Source: Alphaproteobacteria bacterium (GTDB lineage Bacteria > Pseudomonadota > Alphaproteobacteria > Ferrovibrionales > Ferrovibrionaceae). From it: a stretch of 64,000 nt of DNA. Shown one piece after another: positions 1 through 64,000 of the stretch. The stretch spans positions 1 to 64,000 of the forward strand of contig CANJGB010000011.1 in the NCBI GenBank assembly GCA_947473805.1, read 5' to 3'. Made by a program: the position numbers and the translations under genes. Under the pieces are notes generated by a model that saw nothing but the letters and a program-made list of their open reading frames with translations, was not told the origin of the DNA and searched no databases. Positions within the stretch are counted from its first letter, which is position 1. Each line of letters begins with the position of its first letter.

Positions 1-635
<635 letters not shown>

Positions 636-1139
636 TTAGAGCGGGTCGGGGCCGCGGCCAATGGCGACAAGTCCGGTGCGGGACACGTCAACCAGGCCCA
701 GCGGTTTCATCAAAGCGATGAAGGCTTCGATCTTTTCGGTGCTGCCGGTCATCTCGAACACGAAGCTGGAGATCGTGGAATCGACAACGCGGGCGCGGAA
801 GATATCTGCGATGCGCAGGCTCTCGACCCGCTTCTCGCCGACACCGGCCACCTTGATCAGGGCCAGTTCACGGGCCACGTGCGGGCCCTCGAGCGTCAGG
901 TCCGACACCTTGTGGATCGGGACGAGGCGGCCCAGCTGCGCCTTGATCTGCTCGATCACCATTGCGGTGCCCGAGGTGACCAGCGTGATGCGCGACAGGT
1001 GTGCCGCGTCGTTCACCTCGGCGACGGTCAGGCTCTCGATATTGTAGCCACGGCCCGAGAACAGGCCGATGACCCGGGCCAGCACACCGGCCTCATTGTC
1101 GACCATCACCGCGATGGTATGGCGTTGAACGCTATCCAT
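636..1139 (-). CDS. ilvN: Acetolactate synthase small (regulatory) subunit
   Basis: This 167-residue protein is the regulatory subunit of acetohydroxyacid synthase, which binds valine and activates the catalytic subunit. The N-terminal ACT domain (about residues 7-80) begins HTIAVMVDNEAGVLARVIGL and continues GRGYNIESLTV, the classic IlvN/IlvH signature. The C-terminal half has the conserved FEMTGSTEKIEAFI and GLVDVSRTGLVAIGRG segments. The length is usual for the long (IlvH-type) form. It sits 26 bases after ilvB and 27 bases before ilvC, consistent with co-transcription. Confidence 0.97.
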   Translation of the reverse strand: MDSVQRHTIAVMVDNEAGVLARVIGLFSGRGYNIESLTVAEVNDAAHLSRITLVTSGTAMVIEQIKAQLGRLVPIHKVSDLTLEGPHVARELALIKVAGVGEKRVESLRIADIFRARVVDSTISSFVFEMTGSTEKIEAFIALMKPLGLVDVSRTGLVAIGRGPDPL

Positions 1140-1165
1140 GATGCAAACCGGAACTGAAAGGTGAA

Positions 1166-2962
1166 TCAGACCATCGCCTTGCCTTCGTCGGAGACCTGCG
1201 GCTGCGGGTCTCCATCCGAATGGCCGGCGAGAATCATTTCGTTGTGGGCGGCGCCGGATGGCACCATCGGGAAGCAGTTTTCACTCTTGTCGACGGCGAC
1301 GTCCACCATGACCGGCCGGTCGATGCTGATCATCTCGCGGATCACATCGTCCAGTTCCGACACCTTGGTGGCGCGCAGGCCAACGCAGCCGAACGCCTCG
1401 GCCAGCTTCACGAAGTCGGGCAACGACTCCGAATAGCTCTGCGAGTAGCGGCCGCCGAACTGCAGCTCCTGCCACTGACGTACCATGCCCATGTACTCGT
1501 TGTTCAGGATGAACACCTTGACCGGCAGGCGGAACTGCGCGGCGGTGCCCAGCTCCTGGATGTTCATCAGGATCGACGCCTCGCCGGCGATGTCGACCAC
1601 CAGCTTCTCCGGATGGCCAAGCTGAACGCCGATCGCGGCCGGCAGGCCGTAGCCCATCGTGCCCAGACCGCCAGACGTCATCCAGTGGTTGGGCTGGTCG
1701 AAGCGGTAGAACTGGGCCGCCCACATCTGGTGCTGGCCCACCTCGGTGGTGATGAACGTCTCGCGGTCCTTGGTCAGTTCGTACAGGCGCTGGATCGCGT
1801 ATTGCGGCTTGATGATCGTGCTGGACGGCGCGTAGTGCAGGCTGTCGCGCGCGCGCCACTGGTCGATCTGCTGCCACCACGAATCCAGCGCGCCGCGATT
1901 GGCGGAATAGCCACCAGCCTTCCACGCGGCCAGCAGGTCCTCCAGCACCGAGGCGACATCGCCGACGATGCCGAGATCGACGCGCACCGTCTTGTTGATC
2001 GACGACGGATCGATGTCGATGTGGATCTTCGTCGAGTTCGGCGAAAACGCGTTCAGGCGACCGGTGATGCGGTCGTCGAAGCGGGCGCCGATATTCACCA
2101 TCACGTCGCAATCGTGCATGGCGTGGTTGGCTTCCCAGGTGCCGTGCATGCCCAGCATGCCCAGCCACTGCTTGTCGCTGGCCGGAAACGCGCCGAGGCC
2201 CATTAGCGTCGACGTGACCGGGAAGCCGGTTGCGTGCGCCAGGGTGCGCAGCAATTCGCTGGCGCGGGGACCGGAATTGATCACGCCGCCGCCGGTGTAG
2301 AAGATCGGCTTCTTCGCCTTGGCCATCAGTTCGGCCGCGGCGGCAATCTTGTCGCCATCGCCCTTGGTGCGCGGACGATAGGTCTTGTGGACGATGTTCT
2401 GCGGACCTTCGTAGGTGCCCTGCGCGACCTGGATGTCCTTCGGCAGATCGACCAGCACCGGGCCGGGACGGCCGCTGCGGGCGATGTAGAACGCCTCGTG
2501 GATCGTGCGCGCCAGGCGATCGACGTCCTTCACCAGCCAGTTGTGCTTGGTGCAGGGGCGCGTGATGCCGGTCGTGTCGCATTCCTGGAACGCGTCGTTG
2601 CCGATCAGGTGCGTCGCCACCTGGCCGGTCAGGCACACGATCGGAATCGAATCCATCAGCGCGTCGGTCAGGCCGGTCACCGCGTTGGTCGCGCCCGGAC
2701 CGGACGTCACCAGCACCACCCCCACCTTGCCGGTCGAGCGGGCATAGCCTTCAGCGGCATGCACGGCGCCCTGCTCGTGGCGGACGAGGATGTGGCGGAT
2801 GTGGTTCTGCTGGAACAGCGCGTCGTAGATCGGCAGGACGGCGCCGCCCGGATAGCCGAACACCACGTCAACGCCCTGATCGACCAGGGCCTTGAGGACC
2901 ATCTCGGCGCCCGACATGGTCGGGGCTTTCACGGCCGGATCGATGCTCTGCTGTATCGACAT
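1166..2962 (-). CDS. ilvB: Acetolactate synthase large (catalytic) subunit
   Basis: This is the thiamine-diphosphate and FAD enzyme that condenses two pyruvates, or pyruvate and 2-oxobutyrate, as the first step of branched-chain amino acid synthesis. I place the start at ATG 2962 (MSIQQSIDPAVKAP, 598 residues); an in-frame GTG at 2992 would add ten residues. The family N-terminus FGYPGGAVLPIYDAL and the catalytic glutamate region RHEQGAVHAAEGYAR are present, as is a C-terminal TPP motif ending ILNNEYMGMVRQWQ. The first residues of that motif read GEAS, so Glu sits where many homologues have the Mg-binding Asp (GDG or GDA). It heads the ilvBNC operon. About 110 bases separate it from miaA, and they hold no Leu/Val/Ile-rich leader peptide. 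Confidence 0.97.
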   Translation of the reverse strand: MSIQQSIDPAVKAPTMSGAEMVLKALVDQGVDVVFGYPGGAVLPIYDALFQQNHIRHILVRHEQGAVHAAEGYARSTGKVGVVLVTSGPGATNAVTGLTDALMDSIPIVCLTGQVATHLIGNDAFQECDTTGITRPCTKHNWLVKDVDRLARTIHEAFYIARSGRPGPVLVDLPKDIQVAQGTYEGPQNIVHKTYRPRTKGDGDKIAAAAELMAKAKKPIFYTGGGVINSGPRASELLRTLAHATGFPVTSTLMGLGAFPASDKQWLGMLGMHGTWEANHAMHDCDVMVNIGARFDDRITGRLNAFSPNSTKIHIDIDPSSINKTVRVDLGIVGDVASVLEDLLAAWKAGGYSANRGALDSWWQQIDQWRARDSLHYAPSSTIIKPQYAIQRLYELTKDRETFITTEVGQHQMWAAQFYRFDQPNHWMTSGGLGTMGYGLPAAIGVQLGHPEKLVVDIAGEASILMNIQELGTAAQFRLPVKVFILNNEYMGMVRQWQELQFGGRYSQSYSESLPDFVKLAEAFGCVGLRATKVSELDDVIREMISIDRPVMVDVAVDKSENCFPMVPSGAAHNEMILAGHSDGDPQPQVSDEGKAMV

Positions 2963-3050
2963 TTGTTGCCAGCGCCCCTGGGCGCCCTCCACGCACGAAA
3001 CGACCCCATCCGCAGGTCCTTATCAACCGCGGCGGGAGCCATTCCTGTTC

Positions 3051-3075
3051 AAAAGAGGCCGCAACCTAACGGCCT
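3051..3075 (-). terminator. Possible rho-independent terminator after miaA
   Basis: On the minus strand the sequence AGGCCG, an 8-base loop and CGGCCT are followed by CTTTTG. The stem is 6 bp, GC-rich, and overlaps the miaA stop codon. It would separate miaA from the downstream ilvBNC operon. The short stem and T-tract make it only a moderate candidate. Confidence 0.45.
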
Positions 3076-4030
3076 AGGTCTTGCCGGTCAACAAAAAATC
3101 ATCAACAAACGGAAAGATTATTGCCGCCAAACTGTCTGATTGTTTCTTAGATGCGACGGTATTTATTATAAGATTACGAGTCAGCTGGTGCCGAAACCAT
3201 GTCCGCTGCCGCTTGGCGTACTGCCGAGATGCCGCTTTCCCCGCCGTTACCGCGGCGTCCAGCGTCAATTCTCCCGCCAGATAGGCCGCCAGTTCCGGCA
3301 CGCCCAGTGCCCGGCGCAACGGGGCGCCGGTTGGCGGATCGGTAGCGAGAAAGGCTTTCACCTCCTCTACCGCGCCTTCGGCGACCATGGCGTCGAACCG
3401 CTGGTCGATGCGACTGCGCAGATCCTCGACAGGTGGATCGACCAGGACCACGGCTGCCGCCCCCGGAAACGGGGCAACGCCGGTGGCCTGCCAGTCGGCC
3501 AGGCTGCGGCCCGTGGCGGCCAGGACCTCGGCGGCGCGGGTGGTGCGCTGCCGGTCGGTCGGATGCAGGCGTTCCGCGATGGCCGGGTCGCGGGCAGCCA
3601 GCTCCGCGTGGAAGGCTTCGGGGCCCATCTGCTCGGCGCGGGCGCGCACCTCGTCCCGTATGGCGGCGGGAACGGGCGGGATATCGGCAATGCCCTCCAG
3701 CAGGGCGCGCAGGTAAAGGCCGGTGCCGCCGACGACGACGGGCACCCTGCCCGCCGCCTGTGCCTGCTCGATTTCCGCCAGGGCCATCCGGCGCCAGATG
3801 CCGGCGGAACAGGGGTCCGACGCCGACAGCACGCCGTACAGGCGATGAGGCAGCTCCGCCTCTTCCGCCGCGTCGGGCCGCGCGGTGACGATGCGCAGGT
3901 CGCGATAGACCTGCATGGAATCCGCGTTGATAACCAAGCCGCCGTAGCGCTGCGCCAGCCACGCCGCCAGCGCCGACTTCCCGCTGGCGGTCGGTCCGGC
4001 GACGACAAGAATGCGTGTCTGCTTGTCCAT
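3074..4030 (-). CDS. miaA: tRNA dimethylallyltransferase
   Basis: MiaA transfers a dimethylallyl group to N6 of adenosine 37 in tRNAs that read UNN codons. The start is ATG 4030 (MDKQTRILVVAGPTASGKS), giving 318 residues; the frame stays open upstream but that stretch lacks family features. The P-loop GPTASGKS is at residues 12-19, followed by INADSMQVYRDL and, further on, VVVGGTGLYLRALLEGI. The tail QYAKRQRTWFRHQL is the conserved MiaA C-terminal motif, here followed by about 30 non-conserved residues. It is divergent from serB, with only 49 bases between the two start codons, so the promoters must overlap or be very compact. Confidence 0.96.
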   Translation of the reverse strand: MDKQTRILVVAGPTASGKSALAAWLAQRYGGLVINADSMQVYRDLRIVTARPDAAEEAELPHRLYGVLSASDPCSAGIWRRMALAEIEQAQAAGRVPVVVGGTGLYLRALLEGIADIPPVPAAIRDEVRARAEQMGPEAFHAELAARDPAIAERLHPTDRQRTTRAAEVLAATGRSLADWQATGVAPFPGAAAVVLVDPPVEDLRSRIDQRFDAMVAEGAVEEVKAFLATDPPTGAPLRRALGVPELAAYLAGELTLDAAVTAGKAASRQYAKRQRTWFRHQLTRNLIINTVASKKQSDSLAAIIFPFVDDFLLTGKT

Positions 4031-4079
4031 TCGATGCTCCGCCGATAGAAGTACGCGACTTTTGCGGCGGAACCCAAGC

Positions 4080-4958
4080 ATGACCTTCGTTTTGACGCTG
4101 ATCGCCGGCAGCACCGGCCACCCCGATGCCGACGCCACGGCGGCGAAGCTGCGCGCCGCTGGCGCCGAGGTGGGCGTGGCCGACTGGCTCAGCCCCAACC
4201 GCGCGGTGGATCTTCCCTTCGATGGCCTGGACCCGCAACGCGCCGCCGGGCTTGCGCGGGCCGACGATATCGACGCGGTGGCACAGCCAGCCGCTGGCCG
4301 ACGCAAGATGCTGCTGGTCGCCGACATGGAATCGACCATCATCGAGAATGAGATGCTCGACGACCTCGCCGTCCTCGCCGGGATCGGCGAACGGATCGCC
4401 GCAATCACCCGCCGCGCGATGAATGGCGAGATCGATTTCGAGGGCGCGCTGCGCGAACGTGTCGGCCTGTTGAAGGGCCTGCCCGCGGCGCTGCTGGAAC
4501 AGGCCTATGGCGACGTTCGCATCGTGCCCGGCGCCGAGGCGCTGGTCGCCACCATGCGCAAGAGCGGCGCGACCTGTGCGCTGGTGTCGGGCGGCTTCCG
4601 CTTCTTTACCGGCCGCATCCGCAGCCGCGTCGGCTTCGATCTCGACCAGGCCAACGAGCTGGATCTCGATGGCGACAAGCTGGCCGGCACGGTGCGCGAC
4701 CCGATCCTCGGCCGCGCCGCGAAGCTCGAAGCGCTGGAACGCCTGGCCGCGGAGCGTCACCTCGCGCTCGATGCAACGATGGCAGTGGGTGACGGCGCCA
4801 ACGACCTTGCCATGCTGGGCGCCGCCGGCCTCGGTGTCGCCTTCCGCGCCAAGCCGGCGGTCGCGGCGGCAGCGAAGGCGCGCATCGACCATGGCGACCT
4901 CACCGCCCTGCTCTACCTCCAAGGCTATCACGACGCGGAGATTGTCAGCCCCAAATGA
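4080..4958 (+). CDS. serB: Phosphoserine phosphatase
   Basis: SerB hydrolyses phosphoserine in the last step of serine synthesis (HAD superfamily). The start ATG 4080 (MTFVLTLIAGSTG) gives 292 residues. An N-terminal region of about 75 residues precedes the HAD core. The nucleophile motif is DMESTIIENEML with Asp82; the usual second Asp (DxDxT) is Glu84 here. Motif II is LVSGGFRFFTGRI and motif III/IV is VGDGANDLAMLGAAGLGVAFRAKP, both typical of SerB. The gene is divergent from miaA and convergent with the Do-type protease gene, with a strong hairpin between them. Confidence 0.95.
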   Translation: MTFVLTLIAGSTGHPDADATAAKLRAAGAEVGVADWLSPNRAVDLPFDGLDPQRAAGLARADDIDAVAQPAAGRRKMLLVADMESTIIENEMLDDLAVLAGIGERIAAITRRAMNGEIDFEGALRERVGLLKGLPAALLEQAYGDVRIVPGAEALVATMRKSGATCALVSGGFRFFTGRIRSRVGFDLDQANELDLDGDKLAGTVRDPILGRAAKLEALERLAAERHLALDATMAVGDGANDLAMLGAAGLGVAFRAKPAVAAAAKARIDHGDLTALLYLQGYHDAEIVSPK

Positions 4959-4962
4959 AAAA

Positions 4963-4992
4963 GGGGGATGGCAAGCCATCCCCCTCGATCAA
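4963..4992. terminator. Bidirectional terminator between serB and the Do-type protease gene
   Basis: A perfect 10-bp inverted repeat, GGGGGATGGC at 4963-4972 and GCCATCCCCC at 4975-4984, is separated by AA. On the minus strand the stem is followed directly by TTTTTCATTT, so it is a good terminator for the protease gene. On the plus strand the T-tract is poor. Confidence 0.8.
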
Positions 4993-5006
4993 GCGATGTC
5001 GGCTCG

Positions 5007-6548
5007 TCAGCCCTTGAAGGGCACGGCGATGTAGCTGAGATCGCCCTGGCGCTGGATCAGGAGCAGTACCGAGCGCCGCTTGGCGTCCTGCACTTCCTTC
5101 ACCTTGCCCGCCACCTCTTCCGGCGACTTCACCTCGGACTGCGCGACCTCGACGATCACGTCACCGGGACGCAGGTCCTTCTTGCCGGCCGGACCTTCGG
5201 CGGTCACGTCGGTGATGACCACGCCCTTGGCATCGTCCTTGATGTCAAAGCGCTGACGCAGTTCGGGCGTCAGCGGCGCGACCTTGAGGCCGAGCAGATC
5301 GAGGCTGCGCTCGTTCTTCGCGGCGTTGGGCGTCTCCTTCGGCGTCGGACCGGCGGAGGCCACCTGCGCATCGCTTTCATCCAGCTCGCCGACCATCGCT
5401 TTCAGCGACTGCCGCTTGCCCTTGCGCCACACCTCGACATTCACTTCCTTGCCGATCGGGGTCTCGGCCACGATGCGCGGCAGCGCGCTCATATTGGCGA
5501 CCGGCTTGCCGTCGAACGACAGTACGACGTCGCCGGCCTCGATCTTTGCCTTCTCGGCAGGCCCGTTCTCGGTGACGCCGGCGATCAGTGCGCCGCGCGC
5601 CCTGTCGAGGCCGAGGCTTTCAGCGATCTGGTCGTCGACGGTCTGGATGCGGACGCCCAGCCAGCCCCGCTTGGTGCGGCCGAACTGCACAATCTGCGCG
5701 ACGACCGAGCGGACCAGGTTCGACGGGTTCGAGAAACCGATGCCGATCGAGCCGCCCGACTGCGAATAGATGGCCGTGTTGATGCCGACAATCTCGCCGT
5801 CCATGTTGAACAGCGGGCCGCCGGAATTGCCCTTGTTGATCGGCGCATCGGTCTGGAAGAAATCGTCATACGGGCCGGAGCGGATGTTGCGGCCCTTGGC
5901 CGACAGGATGCCCGCCGTGACCGAGCCGCCGAGGCCAAACGGGTTGCCGATGGCCAGCACCCAGTCACCCACGCGCATCTTGTCGGAATCGGCCCACTTC
6001 GCCGCCGGCAGCGGCTGCTTGGCCTCGACCTTCAGCACCGCAACGTCGGTCTTCGGATCGCGGCCGATAATCTTCGCCGGCAGTTCCGTGTCGTCCTGCA
6101 GGATGACCGTCACCTCGTCGGCGTCGGCGATGACGTGGTTGTTGGTTACGACCAGGCCACTGGAGTCGATGATGAAGCCCGAGCCCAGCGACATGACCGG
6201 ACCGCGCGGGCGGTTGCCGCGCTGCTGACGGTCGAAGAAATCCTTGAAGAACTCCTCGAAGGGCGAACCTGGCGGCACCTGGGGCACCGCCTCGCGGCCA
6301 CCCGGCGCGCCGCCGGGACCGCGCGGCGCCTGGGCCGCCTCCTTCACGTTCTGCTTGGTCGAAATGTTGACGACCGACGGCAGCAGCTTCTCGGCGAGGT
6401 CGGCGAAACTTTCCGGCGCCGAACGTGCCTGGGCCGCCGGGGCGAGCAGCAGCGAGACGACCAGCGCTCCGGCTGCAGCCACGGCGAAAGGCCGGCGCAG
6501 CGCCGCGAAGCGGGCGGTCGAAGTCGAGCGGACAATTTGGGACGTCAT
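5007..6548 (-). CDS. degP: Do/DegP-type periplasmic serine protease
   Basis: This is a trypsin-like protease and chaperone acting on misfolded periplasmic proteins. The 513-residue product has a signal peptide (about residues 1-42, ending APAAQARS), then a Gly/Pro-rich loop (about 75-105). The triad sits in family context: His138 in VVTNNHVIADAD, Asp168 in DPKTDVAVLK, and Ser242 in NKGNSGGPLF. Two PDZ domains follow (about 290-385 and 410-505), with TENGPAEKAKIEAGDVVLSF as the first PDZ carboxylate-loop region. Upstream, on the same strand, a CTTGAA box is spaced 16 bases from CTAGGT, loosely resembling an RpoH promoter; this is weak. DegQ/MucD-like assignment is possible; the family is sure. 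Confidence 0.94.
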   Translation of the reverse strand: MTSQIVRSTSTARFAALRRPFAVAAAGALVVSLLLAPAAQARSAPESFADLAEKLLPSVVNISTKQNVKEAAQAPRGPGGAPGGREAVPQVPPGSPFEEFFKDFFDRQQRGNRPRGPVMSLGSGFIIDSSGLVVTNNHVIADADEVTVILQDDTELPAKIIGRDPKTDVAVLKVEAKQPLPAAKWADSDKMRVGDWVLAIGNPFGLGGSVTAGILSAKGRNIRSGPYDDFFQTDAPINKGNSGGPLFNMDGEIVGINTAIYSQSGGSIGIGFSNPSNLVRSVVAQIVQFGRTKRGWLGVRIQTVDDQIAESLGLDRARGALIAGVTENGPAEKAKIEAGDVVLSFDGKPVANMSALPRIVAETPIGKEVNVEVWRKGKRQSLKAMVGELDESDAQVASAGPTPKETPNAAKNERSLDLLGLKVAPLTPELRQRFDIKDDAKGVVITDVTAEGPAGKKDLRPGDVIVEVAQSEVKSPEEVAGKVKEVQDAKRRSVLLLIQRQGDLSYIAVPFKG

Positions 6549-6607
6549 GGACTTTCATCTCCTGGCCGGCCGGTCCCCGATGGACCGCCGCATGCCCTGT
6601 TTTGCCT

Positions 6608-6619
6608 CAACCTAGGTTG
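6608..6619. promoter_or_regulatory. 12-bp palindrome upstream of the Do-type protease gene
   Basis: CAACCTAGGTTG is a perfect palindrome about 60 bases upstream of the protease start codon, overlapping the -10 region of the weak CTTGAA (6632-6637) candidate promoter. It may be an operator or chance. No regulator is encoded next to it. Confidence 0.25.
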
Positions 6620-6718
6620 GGGACGACGGCGTTCAAGAGCCGGCGTCGCAGGGAAGCCCCATGTTAGCCGGGATTACGGCGAAAGTTGGCTTTTTCCCGC
6701 AAAAGCGCGCGAATGCGC

Positions 6719-6913
6719 TCAGTGGAATCCGCGTTTTATCAGCCAGATCGCCGCCAGGCCGACGACCGCCATGGCCAGAGCGCCAGCGCGGACCTGGATC
6801 GAGGGCAATGCCAGGGCCCGCACCATCATCCGCCGCATCGCGTCGGGAAAGGCGAAGTAGAGGACGCCCTCGATCACCAGGGCCAAGCCCAGCGCCACGC
6901 CGAAATCCTGCAT
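6719..6913 (-). CDS. DUF2065 (YjeT-like) small membrane protein
   Basis: This 64-residue protein has two predicted membrane segments (about residues 3-22 and 45-61), with a basic loop FPDAMRRMMVRALALPS between them. The opening MQDFGVALGLALVIEGVLY matches the DUF2065 family, which in many proteobacteria is encoded beside hflK and hflC. It begins 6 bases after the hflC stop, so it is almost certainly the third gene of that operon. Its function is not established; context suggests an accessory role at the HflKC-FtsH membrane complex. Confidence 0.88.
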   Translation of the reverse strand: MQDFGVALGLALVIEGVLYFAFPDAMRRMMVRALALPSIQVRAGALAMAVVGLAAIWLIKRGFH

Positions 6914-6919
6914 GCAGGA

Positions 6920-7807
6920 TCAGCGGGCGGGGCGCGCGAGCGGCGGATTGGCGAAGTAGCGCAAGAACTCCGAGTCAGGCGACAGGAGCATGGTGGTGTC
7001 GCCCGGCTGGAAGGCCTGGATATAGGCCTGCATCGAACGCATGAAGGCGTAGAAGTCAGGGTCCTTGCTGGTCGCCTCGGCCAGGATCTTGGTGCGCGCC
7101 GCATCGCCCTCGCCGCGCAGCGTTTCGGACGTCTTGCGCGCCTCGGCCAGGGTGATCACTCGCTGGCGGTCGGCGTCGGCACGGATGCGTTCGCCCTGCT
7201 CGCCGCCCTCGGCGCGATACTCGCGCGCCTCGCGCTGACGCTCGGTCTGCATGCGCTGGAAGATCGCCTGGCTGATCGTGTCCGGGAAATCCGTGCGCTT
7301 GATGCGCACGTCAACGATCTCGATACCGAAACGCTCGCGCGCCTCGGTCGAGGCCGCATCGCGGATCTGATTCATGATCTGCCCGCGTTCGCCCGAGATG
7401 ATCGAGGTCGAATCCTGGTTGCCCAGCACGCTGCGGACGGACGAATTCATCGCCGACCCCAGGTTGCGGCGCAGGATCGACAGGTCGCCGCGCGACGACC
7501 GGTAGAACACAAGCGGGTCGACAATTCGGAAACGCGCGAAAGTATCGACCACCAGCCGGCGCTGGTCGGAGGCGATAACTTCCTCGGCCGGCGCCTCGAG
7601 GCCCAGCACGCGCTTGTCGATATAGACGACGTCCTGCAGGAACGGCATCTTGAAATGCAGGCCCGCATCGGAAATCACGCGGCGCGGATCGCCGAACTGG
7701 CGGACCAGCGCCTGTTGCATCTGGTCGACGATGAACAGGCTCTGCGAGGCGACGACGATGACGGCCGCGGCGACGACGCCGAGGATGATCAGGATGTTGC
7801 GGTTCAT
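6920..7807 (-). CDS. hflC: HflC, SPFH/prohibitin-type membrane protein
   Basis: HflC forms with HflK a large ring complex in the inner membrane that encloses and modulates the FtsH protease. The 295-residue product has an N-terminal membrane anchor (about residues 4-22, ILIILGVVAAAVIVVASQSL) and the start of the SPFH domain with IVDQMQQALVRQFGDPRRV. The conserved RDAASTEARERFGIEIVDVR segment and the coiled-coil region with ERQREAREYRAEGGEQ follow, then the C-terminal MQAYIQAFQPGDTTMLLSPD typical of HflC. The start overlaps the hflK stop by four bases, suggesting translational coupling. Confidence 0.96.
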   Translation of the reverse strand: MNRNILIILGVVAAAVIVVASQSLFIVDQMQQALVRQFGDPRRVISDAGLHFKMPFLQDVVYIDKRVLGLEAPAEEVIASDQRRLVVDTFARFRIVDPLVFYRSSRGDLSILRRNLGSAMNSSVRSVLGNQDSTSIISGERGQIMNQIRDAASTEARERFGIEIVDVRIKRTDFPDTISQAIFQRMQTERQREAREYRAEGGEQGERIRADADRQRVITLAEARKTSETLRGEGDAARTKILAEATSKDPDFYAFMRSMQAYIQAFQPGDTTMLLSPDSEFLRYFANPPLARPAR

Positions 7808-8961
7808 CGCGTGGCTCCCTGCGGGGCGGCCGACGAGGTCGGGGCCGAGGTGGCGGGGACGGCCGGACGGCGCATGAGGTCCGGCAGCGGCAGGTACGGC
7901 GTCACACCCGGCGTGCCCTTGGGCTGGTCAATGATGACCTTGCTGGTGCCGCGCAGGATCTGCTCCATCGTTTCAAGATAAAGCCGGCGCGAGGTCACTT
8001 CCTTTGCCTGACGATACTCATTGTAGACCGAGGTGAAGCGCGCCGCCTCGCCCTGGGCGTTGGCGGTGACTTCCTGCTTGTAGGCCTCGGCCTGCTGCAG
8101 GATGCGCTGCGCCTCGCCGCGGGCGCGGGGAACCACATCATTGCGGTAGGATTCGGCTTCGTTCTGCGCACGCTCGCGGTCGGCCCGCGCCGCCTGCACG
8201 TCACGGAAGGCCTCGATGACCTGCGCCGGGGGGTCAACCTTCTGCAGGTTGACCTGGTTGATCTGGATGCCGGCGTTGTAGCTGTCGAGGATCTGCTGCA
8301 TCAATTGCCTGGTCGACTGTTCGATCGGGCCACGGCCCTCGGTCAGGATGCGCTGGATCTGGTTCTTGCCGATCACCTCGCGCATGGCGCTTTCGGCCAC
8401 GACCTTGACGGTCAGCGGCGGGTTCTCGACGTTGAACAGGTAATCGCCGGCGTTCTTGATCTGCCAGAAGACCGAGAAATCGATATCGACGATGTTCTGG
8501 TCGCCCGTCAGCATCAGGCTTTCCTCGCCGATGTCGCGGACCGTGCCCTGGCGGGCATCGCCGCCAGAGCGGAATCCGACTTCCTCGCGGTTGATGCGGG
8601 CGACCGGCGGCTTGAGTACCGTTTCGACCGGCCACGGCCAGTGGTAGTGCAGGCCGGGCAGAGTGGTGTCGTAATATTCGCCGAAGCGCAGGACAACGCC
8701 CTGCTCTTCCGTGTTCACCCGGTAGATGCCGGTGGCCAGCCAGACGGCAGCCAGCAGGACCAGGCCGACACCGATGCTGCGCCCGGACAGGTTGCCCCCG
8801 GGCAGCATGCTCTTGAATCGGTCCTGGCCGCGGCGCAGGAGATCCTCGAGATCAGGCGGTTGCGAACCGCCACCGCGCGGGCCCTGGCCCCAGGGGCCAC
8901 GACCACCGCCGCCGCCCTGCCAACCACCGCCACCGCCGCCACCCTGATTGCTCCAAGGCAT
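7804..8961 (-). CDS. hflK: HflK, SPFH/prohibitin-type membrane protein
   Basis: HflK is the partner of HflC in the FtsH-associated complex. The 385-residue protein begins with a Gly-rich cytoplasmic head (about residues 1-38, runs of GGGG and WGQGPRGG), then one membrane segment (about 64-82, SIGVGLVLLAAVWLATGIY). The SPFH domain opens with NTEEQGVVLRFGEY and includes GDQNIVDIDFSVFWQIKNAG. The end is Ala/Pro/Ser-rich. It is the first gene of hflK-hflC-DUF2065 and is divergent from the Mrp-type gene with 140 bases between starts. Confidence 0.96.
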   Translation of the reverse strand: MPWSNQGGGGGGGWQGGGGGRGPWGQGPRGGGSQPPDLEDLLRRGQDRFKSMLPGGNLSGRSIGVGLVLLAAVWLATGIYRVNTEEQGVVLRFGEYYDTTLPGLHYHWPWPVETVLKPPVARINREEVGFRSGGDARQGTVRDIGEESLMLTGDQNIVDIDFSVFWQIKNAGDYLFNVENPPLTVKVVAESAMREVIGKNQIQRILTEGRGPIEQSTRQLMQQILDSYNAGIQINQVNLQKVDPPAQVIEAFRDVQAARADRERAQNEAESYRNDVVPRARGEAQRILQQAEAYKQEVTANAQGEAARFTSVYNEYRQAKEVTSRRLYLETMEQILRGTSKVIIDQPKGTPGVTPYLPLPDLMRRPAVPATSAPTSSAAPQGATR

Positions 8962-9101
8962 GTTCTGGGACGCCCCCTGTTGTCGCTGTACCGGGAAAGT
9001 TGGAGAAAGGCCGGTCGCGCGTTATATGTCAGCAGTCCGGACCGGGCAAGCCGCCGGCCGGTTCCACTCCCGATATTGGCGATCAAACAGGATTTTCAAG
9101 C

Positions 9102-10274
9102 ATGGCCCGAAGCTCGGCCGAAGTAACCGAGGCGCAGGTACGCGCCGCGCTGTCGCAAGTGATCGACCCGGACCAGGGCAAGGACGTAATTGGCCTGGGC
9201 ATGATTTCGGGCATCGTGGTCAAGGACGGCAATGTCGGCTTCGCGGTCGAGGTCGACCCCAAGGACGGGGCCAAGAAAGAGCCATTGCGCAAGGCCTGTG
9301 CCGCCGCGGTCGATGCGATTCCGGGCGTATTGTCGGTTACCGCGGTGCTGACCGCCGAGCGCGCGCCCGCCAAGGCCGCGCCGGCCGCCCACAATCACGG
9401 GCACGACCACGGCCATAATCACGGTCATTCCCACGCCCCGGCGGCCGGCAAGGCCTCGGTCGGCGAGAAGCCCGCCATTCCCGGCATCCGCGCCATCATC
9501 GCGGTGGCCAGCGGCAAGGGCGGCGTCGGCAAGTCCACGACGGCGGTGAATCTGGCGCTGGGCCTGGCCGTGCGCGGGCAGAAGGTCGGCCTGCTCGACG
9601 CCGACATCTACGGTCCGTCGGTGCCCCGCATGATGGGCATATCCGGCAAGCCGAATTCCGCCGACGGCAAGACCATGGACCCGATGCGCAGCTGGGGCAT
9701 CCCCACCATGTCCATGGGCTACCTGGTGCCCGAGGATACGCCGACCATCTGGCGCGGCCCGATGGTGATGAGCGCGCTGGAACAGATGCTGCGCCAGGTC
9801 AACTGGGGCAAGCTGGATGTGCTGGTGGTCGACATGCCGCCGGGCACGGGCGATGCGCAGCTCACCATGGCGCAGCGCGTGCCGCTGGCCGGCGCGGTCA
9901 TCGTCTCAACGCCGCAGGACATCGCCCTGCTCGACGCGCGCAAGGGCCTGAACATGTTCCGCAAGGTTGACGTGCCGGTGTTCGGCATCGTCGAGAACAT
10001 GAGCTATTTCGTCTGTCCGAACTGCAATCACCGCTCGGACATCTTCGCCCATGGCGGCGCGGCGCGCACGGCGCACCAGCTGGGCTGCGACTTCCTGGGC
10101 GAAATTCCTCTGCACATGGATATCCGCGAGACCTCGGACGACGGCCGCCCCATCGTGGTGAGCAAGCCGGACAGCGAGCATGCCCGCGCCTATCTGGCCA
10201 TTGCCGACAAGGTGGCGGAGAAGATCGAGGCCTCGCTCGCCGCCAATGCCGGGCCGAAAATCCTGGTCCAGTAG
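9102..10274 (+). CDS. mrp: Mrp/ApbC-type Fe-S cluster carrier ATPase with His-rich linker
   Basis: This P-loop ATPase carries and delivers Fe-S clusters in the cytoplasm. The start ATG 9102 (MARSSAEVTEAQVRAALSQV) gives 390 residues. An N-terminal MIP18/DUF59-type domain (about 6-85) is followed by a linker, then the ATPase domain. The deviant Walker A ASGKGGVGKST is at residues 136-146, with LLDADIYGPSVPRMMG after it, and the cluster-binding CxxC is in YFVCPNCNHRSD. The linker (about residues 97-112) is nine histidines alternating with Gly/Asn/Asp, an unusual insert that could bind metal. It is divergent from hflK. Confidence 0.95.
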   Translation: MARSSAEVTEAQVRAALSQVIDPDQGKDVIGLGMISGIVVKDGNVGFAVEVDPKDGAKKEPLRKACAAAVDAIPGVLSVTAVLTAERAPAKAAPAAHNHGHDHGHNHGHSHAPAAGKASVGEKPAIPGIRAIIAVASGKGGVGKSTTAVNLALGLAVRGQKVGLLDADIYGPSVPRMMGISGKPNSADGKTMDPMRSWGIPTMSMGYLVPEDTPTIWRGPMVMSALEQMLRQVNWGKLDVLVVDMPPGTGDAQLTMAQRVPLAGAVIVSTPQDIALLDARKGLNMFRKVDVPVFGIVENMSYFVCPNCNHRSDIFAHGGAARTAHQLGCDFLGEIPLHMDIRETSDDGRPIVVSKPDSEHARAYLAIADKVAEKIEASLAANAGPKILVQ

Positions 10275-10289
10275 ATCAGTTGCGCGGGC

Positions 10290-11336
10290 TTAGTTGCCCT
10301 TGCGCAGGACGCGGGTTTCACCAAGCGCGAACAGGACGAAGTCCTGCGCCGGCACATTGTACTTCTCACGCGCCGGCGGCAGCCGGTCCATCGGCTGTTC
10401 GACCGGGTCGTCGCACAGGCGGAACGTGCCCCAGTGGACGCCCAGCGAGAACTTGCTCTTCACATCGAGGTGGATCTGTACCGCCTCGTCCTCGTTCACA
10501 TGCTGGTTCTTCATGAACCAGCGCGGCTCGTAGCAGCCAACCGCGATCTGCGCGAAGTCGAATCCGCCAAACCGCCGGCCGATTTCCTTGAAGTCGTCCG
10601 AGTATCCGGTGTCGCCGGTGAAGAACATCGAGAAGCCAGCCGCCTCGACCACATAGCCGCCCCACAGCGTCTCGTGCCTGTCGAACGGCGTGCGCGCCGA
10701 CCAGTGCTGCACCGGCACCAGCGTGACCTTTGCGTCGCGGAACAGGTTCGAATCCCACCAGTCCAGCGCCTTGGCGTTGGTAACGCCCTGCTCTTCCATC
10801 CAGCGTTCAATACCCAGCGGCACGACGAACAGCGGCGGCCCGCCGGCCTGGTCGTTCAGCGCCTTGATCGTACCCAGGTCGAGATGGTCGTAGTGGTTGT
10901 GGCTGATCACCACCATGTCGATGCGCGGCAGTTCCGCCAGCGTCACCGGCAGTTTCGTCACCCGCTTCGGACCCGCAAAGGAGAACGGCGACGAACGGTC
11001 GCCGAAATGCGGATCGGTCAGGATGTTAAGACCGCCAACCTGCCACAAAGCGGTGGCATGGCTGATCCACGTCACCGTGACATCGCTGGTATTGGCGCGA
11101 AGATAGGCCGTATCGACCGCCACGACAGGCACACGTTCGGCATGCTGCTCGGGCACGCCCTTGGTCCAGCGGTCCCATTGCCACCGCCAGAAACCGCCGG
11201 CGATCTTGGTGTTGTCGATGTAGTTGTTGTTGAAACCTTCCGGCCGGTGATGCGGCTTGGCCGGGTCGTAACAGGGATTAGCCGCCGCGCATCCCGCCAG
11301 CAGCAGCAGAAAGCACGCGCGGCGGATAGCGTTCAC
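10290..11336 (-). CDS. NAPE-PLD-like metallo-beta-lactamase-fold hydrolase, lipoprotein
   Basis: The 348-residue product begins with a lipoprotein signal (LLLLAGCAAAN; acylated Cys16), so it is probably an anchored envelope enzyme. The MBL fold shows the metal motif ISHNHYDHLD, then FFTGDTGYS and GVHWGTF. Several segments follow the order of mammalian N-acyl-phosphatidylethanolamine phospholipase D: LTDPHFGDRSSPFSFAGPKR, VPLGIERWM, the EPRWFMKNQHV stretch, and HWGTF. The closest known reaction is therefore a phosphodiester cleavage of a phospholipid, but UlaG-type lactonases share the fold. The gene is 16 bases downstream of, and convergent with, mrp; its start is 19 bases from the ppdK stop. 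Confidence 0.82.
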   Translation of the reverse strand: MNAIRRACFLLLLAGCAAANPCYDPAKPHHRPEGFNNNYIDNTKIAGGFWRWQWDRWTKGVPEQHAERVPVVAVDTAYLRANTSDVTVTWISHATALWQVGGLNILTDPHFGDRSSPFSFAGPKRVTKLPVTLAELPRIDMVVISHNHYDHLDLGTIKALNDQAGGPPLFVVPLGIERWMEEQGVTNAKALDWWDSNLFRDAKVTLVPVQHWSARTPFDRHETLWGGYVVEAAGFSMFFTGDTGYSDDFKEIGRRFGGFDFAQIAVGCYEPRWFMKNQHVNEDEAVQIHLDVKSKFSLGVHWGTFRLCDDPVEQPMDRLPPAREKYNVPAQDFVLFALGETRVLRKGN

Positions 11337-11355
11337 GTCGCCCTCTCCGCCGCGA

Positions 11356-14175
<2,820 letters not shown>

Positions 14176-14178
14176 GGA

Positions 14179-16194
14179 TTACCCTTCGATCTGCGAAAAA
14201 TCTGCAAGCTTGTCGAGTTCGCCGCGGATGCGGGCGAGTATGTTCAGACGGTTGGCGCGAAGGTCCGGTTCCGGCGCGTTGACCGTAACCTTGTCGAAGA
14301 ACGCGTCCACCGGCGCGCGCAGGGCAGCCAAGGCCGCGCCCGTCGCGGCGAAGTCTTCCTTGCCCAGCGCCTGTGCCGCCATCGCCTCGACCTCACCCAG
14401 TTTCGCTACCAGCTCCTGCTCCTCGGGCGCGCGTAGCAACTTCGTGTCAATGCCGTCGGCGTAGGCGCGGCCGTCCTTCTTTTCTTCAATGCGCAGGATG
14501 TTCGCCGCACGGCGATAGGCGGCCAGCATGTTGGCGCCGTCGGCGCTGGCCAGGAATGCGCCCAGCGCCTCGACCCGGCGCACAACGCGCACCAGATCGT
14601 CATCGCCCTTGGCGAACACGGCCGACACCAGGTCGTGCCGCACGCCCTGCTCGCGCAGGTAAACCTTCAGGCGGTCGGCGAAGAAATCGAGCAGGTCTTT
14701 TTTCGCACCGACCGACTGCAGAGGCAGGCGCAGCTTGTTTTCCAGCACGATGCGGATGATGCCGAGCGCGGCGCGGCGCAGCGCGAACGGGTCCTTTGAT
14801 CCGGTCGGCTTCTCATCTACGGCGAAGAATCCGGTCAGCGTGTCGATCTTGTCGGCCAGCGCGACGGCGATGCTGACCGGCGCTGTCGGCACCTTGTCGG
14901 TCGGACCCAGCGGCGAATAGTGCTCGGCGATAGCGGCGGCAACCACGGCCTGCTCGCCGTCGTTGCGGGCGTAATATCGGCCCATAACGCCCTGCAGTTC
15001 GGGGAACTCGCCGACCATGCCCGATGTCAGGTCGGCCTTGGCCAGCAGGGCCGCGCGGTCGGCCAGTCCGGCATCGGCGCCGATCTGGGCTGCGATCTGC
15101 TGCGCCAGCTTGCGCACGCGGGCCGACTTCTCGAACACGGTGCCCAGCTTGGCGTGGAACACGATGCCCTTCAGCGCGTCGATGCGGCTGTCGAGGCGTG
15201 CCTTGCGGTCCTGGTCCCAGAAGAACTTGGCGTCGGACAGGCGCGCGCGCAGCACCTTCTCGTTGCCGGCGACGATTTCCTTGCCACCGTCGTCGGCAAC
15301 CATGTTGGCCACCACGACGAAACGCGCCGCCATGGCGCCGTCGGCCTTGTTCAGCGTGAAATATTTCTGGTTTACCCGCATCGAGGTGGTCAGCACCTCT
15401 CTAGGCACGTCCATGAACGCATCGTCGATGCGGCCCATCAGCGGCACCGGCCATTCGACCAGACCTGTCACCTCGTCCAGCAAGCCCTTGTCGGGCACCG
15501 GCACCAGGCCCTCTTTCTTCGCGAGCTCGGCAATACCTTTTTCGATGGCCGCCGCGCGATCAGCCGGGTCGAGCAGGACCTTGGCCGCTTCAAGTTTCGC
15601 CTTGTAGTCGGCGAAGCCCGTCACCGCGAAACGTGTATTGCCCATGAAGCGATGGCCCTGGGTCGTGTCACCTGCGGAAACCGGTCCGAATGCGAACGGC
15701 ACCACCTTGCTGTCGAACAGGCACAGGATCGAATGCAGCGGCCGCACCCAGCGCACCGCGTGGTCCGCCCAGCGCATGCTCTTCGGCCACGGCAGTTCGG
15801 TCACGGCAGCAGCCAGAATCTCGGGCAGCACCTCGGCCGTTGTGCGGCCCTTCTTGTCGATCACCGCGAACCAGAATTCGCCCTTGCCGGTATCGCGCTT
15901 CTCGCAGGCGTCGAGCGAGGCAACGCCAGCGCCTTTCAGAAATCCTTCAATCGCCTTGTCGGGCGACCCGACGCGCGGCCCCTTGCGCTCTTCCTTCACG
16001 TCGGGCTGCGCGGCAGGAATGCCGTCAATCACCAACGCCAGGCGGCGCGGCGTCGCGAAGGCCTTCGCATCGCCGAACGACAGGCCGGCAGCCTTCAGCT
16101 TCTCGGTCACCAGACGGCGCAGGTCGTCGGCCGCGCGCGCCTGCATGCGCGCCGGAATTTCCTCGGAGAAAAGTTCGAGCAGAAGTTCGGGCAC
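14179..16194 (-). CDS. glyS: Glycyl-tRNA synthetase beta subunit
   Basis: GlyS is the tRNA-binding subunit of the alpha2-beta2 glycyl-tRNA synthetase. I choose GTG 16194 ([18 protein letters not shown]), which gives 671 residues and the family N-terminus and leaves a 2-base gap after the glyQ stop; the frame is open further upstream but only over glyQ. Conserved stretches include [36 protein letters not shown]-type [11 protein letters not shown], and the HD-like and C-terminal helical DALR-type region near the end. The operon runs glyQ-glyS-ppdK. Confidence 0.96.
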
Positions 16195-16196
16195 GG

Positions 16197-17072
16197 TCAG
16201 GCTCCCGCCGGCGCGTGGCCGCGGCTGATCAGCCACTGCTCGCAGCACGCCTTGGCCAAGGCGCGGACGCGGCCGATATAGGCGGCGCGCTCGGTCACGC
16301 TGATCACGCCGCGTGCGTCCAGCAGGTTGAACCGGTGGCTGGCCTTGATGCACTGGTCATAGGCCGGCAGCGCCAGCTTTGCCGCAATCAGCTTCTGGCA
16401 TTCCTTCTCGGCATCGGTGAAATGCTGGAACAGCATGTCGGTGTCGGCATGTTCGAAGTTGTGCGCGCTGTACTCGCGCTCGGCCTGCAGGAACACGTCG
16501 CCGTATTTCGTCGTGGCGTTGAAATCCAGGTCGTACACGTTGTCCTTGCCCTGGATGTACATGGCCAGGCGCTCGAGCCCGTAGGTGATCTCGCCCGCCA
16601 CCGGGTTGCAGTCGAAGCCGCCGACCTGCTGGAAATAGGTGAACTGCGTCACCTCCATGCCGTCACACCAAACTTCCCAGCCAAGGCCCCAGGCGCCCAG
16701 CGTCGGGCTTTCCCAGTCGTCCTCGACGAAGCGGATGTCGTGGCGGTTGGCGTCGATGCCAACTTCCTTCAGCGACCCGAGATAAAGGTCGAGGATGTTC
16801 GGCGGGCTGGGCTTCAGGATCACCTGGTACTGGTAATAGTGCTGCAGCCGGTTGGGGTTTTCGCCATAGCGGCCGTCCTTGGGCCGGCGCGAGGGCTGCA
16901 CGTAAGCGGCGCTCCACGGCTCTGGCCCCAGCGCGCGCAAGGTGGTGGCCGGGTGGAAGGTGCCCGCCCCCATTTCCATGTCGTACGGCTGCAGGATCAG
17001 GCAGCCCTGGGCAGCCCAATAGTTCTGCAGCTTGAGGATCAGGTCCTGGAAGGTTTTGGCCGGCTGCGCCAT
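16197..17072 (-). CDS. glyQ: Glycyl-tRNA synthetase alpha subunit
   Basis: GlyQ is the class II catalytic subunit that activates glycine. The start ATG 17072 ([20 protein letters not shown]) gives 291 residues, the usual size; upstream in-frame codons are not conserved. Hallmarks are [40 protein letters not shown] and the [19 protein letters not shown] stretch. The C-terminal half contains [19 protein letters not shown]. It is the first gene of glyQ-glyS-ppdK. Confidence 0.97.
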
Positions 17073-17198
17073 GGCGCTGACCCTAGGTTTATGGCGCGAA
17101 ACCGCGACCTTTGGCGGGGGAGAACGAACGGCGCGGACCATAGCACCGCCGTCCGGAGTTTCAAGTGTTGCACTGCACCCAAAAGCGGCAGATTGGAC

Positions 17199-17417
17199 CT
17201 AGGCGCCCGTGCACTGGTGGGCGCTGCCGGCCGCCACGTAGGTCCCGCATTTCGGGCATTTCACCAGGTCCTGGGCGACGGTTGCCGAGGCCGGGGGTGG
17301 TGCCTGGCGCGGTGCCGGGGCGGCCGCGACGTTCAGCTTTCTTTGCCAGACCCTCCAGCCGTACCAGGCGGCACCGGCGACGATCAGCAATAGCAGGAGT
17401 TTGGGCAGGCTCAGCAT
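17199..17417 (-). CDS. Small membrane-anchored zinc-ribbon protein (PP0621-like)
   Basis: This 72-residue protein has one N-terminal membrane segment (about residues 4-21), a Pro/Ala-rich linker, and a C-terminal CPKCGTYVAAGSAHQC motif that could hold one zinc with three Cys and one His. This layout matches small PP0621-type proteins of unknown function found in proteobacteria. It lies 126 bases upstream of glyQ on the same strand and is divergent from the secreted protein gene at 17522. Confidence 0.7.
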   Translation of the reverse strand: MLSLPKLLLLLIVAGAAWYGWRVWQRKLNVAAAPAPRQAPPPASATVAQDLVKCPKCGTYVAAGSAHQCTGA

Positions 17418-17455
17418 GGCCGCACTATAGCCCGATCGCCCCCACGCGGCGATTT

Positions 17456-17481
17456 GGAACTTCGCCGGCCGCGGCCTTGTT
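17456..17481 (+). promoter_or_regulatory. EcfG-like promoter candidate (GGAAC-N17-TGTT)
   Basis: GGAAC at 17456-17460 and TGTT at 17478-17481 are separated by 17 bases. This matches the alphaproteobacterial general-stress sigma factor consensus GGAAC-N16/17-CGTT except for one base. It lies 40 bases upstream of the secreted-protein ATG at 17522. No anti-sigma system is encoded in the window. Confidence 0.45.
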
Positions 17482-17521
17482 AAGTATAGTGGATCGGGGG
17501 TCGCTCCACGGAGGTTCGGCC

Positions 17522-17872
17522 ATGGCTCGGATCATTTCGGCGGTTTTGCTGGCGTTACTGGCGGTGGCGGCACTCGCGCCGGCCGCCGAGGCGCGCACGC
17601 GCGTGTTCGTCGGCGTGAATGCCGGTTTCGGTCCCTATCCTTATTATCCGCATCACCGGGGCTATTACGGCGCGCCGGCCTATTACTACGGCCCGCCGCC
17701 GGTCTATTACGCGCCGCCCCCGCCCGTCGTCTATTACCAGCCGCCGCCGGTTTATCGCGCGCCGTCAAACTGCCGCACGTGGAACGGTGATGCCGATGTG
17801 GACGCCACGGGCCAGCCGTTCTACGGCACCGCCTGCCTTGGCGCCGACGGCCGGTGGCACATCGTCAACTAG
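17522..17872 (+). CDS. Secreted Tyr/Pro-rich protein of unknown function
   Basis: The 116-residue product starts at ATG 17522 behind a GGAGG ribosome site and has a clear signal peptide (about residues 1-24, ending AAEAR). The mature middle (about 32-82) is built from YY, PP and GY runs such as YYAPPPPVVYYQPPP. The C-terminal part, CRTWNGDADVDATGQPFYGT followed by ACLGADGRWHI, resembles the small SH3-like tail of surface proteins of this kind and holds two Cys that may pair. It is likely periplasmic or surface-exposed. An EcfG-like promoter lies just upstream. The stop codon abuts the convergent S49 peptidase gene. Confidence 0.75.
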   Translation: MARIISAVLLALLAVAALAPAAEARTRVFVGVNAGFGPYPYYPHHRGYYGAPAYYYGPPPVYYAPPPPVVYYQPPPVYRAPSNCRTWNGDADVDATGQPFYGTACLGADGRWHIVN

Positions 17873-18706
17873 CTACAGGCCGTAACGGCCCCACAGCGCG
17901 CGCTCCTCGGCGGCGCTGAACAGGGCATTGGCGGCATCGCCAGCCAGCCCCTGCATGCCCAGCCGGCGGCGCAGCCAGCCCTGCTTCGCGCCGACCCGGC
18001 GCAGGCGAACCTTGTCGCCGAATTTCGCCCGCACGACCGAGCGCAGATCGCCCAGGCCGTCGATCAGCCCCAATGACTTCGCCTGGCGGCCAGACCAGAA
18101 CTCGCCGGAGAACAGTTCCGCCTCCGGCGCCTTCAACTTGCCGGCGCGGCGCGCGCGGACCTCGTCCTTGAAATTGTCGTGCAGTTCCGCCTGCAGCTTC
18201 AGCAGCCGGGCGACATCTTCCGGCTGTTCCGGCCGGAACGGATCAAGGAACGACTTGCGCTCGCCCGACGTATGCATGCGCCGCTCGACGCCGATGCGAT
18301 CGATCAGGCCGGTGAAGCCGAAGCCCGCCGAGATGACGCCGATGGAGCCGACGATGGAACTGGGGTCGGCATAGATTTCGTCCGCCGCCAGCGAAAGCCA
18401 GTAACCGCCCGACGCCGCGACATCCTCGGCAAAGGCGAAGACCGGAATCTTCTTCTCCGCCGACAGCTGGCGAATGCGCGCGGTGATCAGCGCCGACTGC
18501 ACCGGCGACCCACCGGGCGAGTTGATCGCCAAGGCCACGGCCTTGACCTTTTTCAACGCGAACGCCGCCTCGATGGGGCCGGCCAGACTGGCGAGGTTCA
18601 ACCCGGGCCGGCCGAGAAGCCCGCCAGACGAGATGACCCCATCCAGACGGAGTACCGCCACGACGGGCGCCGACTTCGAAAACAGCTTTGAGATCCAGTT
18701 GGCCAT
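17873..18706 (-). CDS. S49-family signal-peptide-peptidase-like serine protease
   Basis: SppA/SohB-type proteases of clan SK cleave membrane-bound or signal peptides. The 277-residue single-domain product has the ClpP/crotonase-like order VVAVLRLDGVISSG, LAINSPGGSPVQSALI, VAASGGYWLSLAADEIYADP (Ser nucleophile in AASGGYW) and SIVGSIGVISAGFGF. The probable general-base Lys is in the GERKSFLDPFRPEQPED segment. There is no obvious N-terminal membrane segment beyond a short hydrophobic start, so it may act at the cytoplasmic face. It follows the trmN6-like gene by 25 bases in the DUF2007 - methyltransferase - protease string. Confidence 0.9.
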   Translation of the reverse strand: MANWISKLFSKSAPVVAVLRLDGVISSGGLLGRPGLNLASLAGPIEAAFALKKVKAVALAINSPGGSPVQSALITARIRQLSAEKKIPVFAFAEDVAASGGYWLSLAADEIYADPSSIVGSIGVISAGFGFTGLIDRIGVERRMHTSGERKSFLDPFRPEQPEDVARLLKLQAELHDNFKDEVRARRAGKLKAPEAELFSGEFWSGRQAKSLGLIDGLGDLRSVVRAKFGDKVRLRRVGAKQGWLRRRLGMQGLAGDAANALFSAAEERALWGRYGL

Positions 18707-18731
18707 GGCAGCCTAGATAGGGCGTAGGCGG

Positions 18732-19463
18732 TTAAAACACCAGCGCCTGGCCGTGACGCAGAATGTCCTGCGCGGCAGCGGTATAGCCGGACTCATCGTG
18801 CAGGACGAAGCCCGGCAGCGTCTGTGCCACCCCCGAACCACCGTTGATCGCACGCACCAATACCCGCTTCGGCTTCTGGCCCGCGCGCGGCAGCAACGGC
18901 AGGATGGTCGCGCCGGGCAATAGCGCCTGCAACTCTTCCAGTCGTTCAGCGCGGTGAATCAACGTAATCGTGCCACCCTGCCGCACCGCGCGCTGCAGGA
19001 AGCCGATCCAGCGCGCCAGTGTGTCAGCATCGCCTTCGGTGCGCGCCAGCGCGCGGGCGGCCAGGGGCGAGCGGTCGTGCGCCGTGGTGAAGAACGGCGG
19101 ATTGGCCAAGCCATGGTCGAACGTACCGGCCGTGAACTCCGCCGGTGGCGCCGCAATGTCGCCGACCACGACCCGCGCGCGATCCGGCAGGTCATTGGCA
19201 ATGATGTTCTGCTCCGCCAGCGCCGCCATGTCGGCCTGCACTTCCAGGCCGGTGACCTGAACGCCCGGCACGCGCCGCGCCAGGCACAGCATCGCCGCGC
19301 CCGCGCCACAGCCCGCCTCGATGACCGTGCCATCCATCGCCGGTATTGCCGCCGCCAGCAACACCGCATCCGACCCGGCACGGAACCCCTTGCGCGGCTG
19401 GGCCAGGGTCAGCCGGCCGCCAAGAAACGCGTCGTGTGTGATGTCCGGTTCAGCCGGCGTCAT
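18732..19463 (-). CDS. tRNA1(Val) A37 N6-methyltransferase-like (TrmN6 family)
   Basis: This SAM-dependent methyltransferase has 243 residues starting at ATG 19463 (MTPAEPDITHDAFLGG). The fold is visible as the SAM motif IEAGCGAGAAMLCLARR and the adenine N6-methyltransferase catalytic motif NPPFFT. The N-terminal RLTLAQPRKGFRAGSDAVLLA region matches TrmN6/YfiC proteins, which modify A37 of tRNA1(Val). The substrate is an inference from the family. The start codon lies inside the 3' end of the DUF2007 gene (14-base overlap), which indicates coupling. Confidence 0.85.
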   Translation of the reverse strand: MTPAEPDITHDAFLGGRLTLAQPRKGFRAGSDAVLLAAAIPAMDGTVIEAGCGAGAAMLCLARRVPGVQVTGLEVQADMAALAEQNIIANDLPDRARVVVGDIAAPPAEFTAGTFDHGLANPPFFTTAHDRSPLAARALARTEGDADTLARWIGFLQRAVRQGGTITLIHRAERLEELQALLPGATILPLLPRAGQKPKRVLVRAINGGSGVAQTLPGFVLHDESGYTAAAQDILRHGQALVF

Positions 19464-19668
19464 GGTCGATCTGCGCCGCACGCAGGATGGAGCGGGCGGC
19501 CACCAGCTCATCGTCGCCTACCATCAGGCGGCGGGGAATGGCGCCGATCGATCCGTCGAGGATGCTGGCATGGCGGTCGAGGACCAGCAGGTCGATCCGG
19601 GCATCGGCCATCAGCGCCTCGATGTACGAGATCAGGACGGCATCGTTGGTGCGCAACAATTCCTTCAA
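19450..19668 (-). CDS. DUF2007 small protein
   Basis: I choose TTG 19668 (72 residues) because it has a GGGGGA ribosome site four bases upstream and gives the family start LKELLRTNDAVLISYIEALM. The rest, LLVLDRHASILDGSIGAIP and RRLMVGDDELVAARSIL, is typical of DUF2007 proteins, a small alpha/beta fold thought to bind ligands or act as PII-like modules. Longer in-frame starts run into the divergent polyprenyl synthase promoter. It heads an operon with the TrmN6-like and S49 genes. Confidence 0.82.
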   Translation of the reverse strand: MKELLRTNDAVLISYIEALMADARIDLLVLDRHASILDGSIGAIPRRLMVGDDELVAARSILRAAQIDHDAG

Positions 19669-19780
19669 GTGTCCCCCGACCAACACTGTTGCCGACGCGG
19701 CGGCGCGCGCCTTGACCGACCGCCGGATGGCTCTATGCTCCGCTTCGATTAACATCAAGCCACTGTTCGAGGAACCGCTT

Positions 19781-20803
19781 TTGGCCACCGTCACTCCCCT
19801 GGGCAAGGCACGCGGCGCCGGCAAGCCGGCCGGGCTGGAGCGTCTGCTGGCCCTGGTCGGTCACGACCTCGCGGCGGTCAACCAGGAAATAATCCGGCGC
19901 ATGCACAGCCGGGTGCCGTTGATCCCGGAACTGGCCAGCCATCTGATCTCCGCCGGCGGCAAGCGCGTGCGCCCGCTGCTGACCCTCGGCGCCGCGAAGC
20001 TGTGCGGCTATGACGGCAACCAGCACACCCTGCTGGCGGCCTGCGTCGAGTTCATCCACACCGCCACCCTGCTGCACGACGATGTCGTGGACGAAAGCGA
20101 GCTGCGCCGCGGCAACGCCACCGCCAACCTGCTGTGGGGCAACGAGGCCTCGGTTCTCGTCGGCGACTTCTTGTTCAGCCGCGCCTTCCAGCTGATGGTC
20201 GAAACCGGCTCGCTGGAAATCCTCCGCATCCTGGCCGGCGCGTCCGCCACCATCGCCGAGGGCGAGGTCATGCAATTGGCGACCGCCAACGACATGACGA
20301 CCACCGAGGACGCCTATCTGGATGTCATCTCGGCCAAGACCGCGGCCCTGTTCGCGGCGGCCTGCCGCGTCGGCGGCGTCATCGCCGGCTGCGACCCGGC
20401 GGCGGCGGACGGGCTGGACAGCTTCGGCCGCAACCTTGGCATCGCCTTCCAGCTCGTCGATGACGCGCTGGACTACGCCGCCGACCAGCAGGCTTTGGGC
20501 AAGTCGGTCGGCGACGACTTCAAGGAGGGCAAGATCACCCTCCCCGTCATCCTGGCCTTCCGCCGTGGCGGCGAGGACGAGCGCGCGTTCTGGCGCCGCA
20601 CCCAGGAGAAGCTGGAACAGCAGCCCGGCGACCTCGAACAGGCGCAGGTTCTGATGCGCCGGCATGCCGCCATTGCCGATACTTTGGAGCGCGCCCGCTA
20701 TTACGGCGACCTGGCACACCGGGAACTGGCCCGCTTCCCCGATGGCGAGGCCAAGGCCGCCCTGGCGGCGGTCGTCGATTTCTCCATCGAACGGGCCTAT
20801 TGA
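19781..20803 (+). CDS. ispB: Long-chain polyprenyl diphosphate synthase (IspB-like)
   Basis: This enzyme extends farnesyl diphosphate with isopentenyl units to make the quinone side chain. TTG 19781 is preferred because GAGGAA lies six bases upstream, giving 340 residues; an ATG at 19727 has no ribosome site. The first Asp-rich motif is LLHDDVVDES, preceded by GGKRVRPLLTLGAAKL, and the second is QLVDDALDYAAD. Chain length (C40-C50) is an inference from family. It is divergent from DUF2007 and precedes the tRNA-Pro gene. A second, short-chain synthase (ispA) occurs at 51.0-51.9 kb. Confidence 0.9.
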   Translation: MATVTPLGKARGAGKPAGLERLLALVGHDLAAVNQEIIRRMHSRVPLIPELASHLISAGGKRVRPLLTLGAAKLCGYDGNQHTLLAACVEFIHTATLLHDDVVDESELRRGNATANLLWGNEASVLVGDFLFSRAFQLMVETGSLEILRILAGASATIAEGEVMQLATANDMTTTEDAYLDVISAKTAALFAAACRVGGVIAGCDPAAADGLDSFGRNLGIAFQLVDDALDYAADQQALGKSVGDDFKEGKITLPVILAFRRGGEDERAFWRRTQEKLEQQPGDLEQAQVLMRRHAAIADTLERARYYGDLAHRELARFPDGEAKAALAAVVDFSIERAY

Positions 20804-20833
20804 GCCGACCCGGCGGCTTTAGTCGGGCAATCC

Positions 20834-20862
20834 TTGCAGGCGCTCCGGACTGGCGCTATAAG
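20834..20862 (+). promoter_or_regulatory. Sigma-70-type promoter of tRNA-Pro
   Basis: TTGCAG at 20834-20839, a 17-base spacer, then TATAAG at 20857-20862. The distance to the mature tRNA 5' end at 20877 fits a short leader. This is the clearest housekeeping promoter in the window. Confidence 0.7.
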
Positions 20863-20876
20863 GCGCCCTCGCGCGG

Positions 20877-20953
20877 CGGAGTGTAGCTCAGCCTGGTAGA
20901 GCACTAGCTTCGGGAGCTAGGGGCCGGAGGTTCGAATCCTCTCACTCCGACCA
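20877..20953 (+). tRNA. tRNA-Pro (anticodon CGG)
   Basis: A full 77-base cloverleaf can be drawn. The acceptor is CGGAGTG paired with CACTCCG (20943-20949), followed by discriminator A and an encoded CCA (20951-20953). The anticodon stem CTAGC/GCTAG encloses loop TTCGGGA, so the anticodon at 20911-20913 is CGG, reading CCG. The T arm contains GGTTCGAATCC. It should be a single-gene transcript from the promoter just upstream. Confidence 0.97.
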
Positions 20954-21042
20954 GCCGCGTTTCCCTGTCAGACCTCATTTTCCTAATTCGTCGCCTGAGT
21001 CTTCGGGCGGGGCTGTTCGTCCACCTTTTCCCGCTGTTTGAA

Positions 21043-21056
21043 CTGGATCGATCCAG
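21043..21056. promoter_or_regulatory. 14-bp palindrome upstream of Thr-rich secreted protein
   Basis: CTGGATCGATCCAG is a perfect 14-bp palindrome ending 48 bases before the ATG at 21105. It could be an operator for the Thr-rich protein pair. No adjacent regulator gene is present. Confidence 0.35.
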
Positions 21057-21104
21057 CCGGCGTTGCCGTGTCCGAGGGCATCAATTGTCGCAAGGACTAA
21101 AAAA

Positions 21105-21455
21105 ATGAAACGCCATCTTATTATCGCTGCCGCCGCTTTGTGCATGGCCGGCAGTGGCGCTTTCGCGCAGACCTCGACGCAATCGACCACCACCACCACG
21201 GTGCCGGGCCTCGGCACCACCAATTCGACATCGACCGACGTCACCATCGACGCCAACGGCCGCAAGGTCGAAAAGAGCAAAAATTCGGCCAGCGGCATCG
21301 GCAGCACGACCACCAACTCGAGCACGTCGGTCACCAATCCCGATGGCTCCCGCTCCAGCACCACAACCAACGAGCGCGTGAAGACCACGCCGCTGGCGCC
21401 ATACCCGGGCGGTAGCAGCACGACTGAATCGACCACCACCACGACGACCAAGTAA
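21105..21455 (+). CDS. Secreted Thr/Ser-rich protein of unknown function
   Basis: The 116-residue product has a signal peptide (about residues 1-21, MKRHLIIAAAALC ... GAFA-Q) and a mature part made mainly of Thr, Ser, Asn and Gly. Two similar segments, TDVTIDANGRKVEKSK and TSVTNPDGSRSSTTTNERVK, look like short repeated beta-hairpins around DANG/PDGS turns. It contains no Cys and is hydrophilic, so it is probably periplasmic or released. It starts 151 bases after tRNA-Pro and is followed five bases later by a second Thr-rich lipoprotein. I do not recognise a family. Confidence 0.7.
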   Translation: MKRHLIIAAAALCMAGSGAFAQTSTQSTTTTTVPGLGTTNSTSTDVTIDANGRKVEKSKNSASGIGSTTTNSSTSVTNPDGSRSSTTTNERVKTTPLAPYPGGSSTTESTTTTTTK

Positions 21456-21460
21456 CGGAA

Positions 21461-21658
21461 ATGACCATGACCCGCGTCATGCAAACCCCGCGCTTCGCGC
21501 TTTGCCTCACTTTGGCAGTCCTCGGCACCACGCTGGGCGCGTGTGGCTCCGACAAGACCACCACGACGACGGAGCGCACCACCACGAACGTGCCGCAGTC
21601 GGTGCAGCCGATGGGCAGCACGACCACGACGACGACCACCAAACAGGTCACCGACTGA
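21461..21658 (+). CDS. Small Thr-rich lipoprotein
   Basis: This 65-residue product has a lipoprotein signal with lipobox LGAC (acylated Cys about residue 28), then a mature chain of only about 38 residues containing runs of Thr (TTTTTERTTT, TTTTTTTK). It lies five bases after the other Thr-rich gene and is followed by a strong terminator, so the two form a two-gene unit. The alternative start M3 (MTRVMQ...) is equally possible. Function is unknown; a small cell-envelope anchor or partner of the upstream protein is a guess. Confidence 0.65.
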   Translation: MTMTRVMQTPRFALCLTLAVLGTTLGACGSDKTTTTTERTTTNVPQSVQPMGSTTTTTTTKQVTD

Positions 21659-21689
21659 CGACGTGAACGACAGTACGCCGACGTAAAAG

Positions 21690-21723
21690 CGCCCCGGGTG
21701 GCGACAGCCAACCGGGGCGTTTT
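21690..21723 (+). terminator. Rho-independent terminator of the Thr-rich pair
   Basis: CGCCCCGG at 21690-21697 pairs with CCGGGGCG at 21712-21719, followed by TTTT at 21720-21723. It is preceded by AAAA, so it may also work for the convergent minus-strand gene ending at 21746. Confidence 0.8.
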
Positions 21724-21745
21724 CGTTGGTCTCGCTGGAGGAGAG

Positions 21746-21973
21746 TTAGAAGTCGAGGCCCCGCGTACCGAGCGGCGACTTGTTCTCCTGCTTGGCGATC
21801 TTCTGCTCTTCCTTCGTCGGGAGTTCCTTAGCCGCCGTGGCGGGAACCGGCTTGCCGCTGCGCTCGCCCAGGCGGTCGCCTGCGGCGGCTTCACCGTCGC
21901 GGCCTGGATGGGATGCCCGGGGCGACGACTTCTGCTGGTTTACCTGGCTGTCGGCCTGGTTCTGGTTTGCCAT
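21746..21973 (-). CDS. Small hydrophilic, probably disordered protein
   Basis: The 75-residue product (MANQNQADSQVNQQKSSPRA at its start) is rich in Gln, Lys, Ser, Glu and Pro, with no hydrophobic segment, no Cys, and a C-terminal KEEQKIAKQENKSPLG helix-like stretch. Such composition resembles small stress-associated proteins, but no named family is recognised. A GGGAG ribosome site lies close upstream. It is convergent with the Thr-rich lipoprotein gene and downstream of DUF427 with a hairpin between. Confidence 0.55.
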   Translation of the reverse strand: MANQNQADSQVNQQKSSPRASHPGRDGEAAAGDRLGERSGKPVPATAAKELPTKEEQKIAKQENKSPLGTRGLDF

Positions 21974-21990
21974 CTGAATCTCCCATTAAC

Positions 21991-22007
21991 GCCCCGTCGC
22001 ACGGGGC
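21991..22007. terminator. Hairpin between the DUF427 gene and the 75-residue protein gene
   Basis: GCCCCGT (21991-21997), a CGC loop, then ACGGGGC (22001-22007). The stem is strong but the minus strand has no real T-tract after it, so it may be a processing or weak termination site. Confidence 0.35.
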
Positions 22008-22050
22008 ACTTGCAGGAGAAAACGGCGCTCCAGGGCTGGCGGTTCCGCCG

Positions 22051-22428
22051 CTAGGGCTGGACCTCGATGCTGTCCACCCGGTCGGGATAAAAGGCGAGAT
22101 AGCCGTCGATCTGCGACACGGCCGGATACGCCGCCTCGTAGGTCCAGGCTGCATTGACTGACCGGTCGCCGCCGACGGGAATGCTGTAATACGCGCAGTC
22201 GCCCTTGTACGGGCAGTAGGTGGAGTGGGTGGTCCGGGCAAACAGCGCCATGTCCAAGTCATTGCGCGGAATGTATTGCACCGGTGGATAAACGCCCTCG
22301 CGCAAGGTCAGCGCCGCACGTGTATCGGCAACGATGCGGCCAGCGACCGAAACGACGACGCGTCGCGGATTGGGCTCGATGGTGATCGGATGATCGGGCC
22401 CGGGCACCTTGACTGTCTTTTCCATCAT
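22051..22428 (-). CDS. DUF427 domain protein
   Basis: This 125-residue single-domain protein shows the DUF427 hallmarks: RNDLDMALFARTTHSTYCPY then KGDCAYYSIPV, and IDGYLAFYPDRVDSIEV at the end. The family is a small beta-barrel-like fold of unknown biochemical role, widespread in aerobic bacteria. MM at the start gives two equivalent initiation codons (22428 or 22425). It is 14 bases downstream of the 62-residue protein gene on the same strand and probably co-transcribed with it. Confidence 0.88.
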   Translation of the reverse strand: MMEKTVKVPGPDHPITIEPNPRRVVVSVAGRIVADTRAALTLREGVYPPVQYIPRNDLDMALFARTTHSTYCPYKGDCAYYSIPVGGDRSVNAAWTYEAAYPAVSQIDGYLAFYPDRVDSIEVQP

Positions 22429-22442
22429 GGGTGCCGAACGTC

Positions 22443-22631
22443 TCAGGCGCGGGCTAGTTCACCTTCGCGGACGATCCATTGCTGTCCGCTCTGGCGGGCC
22501 TGCACCTGGTATTGCGGCTCCTCGGCCTCGAGCGGCACGAGGCGCACCACCTCGTAGGCGCCGGCCGGCGCGCCATAGTTCTTGCCGCGCACGATGTTGA
22601 CCGTCTGGCCAACCTTGAAGCGGTGTTCCAT
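22443..22631 (-). CDS. Small SH3-like protein of unknown function
   Basis: The 62-residue product begins MEHRFKVGQTVNIVRGK and continues YEVVRLVPLEAEEPQYQVQA, then WIVREGEL. The alternation of short beta strands around GQTV and YEVVRLVP resembles small SH3/KOW-like proteins found in alphaproteobacteria, where the function is unknown. It is 19 bases downstream of the 58-residue CxxC gene and 14 bases upstream of DUF427. Confidence 0.65.
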   Translation of the reverse strand: MEHRFKVGQTVNIVRGKNYGAPAGAYEVVRLVPLEAEEPQYQVQARQSGQQWIVREGELARA

Positions 22632-22650
22632 CAGGATCTCCGGCGAGGAA

Positions 22651-22827
22651 CTATTGCTGGCCGCGCAGGTCGAGATGGGCCTTCAGGCTGGCCGAGACGC
22701 AGTCGCGGCACTGCCAGCGAAACCCGCCGTTGAGCTGGCCAGCAAAGTGGCGATCATCGAGAGGCTTCTCGACCTTGCACTTGCTGCAGACACGGGTCGA
22801 TTCTTCGGTCTTGGTCGCGTTTTGCAT
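22651..22827 (-). CDS. 58-residue CxxC-CxxC putative zinc-binding protein
   Basis: ATG 22827 has a near-perfect ribosome site (AAGGAG, five bases upstream). The 58-residue product contains CSKC at residues 14-17 and CRDC at 40-43, with 22 residues between, which is a four-Cys zinc-ribbon layout. Basic and hydrophilic residues dominate and there is no signal or membrane segment. It probably leads a small operon with the 62-residue protein and DUF427. The function is unknown; a nucleic-acid or protein-binding zinc finger is possible. Confidence 0.7.
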   Translation of the reverse strand: MQNATKTEESTRVCSKCKVEKPLDDRHFAGQLNGGFRWQCRDCVSASLKAHLDLRGQQ

Positions 22828-23082
22828 GGCGGCTCCTTATGTGAACACGACGCCTGCGCGCCGGTGCAGGCGAAGGGCCCGGGATCGGGCATTTGCCTCA
22901 ATAATCGGGGCGGCCGCGCACCAGCGCCGCCACCGCCACAAATATCTGCCTGCGTGATCTCATCGTCTGGTCGCCCCGATTGCAAACCAGGGCGGCAGCA
23001 TCCTGCGGGCACTCATAGCACGTCGCGGCGGGCCACGCAGAAAAAGACAGGGGCGAAAAAGGCGGGCAACCGCCCCGCGAGG
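22828..23082. other. Intergenic stretch with an interrupted inverted repeat
   Basis: This 255-base gap holds the leader of the CxxC gene and the terminator of the next gene. AATCGGGGCG at 22903-22912 is matched by CGCCCCGATT at 22972-22981, and the pairing can be extended by TTTGC (22892-22896) with GCAAA (22982-22986) if six bases are bulged. No gene or RNA family is recognised. Confidence 0.4.
23055..23076 (-). terminator. Rho-independent terminator of the 55-residue protein gene
   Basis: On the minus strand GGCGG, loop TTGC and CCGCC are followed by TTTTT. It begins seven bases after the stop codon at 23083. The stem is short but GC-only. Confidence 0.6.
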
Positions 23083-23250
23083 TCAGTCGGCGGACGGCTC
23101 GTCCAGCGGGTCATCCGGCGAGATTTCGGGATCGCCCTCCTTGCGCATGGAGGCGCGCTCCTTTTGCAGCTTCAGCTTTTCGGCCTTCTTGGCGTCTTTG
23201 GCGCGCTGGCGCTCGGCCCGCTCAAGGTTGTAATTCGGTTTTCTGGCCAT
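23083..23250 (-). CDS. Small basic/acidic coiled protein (alphaproteobacterial type)
   Basis: The start ATG 23250 gives 55 residues beginning MARKPNYNLERAERQRAKDA. The first 40 residues are a highly charged, Lys/Arg/Ala-rich helix and the last 15 (ISPDDPLDEPSAD) are acidic and disordered. Short proteins starting MA(K/R)KPNYN(F/L)ER are frequent in alphaproteobacteria and carry no assigned function. A terminator follows directly. Upstream starts in the same frame are not conserved-looking. Confidence 0.7.
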   Translation of the reverse strand: MARKPNYNLERAERQRAKDAKKAEKLKLQKERASMRKEGDPEISPDDPLDEPSAD

Positions 23251-23608
23251 TCGGCACCTTGTAGGGGCGATGTTGGAGACTCGTTGCCGCACCTTAGCAC
23301 GTCCATCCGCAACAGGCGTATATCGACGGAAAATCCTTTGCCTATACGGGCTTCGCCCTCGTTCCGCACCTCGCGCCGCTTGACATTCCGGCCTTCGAAG
23401 CGCCCTATGGGCCGGTTCCAATCGGACTTTGGCCCTTTGCCTCCGCCGCGCTTCGATCTCCCGCCTCGGGGGCCTGACGCAGCGTTAGACGATCATTCCA
23501 AACAAGGTTGAACGCCGCAGCCGCGCGCTTTTGCGCGGACGGACACTGAGGCATGCGCGCGCCGTCGAAGCCATTTTTGGCGTGCGCAAGGTGCCAGCGG
23601 AGGATCCC
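23251..23608. other. 358-base intergenic region
   Basis: The region lies between two divergent small genes. A perfect TTGACA box is at 23380-23385, with CCCTAT 17 bases further (23403-23408), a possible plus-strand promoter far upstream of 23609. Frame 23298-23477 is open for 59 codons with a protein-like composition but has no ATG, GTG or TTG, so I do not call it a gene. Confidence 0.4.
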
Positions 23609-23842
23609 ATGCTGCCACGTGATGTATTTTGGGTGACGCGGGCCGGCGACCGCTGGTCTGTCGCGCAAGAGGGGATCAGCGAACCGCTCGGCTTCTATGC
23701 CCGCAAGGTCGAGGCGCTCGAGGCCGCGAAGCGGCAGGCGCAGCGCAGCCGTGGCGAAGTAAAGCTCGAACAGCCGGGCGGCCAGGTCGTTCAGGCCTTC
23801 TCGTACGTGCCGGCGAATACGGACGTACCCGCCGCGAAGTAG
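23609..23842 (+). CDS. DUF2188-like small protein
   Basis: ATG 23609 follows a GGAGG ribosome site and yields 77 residues. The stretch FWVTRAGDRWSVAQEGISEP and ALEAAKRQAQRSRGEVKLEQ resemble DUF2188 proteins (short beta-beta-alpha proteins with a W...V..(E/D) pattern and an A..A...A..R helix). The function is unknown. It is convergent with the DUF350 gene, 40 bases away. Confidence 0.6.
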   Translation: MLPRDVFWVTRAGDRWSVAQEGISEPLGFYARKVEALEAAKRQAQRSRGEVKLEQPGGQVVQAFSYVPANTDVPAAK

Positions 23843-23882
23843 TCCACCGAACCGCTGGTCCAGGCCGCGTCCGGCAACTGAC

Positions 23883-24293
23883 CTACCAGGTCATGCAGGC
23901 CGCGTTCAGCAGGCCGATCCCGATGGCGACGGCCGCGGCAATGATCGCCGCTGCCTCATCGCCGGTCGAAATGCGTCGCGCCAGGCCCGGCGCGATCAGC
24001 GCGGCAAGGAAGAACGCCAGCAGCTGAACCACCAGCGCCAGCGCCGACCAGATCAGCATGTCGGCCAGCGAGCGGCTTTGTTCGATGCTCTTCGCCAGTG
24101 GCAGGGCGAACCCCACCAGCGCGCCCCCGAAACTGATAGCCGCCGCCCGGTTGCCGTCACGGATCAGGCCGATCTCGCGATGCGGCGTGATCTGGATATA
24201 GATCAGCGCGAACACGGCGGCGAACACCAGTGCGCCGACGAGATAAAGCAGGAAGTCGGGTATCCCGGCCGAACTGACGGCGAACGCGTTCAT
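23883..24293 (-). CDS. DUF350 (YjfL-like) membrane protein
   Basis: ATG 24293 (MNAFAVSSAGIPDFLLYLVG) with a GGGAG ribosome site gives 136 residues; a TTG at 24314 is a weaker choice. Four membrane segments can be drawn: about 12-33, 53-70, 82-102 and 113-132. The conserved DUF350 charged stretch is ITPHREIGLIRDGNRAAAIS. It directly follows the YgiC-like gene, and the YgiB-YgiC-DUF350 order parallels the yjfKLMC/ygiBC gene sets of enterobacteria. Confidence 0.85.
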   Translation of the reverse strand: MNAFAVSSAGIPDFLLYLVGALVFAAVFALIYIQITPHREIGLIRDGNRAAAISFGGALVGFALPLAKSIEQSRSLADMLIWSALALVVQLLAFFLAALIAPGLARRISTGDEAAAIIAAAVAIGIGLLNAACMTW

Positions 24294-24303
24294 TGCCTCT
24301 CCC

Positions 24304-25464
24304 TCACGGTTCAATCACATGCGGCACGAAGCGCGCCGCATCGGTGGTGATCGGGTTGTCTTCCTCGCGGATGCCCAGGCCGCACGCCTCGCCCTTGACG
24401 ATCCACGACCCCAGCACCGGAAACTGACCATCGAATCCGGGCAAGGCCGCCAGCGCCTGGCGGATATAGCCCTCCTCGCCATATGGTCCCGGCGCGACGC
24501 GCGAACCGTCGAGCGTCACCAGCTGGATGTTCGCACCCTCGCGGCCCAGCAACGGCTTGCGCGCATAGTCCTGGCCCAGCGAAGCCGCCGCCGGGTCATC
24601 CTCGAAATAGGCCTGCAGAAGATTGGGATGACCGTCGAACATGTGCCACAGCACCGGCAGCAAGGCCTTGTTCGACAGCACCGCCTTCCATGGCGGCTCG
24701 ATGAAGGTCGTGCCCGAGGTCGCGAGATAGCGGCCGAAATCCTCGCGGAACAGCCACTCCCACGGATACAGCTTGAACATGTGGTCGATGGGATCGCCAT
24801 CAAGGTCGGTGAACACGCCGCGTGAATCGACGCCCAGTTCGTCAATGAACAGGAACTTGGTGTCGAGACCGCCCTGCCGCGCGCAATCCTCGAGATAGGC
24901 CGTCGTGCCGCGATCCTCGGCGCTGTCGCGCACGCAGGTGAAGTGCAGCCGGCGGTCGGGAATGCCTATCCCGCCAAAGCCCTCGATCAGATGTTCCTGG
25001 ATGGAATTATACTGGTCGGTGCCCTTGGGCAGCACGCCATTGCGGACCTGGTCCTCCATCCACAGCCATTGGAACACCGCCGCCTCGTACAGGCCGGTCG
25101 GCGTGTCGCCGTTGAACTCGTAGAGCTTTGCCGGCCCGTTGCCGTCATAGGCCAGGTCGAAGCGGCCATAGAGGTCCTTGTCGCCATCGCGCCAGCTCTG
25201 CCGCACAAAGCTCCACTGGCTGTCCGGAATCAGGAACCGCCGCATCAGGTCGTCGGAACCGAGGATGTGGTCCACCGCCGCATAGCACATCGACGCCAGT
25301 TCGGTCGTCGGCCCCTCGATATCGCGCTCGATCTGCTCCAGCGTGAAGCGGTAGCAGACGCTTTCGTCCCAATAGGGCTTGCCGTCGAAGGTGTGGAACT
25401 CGAAGCCCGCCTCGACCGCCTGGTCCTGCCAGTCCGGCCGCGGTGGTACGGTCGTGCGGCGCAT
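24304..25464 (-). CDS. YgiC-like glutathionylspermidine synthase-family ATP-grasp ligase
   Basis: This 386-residue protein matches the C-terminal ATP-grasp domain of glutathionylspermidine synthase but lacks the amidase half. Key segments are WDESVCYRFTLEQIERDIE near the start, GRFDLAYDGNGPAKLYEFNG then DTPTGLYEAAVFQWLWMED, and near the end KPLLGREGANIQLVTLDG and VLGSWIVKGEACGLGIRE. YgiC/YjfC proteins are believed to ligate a peptide and an amine using ATP, but the substrate is not known. The start abuts the YgiB stop with no gap, so the two are coupled. Confidence 0.9.
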   Translation of the reverse strand: MRRTTVPPRPDWQDQAVEAGFEFHTFDGKPYWDESVCYRFTLEQIERDIEGPTTELASMCYAAVDHILGSDDLMRRFLIPDSQWSFVRQSWRDGDKDLYGRFDLAYDGNGPAKLYEFNGDTPTGLYEAAVFQWLWMEDQVRNGVLPKGTDQYNSIQEHLIEGFGGIGIPDRRLHFTCVRDSAEDRGTTAYLEDCARQGGLDTKFLFIDELGVDSRGVFTDLDGDPIDHMFKLYPWEWLFREDFGRYLATSGTTFIEPPWKAVLSNKALLPVLWHMFDGHPNLLQAYFEDDPAAASLGQDYARKPLLGREGANIQLVTLDGSRVAPGPYGEEGYIRQALAALPGFDGQFPVLGSWIVKGEACGLGIREEDNPITTDAARFVPHVIEP

Positions 25465-26010
25465 TCAGCTATACACGCTGCCGAACCGGCCAGCGCTGCT
25501 GCCGAAGCCGCCGCGCTGCACCGACGGCGCAACCGACGCCTTGGTGATCGAGGCCGGCACCGAGGTCATGCCGGCCGAACGGGCGACGGTCTCGCCGCGC
25601 GCATTGCTGAACCCCGCGGCGTCCGGCGCACGGTACAGCGGCTGGCCGTAATAGGAGCCGCCCGACATCATCCGCCCCATCATGTAGCCCATCATGACCG
25701 GCATGAACCAGCCGCCACCCTCGCGGCGCAGCTGCGGGTCGGTATTTTCCGGGGCGGGGGTGCATTTGGCGGCGCCGAACGTTTCTTCGCATTCCTCGCG
25801 GTTGGCAAAGCGCGGGGCGACCTTTTCGTGCTCCACCTTGGCCGCGGCGATGGCTTCCTCGCACTGCGCCTGGGTGTAGCGGGCGGTCAGCGTGCACTGT
25901 TCCACCGTCTCGAACACGCCAACTTCGACTTTTTCCTGGTCGTCACAGGCAGCCATGGACAGGGCGGCAGTCCCCATCAGGACAAGGCGGATGGCACGCG
26001 AGCGTTTCAT
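25465..26010 (-). CDS. DUF1190 (YgiB-like) lipoprotein
   Basis: The 181-residue product has a lipoprotein signal with lipobox MAAC (Cys22) and then a Cys-containing N-terminal module (TVEQCTLTARYTQAQCEEAI, NREECEETFGAAKC) followed by a Gly/Met-rich stretch WFMPVMMGYMMGRMMSGG and a Ser/Gly-rich tail ending GSSAGRFGSVYS. This is the DUF1190/YgiB pattern. It is the first gene of the YgiB-YgiC-DUF350 unit and would sit at the envelope, perhaps as the partner or substrate of the YgiC ligase (inference). Confidence 0.87.
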   Translation of the reverse strand: MKRSRAIRLVLMGTAALSMAACDDQEKVEVGVFETVEQCTLTARYTQAQCEEAIAAAKVEHEKVAPRFANREECEETFGAAKCTPAPENTDPQLRREGGGWFMPVMMGYMMGRMMSGGSYYGQPLYRAPDAAGFSNARGETVARSAGMTSVPASITKASVAPSVQRGGFGSSAGRFGSVYS

Positions 26011-26161
26011 CGGGGTTTCCTCTCTGGCTCCGAGGGCCTATTTTACGTCCTTGTGGTCGCGAAGTCGCTTCTGAACCGCGCGCCGACCTGCTATGTAGCC
26101 GCCAGAACTGCCATGCACCGGCGTAACGCTGGCCTGCAGGCCATGTTTCCAGGGATTTCAA

Positions 26162-27937
26162 ATGACGATGTTCGAGGGCGTGGCCCCGGCCTTGGGCCGT
26201 GCATTGGCCGAACGAGGCTATACGGCGCTGACCCCGGTGCAGGAGGCCATGCTGCGGCCGGACGCCGGCGGCGACATGCTGGTATCGGCCCAGACCGGGT
26301 CGGGCAAGACCGTGGCCTTCGGCATCGGCCTGGCCGCGACCCTGCTGGGCGAGGCCGAGACGTTCGATGCCGTGGGCGCCCCCCTCGCCCTCGTGGTCGC
26401 GCCGACCCGTGAACTGGCCCTGCAGGTCAGCCGCGAACTGGAATGGCTATATGCGCCAACCGGCGCACGCATCCGCACCTGTATCGGCGGCATGGACATG
26501 CGCGACGAGCGCCGGGCCCTGTCCGGCGGCGCGCACATCGTGATCGGCACGCCGGGCCGCCTGCGCGACCATATCGAGCGCGGCTCGCTCGACATTTCCG
26601 GCCTGCGCGCCGTCGTGCTCGACGAGGCCGACGAGATGCTGGATCTCGGCTTCCGCGAGGACCTTGAGTTCATTCTCGACGCCGCCCCGGCCGACCGCCG
26701 CACGCTGCTGTTCTCCGCCACGGTGTCCAAGCCGATCGCGGCCTTGGCCAAGCGGTTCCAGCACGACGCGGTGCGCATTTCGACCACCCGCGACAACGAA
26801 CAGCACCGCGACATCGAATACCACGCCCTGCTGGTGGCGCCGAACGAGCGCGAGAACGCGATCATCAACGTGCTGCGCTATCACGACGCCAAGAGCGCCA
26901 TGGTGTTCTGCGGCACGCGCGAGATGGTCAAGCACCTGTCGGCCCGTCTCGCCAACCGCGGCTTCTCGGTCGTGGCGCTATCGGGCGAGCTGGAACAGCA
27001 CGAGCGTAACCGCTCGCTGCAGGCCATGCGCGACGGTCGCGCCCGCGTCTGCGTGGCGACCGATGTCGCCTCGCGCGGCATCGATCTGCCGAACCTGGAG
27101 CTCGTCATCCACGCCGACCTGCCGGTCAACCGCGAGGCGCTGCTCCACCGCAGCGGCCGCACCGGCCGCGCGGGCCGCAAGGGTGTCTGCGCGCTGATCG
27201 TGCCGCACAGCGGCCGCCGCGTGGCCGAGCGCCTGCTGAACGCCGCCAACATCAAGGCCGAATGGTCGCAGCCGCCGCAGCCCGCCGACATCGTCGCGCG
27301 CGACAACGAGCGCATCCTCGGCGCCATCGAACTGGGCGATCCGGCGAGCGTCGAGGAACAGGAGTTCGTCCGCAGCCTGCTGGCCCGCCACAGCGCCGAG
27401 CAGATCGCCACCGCCTGGCTGCGCCAGCAGCGCGCCCTGCAGCCGGCGCCAGAGGAACTGCTGGAGACCGGCGTGGTCGATGCGCCGCCGCGTCCGCACG
27501 GCGAGTTCGGCGATGCCACCTGGTTCCGCCTGACCGCTGGCCGCAAGCAGAACGCCGAGGCGCGCTGGCTGCTGCCGCTGATCTGCCGCGCCGGCCACAT
27601 CACCAAGCGTGACGTCGGCCAGATCCGCGTGTTCGAGGACGAGACCCACTTCCAGATCACTCGCGCCACCGCCGACCGCTTCATGGAATCGGTCAAGCGC
27701 ACCGGCACCGGCGAGAAGTCGATTTCCATCGCGCCGATGGAAGCCGGCGATGCGCCGCTGGCCCGCGCGCAGGAAGCGCGAACCCAGGAACCGCCCGCCC
27801 GGGAACCCCGTGCGCAGGCGCCGCGCCCGCAGGGCAAGCTGGCCATGTCCGGGGCGAAGCCGCATGCCAAGCCGGCGTGGAAGAAGTCGTCGCGGCCCTA
27901 CAAGCCCGACGGCAAGCCGAAGCGCCAGAACGGCTAG
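26162..27937 (+). CDS. DEAD-box RNA helicase with DbpA-type RNA-binding domain
   Basis: The 591-residue protein shows every core motif: GYTALTPVQEAML (Q), AQTGSGKT (I), PTRELA (Ia), GTPGRL (Ib), DEAD at residues 154-157 (II), SAT (III), ATDVASRGID (V) and HRSGRTGRAG (VI). After the helicase core (about 1-380) comes a DbpA-like RNA-binding domain (about 455-530, RLTAGRKQNAEARWLLPLIC). The last 60 residues are rich in Pro, Arg and Lys and probably disordered. Such proteins remodel ribosomal RNA during assembly; DeaD/DbpA subtype is not settled. The stop overlaps the convergent IclR stop region. Confidence 0.95.
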   Translation: MTMFEGVAPALGRALAERGYTALTPVQEAMLRPDAGGDMLVSAQTGSGKTVAFGIGLAATLLGEAETFDAVGAPLALVVAPTRELALQVSRELEWLYAPTGARIRTCIGGMDMRDERRALSGGAHIVIGTPGRLRDHIERGSLDISGLRAVVLDEADEMLDLGFREDLEFILDAAPADRRTLLFSATVSKPIAALAKRFQHDAVRISTTRDNEQHRDIEYHALLVAPNERENAIINVLRYHDAKSAMVFCGTREMVKHLSARLANRGFSVVALSGELEQHERNRSLQAMRDGRARVCVATDVASRGIDLPNLELVIHADLPVNREALLHRSGRTGRAGRKGVCALIVPHSGRRVAERLLNAANIKAEWSQPPQPADIVARDNERILGAIELGDPASVEEQEFVRSLLARHSAEQIATAWLRQQRALQPAPEELLETGVVDAPPRPHGEFGDATWFRLTAGRKQNAEARWLLPLICRAGHITKRDVGQIRVFEDETHFQITRATADRFMESVKRTGTGEKSISIAPMEAGDAPLARAQEARTQEPPAREPRAQAPRPQGKLAMSGAKPHAKPAWKKSSRPYKPDGKPKRQNG

Positions 27938-28746
27938 AACGGCGCCGCGGCCCTGAACTGACGTTCGATCAGGTCGGTACCGCGCCGCATGACGTCGAGG
28001 TAGCGGCCCGCGGCCTCGTCGGCGCTGAGCGCCGAGGCGATCCAGATGATTGCCAGGCTGCCCACCACGCGGTCACCGCTCTTGATCGGCAGGCTGAGGC
28101 TGGCGGTGCGCGTGCCCTTGCGCCCGCCGCGCAGCTTCGTCGCAAAGCCCTGCATGCGCGTCGTGCTCAGCACCCGCTGCACATAGGCGGGGTCGCGCGC
28201 CACCTGGTCGTATTCCTCCGGCGAGTTGCGCAAGTTCAGCAGGATGTCCTCGCGCTCGGCATCGGGGCAATTGGCCAGGTACACGCGCCCGACCGCGCTT
28301 TTCAACATGCCGAGGCGCCGTCCCGCCATGCCGGAATCGACTGCCATCGGACTGATGGCCAGCGTCGTCTCGCGCACATGCATGGCATAGGGATCGAACG
28401 TCGCCACGCAGGCGGGCCAGCCGATCTTGCGGGTGATGCACATGGCCACCGGCGCGGCCAGTTCATGCACCCACGCATGCTCGGTGAACCCGCGGCTCAG
28501 CGCCTGCACCATGTGGGTGGGGTAGTAATCGTCGCCATCGATGGCGCGCTTGATAAAGCCCTGCGCCTCCATCGTGTCCAGCATGCGATAGACCGTCGCG
28601 CGCGGCAGGCGTGACGCCACCGCAAGCGCGCCCGGATTGGCGCGGCCCAGCGCATTCAGTGTCTGCAACAGGTTCAGGCCGCGCTGCAGCGCGCGCACCG
28701 GCTTGCGTTCGACTTGCTGGTAATTCATGTCAGCGCCCGAATTCAT
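27934..28746 (-). CDS. IclR-family transcriptional regulator
   Basis: ATG 28746 has an AGGGAG ribosome site seven bases upstream and gives 270 residues; ATG 28728 is an alternative. The N-terminal winged helix (about 20-85) includes ALQRGLNLLQTLNALGRANP and LPRATVYRMLDTMEAQGF. The C-terminal effector domain (about 95-265) contains SAVGRVYLANCPDAERE and IKSGDRVVGSLAIIW, the IclR pattern. The ligand is unknown. The SDR gene lies upstream on the same strand, so the regulator may control it or the nearby pathway. Confidence 0.92.
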   Translation of the reverse strand: MNSGADMNYQQVERKPVRALQRGLNLLQTLNALGRANPGALAVASRLPRATVYRMLDTMEAQGFIKRAIDGDDYYPTHMVQALSRGFTEHAWVHELAAPVAMCITRKIGWPACVATFDPYAMHVRETTLAISPMAVDSGMAGRRLGMLKSAVGRVYLANCPDAEREDILLNLRNSPEEYDQVARDPAYVQRVLSTTRMQGFATKLRGGRKGTRTASLSLPIKSGDRVVGSLAIIWIASALSADEAAGRYLDVMRRGTDLIERQFRAAAPF

Positions 28747-28875
28747 CCGCCGCTCCCTACGACGGATGATTGAGACACTATACCAAGACGCCAGCCATCT
28801 AAAAAGCACGCGAAAATGTGCCGATCTGTGCCTTTTTCAGATCGATTTAGACTGTTTACGGCATGAGTTCTCGTT

Positions 28876-29733
28876 CTAGGGCGCGACCGGGCGATTGGTC
28901 CAGGTACGCCCGGGCCGCGAGGTGGAGCGGAACCACCCGCCCGCCGCCGCCGTGCCGCCATCGGTCGGAATGGTGTGGCCGGTGATGAACGCCGACAGGT
29001 CCGACGCCAGGAACAGCAGCACGCGCGCCTGGTCCACGCCAACGCCCATGCGCCCGACGGGCACCCAGAGCGGCCACAGCTTCTGCTGCTCGGGCGGAAT
29101 CCAGCTCGCGTACGGCACCTGCAACGCCTCGGTGACGTCCGGGCCGATGCCATTGATGCGCACGCCATGACGGCCGATCTGCACCGCCAGGCATTTGGTG
29201 AACTGCACCACCGCCGCCTTGAACGCGCCGTAGACCGGGTCTTGCGGGAACCCGCGCAGACCCTCGATCGACGACACGTTGATGATCGACCCGCTCTGCC
29301 GCCCGATCATCGACGGCAGGAAGGCGTGCGTCATGGTGAAGACGTGATGCAGGTTGGTGTCGTACAGCTCTTTCCAGAAGTCCGGCCCGCCGTTCAGGAA
29401 GTCCAGCACCTGCCGCACCCAGTGGCCGACATTGTTCACCAGCACGTCGCATTGGCCGTGCGCTTTCAGAACGTGGTCGCGCAGCGCCAGAACCGCCTTG
29501 TCGTCGCGCACGTCGATGACATAGGCCTCCGCCGAACCGCCGGCATCGCGCACCTTCTTCACGGTCGCGTCGGCCAGTGCCTGGTCGATCTCGGCCACCA
29601 CCACATGGGCGCCGTGCTTGGCAAACAGTTCCGCACCGGCGCCGCCAATGGCCCCGCCCGCGCCGGTAATCACCGCCACGCGGTCCTTCAGCAGCGGTCC
29701 CACGCCGTCGTTCAGGCTGTACGGATCGACCAT
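28876..29733 (-). CDS. Short-chain dehydrogenase/reductase
   Basis: ATG 29733 (MVDPYSLNDGVGPLLKDRVA) gives 285 residues. The classical SDR marks are the NAD(P) motif TGAGGAIGG, DVLVNNVGHW (NNxG), INVSSIEG (catalytic Ser) and YGAFKA (Tyr-x3-Lys). GPDVTEALQVPYASWIPPEQ and the C-terminal ITGHTIPTDGGTAAAGGW indicate a 3-oxoacyl- or steroid-type alcohol dehydrogenase, but the substrate cannot be named. It lies in the accessory region near an IclR regulator, a SnoaL-like protein and a LysR regulator. Confidence 0.9.
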   Translation of the reverse strand: MVDPYSLNDGVGPLLKDRVAVITGAGGAIGGAGAELFAKHGAHVVVAEIDQALADATVKKVRDAGGSAEAYVIDVRDDKAVLALRDHVLKAHGQCDVLVNNVGHWVRQVLDFLNGGPDFWKELYDTNLHHVFTMTHAFLPSMIGRQSGSIINVSSIEGLRGFPQDPVYGAFKAAVVQFTKCLAVQIGRHGVRINGIGPDVTEALQVPYASWIPPEQQKLWPLWVPVGRMGVGVDQARVLLFLASDLSAFITGHTIPTDGGTAAAGGWFRSTSRPGRTWTNRPVAP

Positions 29734-29855
29734 TCTTGTTTCCTCCCGAATTCCCTGTCGCGCCCATGGCGACGGGCGTGACACTGACTCATCGCGCACA
29801 ACAAAGACAAATCGAATTTGGAGGAATGCCGGATCGCAGCACGGCAATCGGCCGG

Positions 29856-30353
29856 CTAGTTCTGCGCCACCCGGTGCACGGCGACTGGCTTCTTGGTCTG
29901 TTGCTGCTGCACAGCCTTCTTGGCCGCCACCTTCTGGCGCACCTTGGCCTTGAGCCGTTCGTTGGGCTGCGCCGAGGGCCGCGCCACCACCTTCACCTTG
30001 GTGATGCCGTCCTGCTTCATGTCGAGCTTTTCGGCTGCCGCCTCGGTCACATCGATCACCCGGCCGCGCACATGCGGCCCGCGTTCGTTGACGCGCACAT
30101 CGACCGAGCGGCCGTTCTCCTGGTTGATAACGGTGACCCTGGTGCCCAGCGGCAGGCTGGTGGACGCGGCCGTGAACTTGTCCTGGTCCAGCACCTCGCC
30201 GTTGGCGGTGCGCCGGCCCTCGAAGCGGTTGTGATAGTAGGATGCCTTGCCCTGCTGCTCGAAGGCCGTGTCGTCAAGGGCTTGTGCGAAGGCCGGGCCG
30301 CAGCCCATGCCCGCAATCACTAACGCCAATGACAGGCCGCGCGCACCGTCCAT
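29856..30353 (-). CDS. RlpA-family septal lytic transglycosylase-like protein
   Basis: The 165-residue protein has a signal peptide (about residues 1-23, ending GPAFAQ) and a double-psi beta-barrel domain (about 30-120). Marks are QGKASYYHNRFEGRRTANGE, FTAASTSLPLGTRVTV and VRVNERGPHVRGRVIDVTEA, with the catalytic-type Asp and His of RlpA. There is no SPOR domain, and the tail is Lys/Gln-rich. RlpA-type proteins cleave denuded glycan strands at the septum. It is not obviously tied to its catabolic neighbours. Confidence 0.88.
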   Translation of the reverse strand: MDGARGLSLALVIAGMGCGPAFAQALDDTAFEQQGKASYYHNRFEGRRTANGEVLDQDKFTAASTSLPLGTRVTVINQENGRSVDVRVNERGPHVRGRVIDVTEAAAEKLDMKQDGITKVKVVARPSAQPNERLKAKVRQKVAAKKAVQQQQTKKPVAVHRVAQN

Positions 30354-30422
30354 GACTCTCCCCGGATTTCCACCGCACGCCTTAACGGCGCGGCAGTGGA
30401 AAGGTTCCGGGGAGCGGTCGGG

Positions 30423-30875
30423 CTACTTGCGGACGATGGAGAACTTGCTGAAATCGACCTGGAAGTGGTTGCGCGGGCTGCGCGAGGCGAACTTCCAGCC
30501 CTGCGGCGTGCGGACGAAGGTGTCGTCGTACTGGCCCACCGCCGCCGGGCCATTCAACGGGCACGGGATCGGGGTGCCCGGCTCCGCGTGGTAATAGGTG
30601 TAATAGCAAAGGCCCTTGGCGTGGTTTTCGTCGATCACGTCGATGGCGTTGTTGGTGTTCACGTGCTTGGTCACCGGGCCGGTATATTTCTTGTCCAGGT
30701 AGCCCTTGATGTCCTTGTGCCCGCGCAGCATGCCCATCAGCACCTGGTCCCACGTCCCATCAGGCGCGAACATGTCGAGAATCTTGTCGTGCTGAAACGT
30801 GTCGATGCAAATGTGAAAACGAATCTGAAGCTGCGCGCACGCATGCTCGATCGCCATTTTCTCGAGATCGGTCAT
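30423..30875 (-). CDS. SnoaL/NTF2-like protein
   Basis: ATG 30875 with a GGAGG ribosome site gives 150 residues. The cone-shaped SnoaL/NTF2 fold is indicated by LEKMAIEHACAQLQIRFHIC, FAPDGTWDQVLMGMLRGHKD and the terminal GQYDDTFVRTPQGWKFASRS. Related proteins are small subunits of ring-hydroxylating dioxygenases, ketosteroid-isomerase-like enzymes or polyketide cyclases; the exact role here is not determined. It is divergent from the LysR gene, with 68 bases between starts, a common arrangement for a regulator and its target. Confidence 0.8.
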   Translation of the reverse strand: MTDLEKMAIEHACAQLQIRFHICIDTFQHDKILDMFAPDGTWDQVLMGMLRGHKDIKGYLDKKYTGPVTKHVNTNNAIDVIDENHAKGLCYYTYYHAEPGTPIPCPLNGPAAVGQYDDTFVRTPQGWKFASRSPRNHFQVDFSKFSIVRK

Positions 30876-30943
30876 TGCCGGGTTTCCTCCTGGATATAGC
30901 GGCCGGCGCTGGCGCGCCCCCGGCGGCACGTTACAATGCCGCC

Positions 30944-31864
30944 ATGGAACTGCGCCAGTTGCGTTATTTCGTGGCCGTCGCCGAGACGGAAAATTTCCAC
31001 CGCGCGTCGGAACGGCTCAACCTCGTGCCGTCCGCTCTGTCGCGCCAGATCCAGGACCTCGAGGCGGAACTGGGCGTCGCGCTGTTCGACCGCGAACGGC
31101 GCCGCGTGCGCCTCTCCGCCGCCGGCAAGTCGTTCCTCGACAGCGCGCGGCAATTGCTGGGCGCGGCCGATCTGGCGAAGGAGCGCGTGGGCCTTGTGGC
31201 GCGTGGCCATGTGGGCACGCTGCGCATCGGCCTGCAGGAGATTACCGGGCGCCACCGCGACGTGCCCAAATCCTTCCACCTGTTTCGCACCCGTTACCCG
31301 GATGTGGCATTGCAACTCTCGCCCCTGACCTCCGTCGAACAGGCCGAGGCCATTGCCGCCGGCGAGCTCGACGCCGGTTTCTTCTATGTGAAAACGGCGA
31401 ACCCGGCGTTCGAGACGCTGGATATTGACGTGGATGACTGGGTCCTGGCCCTGCCGAAGCGGCATCGCCTGGCGAAGAAGCCGGGCCTGCGCCTCCGCGA
31501 CCTGGGTGACGAACCCTTTGTCTGGATTCCGCGCGCCTACTCGCCGGTCCTGTACGACCGCCTGATGGCGACATGCGAGAAGGCCGGCTTCGCGCCGCGC
31601 ATCGTGCAGGAAGCAAAGCACGAATCCCTGCTGCTGAACCTCGTCGCCGTGGGCATGGGGCTGACCTTCGTCACCGCCACCGCGCGTGGCTACGGTCCGG
31701 GCGATGTCGTGTTCCGTACCTTGCCCGACTTTTCGATGCCGATGACGCTGAACCTCGTCTGGCGGCGCAGCAATGAATCCGCCGTCCTCGCCCGCTTCGT
31801 GGAAACTTTTGCCGGACTGAAGAAGCCGGCCATGCAGAAGGTGAAGAAGGCGCGCAACCGCTAG
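30944..31864 (+). CDS. LysR-family transcriptional regulator
   Basis: ATG 30944 gives 306 residues starting MELRQLRYFVAVAETENFHR, the LysR winged-helix opening (HTH about residues 3-62). The effector-binding domain (about 90-295) has GTLRIGLQEI and VGMGLTFVTATARGY. It resembles CbbR/BenM-type regulators but the ligand is unknown. It is divergent from SnoaL and 110 bases upstream of the diiron-oxidase candidate, so it may control both. Confidence 0.94.
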   Translation: MELRQLRYFVAVAETENFHRASERLNLVPSALSRQIQDLEAELGVALFDRERRRVRLSAAGKSFLDSARQLLGAADLAKERVGLVARGHVGTLRIGLQEITGRHRDVPKSFHLFRTRYPDVALQLSPLTSVEQAEAIAAGELDAGFFYVKTANPAFETLDIDVDDWVLALPKRHRLAKKPGLRLRDLGDEPFVWIPRAYSPVLYDRLMATCEKAGFAPRIVQEAKHESLLLNLVAVGMGLTFVTATARGYGPGDVVFRTLPDFSMPMTLNLVWRRSNESAVLARFVETFAGLKKPAMQKVKKARNR

Positions 31865-31974
31865 TCCGGTTGTTTCATAAAATTCACCAACTTGTCGCCA
31901 TGACAACATTGGACGCAACAGCATAAATCGCGACAATGGCCCGATCGGGCGATGAGACCCGTCGAGGAGGAAAC

Positions 31975-32715
31975 ATGGATCGCGACCTGCCGCAAAACCT
32001 GATGGACATTCCCGCCGAGGACTTCTGCCGGCGCCTGATCGCCCGGGGCCTGGCGCAGTACGACACCATGAACAACCACCCGCTGATCCGCGCCGCCGCC
32101 GAGGGCAAGGCGACGAAGGAGCAGCTGCGCGAATTCGGCACCGGCCTGTACCGCGCCGTGCATGACGCGCAGCGCTGGACCGCCGCCTGCTATGCCGGCT
32201 GCGAGGACCAGAAGACGCGCGCCCTGATGCTGAAGTCGATGATGGAGGAAGAGACCGGCATCTATTCGAAGACGGTCAGCCATTCCGAACAGCTTGCCGA
32301 CTTCCTCGAGGCGCTGGGCCAGCCGCGCGCGGTCACCTACGAACGCTCGAAGAACCTGAAGATGCACTTCAAGCAGTGGTGCGACCTCTCGGAATTCCTC
32401 GGTCGCTGCCGCCCCTACTGGCTGTATCGCGGCACCATCGCCATGGCCGGCGAGGCCCAGTTCACCGACGTCTGCGTCACCATGATGGAAGCGCTGCCGA
32501 AACACTACGGCGTTACGGGCAAGGGCCTGACCTTCTGGGAAGTTCACGGACCCATCGACAAGGAACATACCGACACCGCGGTGGAAATGATCTCGCCGCA
32601 CCTGACGTCGGAGGAAATCCGCCGCGAGGTGCAGACCTACTTCTTCCACCACGTCGATTTCCGCTACCGCGCCTGGCTGGAGCCGCTGGGCCAGATCAAG
32701 TACGTCCTCGCCTGA
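31975..32715 (+). CDS. Heme-oxygenase-like diiron oxidase/PqqC-family candidate
   Basis: ATG 31975 follows a GAGGAGG ribosome site; the product has 246 residues and no signal peptide. The all-helical TenA/PqqC fold is seen in GTGLYRAVHDAQRWTAACYA and HSEQLADFLEALG. Candidate metal ligands are Glu93 in MEEETGIY, His103 in SHSEQ, Glu160 in MAGEAQ, and the HxxxDxxH motif His191-Asp195-His198. This motif and order are those of heme-oxygenase-like diiron oxidases (for example CADD, UndA, SznF), which do diverse oxidations, rather than of cofactor-free PqqC. The substrate is unknown. A LysR gene is immediately upstream. Confidence 0.75.
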   Translation: MDRDLPQNLMDIPAEDFCRRLIARGLAQYDTMNNHPLIRAAAEGKATKEQLREFGTGLYRAVHDAQRWTAACYAGCEDQKTRALMLKSMMEEETGIYSKTVSHSEQLADFLEALGQPRAVTYERSKNLKMHFKQWCDLSEFLGRCRPYWLYRGTIAMAGEAQFTDVCVTMMEALPKHYGVTGKGLTFWEVHGPIDKEHTDTAVEMISPHLTSEEIRREVQTYFFHHVDFRYRAWLEPLGQIKYVLA

Positions 32716-32722
32716 ACCACGG

Positions 32723-32745
32723 CGCCGGGGCCATTTGCCCCGGCG
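32723..32745. terminator. Hairpin between the diiron-oxidase gene and the Bug receptor gene
   Basis: CGCCGGGGC (32723-32731), loop CATTT and GCCCCGGCG (32737-32745) form a 9-bp stem between two convergent genes. There is no T-tract on either side, so termination strength is uncertain. Confidence 0.5.
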
Positions 32746-33708
32746 TCAGTTCGGCGGCTCGAAGTTCGAGGCCTTTGCTGCGTTGGCGTAAAGCTCGGCC
32801 TCACGCATCGTGCGCTTGCGGATGTCGGCGGCATCGGCGACCAGCGGCCGGCCACCGGCAGCGTTGTAGCGTGCCACCATGTCCGTCATCGACGATATTT
32901 CCTTCATGGCGTCGATCAGCCGTTGCTGCGCCGCCTTCGGCATGTCGGCCGGGCCCCAGATCGACGAGACCGTATAGGCCTGCAGGTTCGGATAGCCGAG
33001 TTCGACTGTCGTTGGCACGTCGGGCGCACTGGGATCGCGAACCTCATAGGTTGCCGCCAGCAGCCTGACCTTGCCGGCCTCCACATGCGGCCGGAACGTC
33101 TGCGCCAGGTCGAAACCGAGTTGGGTTTCGTTGGCCAGCAGCGCCGTCAGCATCTGCGGCCCGCCACGATAGGTCACCTGCACGGTATCGAGGCCGGCCG
33201 CCTGTTTCAGCATGCCATGCACCAGGGTGGCCGTCGCCGAATAGGAGCCGAAGTTGAGCTTGCCCGGGTTCGCCTTCGCATAGCTCACAAGTTCGGGGAA
33301 CGTCTTTACTGGCACCGTGTCATTCACGGCCAGCACATAGCTGGTCACGAACACGCCGCCGACCGGCTCGAACGCCTTGAAGAAATCGAACGGCGGGGTC
33401 TTGTGGAAAACCGAGGTCAGCGACGACGCGCCACCGTAGTACAGGGTGTAGCCGTCATGCGGCGCCGCCAGTACGCCGTTCGCCGCGATCATCGAGAAGC
33501 CGCCGGGACGGTTATCGACCACGAACGGCTGTTTCAGCTTGGCGCTCAGCTTGTCGGCCACCGCGCGGATCATCACATCGCCCGCGCTGCCGGCAGTGTT
33601 CGGGTACAGGATGGTGACCGGCCGCGCCGGATAGTCCTGCGCCAGGACCGGGACCGACAATGTCATGACGGCAAGCGCCAGGGCGGCGCGCGCAAAACTT
33701 TGCTTCAC
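32746..33708 (-). CDS. Bug/TctC-family periplasmic substrate-binding protein
   Basis: The 320-residue protein has a signal peptide (about residues 1-23, ending PVLAQ) and the Bug signature YPARPVTILYPNTAGSAGD, then VVDNRPGGFSMIAANGVLAA and PHDGYTLYYG. The family binds carboxylates and aromatic acids for tripartite tricarboxylate transporters or acts as orphan receptors. No TctA/TctB membrane partner is in the window, so it is an orphan here. It is convergent with the diiron-oxidase candidate, and may recognise the same pathway's compound. Confidence 0.92.
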   Translation of the reverse strand: MKQSFARAALALAVMTLSVPVLAQDYPARPVTILYPNTAGSAGDVMIRAVADKLSAKLKQPFVVDNRPGGFSMIAANGVLAAPHDGYTLYYGGASSLTSVFHKTPPFDFFKAFEPVGGVFVTSYVLAVNDTVPVKTFPELVSYAKANPGKLNFGSYSATATLVHGMLKQAAGLDTVQVTYRGGPQMLTALLANETQLGFDLAQTFRPHVEAGKVRLLAATYEVRDPSAPDVPTTVELGYPNLQAYTVSSIWGPADMPKAAQQRLIDAMKEISSMTDMVARYNAAGGRPLVADAADIRKRTMREAELYANAAKASNFEPPN

Positions 33709-33938
33709 GGTTTCACTCCCCTCAACTTCTTATGCGTCGACGCTAGCGGCCGCGCTGGACCTGAACCAATGCCAAATTCGCAAGCGCCGATAAAATTTCC
33801 GCATCGCCCTTGACGGATGGAGGAGTAAATACACATCAAGGATGATGGTTATGCCGTGCGACTGCTTTGTTTGAAAACGGCCACGAGAGGCCTGGAAAGC
33901 CCGGATTCGTTGGATTAGGAGCCGGAAACACTGGCGCG
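33709..33938. other. Upstream region of the Bug receptor gene
   Basis: This non-coding stretch contains the minus-strand leader of the Bug gene with a GAGGGGAG ribosome site. A possible plus-strand start with GGAGGAG at 33821-33827 opens only a ten-codon peptide, which I do not call. Nothing else is recognised before the repeat at 33939. Confidence 0.4.
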
Positions 33939-34018
33939 AATAAGCCTAAATAAGCCGAAACAAGCCTGAATAAGCCCAGACAAGCCGGAACAAGCGTGGA
34001 TAAGCCTAAATAAGCCGG
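33939..34018. repeat. Eight-copy 10-bp tandem repeat
   Basis: Eight tandem copies of a 10-bp unit run without a gap. The consensus is AATAAGCCTA-like, with pyrimidine variation at base 3 and variation at bases 1 and 8-10. AAGC is present in every copy at the same phase, and copies 1 and 2 differ from each other at one base. The 10-bp period is close to one helical turn, which would place a binding face on the same side of the DNA. It lies in the gap between two divergent-tail genes, past the Liv-operon terminator. Confidence 0.93.
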
Positions 34019-34025
34019 AGCCCAA

Positions 34026-34057
34026 AATAAAAACCGCCCGGCATTGCTGCCGGGCGG
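34026..34057 (-). terminator. Rho-independent terminator of the Liv operon
   Basis: CCGCCCGGCA (34034-34043), loop TTGC, and TGCCGGGCGG (34048-34057) form a perfect 10-bp stem. On the minus strand it is followed by TTTTTATTTT. It lies 79 bases downstream of the binding-protein stop codon. Confidence 0.9.
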
Positions 34058-34135
34058 AGAGGTGCGGCCCATTTGATTTGAGATCGTTTTAGGGCCGGGT
34101 TCGTAAATTGCAGAAACTTTGTAGTCGAGTCCGCG

Positions 34136-35311
34136 TCAGTACGCCAGAGCCTCCTGGCCGACCTGCTGCCACTCGCCGTCCTTCACCACGAACATGAAGG
34201 CCGCGGTGGCGCCGGCGCGCTTGGTCGGGCCGAAGCTCACTGTTGGCCCGCCGAAAATGTCGCGGTAGCCGGTGATCTTTTCCATGCCGGCGATGAAGGT
34301 GTCGACATTCAGGTTGGCGCCCGCGTTGCGGATGCCGGTCGCCACCATGTCCATGTTGGAATAGCCGTAGACCGAACCGACGTTGGGCTCCTCGCCGAAC
34401 TTCGCCTTGTACTTGTCCATCCAGGCGATGACGTTGGCGGGCGCGGTCTTGCGGCTGGGCATGATCGTGCCGGCCATGGTGTAGAGGCCGGTGGTCGCGT
34501 TGCCCGGCACCTCGGCCACGGCGCCGATATAGGTGGCCGACGTGCCGACGAAGTCGACATTGGTCCAGCCCATCTTGCGCGCGGTGGCATAGGGCACGAT
34601 GGAGTCGCGCACGATGGTGCCCAGCGCCACCAGGTCGCAATTGGCGGCGCGCAGCTTGGTCACCTGCGCCGTCAGGTCGGTGTCGGTCGGCTTGTTGGTG
34701 GCGAACTCGACCAGCTTCATGTTCATCGCCTTGAGCTGATCGTCGACGCCCTTGCGGATCTCCTCGCCGAACTCGGTGTCCTGGTACAGCGTGCAGACCG
34801 ACTTCTTGCCGCGCGCCTCGACGAAATACTTCAGCGCGCCGCGGATCTGGTCGTAGTAGCTGCCGAGCGCCGCGAACTTCAACTTGTTGAACGGCTCGGC
34901 CATCTCGCGCGCGGCCGTGACCGGGAACATGTTCGGCACGTTCAGCGCCAACTGGTCCTTCATCACGGCATTGTTCTGCGGCGTGCCCAGCGCGCTGACC
35001 ATGGCGAAGACGTTGTCGCGGTTCAGCAGCTTGTTGGCGGCTTGCACGGCGCGCGGGATCTGGTACTGGGTGTCCTCGACCACCAGCTTGATCTTGCGGC
35101 CGTTGATGCCGCCGGCCTCGTTGATCTCCTCCATGCGCATGCGCATGCCGTTGGCGGAATACTTGCCGAACGCCGCCACCGGGCCCGACAGGTCGGTGTG
35201 CATGCCGAGCACGACCTCGTTCTTGGTCACGCCGCGAACGTTCTGGGCCAGTGCCGGCCCCGCCGCGAGCGCCGCGATGCCCAGTGCCACTACGCTAATG
35301 CGTTGCATCAT
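34136..35311 (-). CDS. Branched-chain-amino-acid-type ABC substrate-binding protein
   Basis: ATG 35311 (MMQRISVVALG) gives 391 residues with a signal peptide (about 1-22, ending GPALAQ). The Peripla_BP_6 fold is shown by NEVVLGMHTDLSGPVAAFGK, GINGRKIKLVVEDTQYQIPR and VCTLYQDTEFGEEI. It is the last gene of the operon and would deliver the ligand to LivHMGF. Liv-type receptors bind amino acids, amides, fatty-acid-like or aromatic acids, and the CoA ligase in the operon favours a carboxylic acid. Confidence 0.93.
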   Translation of the reverse strand: MMQRISVVALGIAALAAGPALAQNVRGVTKNEVVLGMHTDLSGPVAAFGKYSANGMRMRMEEINEAGGINGRKIKLVVEDTQYQIPRAVQAANKLLNRDNVFAMVSALGTPQNNAVMKDQLALNVPNMFPVTAAREMAEPFNKLKFAALGSYYDQIRGALKYFVEARGKKSVCTLYQDTEFGEEIRKGVDDQLKAMNMKLVEFATNKPTDTDLTAQVTKLRAANCDLVALGTIVRDSIVPYATARKMGWTNVDFVGTSATYIGAVAEVPGNATTGLYTMAGTIMPSRKTAPANVIAWMDKYKAKFGEEPNVGSVYGYSNMDMVATGIRNAGANLNVDTFIAGMEKITGYRDIFGGPTVSFGPTKRAGATAAFMFVVKDGEWQQVGQEALAY

Positions 35312-35402
35312 GCTTCCCTCCCTGGGTGGTTCCGGATCAGGCCGGAACATTCGTGTTGGTACAAACTATAGGCCGGGACGCCGCGACCGACAATGGGGCC
35401 TC

Positions 35403-37253
35403 TCAGGCCGCCTGGCCCCGGTACATGCCCTCGATCAGGTCACGGTACTTTTCGTTCACGAACTTGCGCTTCAGCTTCATGGTCGGCGTCAGCTCGTCGT
35501 CCTCGGCCGTGAGCTGCTGGTCGATCAGCCGGAACTGCTTGATCGTCTCGACCCGCGCGAAGTTGCGGTTGACCTTCTCGACCTCCGCCCGGATCAGGTC
35601 CTGCACCTCCGGCGCCCGGCAGAGCGACGCGAAGTTCGAGAACGGCACGTTGTTGTCCTGGGCGAACTTCACCACGTTCTCGTGGTCGATCATGATCAGG
35701 CAGGACAGGAATTTTCGCTGGTCGCCGATGACCACGGCATCGTTGATGAAGGGGCTGAACTTCAGCTGGTTCTCGATTTCCGATGGTGTGATGTTCTTGC
35801 CGCCGGCGGTGATGATGATGTCCTTCATGCGGTCGGTGATCTTCAGGAATCCGTCGCTGTCGAGTTCGCCGACGTCGCCGGTGTGCAGCCAGCCGCCGGC
35901 CAGCGCCTCGGCCGTCTTGTCAGGCTTGTTGAGATAGCCGAGGAACACGTTCGGCCCACGGCACAGGATTTCGCCGCCCTCGCCGATCGCCAGTTCGACG
36001 CCGGGCACGGCGCAGCCCACCTTGCCCAGCTTGATGCGGCCGCCGAGCGGCACCGAGATGATGCCGGTGCTCTCGGTCATGCCATAGCCCTCGTTCATGT
36101 TGACGCCATGGGCGGTGAGCCAGCTCAGCAGGTCGGGCGAGATCGGCGCCGCGCCGCTCAGGCAGAAGCGCGCCCGGTCCAGGCCCATGGCGCGCTTGAC
36201 GTTGCGCAGGACCAACTGGTCGGCGAGCCAGAACAGCGCCCGGTCCACGACGCCGATCTTGCGCCAGCCCAGGCGCGCATCGGCGACACGCAGCCCGATG
36301 CCGAGCGCCAGCCGGTAGGTCGCGCGGCCGACCCAGGTCGCGTCCTTCATGCGGATGGAGATGGTCGAGTAGAATTTCTCCCAGATGCGCGGCACCCCGA
36401 AGAAGAAGTCCGGCTGCAGTTCCTGGATGTTCTCGGGCACCGCCTCCAGGCTCTCGGCGAAGTTCACCGTGGCACCGGTGCGCAACGGGTGCAGGACGCT
36501 CAGGTTACGCTCGACGATGTGGCAGAGCGGCAGGAACGACAATTGTTCGTCGCCCTCGCCCAGCGCGAAGGACGGAATGCCGAGGTGTACGGAATACATC
36601 AGGTTGCGGTGGGTCAGCATCGCGCCCTTGGACGGGCCGGTCGTACCCGAGGTGTAGATCAGGATAGCTACGTCGTCGGGCCGGGCCTTCGCCACTTCGG
36701 CCTGCCACTGGCCGGGTTCTGCTGCGGCCTGGCGCGCGCCGAGGTCGAGCAGCTCCGCCATGCCCATGACCATCGGGTCGCTGAAGTCGCGCAAGCCGTC
36801 CAGGTCGAACACGATGATGCGGACCAAGCTGGGACAACGGTCGCGCACCTCCAGCACCTTGTCGAGCTGCTCGTCGTTCTCGACGAACAGGAACCGCGCG
36901 CCGCAATCGTTGACGATGTACTCCACCTGCTTGGAAGAATCGGTCGTGTAGATGCCGGTCGAGATGCCGCCTACGCCCATGGTGCCGATATCGGCATACA
37001 GCCACTCGGGCCGGTTCTCGGCGATAATCGCGCAGGTGTCGCCGCGCCGGAGACCGAGGGCCAAGAGGCCGAGCCCGGCATTGCGGGCCCGCTCGGCATA
37101 GCCCGTCCAGGTGATCGCCTGCCAGATGCCTAACTTCTTCTCGCGCATGGCAATCCTGGTGCCGCGCGCCGCACTTTGCAGGACGAAGTAGCGCGGCACC
37201 GTGTCCTCGATCTTGCGGGCCATCTCGGCGTCGAGGCTGGCATAGGCGGTCAT
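35403..37253 (-). CDS. Long-chain acyl-CoA synthetase-type AMP-dependent ligase
   Basis: This 616-residue adenylate-forming enzyme activates a carboxylic acid as an acyl-AMP and then its CoA thioester. Motifs are YTSGTTGPSKGAMLTHRN (ATP/AMP P-loop), the GYGMTESTGI region, and LHTGDVGELDSDGFLKITDR with MKDIIITAGGKN (A8-type). The long form and the N-terminal TVPRYFVLQSAARG resemble FadD15/plant-type long-chain synthetases. It lies between the livF and substrate-binding protein genes, so import and activation of one substrate are probably linked. Confidence 0.92.
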   Translation of the reverse strand: MTAYASLDAEMARKIEDTVPRYFVLQSAARGTRIAMREKKLGIWQAITWTGYAERARNAGLGLLALGLRRGDTCAIIAENRPEWLYADIGTMGVGGISTGIYTTDSSKQVEYIVNDCGARFLFVENDEQLDKVLEVRDRCPSLVRIIVFDLDGLRDFSDPMVMGMAELLDLGARQAAAEPGQWQAEVAKARPDDVAILIYTSGTTGPSKGAMLTHRNLMYSVHLGIPSFALGEGDEQLSFLPLCHIVERNLSVLHPLRTGATVNFAESLEAVPENIQELQPDFFFGVPRIWEKFYSTISIRMKDATWVGRATYRLALGIGLRVADARLGWRKIGVVDRALFWLADQLVLRNVKRAMGLDRARFCLSGAAPISPDLLSWLTAHGVNMNEGYGMTESTGIISVPLGGRIKLGKVGCAVPGVELAIGEGGEILCRGPNVFLGYLNKPDKTAEALAGGWLHTGDVGELDSDGFLKITDRMKDIIITAGGKNITPSEIENQLKFSPFINDAVVIGDQRKFLSCLIMIDHENVVKFAQDNNVPFSNFASLCRAPEVQDLIRAEVEKVNRNFARVETIKQFRLIDQQLTAEDDELTPTMKLKRKFVNEKYRDLIEGMYRGQAA

Positions 37254-37277
37254 GCGTCCCTCCTCTCGTGCGTCAGG

Positions 37278-38051
37278 TCAGCGCCAGGTCTTGCGCTTCT
37301 TCCAGCGCCGGCCACCGCGCGCGCTCTGTTCCTTCAGGCCCAGGTAGAACTCCTTGATGTCGTCCTTCTCCAGCAGGCGCGGCCCGGTGTCCTCCATGAC
37401 GATGCGGCCGACCTCGATCACGTACCCGAAGTCGGCGACGTTCAGCGCCACGTTGGCGTTCTGCTCCACCAGCAGGATCGTGGTCTTCTGCTCGCGGTTC
37501 ACCCGCAGCACGATCTCGAATATCTCCTTCACGAGGAGCGGCGAGAGGCCCAGCGACGGCTCGTCCAGCAGCATGACCTTGGGCCGCGCCATCAGTGCGC
37601 GGCTGATCGCGAGCATCTGCTGCTCACCGCCAGACAACCAGCCGGCCGGCTGCTTGAAGCGTTCCCGGAGGCGGGGGAAGTAGTCGCACACCATGTCCGT
37701 GTCGCGGGCGATGCCGGCACGGTCATGCCGGATGAAGGCGCCCATCGCCAGGTTTTCCTGCACCGTGAGAAACGGGAACACCTCGCGCCCTTCCGGCACG
37801 TGGCTGATGCCGAGGCGCATCACCTTGTCCGGATTCATTTTCTGGATCGGCCGGCCTTCGAACAGCACGGTGCCCTTCTGCGGGTCCATCACGCCACTGA
37901 TGGTCTTCAGGATCGTCGTCTTGCCGGCGCCGTTCGCGCCCAGCACGGTGACGATCTGCCCAGCATGAACATCGAGGCTGACGCCCCGGATGGCGACAAT
38001 CGGGCCGTAGTAGGTCTCGAGGTTGCGGACCTGGAGCAGCGGCTCGGCCAT
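37278..38051 (-). CDS. livF: ABC transporter ATP-binding protein LivF-type
   Basis: The start ATG 38051 (MAEPLLQVRNLETYYGPI) gives 257 residues. Walker A is GANGAGKTTI, the signature is LSGGEQQML, and Walker B is KVMLLDEPSLGLSP. The open frame extends far upstream, but that part overlaps livG. The C-terminal tail (SARGGRRWKKRKTWR) is unusually basic. It is the second ATPase of the HMGF set, with a two-base gap after livG. Confidence 0.95.
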   Translation of the reverse strand: MAEPLLQVRNLETYYGPIVAIRGVSLDVHAGQIVTVLGANGAGKTTILKTISGVMDPQKGTVLFEGRPIQKMNPDKVMRLGISHVPEGREVFPFLTVQENLAMGAFIRHDRAGIARDTDMVCDYFPRLRERFKQPAGWLSGGEQQMLAISRALMARPKVMLLDEPSLGLSPLLVKEIFEIVLRVNREQKTTILLVEQNANVALNVADFGYVIEVGRIVMEDTGPRLLEKDDIKEFYLGLKEQSARGGRRWKKRKTWR

Positions 38052-38053
38052 GC

Positions 38054-38815
38054 TCAGACGCCCCCCAGATAGGCGCGGACGACGTCGGGATGCGCCTGCA
38101 CCTCGGCCGGCGTGCCCTCCGCCAGGATGCGGCCGTAGTTCAGCGCCAGCACCCGGTCGGACACCTGGTTGACCAGGGTCATGTCGTGCTCGACCATCAG
38201 CACCGTGATGCCCAGGTCCTTCTTGATGTCCTCGATCCAGAACGCCATGTCCTCGGTCTCCTCGACGTTGAGGCCGGACGACGGTTCGTCGAGCAGCAGC
38301 AGCTTCGGCTCGGTGCACAGCGCGCGCGCCAGTTCGACGACCTTGCGCACGCCATAGGACAGGTTGGCGATGTGGCTGTCGCGGTGGGCGGCAAGGTCGA
38401 GGAAATCGATCACCTCCTCCGCCTTGCGTCGGTGCGCCAGTTCCGACCGCCGCACCGCCGGCGTGAACAGGAAGTCCTGCCACAAGCGGGTGCCCCGGTG
38501 CGCGTGCCGGCCCAGCAGGAGATTGTCGAGCACGGTGGCGTGCTCGAACAACTCGATGTTCTGGAACGTGCGGGCGATGCCGAGGCCGGCGATCTCGTGC
38601 GCCGGCAGGCCGGTGATGTCGCGATCGTCGAACCACAGGCGGCCCTGGCTCGGATCGTAGATGCGGCTGATGAGGTTGAACACGGTGGTCTTGCCGGCCC
38701 CGTTCGGACCGATGATGGTGAACACGGTGCCGCGCTCGACGCCGAAGGAAATGCCGTCCACGGCCTTGATGCCGCCGAACCGGACGGCGATGTCCTCGGC
38801 GCGGAACAGGGTCAT
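38054..38815 (-). CDS. livG: ABC transporter ATP-binding protein LivG-type
   Basis: The 253-residue product has Walker A IGPNGAGKTTVFNLIS, signature LSYGVRKVVELAR (variant of LSxGxQ) and Walker B KLLLLDEPSSGLNV. GIARTFQNIELFEHATVLDN is a LivG hallmark. It overlaps livM by four bases and is followed two bases later by livF, so the genes are coupled. Confidence 0.95.
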   Translation of the reverse strand: MTLFRAEDIAVRFGGIKAVDGISFGVERGTVFTIIGPNGAGKTTVFNLISRIYDPSQGRLWFDDRDITGLPAHEIAGLGIARTFQNIELFEHATVLDNLLLGRHAHRGTRLWQDFLFTPAVRRSELAHRRKAEEVIDFLDLAAHRDSHIANLSYGVRKVVELARALCTEPKLLLLDEPSSGLNVEETEDMAFWIEDIKKDLGITVLMVEHDMTLVNQVSDRVLALNYGRILAEGTPAEVQAHPDVVRAYLGGV

Positions 38816-39888
38816 TTGTTGCGCTCCGACCGCGTATAGGTCTTCTGGCGCTTGAAGGTCGCCGCCTTGTACATGGGAAAAAGCTGGAAATAGAGCTTCA
38901 CCTTGCGCCAGCGACCGTAGATGCCCTGCGGCTCGAACAGGATGATGGCGACCAGGATCAGGCCGAACACGCCCGGCTCCAGCCCTGGCTGCTGCGCGAT
39001 CCGGTCGGGCAGGTAGTCACGCAGCACGGCGATGACTTGCGGTAGGGCGCCGACGAACAGGGCGCCGAAGACGACGCCATGCAGGCTGCCGAGCCCGCCG
39101 ATCACCGCCATCAGCAGCAACTGGATCGAGAGTATGATGCCGAACGCGTCCGGCGCCAGATAGCCGATCTTGTGTGCGAACAGGCAGCCCGCCAGGCCGG
39201 TGAAGCCGGCCGAGATGGCGAACGCTGTCGCCTTGTATCGCGCAAGGTGGACGCCCATGCTCTGCGCCGCGATCTCGGAATCACGGATCGCCACGAAGGC
39301 ACGGCCCGTGGGCGAACGCAGCAGGTTGATCGCCGCCAGCATGGCGAGGGCCAGCACCGCAAAGCAGATGTAGTAGAACAGCACCGGATCGGTCAGCGGC
39401 AGCCCGAACACCTGCGGCACGCCCACCGAGAAGCCACGGAAGCCGTGGGTCACGCTTTCCCAGCGGATGAACACCTGCTCGATGATGACCGCGAACAGCA
39501 ATGTCGCGATGGCGAGGTAAATGCCCGTCATGCGCAGGGCCGGCAACGCGACCAGCAGGCCTGCCGCCGTGGTCAGCAGCGTGGCCAGCGGCACCGACAG
39601 CACAAAGGGCACGCCCTGTTGCAGGAAATAGCCGTGGGCATAGGCGCCGATGCCGAGGAACGCCGCGTGCCCCAGCGACACCAGACCGGTATAGCCGGTC
39701 AGCAGCATGATGCCGATGCCGGCCACCGCCAGCACGAACACATAGGTCAGTTCGCCGAGATAGAAGCGGTCCAGCAACAGCGGAGCCGCCGCAACGAGCA
39801 GGACCAGCAACCCGTACCAGAAACGGTCACCGTTGTGGCGGAACAGGCCGATATCCTGGCGATAGTCGGTCTTGAAAACGAAGCGCAT
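38812..39888 (-). CDS. livM: ABC transporter permease LivM-type
   Basis: The 358-residue permease has about nine hydrophobic segments starting near residue 23. The LivM stretch GYTGLVSLGHAAFLGIGAYA and the conserved SPTGRAFVAIRDSEIAAQSM, SAGFTGLAGCLFAHKIGYL and GGLGSLHGVVFGALFVGALP are all present. The start ATG 39888 is 3 bases past the livH stop. It pairs with LivH to form the transmembrane channel. Confidence 0.95.
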   Translation of the reverse strand: MRFVFKTDYRQDIGLFRHNGDRFWYGLLVLLVAAAPLLLDRFYLGELTYVFVLAVAGIGIMLLTGYTGLVSLGHAAFLGIGAYAHGYFLQQGVPFVLSVPLATLLTTAAGLLVALPALRMTGIYLAIATLLFAVIIEQVFIRWESVTHGFRGFSVGVPQVFGLPLTDPVLFYYICFAVLALAMLAAINLLRSPTGRAFVAIRDSEIAAQSMGVHLARYKATAFAISAGFTGLAGCLFAHKIGYLAPDAFGIILSIQLLLMAVIGGLGSLHGVVFGALFVGALPQVIAVLRDYLPDRIAQQPGLEPGVFGLILVAIILFEPQGIYGRWRKVKLYFQLFPMYKAATFKRQKTYTRSERNK

Positions 39889-39891
39889 GCC

Positions 39892-40764
39892 CTAGACCCG
39901 CTTGCGCTGGCGCTGGCCCAGCAGGCCCTGCGGATAGACGGCAAGGACGATGAGCGCCACGACCGGCGCGGCAACGTCCTTGAATCCCTCGTCGAGGTAA
40001 AGCGCCGAGAACTGCTCGATCACGCCGATGATGAGGCCGCCCAGCACCGCACCCGGCAGCGAGGTGAAGCCGCCCAGCACGGCGGCGGAAAAGGCGCGGA
40101 TAGCGATGAAGCCGGTGCTGGGATCGATCAGCGACACCGGCGCCAGCAGGATGCCGGCGACCGTCGCCACGCCCGCCGAAATGGCCCAGATCAGCGAAAA
40201 GACCAGGCGCACCGGAATGCCCATGTAGTAGGCGGCAAGTTGGTTCTGCGAGGCGGCCTGCATTGCCACGCCCAGTTTGGTGTAACGGAAGAAGCCATAC
40301 ATCACGCCGCTGATCGCCAGCGTGCCGCCGATGATCGACAGGTTGACGTCGGGGATGACGATGGGCCCGAACTGCGAAATCGAGTTCGAAAACGGCGTGC
40401 CCAGGGTGCGGATGTCCGGCCCCCAAATCAGGGTTGCCGCCGACCGGAAGATGAAGCCCAGGCCGATGGTCAGGATCACCACCGCGAATTGCGGTTGGCC
40501 GATCACCCGGCGCAGCACGACGGCATCGAGCGTGAAGCCGAAGATCGCCATGCTCAACACGGCGAGGATGAAGCCCAGCCAGTAGGGCAGGCCGAACAGG
40601 CCGATATAGGTGTAGGCCGCGAACGCGCCGAGCATCAGGAGATCGCCCTGCGCGAAGTTGACCATTTCGGTTGCCTTGTAGATGAGGACGAAGCCCAGGG
40701 CGATGAGGCCGTAGATGCACCCCGCGGCGAGGCCGTTCACCAGAAGCTGGAGAACCTCGGTCAG
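39892..40764 (-). CDS. livH: ABC transporter permease LivH-type, probable CTG start
   Basis: The first gene of the importer operon encodes a 290-residue inner membrane permease with about eight hydrophobic segments. LVNGLAAGCIYGLIALGFVL and EMVNFAQGDLLMLGAFAAY are the LivH N-terminus, and SLIDPSTGFIAIRAFSAAVL with GGFTSLPGAVLGGL match the C-terminal half. No ATG, GTG or TTG is in the right place. CTG 40764 has a strong GGAGG site five bases upstream and gives the usual 7-9 residues before NGL, so I choose it. GTG 40740 (282 residues) is the alternative. Confidence 0.85.
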   Translation of the reverse strand: MTEVLQLLVNGLAAGCIYGLIALGFVLIYKATEMVNFAQGDLLMLGAFAAYTYIGLFGLPYWLGFILAVLSMAIFGFTLDAVVLRRVIGQPQFAVVILTIGLGFIFRSAATLIWGPDIRTLGTPFSNSISQFGPIVIPDVNLSIIGGTLAISGVMYGFFRYTKLGVAMQAASQNQLAAYYMGIPVRLVFSLIWAISAGVATVAGILLAPVSLIDPSTGFIAIRAFSAAVLGGFTSLPGAVLGGLIIGVIEQFSALYLDEGFKDVAAPVVALIVLAVYPQGLLGQRQRKRV

Positions 40765-40910
40765 TCCACCCTCCCCCGGCAGCCTACGGCCGGTTGTCGT
40801 TATTCTCCCGACGGTCGTTGCCGCCGGCGATGTTATGCGCTCAGTATGACGCCTCGGCATTCGCCAAGGCAATAGTACAAAATTTGAATGTCGAATTGAG
40901 GCCGTACGCC

Positions 40911-41807
40911 ATGGCGATCAAGTTTCACCGGGACCTGGAATTCGAATATGGCCGCGCCGATGCGGTGTCGCCGCTGGTGCGCCGCATCGTCGCCAGCAAC
41001 CCCTCGCCGTTTTCGTATCATGGCACCGGCACCTATGTGGTCGGCCATGGCCAGGTGGCGGTGATCGATCCCGGCCCGGACGACCAGCACCATGTGGATG
41101 CGCTGCTGCATGCGCTGCGTGGCGAAACGATCAAGGCCGTTCTGGTCACCCACACCCATATCGACCATTCGCCCGCCACGCCGCTGCTGAAAGCTGCCAC
41201 CGGCGCGCCGGTTTATGCCTATGGCCCGCATCCCCTGCCAGCCCCGGGCCTGGAGCCGCAACAGGGCGGCGATACAGGTTTCGCACCCGACCACCTGCTG
41301 GCCGACGGCGATACCGTGACCGGCCCCGGCTGGAGCCTGGAAGCGCTGTACACTCCCGGCCATATCTCGAACCATCTCTGCTTTGCCCTGCCCGAGGAAC
41401 GCACCCTGTTCTCGGGCGACCACGTCATGGGCTGGTCGACCAGCGTGATCTCGCCCCCGGACGGCAGCATGGGCGACTATTTCGCCTCCCTGCGGAAGCT
41501 GCTGCCCCGCGACGACCTGCGCTACCTGCCGACCCACGGCCCCGCCGTGCCCGCCCCCCAGGACTTCGTCCGCGGCTTCATCGAGCACCGCGAGGACCGG
41601 GAGCGCCAGATTCTGGCCTGCCTGGCCAGTGGCCCCCAGAACATTCCCCAGATGGTGGCGGCCATGTACCGCGATGTCGCCCCCATCCTGCACCCCGCGG
41701 CGGCCCGCTCGGTCCACGCTCACCTGATCCACATGGCGGAAACCGGCCGAGTCGCGTCCGACGGGCCACCAGCAGCCGACGCGATCTACCGTTTGCCCGG
41801 CCATTAG
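40911..41807 (+). CDS. Metallo-beta-lactamase-fold hydrolase
   Basis: ATG 40911 (MAIKFHRDLEFEYGRADAV) gives 298 residues without a signal peptide. The metal motif THTHIDHSP, and then YTPGHISNHLCFALPEERTL with FSGDHVMGW, place it with LACTB2-like and glyoxalase-II-like hydrolases. A C-terminal winged-helix-like region (about 220-290) is present, as in LACTB2-type proteins. The substrate is not known. It is divergent from livH (146 bases between starts) and followed by fabI. Confidence 0.88.
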   Translation: MAIKFHRDLEFEYGRADAVSPLVRRIVASNPSPFSYHGTGTYVVGHGQVAVIDPGPDDQHHVDALLHALRGETIKAVLVTHTHIDHSPATPLLKAATGAPVYAYGPHPLPAPGLEPQQGGDTGFAPDHLLADGDTVTGPGWSLEALYTPGHISNHLCFALPEERTLFSGDHVMGWSTSVISPPDGSMGDYFASLRKLLPRDDLRYLPTHGPAVPAPQDFVRGFIEHREDRERQILACLASGPQNIPQMVAAMYRDVAPILHPAAARSVHAHLIHMAETGRVASDGPPAADAIYRLPGH

Positions 41808-41895
41808 GGCCGGCAGCCGGGAAACTTTGCCGGGGCAGAAGCCCTCTGCTATACGAGGGCCGGATAAGAATTCAGCCGATTTTTCGAGGTTTTAC

Positions 41896-42732
41896 ATGTC
41901 CGTACCGCAGCCCCTGATGGCAGGCAAACGCGGCCTCGTCATGGGCGTCGCCAACGACCGCTCGCTGGCCTGGGGCATTGCCCAGGCTTGCGCAGCGCAG
42001 GGGGCGGAACTCGCGTTCACCTACCAGGGCGATGCGCTGGCCAAGCGCGTCAAGCCGCTGGCCGCCAGCGTCAACTCCACGCTGCTGTTCGATTGCGACG
42101 TCTCCCAACCGGCGTCGCTCGACGCCGCGTTCGAGGGGCTGGGCAAAGTCTGGCCGTCGCTGGACTTCGTGGTTCATGCCATCGCCTATGCCGACAAGGA
42201 ATATCTGAAGGGCCGCTACGTCGATACGCCGTCCGAGGTGTTCAACGAGGCGCTCAACATCTCGTGCTATTCGTTCGTCGCCGTGGCTCAGCGCGCCGAG
42301 AAGCTGATGAACAATGGCGGCAGCATGGTCACGCTGACCTATTACGGCGCCGAGCGGGTCATGCCGCACTACAACGTCATGGGCGTCGCCAAGGCCGCGC
42401 TCGAGGCCAGCGTGCGCTACATGGCGACCGATCTGGGTCCGCGCGGCATCCGCGTCAACGCCATCTCGGCTGGTCCCATCAAGACGCTGGCGGCATCTGG
42501 TATCGGCGACTTCCGCTACATCCTGCGTTGGAACGAGCTGAACAGCCCCTTGCGCCGCAATGTCACCATCGAACAGGTCGGCAGTGCCGGCCTGTACCTG
42601 CTGAGCGACATGGGCGCGGGCGTGACAGGCGAGGTTCACCACGTCGACAGCGGTTACCATACCGTCGGCATGGTCGCGGTCGATTCCGCCGGTCAGGTCG
42701 CGGAGTTGCTGCAGAGCCTCAAGAAAAGCTGA
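41896..42732 (+). CDS. fabI: Enoyl-[acyl-carrier-protein] reductase (NADH)
   Basis: FabI reduces the enoyl-ACP double bond in each cycle of fatty-acid elongation. ATG 41896 ([20 protein letters not shown]) gives 278 residues. Marks are the [14 protein letters not shown] cofactor region, [14 protein letters not shown], Tyr159 and Lys166 in the FabI-type Y-x6-K arrangement ([12 protein letters not shown]), and [13 protein letters not shown]. It precedes aroC by 13 bases. Confidence 0.95.
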
Positions 42733-42745
42733 TCGGCGTCGGCCG

Positions 42746-43816
42746 ATGTCGCACAACTCGTTCGGCCATCTGTTCCGCGTCACCACTTGGGGCGAAAGCC
42801 ACGGCCCGTCGATCGGCTGCGTCATCGACGGCGCACCGCCCCGCCTCGCGCTGAACGAGGGCGACATCCAGCCCTGGCTGGACCGCCGCCGCCCCGGCCA
42901 GTCGCGCTACACCACCCAGCGTCAGGAGCCCGACCAGGTCCGCATCCTGTCGGGCACCTATGAGGGGCAGACCACCGGCACGCCCATCTCGCTGATGATC
43001 GACAATGTCGACCAGCGTTCGAAGGACTATGCAGCGCTGGCCGAGACATTCCGCCCTGGCCATGCCCACGTCACTTACTGGCAGAAGTACGGCATCTACG
43101 ACCCGCGCGGCGGCGGGCGCGCCTCGGCGCGCGAAACCGCGTCGCGGGTCGCAGCCGGCGCCATTGCGCGCAAGATACTCGGCCTTGGCGTCAGCATCCG
43201 CGGGGCGCTGGTCCAGATCGGGCCGCACCAGATCGACCGCAACCGCTGGGACTGGGAAGAGGTTTACCGCAATCCGTTCTGGTGCCCGGATGCAGAAGCC
43301 GCGGTGCGGTGGGCGGATTACCTCGATGGCGTGCGCAAGGCTGGCTCGTCCGTCGGCGCGGTGATCGAGGTCATCGCCACGGGCGTCCCCGCAGGCCTCG
43401 GCGCACCGATCTACGGCAAGCTCGATGCCGACCTAGCCGGCGCGATGATGAGCATCAACGCGGTCAAGGCGGTCGAGATCGGCGCCGGCTTCAACGCCGC
43501 CACGCTGACCGGCGAAGAGAATGCCGACGAGATGCGCATGGAAGGCGACGATGTGCGCTTCCTGTCCAACCATGCCGGCGGCATCTTGGGCGGCATTTCG
43601 ACCGGGCAGGATGTTGTTGTGCGCTTCGCGGTGAAGCCGACCTCGTCGATCCTGACTCCGAAACGCACGGTTACCTTGCGCGGCGAAGAGACCGAGGTCA
43701 TCACCAAGGGCCGCCACGATCCCTGCGTCGGCATCCGCGCCGTGCCTGTGGGCGAGGCGATGATGGCCTGCGTGCTGGCCGACCACCTGCTGCGCCACCG
43801 GGCGCAGAACGGCTGA
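42746..43816 (+). CDS. aroC: Chorismate synthase
   Basis: AroC converts 5-enolpyruvylshikimate-3-phosphate to chorismate with reduced FMN. The 356-residue protein starts [20 protein letters not shown] and has the signatures [14 protein letters not shown] and [34 protein letters not shown] and [17 protein letters not shown]. The length is typical. It follows fabI and precedes the enolase-superfamily gene with only 13 bases on each side. Confidence 0.97.
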
Positions 43817-43829
43817 CGGCCGCGCCGGC

Positions 43830-44936
43830 ATGGACCTGCTCGACCAGTCCGCGCCGATCAAGATCAAGGATCTCCGCGCCCGCATCGTGAACGTGCCGCT
43901 GCGCCGCCCGCTGATCGCGCGGGTGACGCGGGTCGATTTCGCGACCCTGCTGCTGATCGACGTCGAGACCGAGGCAGGCCATACCGGCCACGCCTATATC
44001 CACGCCTTCCCCGCCGCGAGTGCGGTGGCATTCCGCGAGTTAGTCCGGGCCTTCGCCGAAATCGCCATCGGCCACACCCTGGCGCCCGCTGTGCTGCATG
44101 ACACGCTGACCAAGCGCATCGGTATTTTCATCGGCATCGAGGGACCGTTCATCTCGGCGCTCGCCAGCCTCGACATGGCGTGCTGGGACGCACTGGCCAA
44201 GGCGAACGGCCAGCCGCTGGCGCGTCTGCTGGGCGGTACGGTGGAGCGCCTGAAAACCTACAACAGCACGGGTCTGGGCCTGGCGACCGAGGCGCACCTG
44301 AAGAACGAGGCGCTGCAATTGCTGGAACGCGGCTTTACCGGCCTCAAGATGCGGCTGGGCAACGAAACGTTGGCGGAGGATATCGGCAGGGTGCGCGCGA
44401 TCCGCAGCGTCATCTCGGACGATATTTCACTGATGTCCGATTGCGGCCAGTCGATGACCACGGTAGAGGCCATCCGCCGCGGCCGCGCCCTGGATGACGA
44501 GGGGCTCTACTGGATAGAGGACCCGGTCGTCTACCACGACCTCGCCGGCCATGGCCGCATCGCCGCGGAGATCGAGACGCCGGTACAGACCGGCGAGAAC
44601 CTGTTCGGCCCCCAACGCTTCGCCGACGCGCTCGCACAACGCCCCGCCGACTACATGAATCTGGACCTGCAGCACATCGGCGGCATCACAGGCTGGATGC
44701 GCGCGGCGCGGATGGCGGCGACGGCAAACATGCCGCTGTCGTCGCACATCTATCCGGAGTTCAGCGCGCACGCGCTGGCGGCAACGCCGACCGCCCACTG
44801 GCTGGAATATTTCGACTGGGCTGACGCGATCCTCGCCGAGCCTTTGCGCGTGGAAGCCGGCATGGCGCTGGTTACTAAGCAGCCGGGTGCGGGCATCGAA
44901 TGGAACGAGGCCGCGGTCGCGCGACACCTCGCCTAG
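43830..44936 (+). CDS. Enolase-superfamily (mandelate racemase-like) enzyme
   Basis: The 368-residue protein has the capping N-terminal domain and barrel of the enolase superfamily. With an offset of nine from mandelate racemase, the metal ligands Asp195, Glu221 and Glu247 fall on Asp204 (MSDCGQ), Glu230 (WIEDP) and Glu256 (TGENLFG), and Asp270, His297 and Glu317 on Asp279, His306 and Glu326. Lys164 is Lys173, but the second catalytic Lys166 is Arg175 (GLKMRLG) and Asn197 is Gly206. The reaction may be a dehydration or a one-sided racemisation of an acid sugar or aromatic hydroxy acid; it is not determined. It closes a string with fabI and aroC and is followed by a terminator. Confidence 0.85.
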   Translation: MDLLDQSAPIKIKDLRARIVNVPLRRPLIARVTRVDFATLLLIDVETEAGHTGHAYIHAFPAASAVAFRELVRAFAEIAIGHTLAPAVLHDTLTKRIGIFIGIEGPFISALASLDMACWDALAKANGQPLARLLGGTVERLKTYNSTGLGLATEAHLKNEALQLLERGFTGLKMRLGNETLAEDIGRVRAIRSVISDDISLMSDCGQSMTTVEAIRRGRALDDEGLYWIEDPVVYHDLAGHGRIAAEIETPVQTGENLFGPQRFADALAQRPADYMNLDLQHIGGITGWMRAARMAATANMPLSSHIYPEFSAHALAATPTAHWLEYFDWADAILAEPLRVEAGMALVTKQPGAGIEWNEAAVARHLA

Positions 44937-44972
44937 AGAAAAGGCCGGGCAGCAACGCCACCCGGCCTTCTC
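44935..44972. terminator. Bidirectional terminator
   Basis: AAGGCCGGG (44941-44949) pairs with CCCGGCCTT (44961-44969), and AGA/TCT flanks extend it. The hairpin lies between the enolase-type gene and the convergent CHRD gene. T-tracts are short on both strands. Confidence 0.6.
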
Positions 44973-44986
44973 AATCTAGCGACGCG

Positions 44987-45577
44987 TTACTGACGCGGCG
45001 GCGGGTAGACCAGCACCGGCTGTCCCGGCATGCCCGGCGTGGGCTGCACGTAGACCGGCTGCGGCGCCGGCATCATGACGACGCCCGGGGGCGGTGCGTA
45101 GCCCGGGGGAGCGACGCTCAGCTGGGCGCGGATTTCGCCATCGGGATAGGTCGGCGTGTGCAGGTTGAGGTGCCACAGGCCGCGCTCGACATCGGCCGCC
45201 ATGGCCGGGGTCAACTGCGCGCTGCCACTGATCGGGCTGAAGGTCACCGCGATCGGCAGGGCGACACCGGCGTTGACGCCGGCGGGCGCCGGGCCGTGGA
45301 AGTGCGCCGACTGCAGCGGACCGGTCAGGCCGGCATAGTTGATGGTGTAGTTCAGCACGTTGGTCTGCCGGTCGATAGTGGCATAGACCGTGCCCGCCCC
45401 GGCAACCGGCTTCGCCGGAACTTCCTGGCTGCCGGTCAGCGTGCCCATCAGGGCGATCGGCGGCGGCGGCGCGGGCGGCGTGCGCGGCGAATATTCTTGA
45501 GACGGATAAGGCTGGCAGGCAGCTAGGCCCAGGGCCAGCAGCGCCGCCGTCGCATGGATCGGCCGCAGAGCAAACAT
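44987..45577 (-). CDS. CHRD-domain lipoprotein
   Basis: ATG 45577 gives 196 residues with a lipoprotein signal (lipobox LAAC, about Cys21). A CHRD domain (about 43-150) is shown by GTLTGSQEVPAKPVAGAGTV, HFHGPAPAGVNAGVALPIAV and LWHLNLHTPTYPDGEIRAQL. The C-terminal 40 residues are Pro-rich (PPGYAPPPG, PQPVYVQPTP). CHRD proteins are extracellular, and their role is not established. It is convergent with the enolase-type gene and downstream of the RNA methyltransferase. Confidence 0.85.
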   Translation of the reverse strand: MFALRPIHATAALLALGLAACQPYPSQEYSPRTPPAPPPPIALMGTLTGSQEVPAKPVAGAGTVYATIDRQTNVLNYTINYAGLTGPLQSAHFHGPAPAGVNAGVALPIAVTFSPISGSAQLTPAMAADVERGLWHLNLHTPTYPDGEIRAQLSVAPPGYAPPPGVVMMPAPQPVYVQPTPGMPGQPVLVYPPPRQ

Positions 45578-45650
45578 ATTCGCCTCCTTCGGTGTGCAGA
45601 CAGAGTGGAAACCGCTTCTGTGCAACCCAACGGAGAAGGTGAGGAAAAGT

Positions 45651-46904
45651 TCACGGCCGGCGAAAGACTCCTACAAGCTCAACGTGTGGCGACCAGCGGA
45701 ACTGATCGACCGGCACAACGCGATCAAGGCGGTAGCCGCCATCGGCGAGCAGTCGGGCATCGCGGGCAAAGCTTGCCGGATAGCAGGACACCGCCACGAC
45801 CACGGGCACATCAGACTTGGCGATTTCCAGCGCCTGTTCGCGAGCGCCCGCGCGTGGCGGATCGAACACGAGGCCGTCGAATTTGCCCAGTTCCTTGGCC
45901 GTCAACGGCTGCCGGAACAGGTCTCTCCGCTCGGATGACAATTGCCCCCCCAGCACCGCGCGGTTCGCACCGGTCTGCAGTGCGGCAATGAGATTGGGAT
46001 CGGTGTCGATGGCATGGACCTTCGCCTCTTTCACGAGCGGCAGCGAAAACGTACCCATGCCGCAGAACAGGTCGACAATCCTCGTCGCACCCACCAGGCC
46101 CTCGACGACCATGCGGGTCATCGCCGCCTCGGCAGCCGGGCTGGCCTGGACGAAACCGCCGGGCGGCAATTCGACCGGCACGCCGCCAAAGCGCAGCACC
46201 GGCGCGCGGCGAACGACCAGCGGGCCATCGCTGCCCAGCAGGGTGATGCGCGCGAGATTGTGCCGTTCGGCGAACGCGACCATCTGCGTGCGCTGCGCCA
46301 TCGAAGGCGATATGCGGCCGAGGCCCAGATCGATGCCGCCGTCGGTTGCCGTCATCACCACATCGGCGGGCGCACCGACCGGCAGTATCTGCGCCAGCAG
46401 GTCGCGCACCGGGTCCAGCATGGCGACCAGGCGCGGGTCCAGTACATGACAGGTTTCCATATTGACGATGCGTTTGCCGTCGCGCTCGTGCAGGCCTATC
46501 AGGACCTTCTTTGCAACGCGCAAGGCGACCAGATCCGCACGCCGGCGTTCGCCCGGCGGCACCGCAATCGTCTCCGCGACCTCGACGCCGTCGAAGTCGC
46601 GCCTTACCAGTGCGATATGCACCTGTTCGCGCTTCCACTCCAGATAGGGGCGTTCGTCCCAGTGCTGGAAGGCGCAGCCGCCACAGGCATGGAAATGTGG
46701 GCATGGCGGCGTGACCCGGCCGGGGCCAGGGGACTGCACCTCGTGCAATGCGGCGGCATAGCCATCGCCCCGCGCCTTGCCGATACGGGCGGCAACGCGG
46801 TCGCCCGGCACCGTAAACGGCACGTAATAGGTCTGGCCGTCCTGCTGCAGGACGCCGTCGCCTTGGCCGCCGACGCGCTGGATGACACCTTCGACGTCAC
46901 GCAT
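45651..46904 (-). CDS. TrmA/RlmD-family RNA m5U-type methyltransferase
   Basis: The 417-residue protein has an N-terminal TRAM-like region, an Fe-S type Cys cluster CPHFHACGGCAFQH, the SAM motif IVDLFCGMGTFSLPLV, DPPRAGAREQ and the catalytic region VVAVSCYPASFARD. TrmA-family enzymes methylate U54 of tRNA or U747/U1939 of 23S rRNA; the Fe-S cysteines favour RlmD/RlmC-like 23S rRNA enzymes. The catalytic-loop motif is SCYP where SCNP is usual. It overlaps the tlyA 3' end by eight bases. Confidence 0.9.
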   Translation of the reverse strand: MRDVEGVIQRVGGQGDGVLQQDGQTYYVPFTVPGDRVAARIGKARGDGYAAALHEVQSPGPGRVTPPCPHFHACGGCAFQHWDERPYLEWKREQVHIALVRRDFDGVEVAETIAVPPGERRRADLVALRVAKKVLIGLHERDGKRIVNMETCHVLDPRLVAMLDPVRDLLAQILPVGAPADVVMTATDGGIDLGLGRISPSMAQRTQMVAFAERHNLARITLLGSDGPLVVRRAPVLRFGGVPVELPPGGFVQASPAAEAAMTRMVVEGLVGATRIVDLFCGMGTFSLPLVKEAKVHAIDTDPNLIAALQTGANRAVLGGQLSSERRDLFRQPLTAKELGKFDGLVFDPPRAGAREQALEIAKSDVPVVVAVSCYPASFARDARLLADGGYRLDRVVPVDQFRWSPHVELVGVFRRP

Positions 46905-47634
46905 GGCGCGCCGCGATCAGAAATTCCACATTCCCCTCCGGTCCCTTGATCGGGCTTTCACACAATCCCAACACGCTCCAGTCCGCCAAGGCGCTGAACC
47001 AGGCCACTATGCGGTCGCACACTTCCCGGTGCAGTTCAGGGTCGCGCACCACGCCGCCCTTGCCCACCCTGCCCTTGCCAACCTCGAACTGCGGTTTAAC
47101 CAAAGCGACGCAGAATGCGCCCGGGCCAGCAAATGACATCGGTGTCGGCAGGACGGTCTCCAGCCCGATGAAGCTGGCGTCGCAAACCACCGCGCCGACC
47201 GGTTCGGGTACCTCCGCCGCGGTCAGGTGCCGGGCGTTGGTGCGCTCCAGTACCACGACGCGGGGATCATTGCGCAGTTTCCAGTCGAACTGGCCGTGGC
47301 CAACGTCGATGGCATAGACCTTGGCCGCCCCCCGGGTGAGCAGCACGTCGGTAAATCCACCGGTCGAAGCGCCGATGTCGAGGCAGGTCAGCCCCGTGGC
47401 ATCGAGGCCGAAATGGTCCAACCCGAAGGCCAGTTTCACCCCGCCGCGGCTGACCCACGGGTGGGGCTTGCCGCGCACTTCCAGTTGCAGTCCGTCATCG
47501 AAGCTGGCGCCCGGCTTGTCGAGACGCGTATCATCCGACCAGACCGCGCCGGCGAGAATCAGAGCCTGTGCCTTGGTCCGCGTTTCCGCCAGACCGCGCC
47601 GGACTAGGAGCTGGTCGAGCCTATCCTTGGGCAT
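46897..47634 (-). CDS. tlyA: TlyA-family rRNA 2'-O-methyltransferase
   Basis: ATG 47634 (MPKDRLDQLLVRRGLAETRT) gives 245 residues. An S4 domain (about 3-60) is followed by an FtsJ-like methyltransferase domain with LDIGASTGGFTDVLL, VYAIDVGHGQFDWKLRNDPR and CDASFIGLETVLP. The family methylates riboses in 16S and 23S rRNA, and some members were first named haemolysins. The MATE stop and the tlyA start overlap by 14 bases. Confidence 0.94.
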   Translation of the reverse strand: MPKDRLDQLLVRRGLAETRTKAQALILAGAVWSDDTRLDKPGASFDDGLQLEVRGKPHPWVSRGGVKLAFGLDHFGLDATGLTCLDIGASTGGFTDVLLTRGAAKVYAIDVGHGQFDWKLRNDPRVVVLERTNARHLTAAEVPEPVGAVVCDASFIGLETVLPTPMSFAGPGAFCVALVKPQFEVGKGRVGKGGVVRDPELHREVCDRIVAWFSALADWSVLGLCESPIKGPEGNVEFLIAARHA

Positions 47635-49003
47635 GGGCCCGGCTCGCACGGTAAAACCGCCAGGTCAGCAGCAGCGCTGCCGTGGCAAGGCCGGCCGCCG
47701 AGCCGATCCAGATGCCAACACCGGCAAGCGACGTATAGAAGCCAAGCGCAACGCTGATGCCGAGCCCCACCACCCAATAGCCAAAGGCCGCGATGGCCAG
47801 CGGCACACGCGTATCCTTCAGGCCGCGCAATGCGCCCACCACAATGGCCTGGGTCGCGTCCACCAGCTGGAAGGCCGCCACGACGGCGAGGAAGCTAACG
47901 GCATACCCAATCATCGCGAAATTGCCCGGTTCACCCACATCGACGAACAGTCCCACCAGTGAACGCGGCACCAGCCAGAACAGCAGGCCTGCGATGCTGA
48001 CGCAGGCGAGGCCCAGTCCCAGCGCCACCCAGCCGGCGCGGAACGCCGCGCGGAGATCGCCAGCGCCCGCATTATAGCCCACCCGCACCGTCGCCGCCTG
48101 GCCCAGACCAAGCGGCAACATGAACGACAGGGCGGCGAATTGCAGCGCCACCTGGTGTGCCGCCAGCTGGTCCGTGCCGAGCAATCCCATCAACTGCAGG
48201 CACGCGTTGAAATAGGCGACCTCGAGAACCATGGTCGCGCCGACGGGTATGCCGACACGCAGGATCTCGACGAACCACGTGCGGTCGAAGCGAAACCCTG
48301 CCAGCAGCCGATACGAGCGGAAGGCGGGCATGGCGACGAGATAGGTCGTCATCGCCACGAACATCACCACGTTCGTTGCTGTCACGCCGATACCGGCGCC
48401 CGTTATGCCGAGTTGCGGCAGACCGAGTTGCCCGAAGATAAGTCCGTAGCTGAAGACGCCATTGAAGCCGAGGCCGATGACCGCAACACCGAGTACAGCG
48501 CGCGGCCGGCTGTGCGCCGAGATGAACGCACGTAGCGCGCCGGTCCACAGCGACGGCACCATGCTGAACGCCAGCGGGTGCAGGTATTGCGTGGATAGCG
48601 CGACCGTCTCCGGCCGCTGGCCCAGGGCCGACAGGATATTGCCGCCATGCCAGACAACGAACGTCGCCGGAATGCCGAGGAGCGTCGCCACGATCAGGCC
48701 CTGATGAAGGATCGGCCGCATCACCGTGACATCGCCGCCGCCCAGCGCGCGGGCCACGAGCGGCGCGACGGTGACGGTGATGCCCAGGCAGAACATCCAG
48801 ACGGTGAAGTGCACGCTGTGCCCCAGTGCCACGGCGGCGAGCGATTGCGGCCCCAGATGCCCGACGAGGATCACCTCGGTCGTGCTGACGAGGAACTGGG
48901 TGAGTTGGACAATGGCCAGCGGTGCGCCGAGTGCGAATGTCGCGCGCGCTTCTTCCCACCAGGAGGAACCGCCGCGGGCGGCTGTGTGAACGTTGGAATT
49001 CAT
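47621..49003 (-). CDS. MATE-family multidrug/metabolite exporter
   Basis: ATG 49003 (MNSNVHTAARGG) gives 460 residues and about twelve membrane segments. The MATE pattern is seen in LGAPLAIVQLTQFLVSTTEV, ALGHSVHFTVWMFCLGI and, in the second half, LEVAYFNACLQLMGLLGTDQ then LPLGLGQAATVRVGYNAGAG. Such proteins export organic cations in exchange for sodium or protons. The start is 58 bases downstream of dxs in a region where tlyA would normally follow dxs directly, so it appears inserted. Confidence 0.93.
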   Translation of the reverse strand: MNSNVHTAARGGSSWWEEARATFALGAPLAIVQLTQFLVSTTEVILVGHLGPQSLAAVALGHSVHFTVWMFCLGITVTVAPLVARALGGGDVTVMRPILHQGLIVATLLGIPATFVVWHGGNILSALGQRPETVALSTQYLHPLAFSMVPSLWTGALRAFISAHSRPRAVLGVAVIGLGFNGVFSYGLIFGQLGLPQLGITGAGIGVTATNVVMFVAMTTYLVAMPAFRSYRLLAGFRFDRTWFVEILRVGIPVGATMVLEVAYFNACLQLMGLLGTDQLAAHQVALQFAALSFMLPLGLGQAATVRVGYNAGAGDLRAAFRAGWVALGLGLACVSIAGLLFWLVPRSLVGLFVDVGEPGNFAMIGYAVSFLAVVAAFQLVDATQAIVVGALRGLKDTRVPLAIAAFGYWVVGLGISVALGFYTSLAGVGIWIGSAAGLATAALLLTWRFYRASRAHAQG

Positions 49004-49061
49004 GGCTTTCACGGTTTCGCGGCGGGCGAAACCGGATGCGGTCAGCCTGCCTGGTTTTAGA

Positions 49062-50996
49062 CTATGCCCGTGCCGACTTCTCGACCGGGTGGCCGAGGGC
49101 GGCGAGCGCGGTACCGACAATGCCGGCGGCGTTGAGGCCGGCGAGGTCGTACTGCTTTGCTGGCGATTCATGGTCGATGAACACGTCCGGCAGGACCATC
49201 GGTCGGACCTTCAGCCCCTGGTCCAGCAGCCCCGCGGTACTGAGGTAGTGCAGCACGTGGCTGGCGAAGCCGCCGACGGCGCCTTCTTCTACCGTGATCA
49301 GCACCTCGTGGTTAGCCGCGAGGCGACGCACCAGATCGGCGTCAAGCGGCTTGCAGAAACGCGCATCGGCAACCGTGGTCGGCAGGCCACGCTGGGCCAG
49401 TTCGTCCGCCGCTTTCAGGCATTCGCCGAGCCGCGCACCGAACGACAGGATCGCGATCTTGCTGCCTTCGCGCACGACGCGGCCCTTGCCGAGCGACAGG
49501 ACCTGGCCCCGCACCGGCAGTTCGACGCCAAGGCCTTCACCTCGCGGGTAGCGGAACGCACTGGGCCGGTCATCAATCGCGGCAGAGGTGGCAACCATGT
49601 GCACCAGCTCGGCCTCGTCCGCCGCCGCCATCAGCACCATCCCGGGCAAGGCGCCTAGATAACCAATGTCGAACGAGCCGGCATGGGTTGCGCCGTCGGC
49701 GCCGACAAGGCCAGCGCGGTCGATGGCAAAGCGCACCGGCAGGCCCTGGATCGCCACGTCGTGCACGACCTGGTCGTAGCCGCGCTGCAGGAAGGTCGAG
49801 TAGATCGCGGCGAACGGCTTGAAGCCCTCGCAGGCAAGACCGGCGGCAAAGGTCACCGCGTGCTGCTCGGCAATACCGACATCGAAGCTGCGGTTCGGAA
49901 ATCGCTGCGCGAACAGGTCGAGGCCGGTGCCGGACGGCATGGCAGCGGTGATCGCCACGATACGCTCGTCACGCTCCGCCTCGGCAATCAGGGCCTCGGC
50001 GAACACCTTGGTATAGGCGGGCGGGCCCTGCTTCGGCTTGGTCTGTGCGCCGGTGACGACATCGAAGCGCGACACGCCATGATATTTGTCATCGGCCGCC
50101 TCGGCAGGTGCGTAACCCTTGCCCTTCTGCGTCACCACATGGATCAGCACCGGGCCGGCGTTGCGGGCATCGCGCACATTGCGCAGCACAGGCAGCAGGT
50201 GGTTCAGGTTGTGACCATCGACCGGGCCGACATAGTAGAATCCGAGCTCTTCGAACAGCGTGCCGCCGGTGACGATACCGCGCGCATATTCCTCGGCGCG
50301 CTCGGCCGTGCGACCAAGGCTGGCCGGCAAAATCTTCGCAATCTGCTTGGCCAGGCGGCGCAGGCCCAGGTACGAGCGCGAGGAGATCAGCTTCGAGAGA
50401 TAGGCGCTCATGGCGCCGACCGGCGGCGCGATCGACATGTCGTTGTCGTTAAGGATGACAATCAGCCGGCTGTCCATGGAGCCGGCATTGTTCATCGCTT
50501 CGTAGGCCATGCCAGCCGACATCGCGCCGTCGCCGATTACGCAGATGACATTGTTGTCATCGCCGGCGAGGTCGCGCGCCACGGCCATGCCGAGGCCGGC
50601 CGAGATCGACGTCGAAGCGTGCGCCGCGCCGAACGGGTCGTACTCGCTTTCGCTGCGCTTCGTAAAACCGGACAGGCCGCCGCCCTGGCGCAGGGTGCGG
50701 ATGCGGTCGCGCCGGCCGGTTAGAATCTTGTGCGGATAGCACTGGTGGCCGACGTCCCAGATCAGCCGGTCGCGCGGCGTCTCGAAGACGTGATGCAGGG
50801 CGACCGTCAGTTCGACGACGCCAAGGCCCGCGCCCAGATGACCGCCGGTCAGCGAGACCGCGTCGATGGTTTCGATCCGCAACTCGTCGGCGAGTTGGCG
50901 CAACTGGGCGGGCGAGAAGGCGCGGATATCTGCCGGCTTGTGAACCGTATCCAAAAGCGGCGTTTTGCCTGCGGAAGATGTCGTCACGCCGGACAC
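49062..50996 (-). CDS. dxs: 1-deoxy-D-xylulose-5-phosphate synthase
   Basis: Dxs joins pyruvate and glyceraldehyde-3-phosphate with thiamine diphosphate, the first step of the MEP isoprenoid pathway. The 644-residue protein has [38 protein letters not shown], the TPP/Mg motif [17 protein letters not shown], and the C-terminal transketolase domain with [20 protein letters not shown]. It follows ispA by 22 bases and is part of HDAC - xseB - ispA - dxs. Confidence 0.97.
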
Positions 50997-51018
50997 GTCA
51001 AATCGATCCTTCGGTGCG

Positions 51019-51906
51019 TCAGGAGCGCCGGTTTATAGCAAACTCGGCCAAGTCCCGCAAAAGATCGGCACGGGCGCCGAAAACCTGCAAATGGTCCTTT
51101 GCCTGGGCGGCGAGGAATGCTGCCTGCTGGCGCGCCTTGTCGACGCCCATGATACGCACGAAAGTCGCCTTTCCCGCAGCGTCATCCTTGCGAACGGCCT
51201 TGCCGGTTTCCTCGACCGTGCCTTCAAGGTCCAACAGGTCGTCGGCAATCTGGAACGCCAGGCCCAGATCGTGGGCATAGGCCTTGAGGGCGTGCCTGCG
51301 CTCGCGCTCGGCGTGGCCGGCAATGGCCCCGGCCTCGCAGCAAAAGCCGATCAGTGCGCCGGTCTTAAGCGCCTGCAACCGGGTGATGCCATCGAGGTCC
51401 AGCGGCGTTGCCTCCGCCGCTAGGTCGATCGCCTGGCCCCCGACCATGCCGTGGGCCCCGGCCGCATGGGACAGTGCGCGCATCAATTCAACACGGACAT
51501 CGGCACTGGGGCTGGTCGCCGGGGCGGCCAGCAGATCAAATGCGAGAGTCAACAAGGCGTCGCCGGCTAGGACCGCCGTTGCCTCGTCGAACTGGCGGTG
51601 GACGGTCGGGCGACCACGGCGCAGGTCGTCGTCGTCCATGCACGGCAAATCGTCGTGGACCAGCGAGTAGGAGTGCACCAGTTCGACCGCCGCACCGATC
51701 CGCCGCGACTGTTCGGTCGGCACGTCGAAAAGGTCGGCACTGGCAGCAACCAGAAAGGGCCGCAGCCTTTTGCCACCGCCCAGCGTCGCATAACGCATTG
51801 CATCGGCCAGGCGCCCTTCGGGACCGGTGCCCGGCAACAACACGGTTTCGAGCACGCGGTCGACATCACGGCCGACATGGGCCATCGCCTCTTGCAGGGT
51901 CGGCAT
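51019..51906 (-). CDS. ispA: Farnesyl/geranyl diphosphate synthase
   Basis: IspA condenses isopentenyl with dimethylallyl or geranyl diphosphate. ATG 51906 ([18 protein letters not shown]) gives 295 residues. [18 protein letters not shown], the first Asp-rich motif [19 protein letters not shown] and the second DDLLD are all present. The insertion of two residues in the first motif (DDxxxxD) marks the bacterial IspA type. It starts eight bases before the xseB stop downstream side, so it is coupled to xseB. Confidence 0.95.
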
Positions 51907-51913
51907 CAGGCGA

Positions 51914-52183
51914 TCAATCGAAACTGGCCGGCGCGGCAGATACCGCGCCGTCGGGTCCCAGCACAATATTTTCCACGCGCTCCTGCGCGTCACGCAGCTT
52001 GCCCTCGCAATGGCGCTTGAGCAGCGTACCGCGGGTGTAGATTTCAATCGACGCTTCCAGGTCGACCTGGCCGCTTTCCAGCTTCTTCACAATGTCATCG
52101 AGGGCGGCGAGCGCCTGCTCGAACGTCATCGCGGCAATATCGGCCGGCATGGTGGTCGCGTCCTGATTCTGGGTCTTGCTCAT
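51914..52183 (-). CDS. xseB: Exodeoxyribonuclease VII small subunit
   Basis: ATG 52183 gives 89 residues. The conserved core is FEQALAALDDIVKKLESGQV then DLEASIEIYTRGTLLKRHCE, typical of XseB, which binds the large subunit XseA to form the single-strand exonuclease. XseA is not in the window. It overlaps the upstream amidohydrolase gene by four bases and lies seven bases before ispA. Confidence 0.95.
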   Translation of the reverse strand: MSKTQNQDATTMPADIAAMTFEQALAALDDIVKKLESGQVDLEASIEIYTRGTLLKRHCEGKLRDAQERVENIVLGPDGAVSAAPASFD

Positions 52184-53130
52184 CGCCGGTCCAATGCCTC
52201 GGCAGCTTCCATGAGCGCCCCGACATGCGCAGAAGCGCACGCCGCGAGCGCCATGAGGTCATAGCCTCCTTCGAGGGTCGAAACCAGCCTGCCGGCACAG
52301 TGCCGCTGGGCGATTTTTGCGACTTCCGCCGTGGCCCACGCAAAATCTTCTGACTCGAGTTCCAGGCTTGCCAGCGGATCGGCCGAATGGGCGTCGAAAC
52401 CCGCTGAAATGAAGATGAAGTCAGGCTTGAAAGCGTCCAGTGCCGGCAGGACCAGGTCCGAGACAGCAGAACGGAAAGCATTAGATCCACTGCCGGGTGC
52501 GAGCGGAATGTTGAGAATATTGTCCGAACTTCCGGTCTCGTCTGCATCTCCGGTCCCGGGATAAAGCGGCGACTGGTGGGTAGAAACAAAAAGGACGTCC
52601 TGATCGTTCCAGAAGGCCGCCTGGGTTCCGTTACCGTGGTGCACGTCAAAGTCGAAAATTGCAATCCTTTGAAACCCGTGAACGTGCCGCGCCTGCATCG
52701 CGCCGATAGCGACGTTATTGAAAAGACAAAACCCCATTGCCTGGCTGGGTTCGGCGTGATGGCCTGGTGGCCGAACGGCACAAAATGCGTTCGAAATCGC
52801 CCCCCCGGCGACCGCATCGACCGCGGCGCACAGAGCACCTGCCGCCCGCAAGGCCGCCTCGCCCGAGGCGGGATTCAGGGCCGTATCGCCATCGATCTGG
52901 TGCTGCCCTTCGGCTGGTACGGCGCTCAGCAGTCGCTCGACAAACTCGACCGGGTGTACGCGCGCAATTTGCTCAACTGTTGCTTGTGGCGCCTCCCGAC
53001 GCTGAAGACCCGCAAATCGCGGCCCGCCGATGCCGCACAATACCGCCCGCAACCGGTCGGGGGATTCGGGATGGTGACGGCCCATGTCATGATCCAGACA
53101 AGACGAATGTGTATACAGTGCGGTGGCCAT
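52180..53130 (-). CDS. Histone-deacetylase-like zinc amidohydrolase
   Basis: ATG 53130 (MATALYTHSSCLDHDMGRHH) gives 316 residues of the arginase/deacetylase fold. The active-site marks are RPPGHHAEPSQAMGFCLFNN, the zinc motif IAIFDFDVHHGNGT, STHQSPLYPGTG and SAGFDAHSADPLASL. Bacterial members deacetylate acetoin, polyamines or acetylated lysine; the substrate is not shown. It heads HDAC-like - xseB - ispA - dxs, a conserved alphaproteobacterial order. Confidence 0.93.
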   Translation of the reverse strand: MATALYTHSSCLDHDMGRHHPESPDRLRAVLCGIGGPRFAGLQRREAPQATVEQIARVHPVEFVERLLSAVPAEGQHQIDGDTALNPASGEAALRAAGALCAAVDAVAGGAISNAFCAVRPPGHHAEPSQAMGFCLFNNVAIGAMQARHVHGFQRIAIFDFDVHHGNGTQAAFWNDQDVLFVSTHQSPLYPGTGDADETGSSDNILNIPLAPGSGSNAFRSAVSDLVLPALDAFKPDFIFISAGFDAHSADPLASLELESEDFAWATAEVAKIAQRHCAGRLVSTLEGGYDLMALAACASAHVGALMEAAEALDRR

Positions 53131-53287
53131 GCTGGATAATATGGGCGTCACGCCGCAAAACATAACAATCTGGCGGAAACGTGGGGTCGTTCAGGTGTCC
53201 GGCGGGGAGGCCGACACGGAACGGACGGATGGAATTTTATCGGCCTGAAGATCGGCAGCAGGCCGCGATAGGGAAAGCCTTGTTCAC

Positions 53288-54406
53288 ATGAAGATCGTGA
53301 CTCAGGTAGCGGTAGTCGCCGTAGTGGCGGTTCTGGCCGGCGGGGGCTGGTTTTTTCGTGATCGTCTGCCGTTCATCGGCAGCAAGCAGGTGGCGGCGAG
53401 TACACCGGCCGGTGGCGCCGGTTCCATTCCGGTCGAGATCACCAAGGCTCGCGTGCAACAGATTTCAAGCCGCGTAGAAGCCGTCGGCACGGCGAACGCC
53501 AACGAGTCCGTAAGCATTACCGCGAAAGCGATGGGCACGATCCGCCGCATCAATTTCCAAGAGGGACAGAAGGCCAGCGCCGGTACGGTTCTGATCGAAC
53601 TCGAGGCGGGCGAGAATGACGCTCGTGTCGAGGAACTGCGCGCTGCGCGCGACGGCGCCGAGAACACCTACAACCGAAACAAGGCGCTGGTCGAGGCCGG
53701 CACACTGGCGCGCGCCCGTCTCGACGATTCGCAGAAATCTCTGGAGCAGGCCGATGCGCGCTTCAAGGCCGAGATGTCGAAGCGCGGCGACCTGAACATC
53801 CGCGCACCGTTCGCCGGCCGCGTCGGCATGCGCAGCGTCAGCCTGGGCGCGCTCGTACGCCCCGGCGACGTCATCACCACGCTCGATGACCCGTCGACGA
53901 TCAAGCTGGAATTCGAACTGCCGGAAACCGTTCTGCAGGCGGTGCAGCCCGGCACGCAGGTGCTGGCGCGCAGCTCCGCGTTTCCGGGCCGCGACTTCAC
54001 CGGGACCATCACCTTGGTTGAAGGCCGCATCGATCCGGTCACCCGCTCGTTCAGGGTCCGTGCGCTGATTCCGAATCCCGACGAGATCCTCAAGCCCGGC
54101 CTGTTCATGACCACGCTGGTCAGCCTCGGCACCAAGACCGACGCCGTCGTCATTCCGGAAGAGGCGATCCTGGCTTCGGGCGGCAGCCAGTTTGTCTACC
54201 TCATCCGCGAGGGCAAGGCAGTGCGAAGCCGCGTTCGTACCGGCCAGCGCATCAACGGCGGGGTCGAGATCGTCGAAGGCGTCAGGGCCGATGAGACGCT
54301 GGCCGTCGGCGGCCTGCAGCAGCTGCGTGATGGAGCGCAGGTACGCGTCGTCGCATCGCCCTCGCCTTCGCCGGCATCAGGCGTGACACCGCCAGCCCGC
54401 AGCTAG
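53288..54406 (+). CDS. RND efflux periplasmic adaptor (membrane fusion) protein
   Basis: The 372-residue protein has an N-terminal anchor (about 4-25) and the lipoyl/beta-barrel adaptor order: ITAKAMGTIRRINFQEGQKA and IELEAGENDARVEELRAARD, then DLNIRAPFAGRVGMRSVSLG and VRALIPNPDEILKPGLFMTT. It links the pump to an outer membrane channel. The pump gene follows after ten bases. No outer membrane factor or TetR-type regulator is encoded nearby. Confidence 0.94.
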   Translation: MKIVTQVAVVAVVAVLAGGGWFFRDRLPFIGSKQVAASTPAGGAGSIPVEITKARVQQISSRVEAVGTANANESVSITAKAMGTIRRINFQEGQKASAGTVLIELEAGENDARVEELRAARDGAENTYNRNKALVEAGTLARARLDDSQKSLEQADARFKAEMSKRGDLNIRAPFAGRVGMRSVSLGALVRPGDVITTLDDPSTIKLEFELPETVLQAVQPGTQVLARSSAFPGRDFTGTITLVEGRIDPVTRSFRVRALIPNPDEILKPGLFMTTLVSLGTKTDAVVIPEEAILASGGSQFVYLIREGKAVRSRVRTGQRINGGVEIVEGVRADETLAVGGLQQLRDGAQVRVVASPSPSPASGVTPPARS

Positions 54407-54416
54407 GGAGCCCGCC

Positions 54417-57400
54417 ATGGTCCTCTCCGACGTCTCGATCAAGCGGCCGGTCTTCGCAACCGTCCTCTCCCTGATTGTCGTTATCTTCGGCCTGTTTGCG
54501 TTCCAGAAACTGTCGGTCCGCGAATATCCCAACATCGATCCGCCGATCATAACGGTCAGCACGACATACAAGGGCGCCGCCGCCGAGATCGTCGAATCCC
54601 AGATCACCCAGATCATCGAGGACGCCGTTTCCGGCATCGAAGGCATTCGCTCGATCTCCTCGTTCAGCCGCGAGGAAAACTCCCAGATCTCCATCGAATT
54701 CCTGCTGTCGCGGCCGGTGGAATCCGCCGCGAACGACGTGCGCGACAAAGTCAGCCGCGTGCTGGGCAAGTTGCCGGTCGAGGCCGACACGCCTGTCATC
54801 GCGAAGGCGGATTCGGATGCCCGGCCTATCATGTGGCTCGCACTCGGCTCCACCCACATGACATCGCTGGAATTGTCCGACTACGCGGCACGCAACCTGG
54901 TCGATCGCTTCTCCATCGTGCCCGGGGTGGCGCAGGTCACCATCGGCGGCGAACGCAAATATTCCATGCGCATTGAACTGGACCGCGCGGCGCTGGCCGC
55001 GCGCCGCCTGACGTCGCAGGAAGTCGAGGCGGCAATCCGCGCGCAGAACGTCGATATTCCCGCCGGGCGCATCGAGAGCCAGATGCGCGAGTTCTCGGTC
55101 AAGACCGACTCCTCCATGCTCACGCCCGAGCAGTTCCGCGGCCTGGTCGTTAAAGAGATATCAGGCTATCCCATCCGCCTCGGCGAAATCGCCAAGGTCT
55201 CACTAGCGCCCGAGAACGACCGCACCGACATGCTGATCGACGGCAGGCCCACGATTGGTCTCGCCATCTATCGCCAGTCGACGGCCAATGCGCTGGAGAT
55301 CAGCCGCGGTGCGCGAGAAGAACTTGCCCGCGTGCAGCAGAACCTGCCGCCAGGCATGACGCTGCGCCTTCGCTACGACAGTTCTGATTTCATCGACCAG
55401 TCGATCAACGAGGTCTACCACGCCACGGGCATCGCCCTGGCCCTGGTCATCGGCGTCATCTTCATTTTCCTGCGCAGCTGGCGTGCAACGCTGATTCCGG
55501 CCATCGCGATCCCGGTCTCGATCATCGGCTCGTTCATCGTTCTGGGCGCCTTTGGCTATTCCCTGAACGTCCTGACGCTGCTGGCCGTCGTGCTGGCCAT
55601 CGGGCTGGTGGTCGATGACGCGATCGTCGTCCTCGAAAACATCCACCGCCGCATCGAGGAGGGCGAGCCCCCGCTGGTCGCCGCATTGCGCGGCGCGCGG
55701 CAGATCGGCTTCGCGGTCATCGCCACCACACTGGTGCTGATCGCGGTGTTCGTGCCGATTTCGCTGCTGGACGGCAATACCGGCCGCCTGTTCCGCGAAT
55801 TTGGCATCGCCGTGGCGGCCGCCGTTCTGTTTTCGGGCAGCGTCGCTCTTACCCTGACGCCAATGCTGTGTTCCAAGCTGCTCAAGCCGGCAACGGAAGA
55901 AGGCCTGCTGCACAAGATTACCGAACCGGTCTTCGTCGGCATGACGAATGCCTATCGGTGGCTTCTGCGCGCTTCGTTGGCGGCGCCAGTCATCACGCTG
56001 GCGATATGGGCGGCCAGCCTGCTGGCAATCGCCGCGCTCTATGTCACCGTGCCGAAGGAGTTTGCACCGCTTGAAGATCGCGGCAACTTCTTCGTGCAGA
56101 TCATTGGGCCGGAAGGCTCCAGCCTCGACTACACCCGCCGTTACGCGGCCGAGGTCGAGAAGCGGATGCGGGCGGCCGACAAGGATGGCGCCATCGACGG
56201 CATCATGATGATCCTGGCCCCCGGTTTTAATCGCCCCGGCCCGGTGAACGAGGCCACGGTAACGGCCAGCATGAAGCACTGGAGCAAGCGCGACCTCAAG
56301 CAGCAGGACCTTGTTAAGAGTATCGCGCCGCAGTTGCTGGCGATTCCCGGTGTACAGGCGACCCCGATCAATCCGCCCAGCCTGGGCCAGCCGGCATTCC
56401 AGTTCCCGGTCCAGATTGCCATCGGCGGACCGACCTACCAGGTGATCGACGAGTGGGCCGACCGCGTGATCGCCAAGGCCCGCGAGAACCCGCAACTGCC
56501 GCGCGTCACCAAGAACTACCAGCCGACGCAGCCGCAGCTTCGTGTCGCGGTGGACCGGCCGAAGGCGGCCGACCTCGGCGTGTCGCTCGAAGCCGTGGGC
56601 CGCACGCTGGAGACCATGCTGGGCCAGCGCCTGGTCACCACGTTCCAGCGCGATGGCAACCAATACAATGTCATCGTCCGCGGTCGCAGCGAAGACCGCA
56701 CCTCTCCGAACGATCTGACCAACATCTTCGTGCGTTCGAACGCCGGCAAACTGGTGCCACTGTCGAACCTGGTAACCGTGCGTGAGACATCGGGCGCCAA
56801 GGACCTGCAGCGCGTCGACCGCATGCGCACCATCACGGTCTCGGCAACGCTGGCACCTGGCTACACCTTGGCGCAGGCGCTGGACTACGTCGATGGGGTC
56901 ATTGCCGCCGAACTGCCGCCGGAGGCGCGTATCACCTATCGCGGCCAAAGCCGCGAGTTCAAGGAATCGTCCACCGCCCTGCTGTTCACCCTGGTTCTGG
57001 CGATTGTCGTCGTGTTCCTTACGCTCGCCGCCCAGTTCGAGAGCTGGATTCACCCGATTATCATCATCGCCACCGTCCCGCTCGCCATCGCCGGTGCGCT
57101 TGCATCGCTCGCGCTGTCCGGCGCGACGCTCAACGTCTTCAGCCAGATCGGCATTGTCATGCTGGTCGGACTGGTGGCGAAGAACGCGATTCTTATTGTG
57201 GAGTTTGCCAACCAGCTGCGCGACAGCGGGCAGAAAATTTTCGAGGCGGTCCTTGAGGCCTCGGTCGCGCGCCTGCGCCCCATCCTGATGACGTCGATCG
57301 CAACTATCTTCGGCGCGGTGCCATTGGCCTGGGCGACCGGCGCCGGCGCCGAGAGCCGCCAGGCGCTGGGCATTGTCGTTATTGGCGGCATGACCATCGC

Positions 57401-57560
57401 CACTTTGCTGGGCCTGTTCATCGTGCCGGTTCTCTACAGCCTGCTGGCGGGCTTTACCCGGCCGGCGGGCTCGATTGCCCGCAAGCTTTCGGAGCTTCAG
57501 GACGCCCATCCGCAGGGCCATGAAGCAGGCCACGCTCCCCATGGCGCAGCTGCCGAATAG
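54417..57560 (+). CDS. RND multidrug efflux pump (HAE1 type)
   Basis: The 1047-residue inner membrane protein has the expected two repeats of six membrane segments with two large periplasmic loops. MVLSDVSIKRPVFATVLSLI is the family N-terminus. The proton-relay pair Asp400-Asp401 lies in VLAIGLVVDDAIVVLEN (AcrB Asp407-Asp408). GASAGAESRQALGIVV-type TM ending and PVLYSLLAGF occur at the end, and the last 30 residues include a His-rich tail (HPQGHEAGHAPHGAAAE). It exports amphipathic compounds with the adaptor upstream. Confidence 0.95.
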   Translation: MVLSDVSIKRPVFATVLSLIVVIFGLFAFQKLSVREYPNIDPPIITVSTTYKGAAAEIVESQITQIIEDAVSGIEGIRSISSFSREENSQISIEFLLSRPVESAANDVRDKVSRVLGKLPVEADTPVIAKADSDARPIMWLALGSTHMTSLELSDYAARNLVDRFSIVPGVAQVTIGGERKYSMRIELDRAALAARRLTSQEVEAAIRAQNVDIPAGRIESQMREFSVKTDSSMLTPEQFRGLVVKEISGYPIRLGEIAKVSLAPENDRTDMLIDGRPTIGLAIYRQSTANALEISRGAREELARVQQNLPPGMTLRLRYDSSDFIDQSINEVYHATGIALALVIGVIFIFLRSWRATLIPAIAIPVSIIGSFIVLGAFGYSLNVLTLLAVVLAIGLVVDDAIVVLENIHRRIEEGEPPLVAALRGARQIGFAVIATTLVLIAVFVPISLLDGNTGRLFREFGIAVAAAVLFSGSVALTLTPMLCSKLLKPATEEGLLHKITEPVFVGMTNAYRWLLRASLAAPVITLAIWAASLLAIAALYVTVPKEFAPLEDRGNFFVQIIGPEGSSLDYTRRYAAEVEKRMRAADKDGAIDGIMMILAPGFNRPGPVNEATVTASMKHWSKRDLKQQDLVKSIAPQLLAIPGVQATPINPPSLGQPAFQFPVQIAIGGPTYQVIDEWADRVIAKARENPQLPRVTKNYQPTQPQLRVAVDRPKAADLGVSLEAVGRTLETMLGQRLVTTFQRDGNQYNVIVRGRSEDRTSPNDLTNIFVRSNAGKLVPLSNLVTVRETSGAKDLQRVDRMRTITVSATLAPGYTLAQALDYVDGVIAAELPPEARITYRGQSREFKESSTALLFTLVLAIVVVFLTLAAQFESWIHPIIIIATVPLAIAGALASLALSGATLNVFSQIGIVMLVGLVAKNAILIVEFANQLRDSGQKIFEAVLEASVARLRPILMTSIATIFGAVPLAWATGAGAESRQALGIVVIGGMTIATLLGLFIVPVLYSLLAGFTRPAGSIARKLSELQDAHPQGHEAGHAPHGAAAE

Positions 57561-57610
57561 GTCGCCGGTGTTTACTTTCCCTTAAGTACAATCCGACAGA
57601 CTGGGCAGGA

Positions 57611-57637
57611 GCGGCCGGTCGAATGGCCGGGACTTTT
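57611..57637 (+). terminator. Weak terminator after the RND pump gene
   Basis: CGGCC (57612-57616), an 8-base loop and GGCCG (57625-57629) are followed by GGACTTTTCT. The stem is only five pairs. It would separate the pump operon from the receiver gene. Confidence 0.35.
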
Positions 57638-57660
57638 CTAGCAACCACAACGGCGTTTCC

Positions 57661-58272
57661 ATGGCCAGGACTTACGACTTCAGCCAGTTGAATGTGCTTG
57701 TCGTCGATGACAACAAGCACATGCGCATGCTGGTCGCGGCGATGCTGCAGGAGTTCGGCGTCAAGCACATCTATACCGCCGAGGATGGCAGCGAGGCGCT
57801 GGCATTCCTGCGCAGCGGCCCGATGGATCTCGTGATTACCGATTACATGATGGCGCCAATGGATGGCATCGAGCTGACCAAGCACCTGCGCAACCAGGCC
57901 TACAGTCCGAACCCGTATATCCCCGTGATCATGATGACCGGACATACGGAAAAGCAGCGGGTGCTGGCCGCACGCGACGCGGGTGTTACCGAGTTTCTGG
58001 CCAAACCGATCTCGGTTCAGTCGCTGCTGCTGCGCCTCGTGAACTGCATCGAACGTCCGCGCCCATACGTAAAGACCAAGACCTTCTTTGGTCCTTGCCG
58101 GCGTCGAATTAAACTGGAGGAGTTTGCCGTTATCGATCGTCGTGGCAAGTCGCCGGACGAAATCGCCGCCGCCGAGTTTACCGGCAAGCAACCGCAATCT
58201 CTCGAGAGCATCGGGTCCATGGTCGATAAACTGGGAGCCGACGGGCCGAAGCGTGAGGTGGCCGCGACATGA
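57661..58272 (+). CDS. Single-domain response regulator with conserved C-terminal tail
   Basis: The 203-residue product has a CheY-like receiver (about residues 9-128): the acidic pair Asp16-Asp17 (LVVDDN), phospho-Asp61 (ITDYMM), Thr93 (MMTGHT) and Lys115 (AKPIS). A tail of about 75 residues follows, with RPRPYVKTKTFFGPCRRR immediately after the receiver. The same motif recurs in the second receiver at 58783-59337. The tail has no DNA-binding fold that I recognise. The stop overlaps the Hpt gene by four bases (ATGA), so both are coupled. No histidine kinase lies close by. Confidence 0.9.
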   Translation: MARTYDFSQLNVLVVDDNKHMRMLVAAMLQEFGVKHIYTAEDGSEALAFLRSGPMDLVITDYMMAPMDGIELTKHLRNQAYSPNPYIPVIMMTGHTEKQRVLAARDAGVTEFLAKPISVQSLLLRLVNCIERPRPYVKTKTFFGPCRRRIKLEEFAVIDRRGKSPDEIAAAEFTGKQPQSLESIGSMVDKLGADGPKREVAAT

Positions 58273-58778
58273 CCGTAATCGATGAAGCCAAGGTGGAGGC
58301 GCTGCCCCCACCACCCGATGTGCGGTATTTCAGCCCGCCCAATCTTCTGAAGATGAAGGTCGGCGATGGCCGGATCGATGCGGATTCCATCGCCAAGGCG
58401 GAAAATGCGGTGCTACAGCTCAAGGACGATTTTCTTGAGTGGGTCCGCGCCGATCTTGAGCGCATGGAAGCTGCCCTTGGCCGCGCGAGAATGGATGGCG
58501 CCCAGCGCAAGGAGCATATCGAGACGCTATTCGCCGTGTGCCACGACATGAAGGGCCAGGGCGGAACTTTCGGCTACCCGCTGATCTCGCGCATAGGCCA
58601 CTCGCTGTGCACGATGCTGGAGCGGGACGGCAAAGAGTCCAACCTCAAGATCGCCAGTGCGCATGTCGAGGCGATACGCGGGATCATCTTGCGCAACGTC
58701 ACCGGAGATGGCGGCGCAATCGGCCAGTTGATTGCCGAAGGCCTGGAAGCAGCAGCCTTTCCGCCGCCGTCAAACTGA
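58269..58778 (+). CDS. Histidine-phosphotransfer (Hpt) protein
   Basis: The 169-residue protein has the Hpt motif with His92 and Lys95 in FAVCHDMKGQGGTFGYPLI, followed by SRIGHSLCTMLERDGK, a long helix. The N-terminal 70 residues are low-complexity and include PPPPDV and AENAVLQLKDDFLEWV. It would pass phosphate between receivers in a multi-step relay. It is translationally coupled to the preceding receiver and convergent with a second receiver gene four bases away. Confidence 0.85.
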   Translation: MTVIDEAKVEALPPPPDVRYFSPPNLLKMKVGDGRIDADSIAKAENAVLQLKDDFLEWVRADLERMEAALGRARMDGAQRKEHIETLFAVCHDMKGQGGTFGYPLISRIGHSLCTMLERDGKESNLKIASAHVEAIRGIILRNVTGDGGAIGQLIAEGLEAAAFPPPSN

Positions 58779-58782
58779 CCAG

Positions 58783-59337
58783 CTAGAGCTCGACCATATC
58801 GCCGGATGGCGGAGCATCCGCCCGGCGACGCAAAGCGCCGGCCCATTTGGGATCGCGGCGACGACGGCGATCCGGTCCGAAATAAGCGGGTGCCCGCAGG
58901 AAACGCCGGGGCCGCTCACACACATCGACCAACCGGGCACAGATCCCGCGCACCGTCACCGGCTTGGCGAGAAACTCCGTCACGCCCGCATCCCGCGCCA
59001 TGGTCACCCGGTCCGCCGAGGAATGTGCGGTGACCATGATGATGGGCAAAAAGGCGTGCGGACCGGTTGGGTCGCTACGAATTTGCCGCACCAGATCCAA
59101 CCCCGACATGGGCTTCATCTCCCAGTCGCACATCAGGATGTCCGGCTTCAATTGAGGCAGCAGATCAAGCGCCTCCTGGCCTTCTGACGCTAGCGATATG
59201 CGGCCAACGCCAATAGACGCCAATATGTTGTGGAACAGCCGCCTTGCGCCAGCCAGGGGCCGACGGGCAGCGCAACGAAGCCGGGTCTTTGTGTCGCATG
59301 GATGACATTCCCTCCGTTGCCAGGAGCGGCCGGTCAA
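58783..59337 (-). pseudogene. Degenerate receiver-domain protein, probable frameshift at the 5' end
   Basis: A receiver fold is read from RRLFHNILASIGVGRISLAS to AKPVTVRGICARLVDVCERP, with phospho-Asp in ILMCDWEMKPMSGLDL, HSSADRVTMARDAG and Lys in AKPVT intact. The acidic pair of the first strand is missing: LRCAARRPLAGARRLF replaces the usual xxVVDD. In-frame initiation is only a TTG at 59337, without a ribosome site. An ATG at 59308 with GGAGGG just upstream is in the neighbouring frame, and removing one base (for example in the GGGG run 59256-59259) would join it to the receiver. The C-terminal RPRRFLRAPAYFGPDRRR tail matches the other receiver. Confidence 0.65.
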
Positions 59338-59351
59338 GGTACCGCGGTACC
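59338..59351. promoter_or_regulatory. 14-bp palindrome between the receiver gene and hemA
   Basis: GGTACCGCGGTACC is a perfect 14-bp palindrome, flanked by CAA and CTTG that extend it with one extra base. It lies 101 bases upstream of the hemA ATG and 30 bases before the alternative receiver ATG. It is a candidate operator for either divergent gene. Confidence 0.45.
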
Positions 59352-59452
59352 CTTGGCCGCCCCGATTTGCTATCGTACCATGAGACAGGTTGGGGAGCTT
59401 CCGCCATGCGCCAGTAGCGGCGCGGGCGGCACTGAAAGGTGAGCTGGGTCCG

Positions 59453-60667
59453 ATGGATTACGAGAAGGTTTTTGCCGACGCGGTCGCTCGCCTGAAGGCG
59501 GAGAAACGCTACCGGGTTTTCACCAGCCTCGCGCGCATGGCCGGTGAATTTCCCCGCGCCGTGAACCATTCGGATCCGCTGCGGCGCGAAATTACCGTCT
59601 GGTGCTCGAACGACTATCTCGGCATGGGCCAGAACCCGAAGGTCCTCGACGCAATGACCGACGCAATCCGTGCGTATGGCGCCGGCGCCGGTGGCACCCG
59701 CAACATCTCTGGCACGCATCAGGCGATGGTTGCGCTTGAGCATGAACTGGCAGACCTGCACCGTACCGAGGCGGCGCTGGTTTTCACGTCGGGCTACGTC
59801 GCCAACCAGACGGCAATCGCCACATTGGCCAAGCTGATGCCGGGATGCATCCTGTTTTCCGACGCGATGAACCACAATTCGATGATCGAGGGCGTACGCC
59901 ACTCGGGCGCGGAGAAGCACATTTTCCGGCACAACGATGCCGCCCATCTCGAAGAACTGCTGAAGGCCGCCCCTGCGGGTCGCCCCAAGATGATCCTCTT
60001 CGAATCGGTGTATTCGATGGACGGCGACATTGCGCCCATTCGCGCCTTCTGCGATTTGGCCGACAAGTACGGCGCCATGACCTACCTGGATGAAGTCCAT
60101 GCGGTGGGGATGTATGGCGAGCGTGGCGCGGGCGTCGCGGAGCGCGATGGCGTCATGGACCGAATCACCGTGGTCCAGGGCACCCTGGGCAAGGCATTTG
60201 GTGTGATTGGCGGTTATATCGCGGGGTCTGCGGCGATGGTGGATGCGGTCCGCAGCCACGCGCCCGGTTTCATCTTCACGACCACCCTGCCGCCCGTGAT
60301 TGCTGCCGGCGCCGCCGCCAGCATCCGGCACCTGAAGTCCAGCACGGTGGAGCGTTCCGCGCAGCAGGCGAACGCAGCCCGGCTGAAGGCGATGCTGATT
60401 GACGCCGGCCTGCCGGTCCTGCCCAGCGTGAGCCACATCGTTCCGTTGATGGTGGGCGATGCCGCCCTGTGCAAGCGGGCCAGCGATATGCTGCTGGATG
60501 ACCACGCGATCTATATCCAGCCGATCAACTATCCGACCGTGGCGCGCGGCACCGAGCGCCTGCGCATTACCCCCGGTCCCCTGCACACCGAGGAAATGAT
60601 GGCCGAGCTGGTCATCGCCCTGGAGAATGTCTGGGATCGCCTCGGACTGCGCCGCCGCGCCGCCTGA
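59453..60667 (+). CDS. hemA: 5-aminolevulinate synthase
   Basis: HemA condenses glycine with succinyl-CoA in the C4 pathway of tetrapyrrole synthesis, and its presence supports an alphaproteobacterial origin. ATG 59453 ([20 protein letters not shown]) gives 404 residues. The PLP lysine is Lys247 in [16 protein letters not shown], and [39 protein letters not shown] and [19 protein letters not shown] are further hallmarks. Downstream is a bidirectional terminator shared with the TorF-type gene. Confidence 0.97.
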
Positions 60668-60719
60668 AAAAAGTCCCGAGGCCCTCGGCAGCTTTCAAGC
60701 CAACAATCCTGCCAAAAAA

Positions 60720-60755
60720 GAAACGGCGCCCCACCGGAGCGCCGTTTCCGTTTTT
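60720..60755. terminator. Bidirectional terminator between hemA and the TorF-type gene
   Basis: GAAACGGCGC (60720-60729) pairs with GCGCCGTTTC (60739-60748), followed by CG and TTTTT (60751-60755). On the minus strand a T-rich run also follows, so both convergent genes are served. Confidence 0.85.
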
Positions 60756-60767
60756 ATGCGGACTGGA

Positions 60768-61541
60768 TCAGAACGTCTTGCTGACCGTGAAGACCGCGCG
60801 GTCTTCGCAGGTCGACAGGCCGCCGAAGCACTCGGCCTTGCTCAGGTCGGTGCCGATGTACTGCAGCGAGACGCCGAGCGTGTACACCGTGGCCGACACA
60901 CCCAGGGTCCAGGTGTTGTAGTCCGGCGTGCCCCAACGGGCGTTGTTCTTGATGTCCTGGTGATTGTACTCGCCCATCAGCGCGACGCTGTACGGGGTGA
61001 GCATGTCGACCGGCACCGGAACGGTGACGCCGCCCGTGTAGTACTCGGCATGGCCCGTATTGCCAGCGCGGTTGCCCTGGAAGTCAGGCGAGTAGCGGAA
61101 GCCAACGTACGGGACCGCGAAGCCGAAGTCATAGCTCAGCTTGATGCCCGGCTCGACGAAGTCGAGGTTGTTGCCGCTGTTGGTGCCCGGATAGTAGTAG
61201 TAAATCACGTTCAGGTCGTAGCCGACCTTGTCGAGCACGGTGCCGCGAACGCCGGCGGTGAAGTCGGTCTCGAGGTTGCCACCGAAATTGATGCTCGAAC
61301 CCCAGACGCTGCCGTACAGGGTCGCAAAATCCGTCACCGGGATCGAGTATTCGATCGAACCCTGGACCGCCGGATCGTTGCCGGTCTGCGAGATGCCGCG
61401 ATACTTGTAATCGGTGGTGAAGCCGACCGAACCGGCAAAATTGCCGCCGAACGGACCGCTCGGGTCAGCCGCCTGGGCCGACACGGTGCCGAGGCCGGCG
61501 CAAATCGCGGCCGCCGAAACCAAGGTACGAAGCTTAAGCAT
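60768..61541 (-). CDS. TorF-family putative porin
   Basis: ATG 61541 gives 257 residues with a signal peptide (about residues 1-25, ending VSAQAA). The mature part is beta-rich, with many aromatic-alternating strands such as GSVGFTTDYKYRGISQTGND, the TorF signature. FEYSIPVTDFATLYGSVWGS-like strands, and the terminal AVFTVSKTF ending in Phe, suit outer membrane insertion. The pore ligand is unknown. It has an AAGGAG ribosome site and an AT-rich upstream region. Confidence 0.9.
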   Translation of the reverse strand: MLKLRTLVSAAAICAGLGTVSAQAADPSGPFGGNFAGSVGFTTDYKYRGISQTGNDPAVQGSIEYSIPVTDFATLYGSVWGSSINFGGNLETDFTAGVRGTVLDKVGYDLNVIYYYYPGTNSGNNLDFVEPGIKLSYDFGFAVPYVGFRYSPDFQGNRAGNTGHAEYYTGGVTVPVPVDMLTPYSVALMGEYNHQDIKNNARWGTPDYNTWTLGVSATVYTLGVSLQYIGTDLSKAECFGGLSTCEDRAVFTVSKTF

Positions 61542-61877
61542 ATGAAATCTCCTTGAAGGACCCTGTGACTTGCCGATTGCAACGGCCCCAGAGCACTGAC
61601 TGGAAAGTATTCTCCCCAGCCTCGCGGAGCTAACGATATCGCAATTGCGAGATGGGAGAGGTCGGTCCGACACAGATAAAATCTTTAACAATCAAATAGA
61701 TAGGCAAAATAGCACAGCTGTTTGCCACCAATTTATACAGTCATCTTGCCCATATTTAAGGCGAACACCGCAATCTCTGATACGGTTTTGATCAATGGCG
61801 ACAGAAGAGCTGATGCAGGCTTGCAACACTCGTGGACAAAAAGTCCAAACCATTACACCGACGAACAAACTCGCCGT
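61542..61877. promoter_or_regulatory. 336-base promoter region of the TorF-type gene
   Basis: This gap includes the minus-strand leader with AAGGAGA ten bases before the ATG, a 12-bp palindrome TCGCAATTGCGA at 61639-61650, and an AT-rich block (61675-61750) that may contain the promoter. No coding sequence is seen. The palindrome could be an operator. Confidence 0.45.
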
Positions 61878-63566
61878 TCAAGTTCGCTTCCGCGCCTCGA
61901 ATTTCTTCCGCTCCTCGGCGACCAATTCCTTCTTGGAGAGCTTGCCGATCATCGTTTTGGGCAATTCGGCGCGGAATTCGATCTCGCTGGGCATTTCGTG
62001 CTTTCCGAGTCGCTCGCGCAGAAACGTGGTCAAGTCGGCACTGCTCAGCGCCTGCCCGTCTTTTAGGCGGACAAAAGCCTTGGGCGTTTCGCCGCGATAT
62101 TCGTCCGGGATACCGATCACGGTAACTTCCGCCACGGCGGGGTGCTGGTGGATCGCCTCTTCGACATGGCGGGGGAAGACATTGAACCCGCTGACCAGGA
62201 TGAGGTCCTTCATGCGGTCGATGATGAACGTATAGCCGTCCTCGTCCATGTAGCCGACGTCGCCGGTGCGCAGGCGTCCGTTGAGCAACACTTCATCTGT
62301 CGCGGCTGCCCGGCCCCAGTAACCCCGCATCACCTGCGGACCCATGACGCAGATCTCTCCGGCTTCGCCGCGCGGCATGAGGCGCTCGGGATTTTCCCGA
62401 TCGACAATGATGATCTCGGTGCCCGGCACCGGCAGGCCGATGGACCCCGCCTTGTTCAAGCCGTAGAGCGGATTGGCGCAAACCACGGGCGATGCCTCGG
62501 TCAGGCCATAGCCCTCGATAACCTTGCAGCCGGTCAGGGATTCGAATTTCTGCTTCACCTCGACCGGCAGCGGCGCGCCGCCGGAAATACATCCCTTGAG
62601 CGACGACAGGTCGTAAGACTTGATGTCCGGATAATTGTTCATCGCGGTGAACATGGTTGGCACGCCCGGCATCAACGTCGGCTTCTTGGTCGCAATGTCC
62701 TTCAACACCGGCACAAGTTCAAAGCGCGGATGCATGATGATCTCGCCGCCAATGCGAACCGAGAAGTTCATGACCGCCGTCATTGCAAAAACGTGGAAGA
62801 ACGGCAGCACACCCATCATTCGTTCGGCGCCGGGCTTCAGCCCGCCAAACCACAACGCGCTCTGCACGGTGTTCGCGTAAAGATTGGCGTGGCTCAGCAT
62901 CGCGCCCTTGGCAACACCTGTCGTTCCGCCGGTATATTGCAGCACCGCGATGTCCTGCTTGGCGTCGACCTCGACGGCATTGAACTTGCCGTCATTGTCC
63001 AGAACATCGCTGAACTTCGTATGATCGGCGCCCCAGCTTACAGGCGCGACATCCTTTCTGCGGACCAGCGGGAACAGAAAGTTCTTCGGAAACGGCAGGA
63101 CCTCCGACATGGTCCCCACAATCAGGTGGCGCAGGGTCGAGGTGCCAAGCAAGGGGCGAATCTTCGGATACAGCGCCCTCAGATTCAGCGTGACCATAAA
63201 CTCGGTCTTGCTGTCCTCGATCTGCTGGCGAAGCTCCGGTTCCGAATAGAGCGGGCTGTAATTGACGATCGTGCCGCCGGCCTTCAGCACGCCGTAGTAA
63301 GCCACCATGAACTGTGGGCAATTCGCGAGGAACAGTCCAACCCTGACGCCTTTGCCGACACCAAGCTTCTGAAACCCGGCGGCAGCCCGATCGACCATGC
63401 GTTTGAGCTCCGCATAGGCGTAGGTCCGGCCAAGGAAGTCGATCGCGGGATTGTTCGGATAGGCAGCCGCGGCATCGTCGAGCAGCGTATATAACGGCCG
63501 CTCGGGAATCTCGGCATGCCAGTCGATGCCATCGGGATACTTCGCCAGCCAGGGGCGCTCGGTCAT
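61878..63566 (-). CDS. Long-chain-fatty-acid-CoA ligase (FadD type)
   Basis: ATG 63566 (MTERPWLAKYPDGIDWHAEI) gives 562 residues. The AMP-binding motif is YTGGTTGVAKGAMLSHANLY, with GYGLTEASPVVCANP (A5-type) and RTGDVGYMDEDGYTFIIDRM then KDLILVSGFNVFPRHVEEA (A7-A8). Lys in KTMIGKLSKKELV near the end is the catalytic lysine. It activates fatty acids for beta-oxidation. A partial enoyl-CoA hydratase gene lies upstream on the same strand with 92 bases between. Confidence 0.95.
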   Translation of the reverse strand: MTERPWLAKYPDGIDWHAEIPERPLYTLLDDAAAAYPNNPAIDFLGRTYAYAELKRMVDRAAAGFQKLGVGKGVRVGLFLANCPQFMVAYYGVLKAGGTIVNYSPLYSEPELRQQIEDSKTEFMVTLNLRALYPKIRPLLGTSTLRHLIVGTMSEVLPFPKNFLFPLVRRKDVAPVSWGADHTKFSDVLDNDGKFNAVEVDAKQDIAVLQYTGGTTGVAKGAMLSHANLYANTVQSALWFGGLKPGAERMMGVLPFFHVFAMTAVMNFSVRIGGEIIMHPRFELVPVLKDIATKKPTLMPGVPTMFTAMNNYPDIKSYDLSSLKGCISGGAPLPVEVKQKFESLTGCKVIEGYGLTEASPVVCANPLYGLNKAGSIGLPVPGTEIIIVDRENPERLMPRGEAGEICVMGPQVMRGYWGRAAATDEVLLNGRLRTGDVGYMDEDGYTFIIDRMKDLILVSGFNVFPRHVEEAIHQHPAVAEVTVIGIPDEYRGETPKAFVRLKDGQALSSADLTTFLRERLGKHEMPSEIEFRAELPKTMIGKLSKKELVAEERKKFEARKRT

Positions 63567-63658
63567 TTTTCCTCCCACGGGCTCCGGTGGCCCCTGCCCC
63601 CAGTGTACCCGCGCCCGGCGCCGAACGGAATGCTCTACCGCCCGGCCCGTCCGGTGCC

Positions 63659-64000
63659 CTACTTGCCGGTGAAAACCGGCTTCCTTTTCTCGATGAAGGC
63701 CTTGATACCCTCGTGCATGTCCGCCGTGGTGGAACAATCGGCGAAACTGTCCGCCTCGGCCTGCAACTGGCTTTCCAGGCTGCGCTCCAGCGACTGGTTC
63801 AGCAGCCTCTTGGCATTGGCCAAGGCGTGGGTCGCGCCGGCGGCCAAACGCCCCGCAAGCTTCGCCGTTTCAGCGTCCAGCTGCGCAACCGGCACCACGA
63901 AATTTACCAGGCCGCGCGCCTTCGCAGTTGCAGCATCGAAGCGGTCGCCCAGCAGGGCGATTTCCATAGCGGTCTTCAGACCCACGAGGCGCGGCAGGTG
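63659..64000 (-). CDS. Enoyl-CoA hydratase/isomerase family protein, C-terminal part (cut by window edge)
   Basis: The last 113 codons of a crotonase-fold protein are present; the frame is open to base 64000, so the 5' part lies outside. GLKTAMEIALLGDRFDAATA and KARGLVNFVVPVAQLDAETA are typical of the second half of enoyl-CoA hydratases, and the end HEGIKAFIEKRKPVFTGK is the usual C-terminus. The active-site oxyanion residues are not in view. It lies upstream of the FadD-type ligase and should serve fatty-acid degradation. Confidence 0.9.
   Translation of the reverse strand, partial: HLPRLVGLKTAMEIALLGDRFDAATAKARGLVNFVVPVAQLDAETAKLAGRLAAGATHALANAKRLLNQSLERSLESQLQAEADSFADCSTTADMHEGIKAFIEKRKPVFTGK

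Follow-up and report, generated by a model that had tools for sequence, protein, structure and literature searches.

An intergenic array of 10-bp units belongs to a lineage-specific, multi-copy class of non-coding loci

The window, by which we mean the whole stretch of DNA analysed, comprises 64,000 nucleotides from an alphaproteobacterium of the Ferrovibrionaceae, and a Pfam run covered four of its genes. The array treated here lies between two of them, a TctC family receptor gene and the gene of a periplasmic binding protein. The features of this region are as follows.

32746-33708, minus strand: TctC family receptor gene (Pfam), its start ~230 bp from the array, on the side opposite the binding protein gene
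33769-33796, plus strand: weak promoter-like match ATGCCA-16-TAAAAT, ~145 bp upstream of the array (9/12; shuffles mean 0.2), different from the family motif described below
33863-33874, plus strand: weak boxA-like stretch TGCTTTGTTTGA (7/12), alone no better than chance
33922-33938, plus strand: left extension of the dispersed block, where similarity to copy C4 begins (genome match, query 123-220 = window 33922-34019)
33939-34018, plus strand: type A array, eight 10-bp units with invariant AAGC (read directly, TRF, lag score)
34034-34057, minus strand: hairpin terminator (10 pairs) followed by TTTTTATTTT, belonging to the neighbouring minus-strand gene
34136-35311, minus strand: periplasmic binding protein gene, Peripla_BP_6 (Pfam), converging on the array

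Direct reading of positions 33939-34018 gives AATAAGCCTA AATAAGCCGA AACAAGCCTG AATAAGCCCA GACAAGCCGG AACAAGCGTG GATAAGCCTA AATAAGCCGG, so the eight-unit tandem repeat with an AAGC core, as described in the initial annotation, is real. The invariant core and variable edges are equally plain: columns 2 (A) and 4-7 (AAGC) do not differ among the eight units, while columns 1, 3, 8, 9 and 10 vary. TRF reports the array at 33939-34016 with a period of 10 and 7.8 copies (score 72), and at a period of 30 gives it a score of 122, the top of 57 rows in the window. With lag-10 identity in 49 of 70 pairs, against 32 for the runner-up anywhere in the 64 kb, it is the strongest period-10 stretch in the window. 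It does lie behind a terminator, as had been proposed, since the hairpin and its TTTTTATTTT (34057-34034, minus strand) come after the Peripla_BP_6 gene. It was also held to be non-coding, and we agree: a 78-aa minus-strand ORF crosses the array, but nothing points to coding, and the out-of-frame 10-bp period together with frequent TAA rules out a coding repeat.

The initial annotation had proposed a search of the whole genome for the unit. With 351 bases around the array as query, such a search (3.31 Mb in 58 contigs, 95% complete) found the block at ten dispersed places, the window copy counted, at 76-100% identity to the array, plus one short match outside it. These type A copies match over the same ~80 bp, with identical unit order, and end near the block edges. 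The eight other in-register copies share 79-94% identity with the window copy, a range from which C17 is left out because it is out of register in the identity table (BLAST gives 76%). Copies C14, C28 and C27 have a derived unit 6 in common. Eighteen or more additional loci repeat this geometry with different words (TAAGG, AATCTAAGC, GAAAC), and the genome holds ~28 loci of types A-D, all non-coding and scattered; locus counts per genome are lower bounds throughout.

Type B, found by pattern search at eleven places, has four or five ATAAGGACCA/GTAAGCTCCA-type units, usually followed by WATCAANNNNTTR, which we take to be IHF-like from its consensus, and then by a T-run without a convincing preceding hairpin in most copies. 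The T-run starts 47-49 bp behind the array in 7 of the 11, at 58 bp in two and at 35 bp in one, with a weak match at 28 bp in the last. Among the four types, GGA recurs in type B units only. Several type B copies, for example L059 and L064, show by eye TGCGC words in 10-bp register just before the TAAGG units. Types C (~20-bp period, AATCTAAGCGG; at C1:304328, C5, C9, C21 and C54) and D (20-21-bp period, GAAAC; at C36 and C50) were spotted by eye and afterwards checked by lag score, with the exception of C1:304328. The genes that flank the arrays agree neither in direction nor in function. In four type A copies the array stops 0-7 bp from the 3' end of a convergent gene.

Absence from close relatives had been named beforehand as a mark of plain slippage; in fact the same word is arrayed in five other genomes of the order. 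Among 18 genomes from the order, six, counting the present one, contain a TAAGC triple at 9-13-bp pitch, with at most 30 matches per genome, against 0-2 per genome and strand for reversed controls, the exception being G008 (3 and 4), which has no matches of the pattern itself. The seven G008 matches of the backwards pattern (CGAAT, 9-13-bp pitch), in genus g5, are the sole large control value, and CGAAT may be one more such word, used in a different genus. TAAGC arrays are found in a sister genus, g4, which is probably Ferrovibrio; the best relatives of one window protein lie in three Ferrovibrio MAGs (62-64%). Beyond the present genome, arrays occur in G003 and G011-G014, whereas G010 and most of the family's other genera lack them.

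We fetched 40 array loci from five g4 genomes. Their TAAGC spacings are 98 of 11 bp and 71 of 10 bp, with some double steps, for a mean of 10.557 bp per turn. Nine sets, comprising 22 of 38 loci, have at least one flanking gene in common between species, and six pairs have both; 'same place' thus rests on one common flanking gene in some sets. In alignments of such pairs TAAGC is kept while spacers and unit numbers have changed. The gene downstream is codirectional at 28 and reverse at 12 of the 40 loci, and at 11 and 12, respectively, of the 23 loci parsed in the present genome, which rules out a 5' leader of particular genes. Across the class, an array spans 50-170 nt per locus, with a word of 5-6 bases every ~10 bases.

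The claim that the array is old, and not a product of fresh slippage, is borne out by its diverged spacers and by the sister-genus arrays beside the same genes. Spacer identity between adjacent units is 0.46 (n=47) in the family of the window array and 0.42 and 0.57 in the sister genus. A search of 2.9 million viral contigs with the same kind of patterns listed 63 stretches (23, 26 and 14; 61 distinct), mostly plain tandem 10-mers, and their adjacent spacers are 0.92 (n=108) and 0.83 (n=84) identical. Neighbouring units of the present arrays are, by comparison, unevenly alike, and we reject both a plain slippage-born repeat and, given ten copies in one genome and TAAGC arrays in six genomes of the order, a slippage repeat of a single locus; fresh slippage is not supported as a general explanation. 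Further afield, TAAGC x3 occurs in 17 of 386 Alphaproteobacteria. Nine TAAGC loci of other genera were read, and we do not count them as relatives because the majority are plain tandem repeats or have nothing to do with the family, and one, L198, coincides with the beginning of an integrase-like gene. Chains of at least five were absent from 19 named loci (217,750 bases). In L198 (G280:C55), 11-bp direct repeats of the GGGTAAGCACGGGGTAAGC kind stand where a gene resembling a tyrosine recombinase starts (a 422-aa ORF, judged by eye), and L184 (G280:C23) has the same kind of repeats beside a sequence like a tRNA 3' end; ARAGORN found no complete tRNA. Both look like integrase arm sites, unlike the family of the window array.

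Motif discovery upstream of 23 arrays of the present genome, on the AAGC strand, returned a ATAGGAATAAATACTTGA-like motif resembling a promoter (log-likelihood 139.7, against 58-60 in shuffles). Allowing up to three mismatches, it has 13 sites genome-wide, against one for the reversed control, and at 11 of the 13 an array follows on the same strand, no more than ~450 bp downstream, three of these being previously unknown loci; the two sites lacking an array precede genes. A second signal is the boxA-like GCTCTTTGACA, which we take to be equivalent to the rrn boxA. Its five exact sites in the genome are all followed by an array whose lag score is above that of all 200 shuffles, again with three new loci, where the base rate for a TAAGS/CAAGS chain of at least three is 2 in 624 400-bp stretches of the window. 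Most arrays of this genome, to which the boxA search applied, carry no exact boxA. PMC4807359 describes an upstream rRNA boxA as preventing Rho-dependent loss of expression from a long non-coding insert. The window copy scores just 8.5 for the family promoter motif, and because its promoter and boxA matches are weak, it is possibly a partial or decaying member; it may otherwise depend on another promoter. Our claims about the array class rest on loci other than this copy.

A comparable signal, gTTCNNNNNNNGTTC with a TATAAT-like centre, lies upstream of the sister-genus TAAGC arrays (log-likelihood 131.7, against 49-60), though scoring above 8 at only 22 of 38 loci. A search with the GTTSCTATAATGTTCY promoter motif gave 55 matches in five of six genomes, against 5 in controls. 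Thirty of these loci were read, and 20 carry an array within 300 bp downstream (11 TAAGS, 9 CGAAS), counted as a TAAGS/CAAGS chain of at least three or a CGAAS-type chain of at least eight; the other ten have neither by these criteria, a few of them looking phased by eye. The second word is itself frequent: ACGAAS x3 has 25-57 matches in each of five g4 genomes and one in G005, with no control matches in 18 genomes. These arrays reach 17 units, T makes up 3.7% of the sense strand in CGAA arrays, and one locus, G012:C33, holds both TAAGC and ACGAAC.

The sister-genus promoter motif carries a LexA-type box. An exact GTTCN7GTTC is found upstream of 6 of 38 sister-genus arrays, and a degenerate box upstream of many more. 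GTTC/GAAC is the LexA consensus in an alphaproteobacterium according to PMC6473078. We read the sequence upstream of lexA in the present genome and in G013, and of recA in G014: GAACN7GAAC precedes both lexA genes, and no LexA-type box was found upstream of recA by the pattern used. At G000:C54:967 (L214) in the present genome the array promoter motif stands without an array and has behind it an exact GTTCN7GTTC and then a gene, and from this locus the own-genome array promoter may be SOS-linked as well.

As RNA, the arrays are little structured on the sense strand, with a minimum free energy per nt of -0.108 (A), -0.145 (B/C), -0.160 (TAAGC) and -0.127 (CGAA), against -0.31 to -0.36 in the flanks. 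The sense strand is less structured than the antisense in 69 of 78 arrays (10/10 A, 12/13 B/C, 32/40 TAAGC, 15/15 CGAA). Against dinucleotide shuffles the z-scores are ~0, and the low structure is therefore due to composition, A-rich and T-poor. Rfam gave no match at gathering score at the tested arrays, apart from one unrelated tRNA in L063, and with these z-scores and this Rfam result a defined RNA structure is rejected.

The window array is, then, one of many non-coding intergenic loci that together form a lineage-specific class. The class is real and old and, as far as the open-licence literature shows, undescribed: a search of open-licence PMC articles found no account of such arrays. Transcription and an RNA product are favoured by the directed promoter motif, by the boxA-like word and by low structure on one strand, and we tentatively put first, at somewhat less than even confidence, the reading that the arrays are transcribed non-coding loci with a row of RNA-level docking sites for a protein. 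Read in the AAGC direction, a complete locus would have a promoter, of the ATAGGAAWAAAWACTTGACA type in the present genome and TTG...-17-GTTSCTATAATGTTCY in the sister genus; an rRNA-type boxA would follow at some loci of the present genome, and then would come a leader and the array of words (TAAGC, TAAGG, CGAAC/G or GAAAC). Once the locus was transcribed, boxA would shield the untranslated transcript from Rho, and this transcript, being single-stranded, would display evenly spaced copies of one word. A multivalent or oligomeric RNA-binding protein could dock on these copies, which would make the array RNA a titrating or scaffolding RNA. Transcription, the function of boxA, the binding protein and its effect are what we infer here. 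A broader conjecture, to which we give somewhat less credence, is a hitherto undescribed class of ncRNA genes, with dozens of loci in each genome that would be driven by a promoter and either shielded by boxA or under SOS control. Each would yield an unstructured RNA that repeats one of several alternative words about every 10 nt, and these RNAs would serve as word-coded scaffolds for a lineage-specific repeat-binding protein.

Several observations tell against an RNA role. Several words behind one promoter would ill suit a single specific protein, the sense/antisense gap in structure largely follows from an A-rich, T-poor word, and downstream genes run in either direction. The signals of the window copy are weak, the sister-genus motif exceeds 8 at just over half of its loci (22/38), a third of the promoter loci read (10/30) are without an array by the criteria used, and most arrays of the present genome carry no exact boxA. 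The 10/11 alternation of spacings and the T-run spacing of type B, moreover, fit helical phasing of DNA as well or better.

The main rival, which we consider rather unlikely, is that the arrays act as double-stranded DNA, with one word per helical turn and protein sites on one face, whether as a nucleoid, partition or topology element or as a gyrase-type wrap; the promoter motif would then be an extra binding site, or transcription would be relevant to topology alone. The initial annotation had likewise suggested binding on one face, and the two main words divide on it. At the 10.557 bp per turn of TAAGC arrays, steps of 10 and 11 bp alternate, with equal neighbours in 30 of 104 cases against 49.5 +/- 4.3 when permuted (0/5000; 38 loci, G007 excluded); a cumulative-phase test in which spacings were shuffled across all TAAGC arrays gave no effect. 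ACGAAC arrays, by contrast, keep strictly to 10.0 (132/132 single steps in 15 arrays), as do those of the present genome (91/91); this pitch does not require helical phasing, and it would spiral around relaxed B-DNA, over as many as 17 units in ACGAAC arrays. The type B T-run, at 47-49 bp (seven loci) or 58 bp (two), shifts by 10, as expected of helical phasing, and lies at 35 and, weakly, at 28 bp in the others; the presumed IHF-like WATCAANNNNTTR stands between array and T-run in most. DNA bending, also raised at the outset, fails as a general explanation: predicted curvature, computed from wedge values, is modest in type A (mean z 1.68), nil in B/C (-0.05) and 1.14 in the sister genus, so that bent DNA is no common feature of the classes. 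A fixed orientation behind a promoter-like motif and boxA is, besides, unneeded for a DNA site.

We think it quite improbable that the arrays are passive or selfish repeats, an ~80-bp block spread by duplication or gene conversion and useless to the cell. The close identity of type A copies within dissimilar flanks (79-94% to the window copy, C17 left out), the subgroup variants of unit 6 in C14, C28 and C27, and flanking genes without common direction or function are all consistent with such spread. It would not account for the coupling to a dedicated promoter motif and a boxA-like word, for words kept while spacers drift, for persistence beside the same genes in a sister genus, or for different words behind one promoter. 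Least probable, and to our minds improbable indeed, is that the arrays are Rho-utilisation or termination modules, in which an unstructured RNA of ~60-110 nt, its words spaced ~10 nt apart, is taken up by hexameric Rho and transcription ends, notably between convergent genes. The unstructured sense RNA fits, as do the four type A copies ending 0-7 bp from a convergent 3' end and the lack, at most arrays, of a hairpin-plus-T terminator close behind, by which lack intrinsic terminators are themselves set aside. Yet Rho favours YC, and the last two bases of the conserved word are GC or AC; C is not above G in TAAGC arrays (0.225 vs 0.247); boxA would counteract Rho; and roughly half of the genes downstream run in the direction of the array.

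Several known systems offer partial likenesses. Cyanobacterial STRRs are tandem heptamers, dispersed and intergenic. In Beggiatoaceae, PMC4679880 describes TAACTGA direct repeats as identical intergenic heptamers, two to six per set and mostly just before start codons, at many dispersed, lineage-restricted places, with a nucleic-acid-binding protein proposed. The present arrays resemble both as short tandem words at many intergenic loci per genome (~28 of types A-D) in a restricted lineage; they differ in their 10-bp unit, of which the core alone is constant, in drifting spacers and several words, in their common promoter and boxA-like signals, and in having no downstream-gene rule. CsrB and RsmZ are small titrating RNAs with many copies of GGA in hairpin loops; here, too, many copies of one short word are candidate protein-binding sites, but there is no stable structure, the words are AAGC- or GAAC-like, and GGA is confined to type B. 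The leaders of CRISPR arrays combine a promoter and boxA with a long untranslated repetitive transcript, much as promoter-like and boxA-like signals precede some of the putatively transcribed arrays here, whereas the present units are of ~10 bases with spacers of 4-6. BIME/RIB elements of E. coli are likewise dispersed intergenic repeats with IHF (cf. the IHF-like site of type B) and gyrase sites, but are built on a palindromic REP core and not on arrays of direct words. The 10-11 bp direct repeats of ParR/parC and other centromere or iteron arrays come close in having about one helical turn per unit and possible cooperative binding, unlike the many copies dispersed along the genome here.

Short dispersed bacterial repeats are usually dismissed as slippage debris. 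One geometry, several words and a common promoter-like signal, found at dozens of loci in two genera and with gene neighbours preserved, make these arrays a testable class of loci. If they act as RNA, they would widen the known forms of multivalent RNA and show boxA at work beyond rRNA and CRISPR; if as DNA, they would offer a natural series of phased sites for studies of wrapping or one-face binding.

The repertoire of words may be wider still. At three promoter-motif loci of G011 (L227, L237 and L242) the motif is followed by AAAAC/AAAC words with an AA periodicity of 10.35-10.55 bases (power 9.2, 13.1 and 5.2), possibly a third word class. Two further loci, L232 and L141, are compound, ATAGGC- or ATACGC-type units at 10-11 bp pitch running into ACGAAC or TAAGC units, and arrays may therefore extend further, and be more modular, than the searched words reveal.
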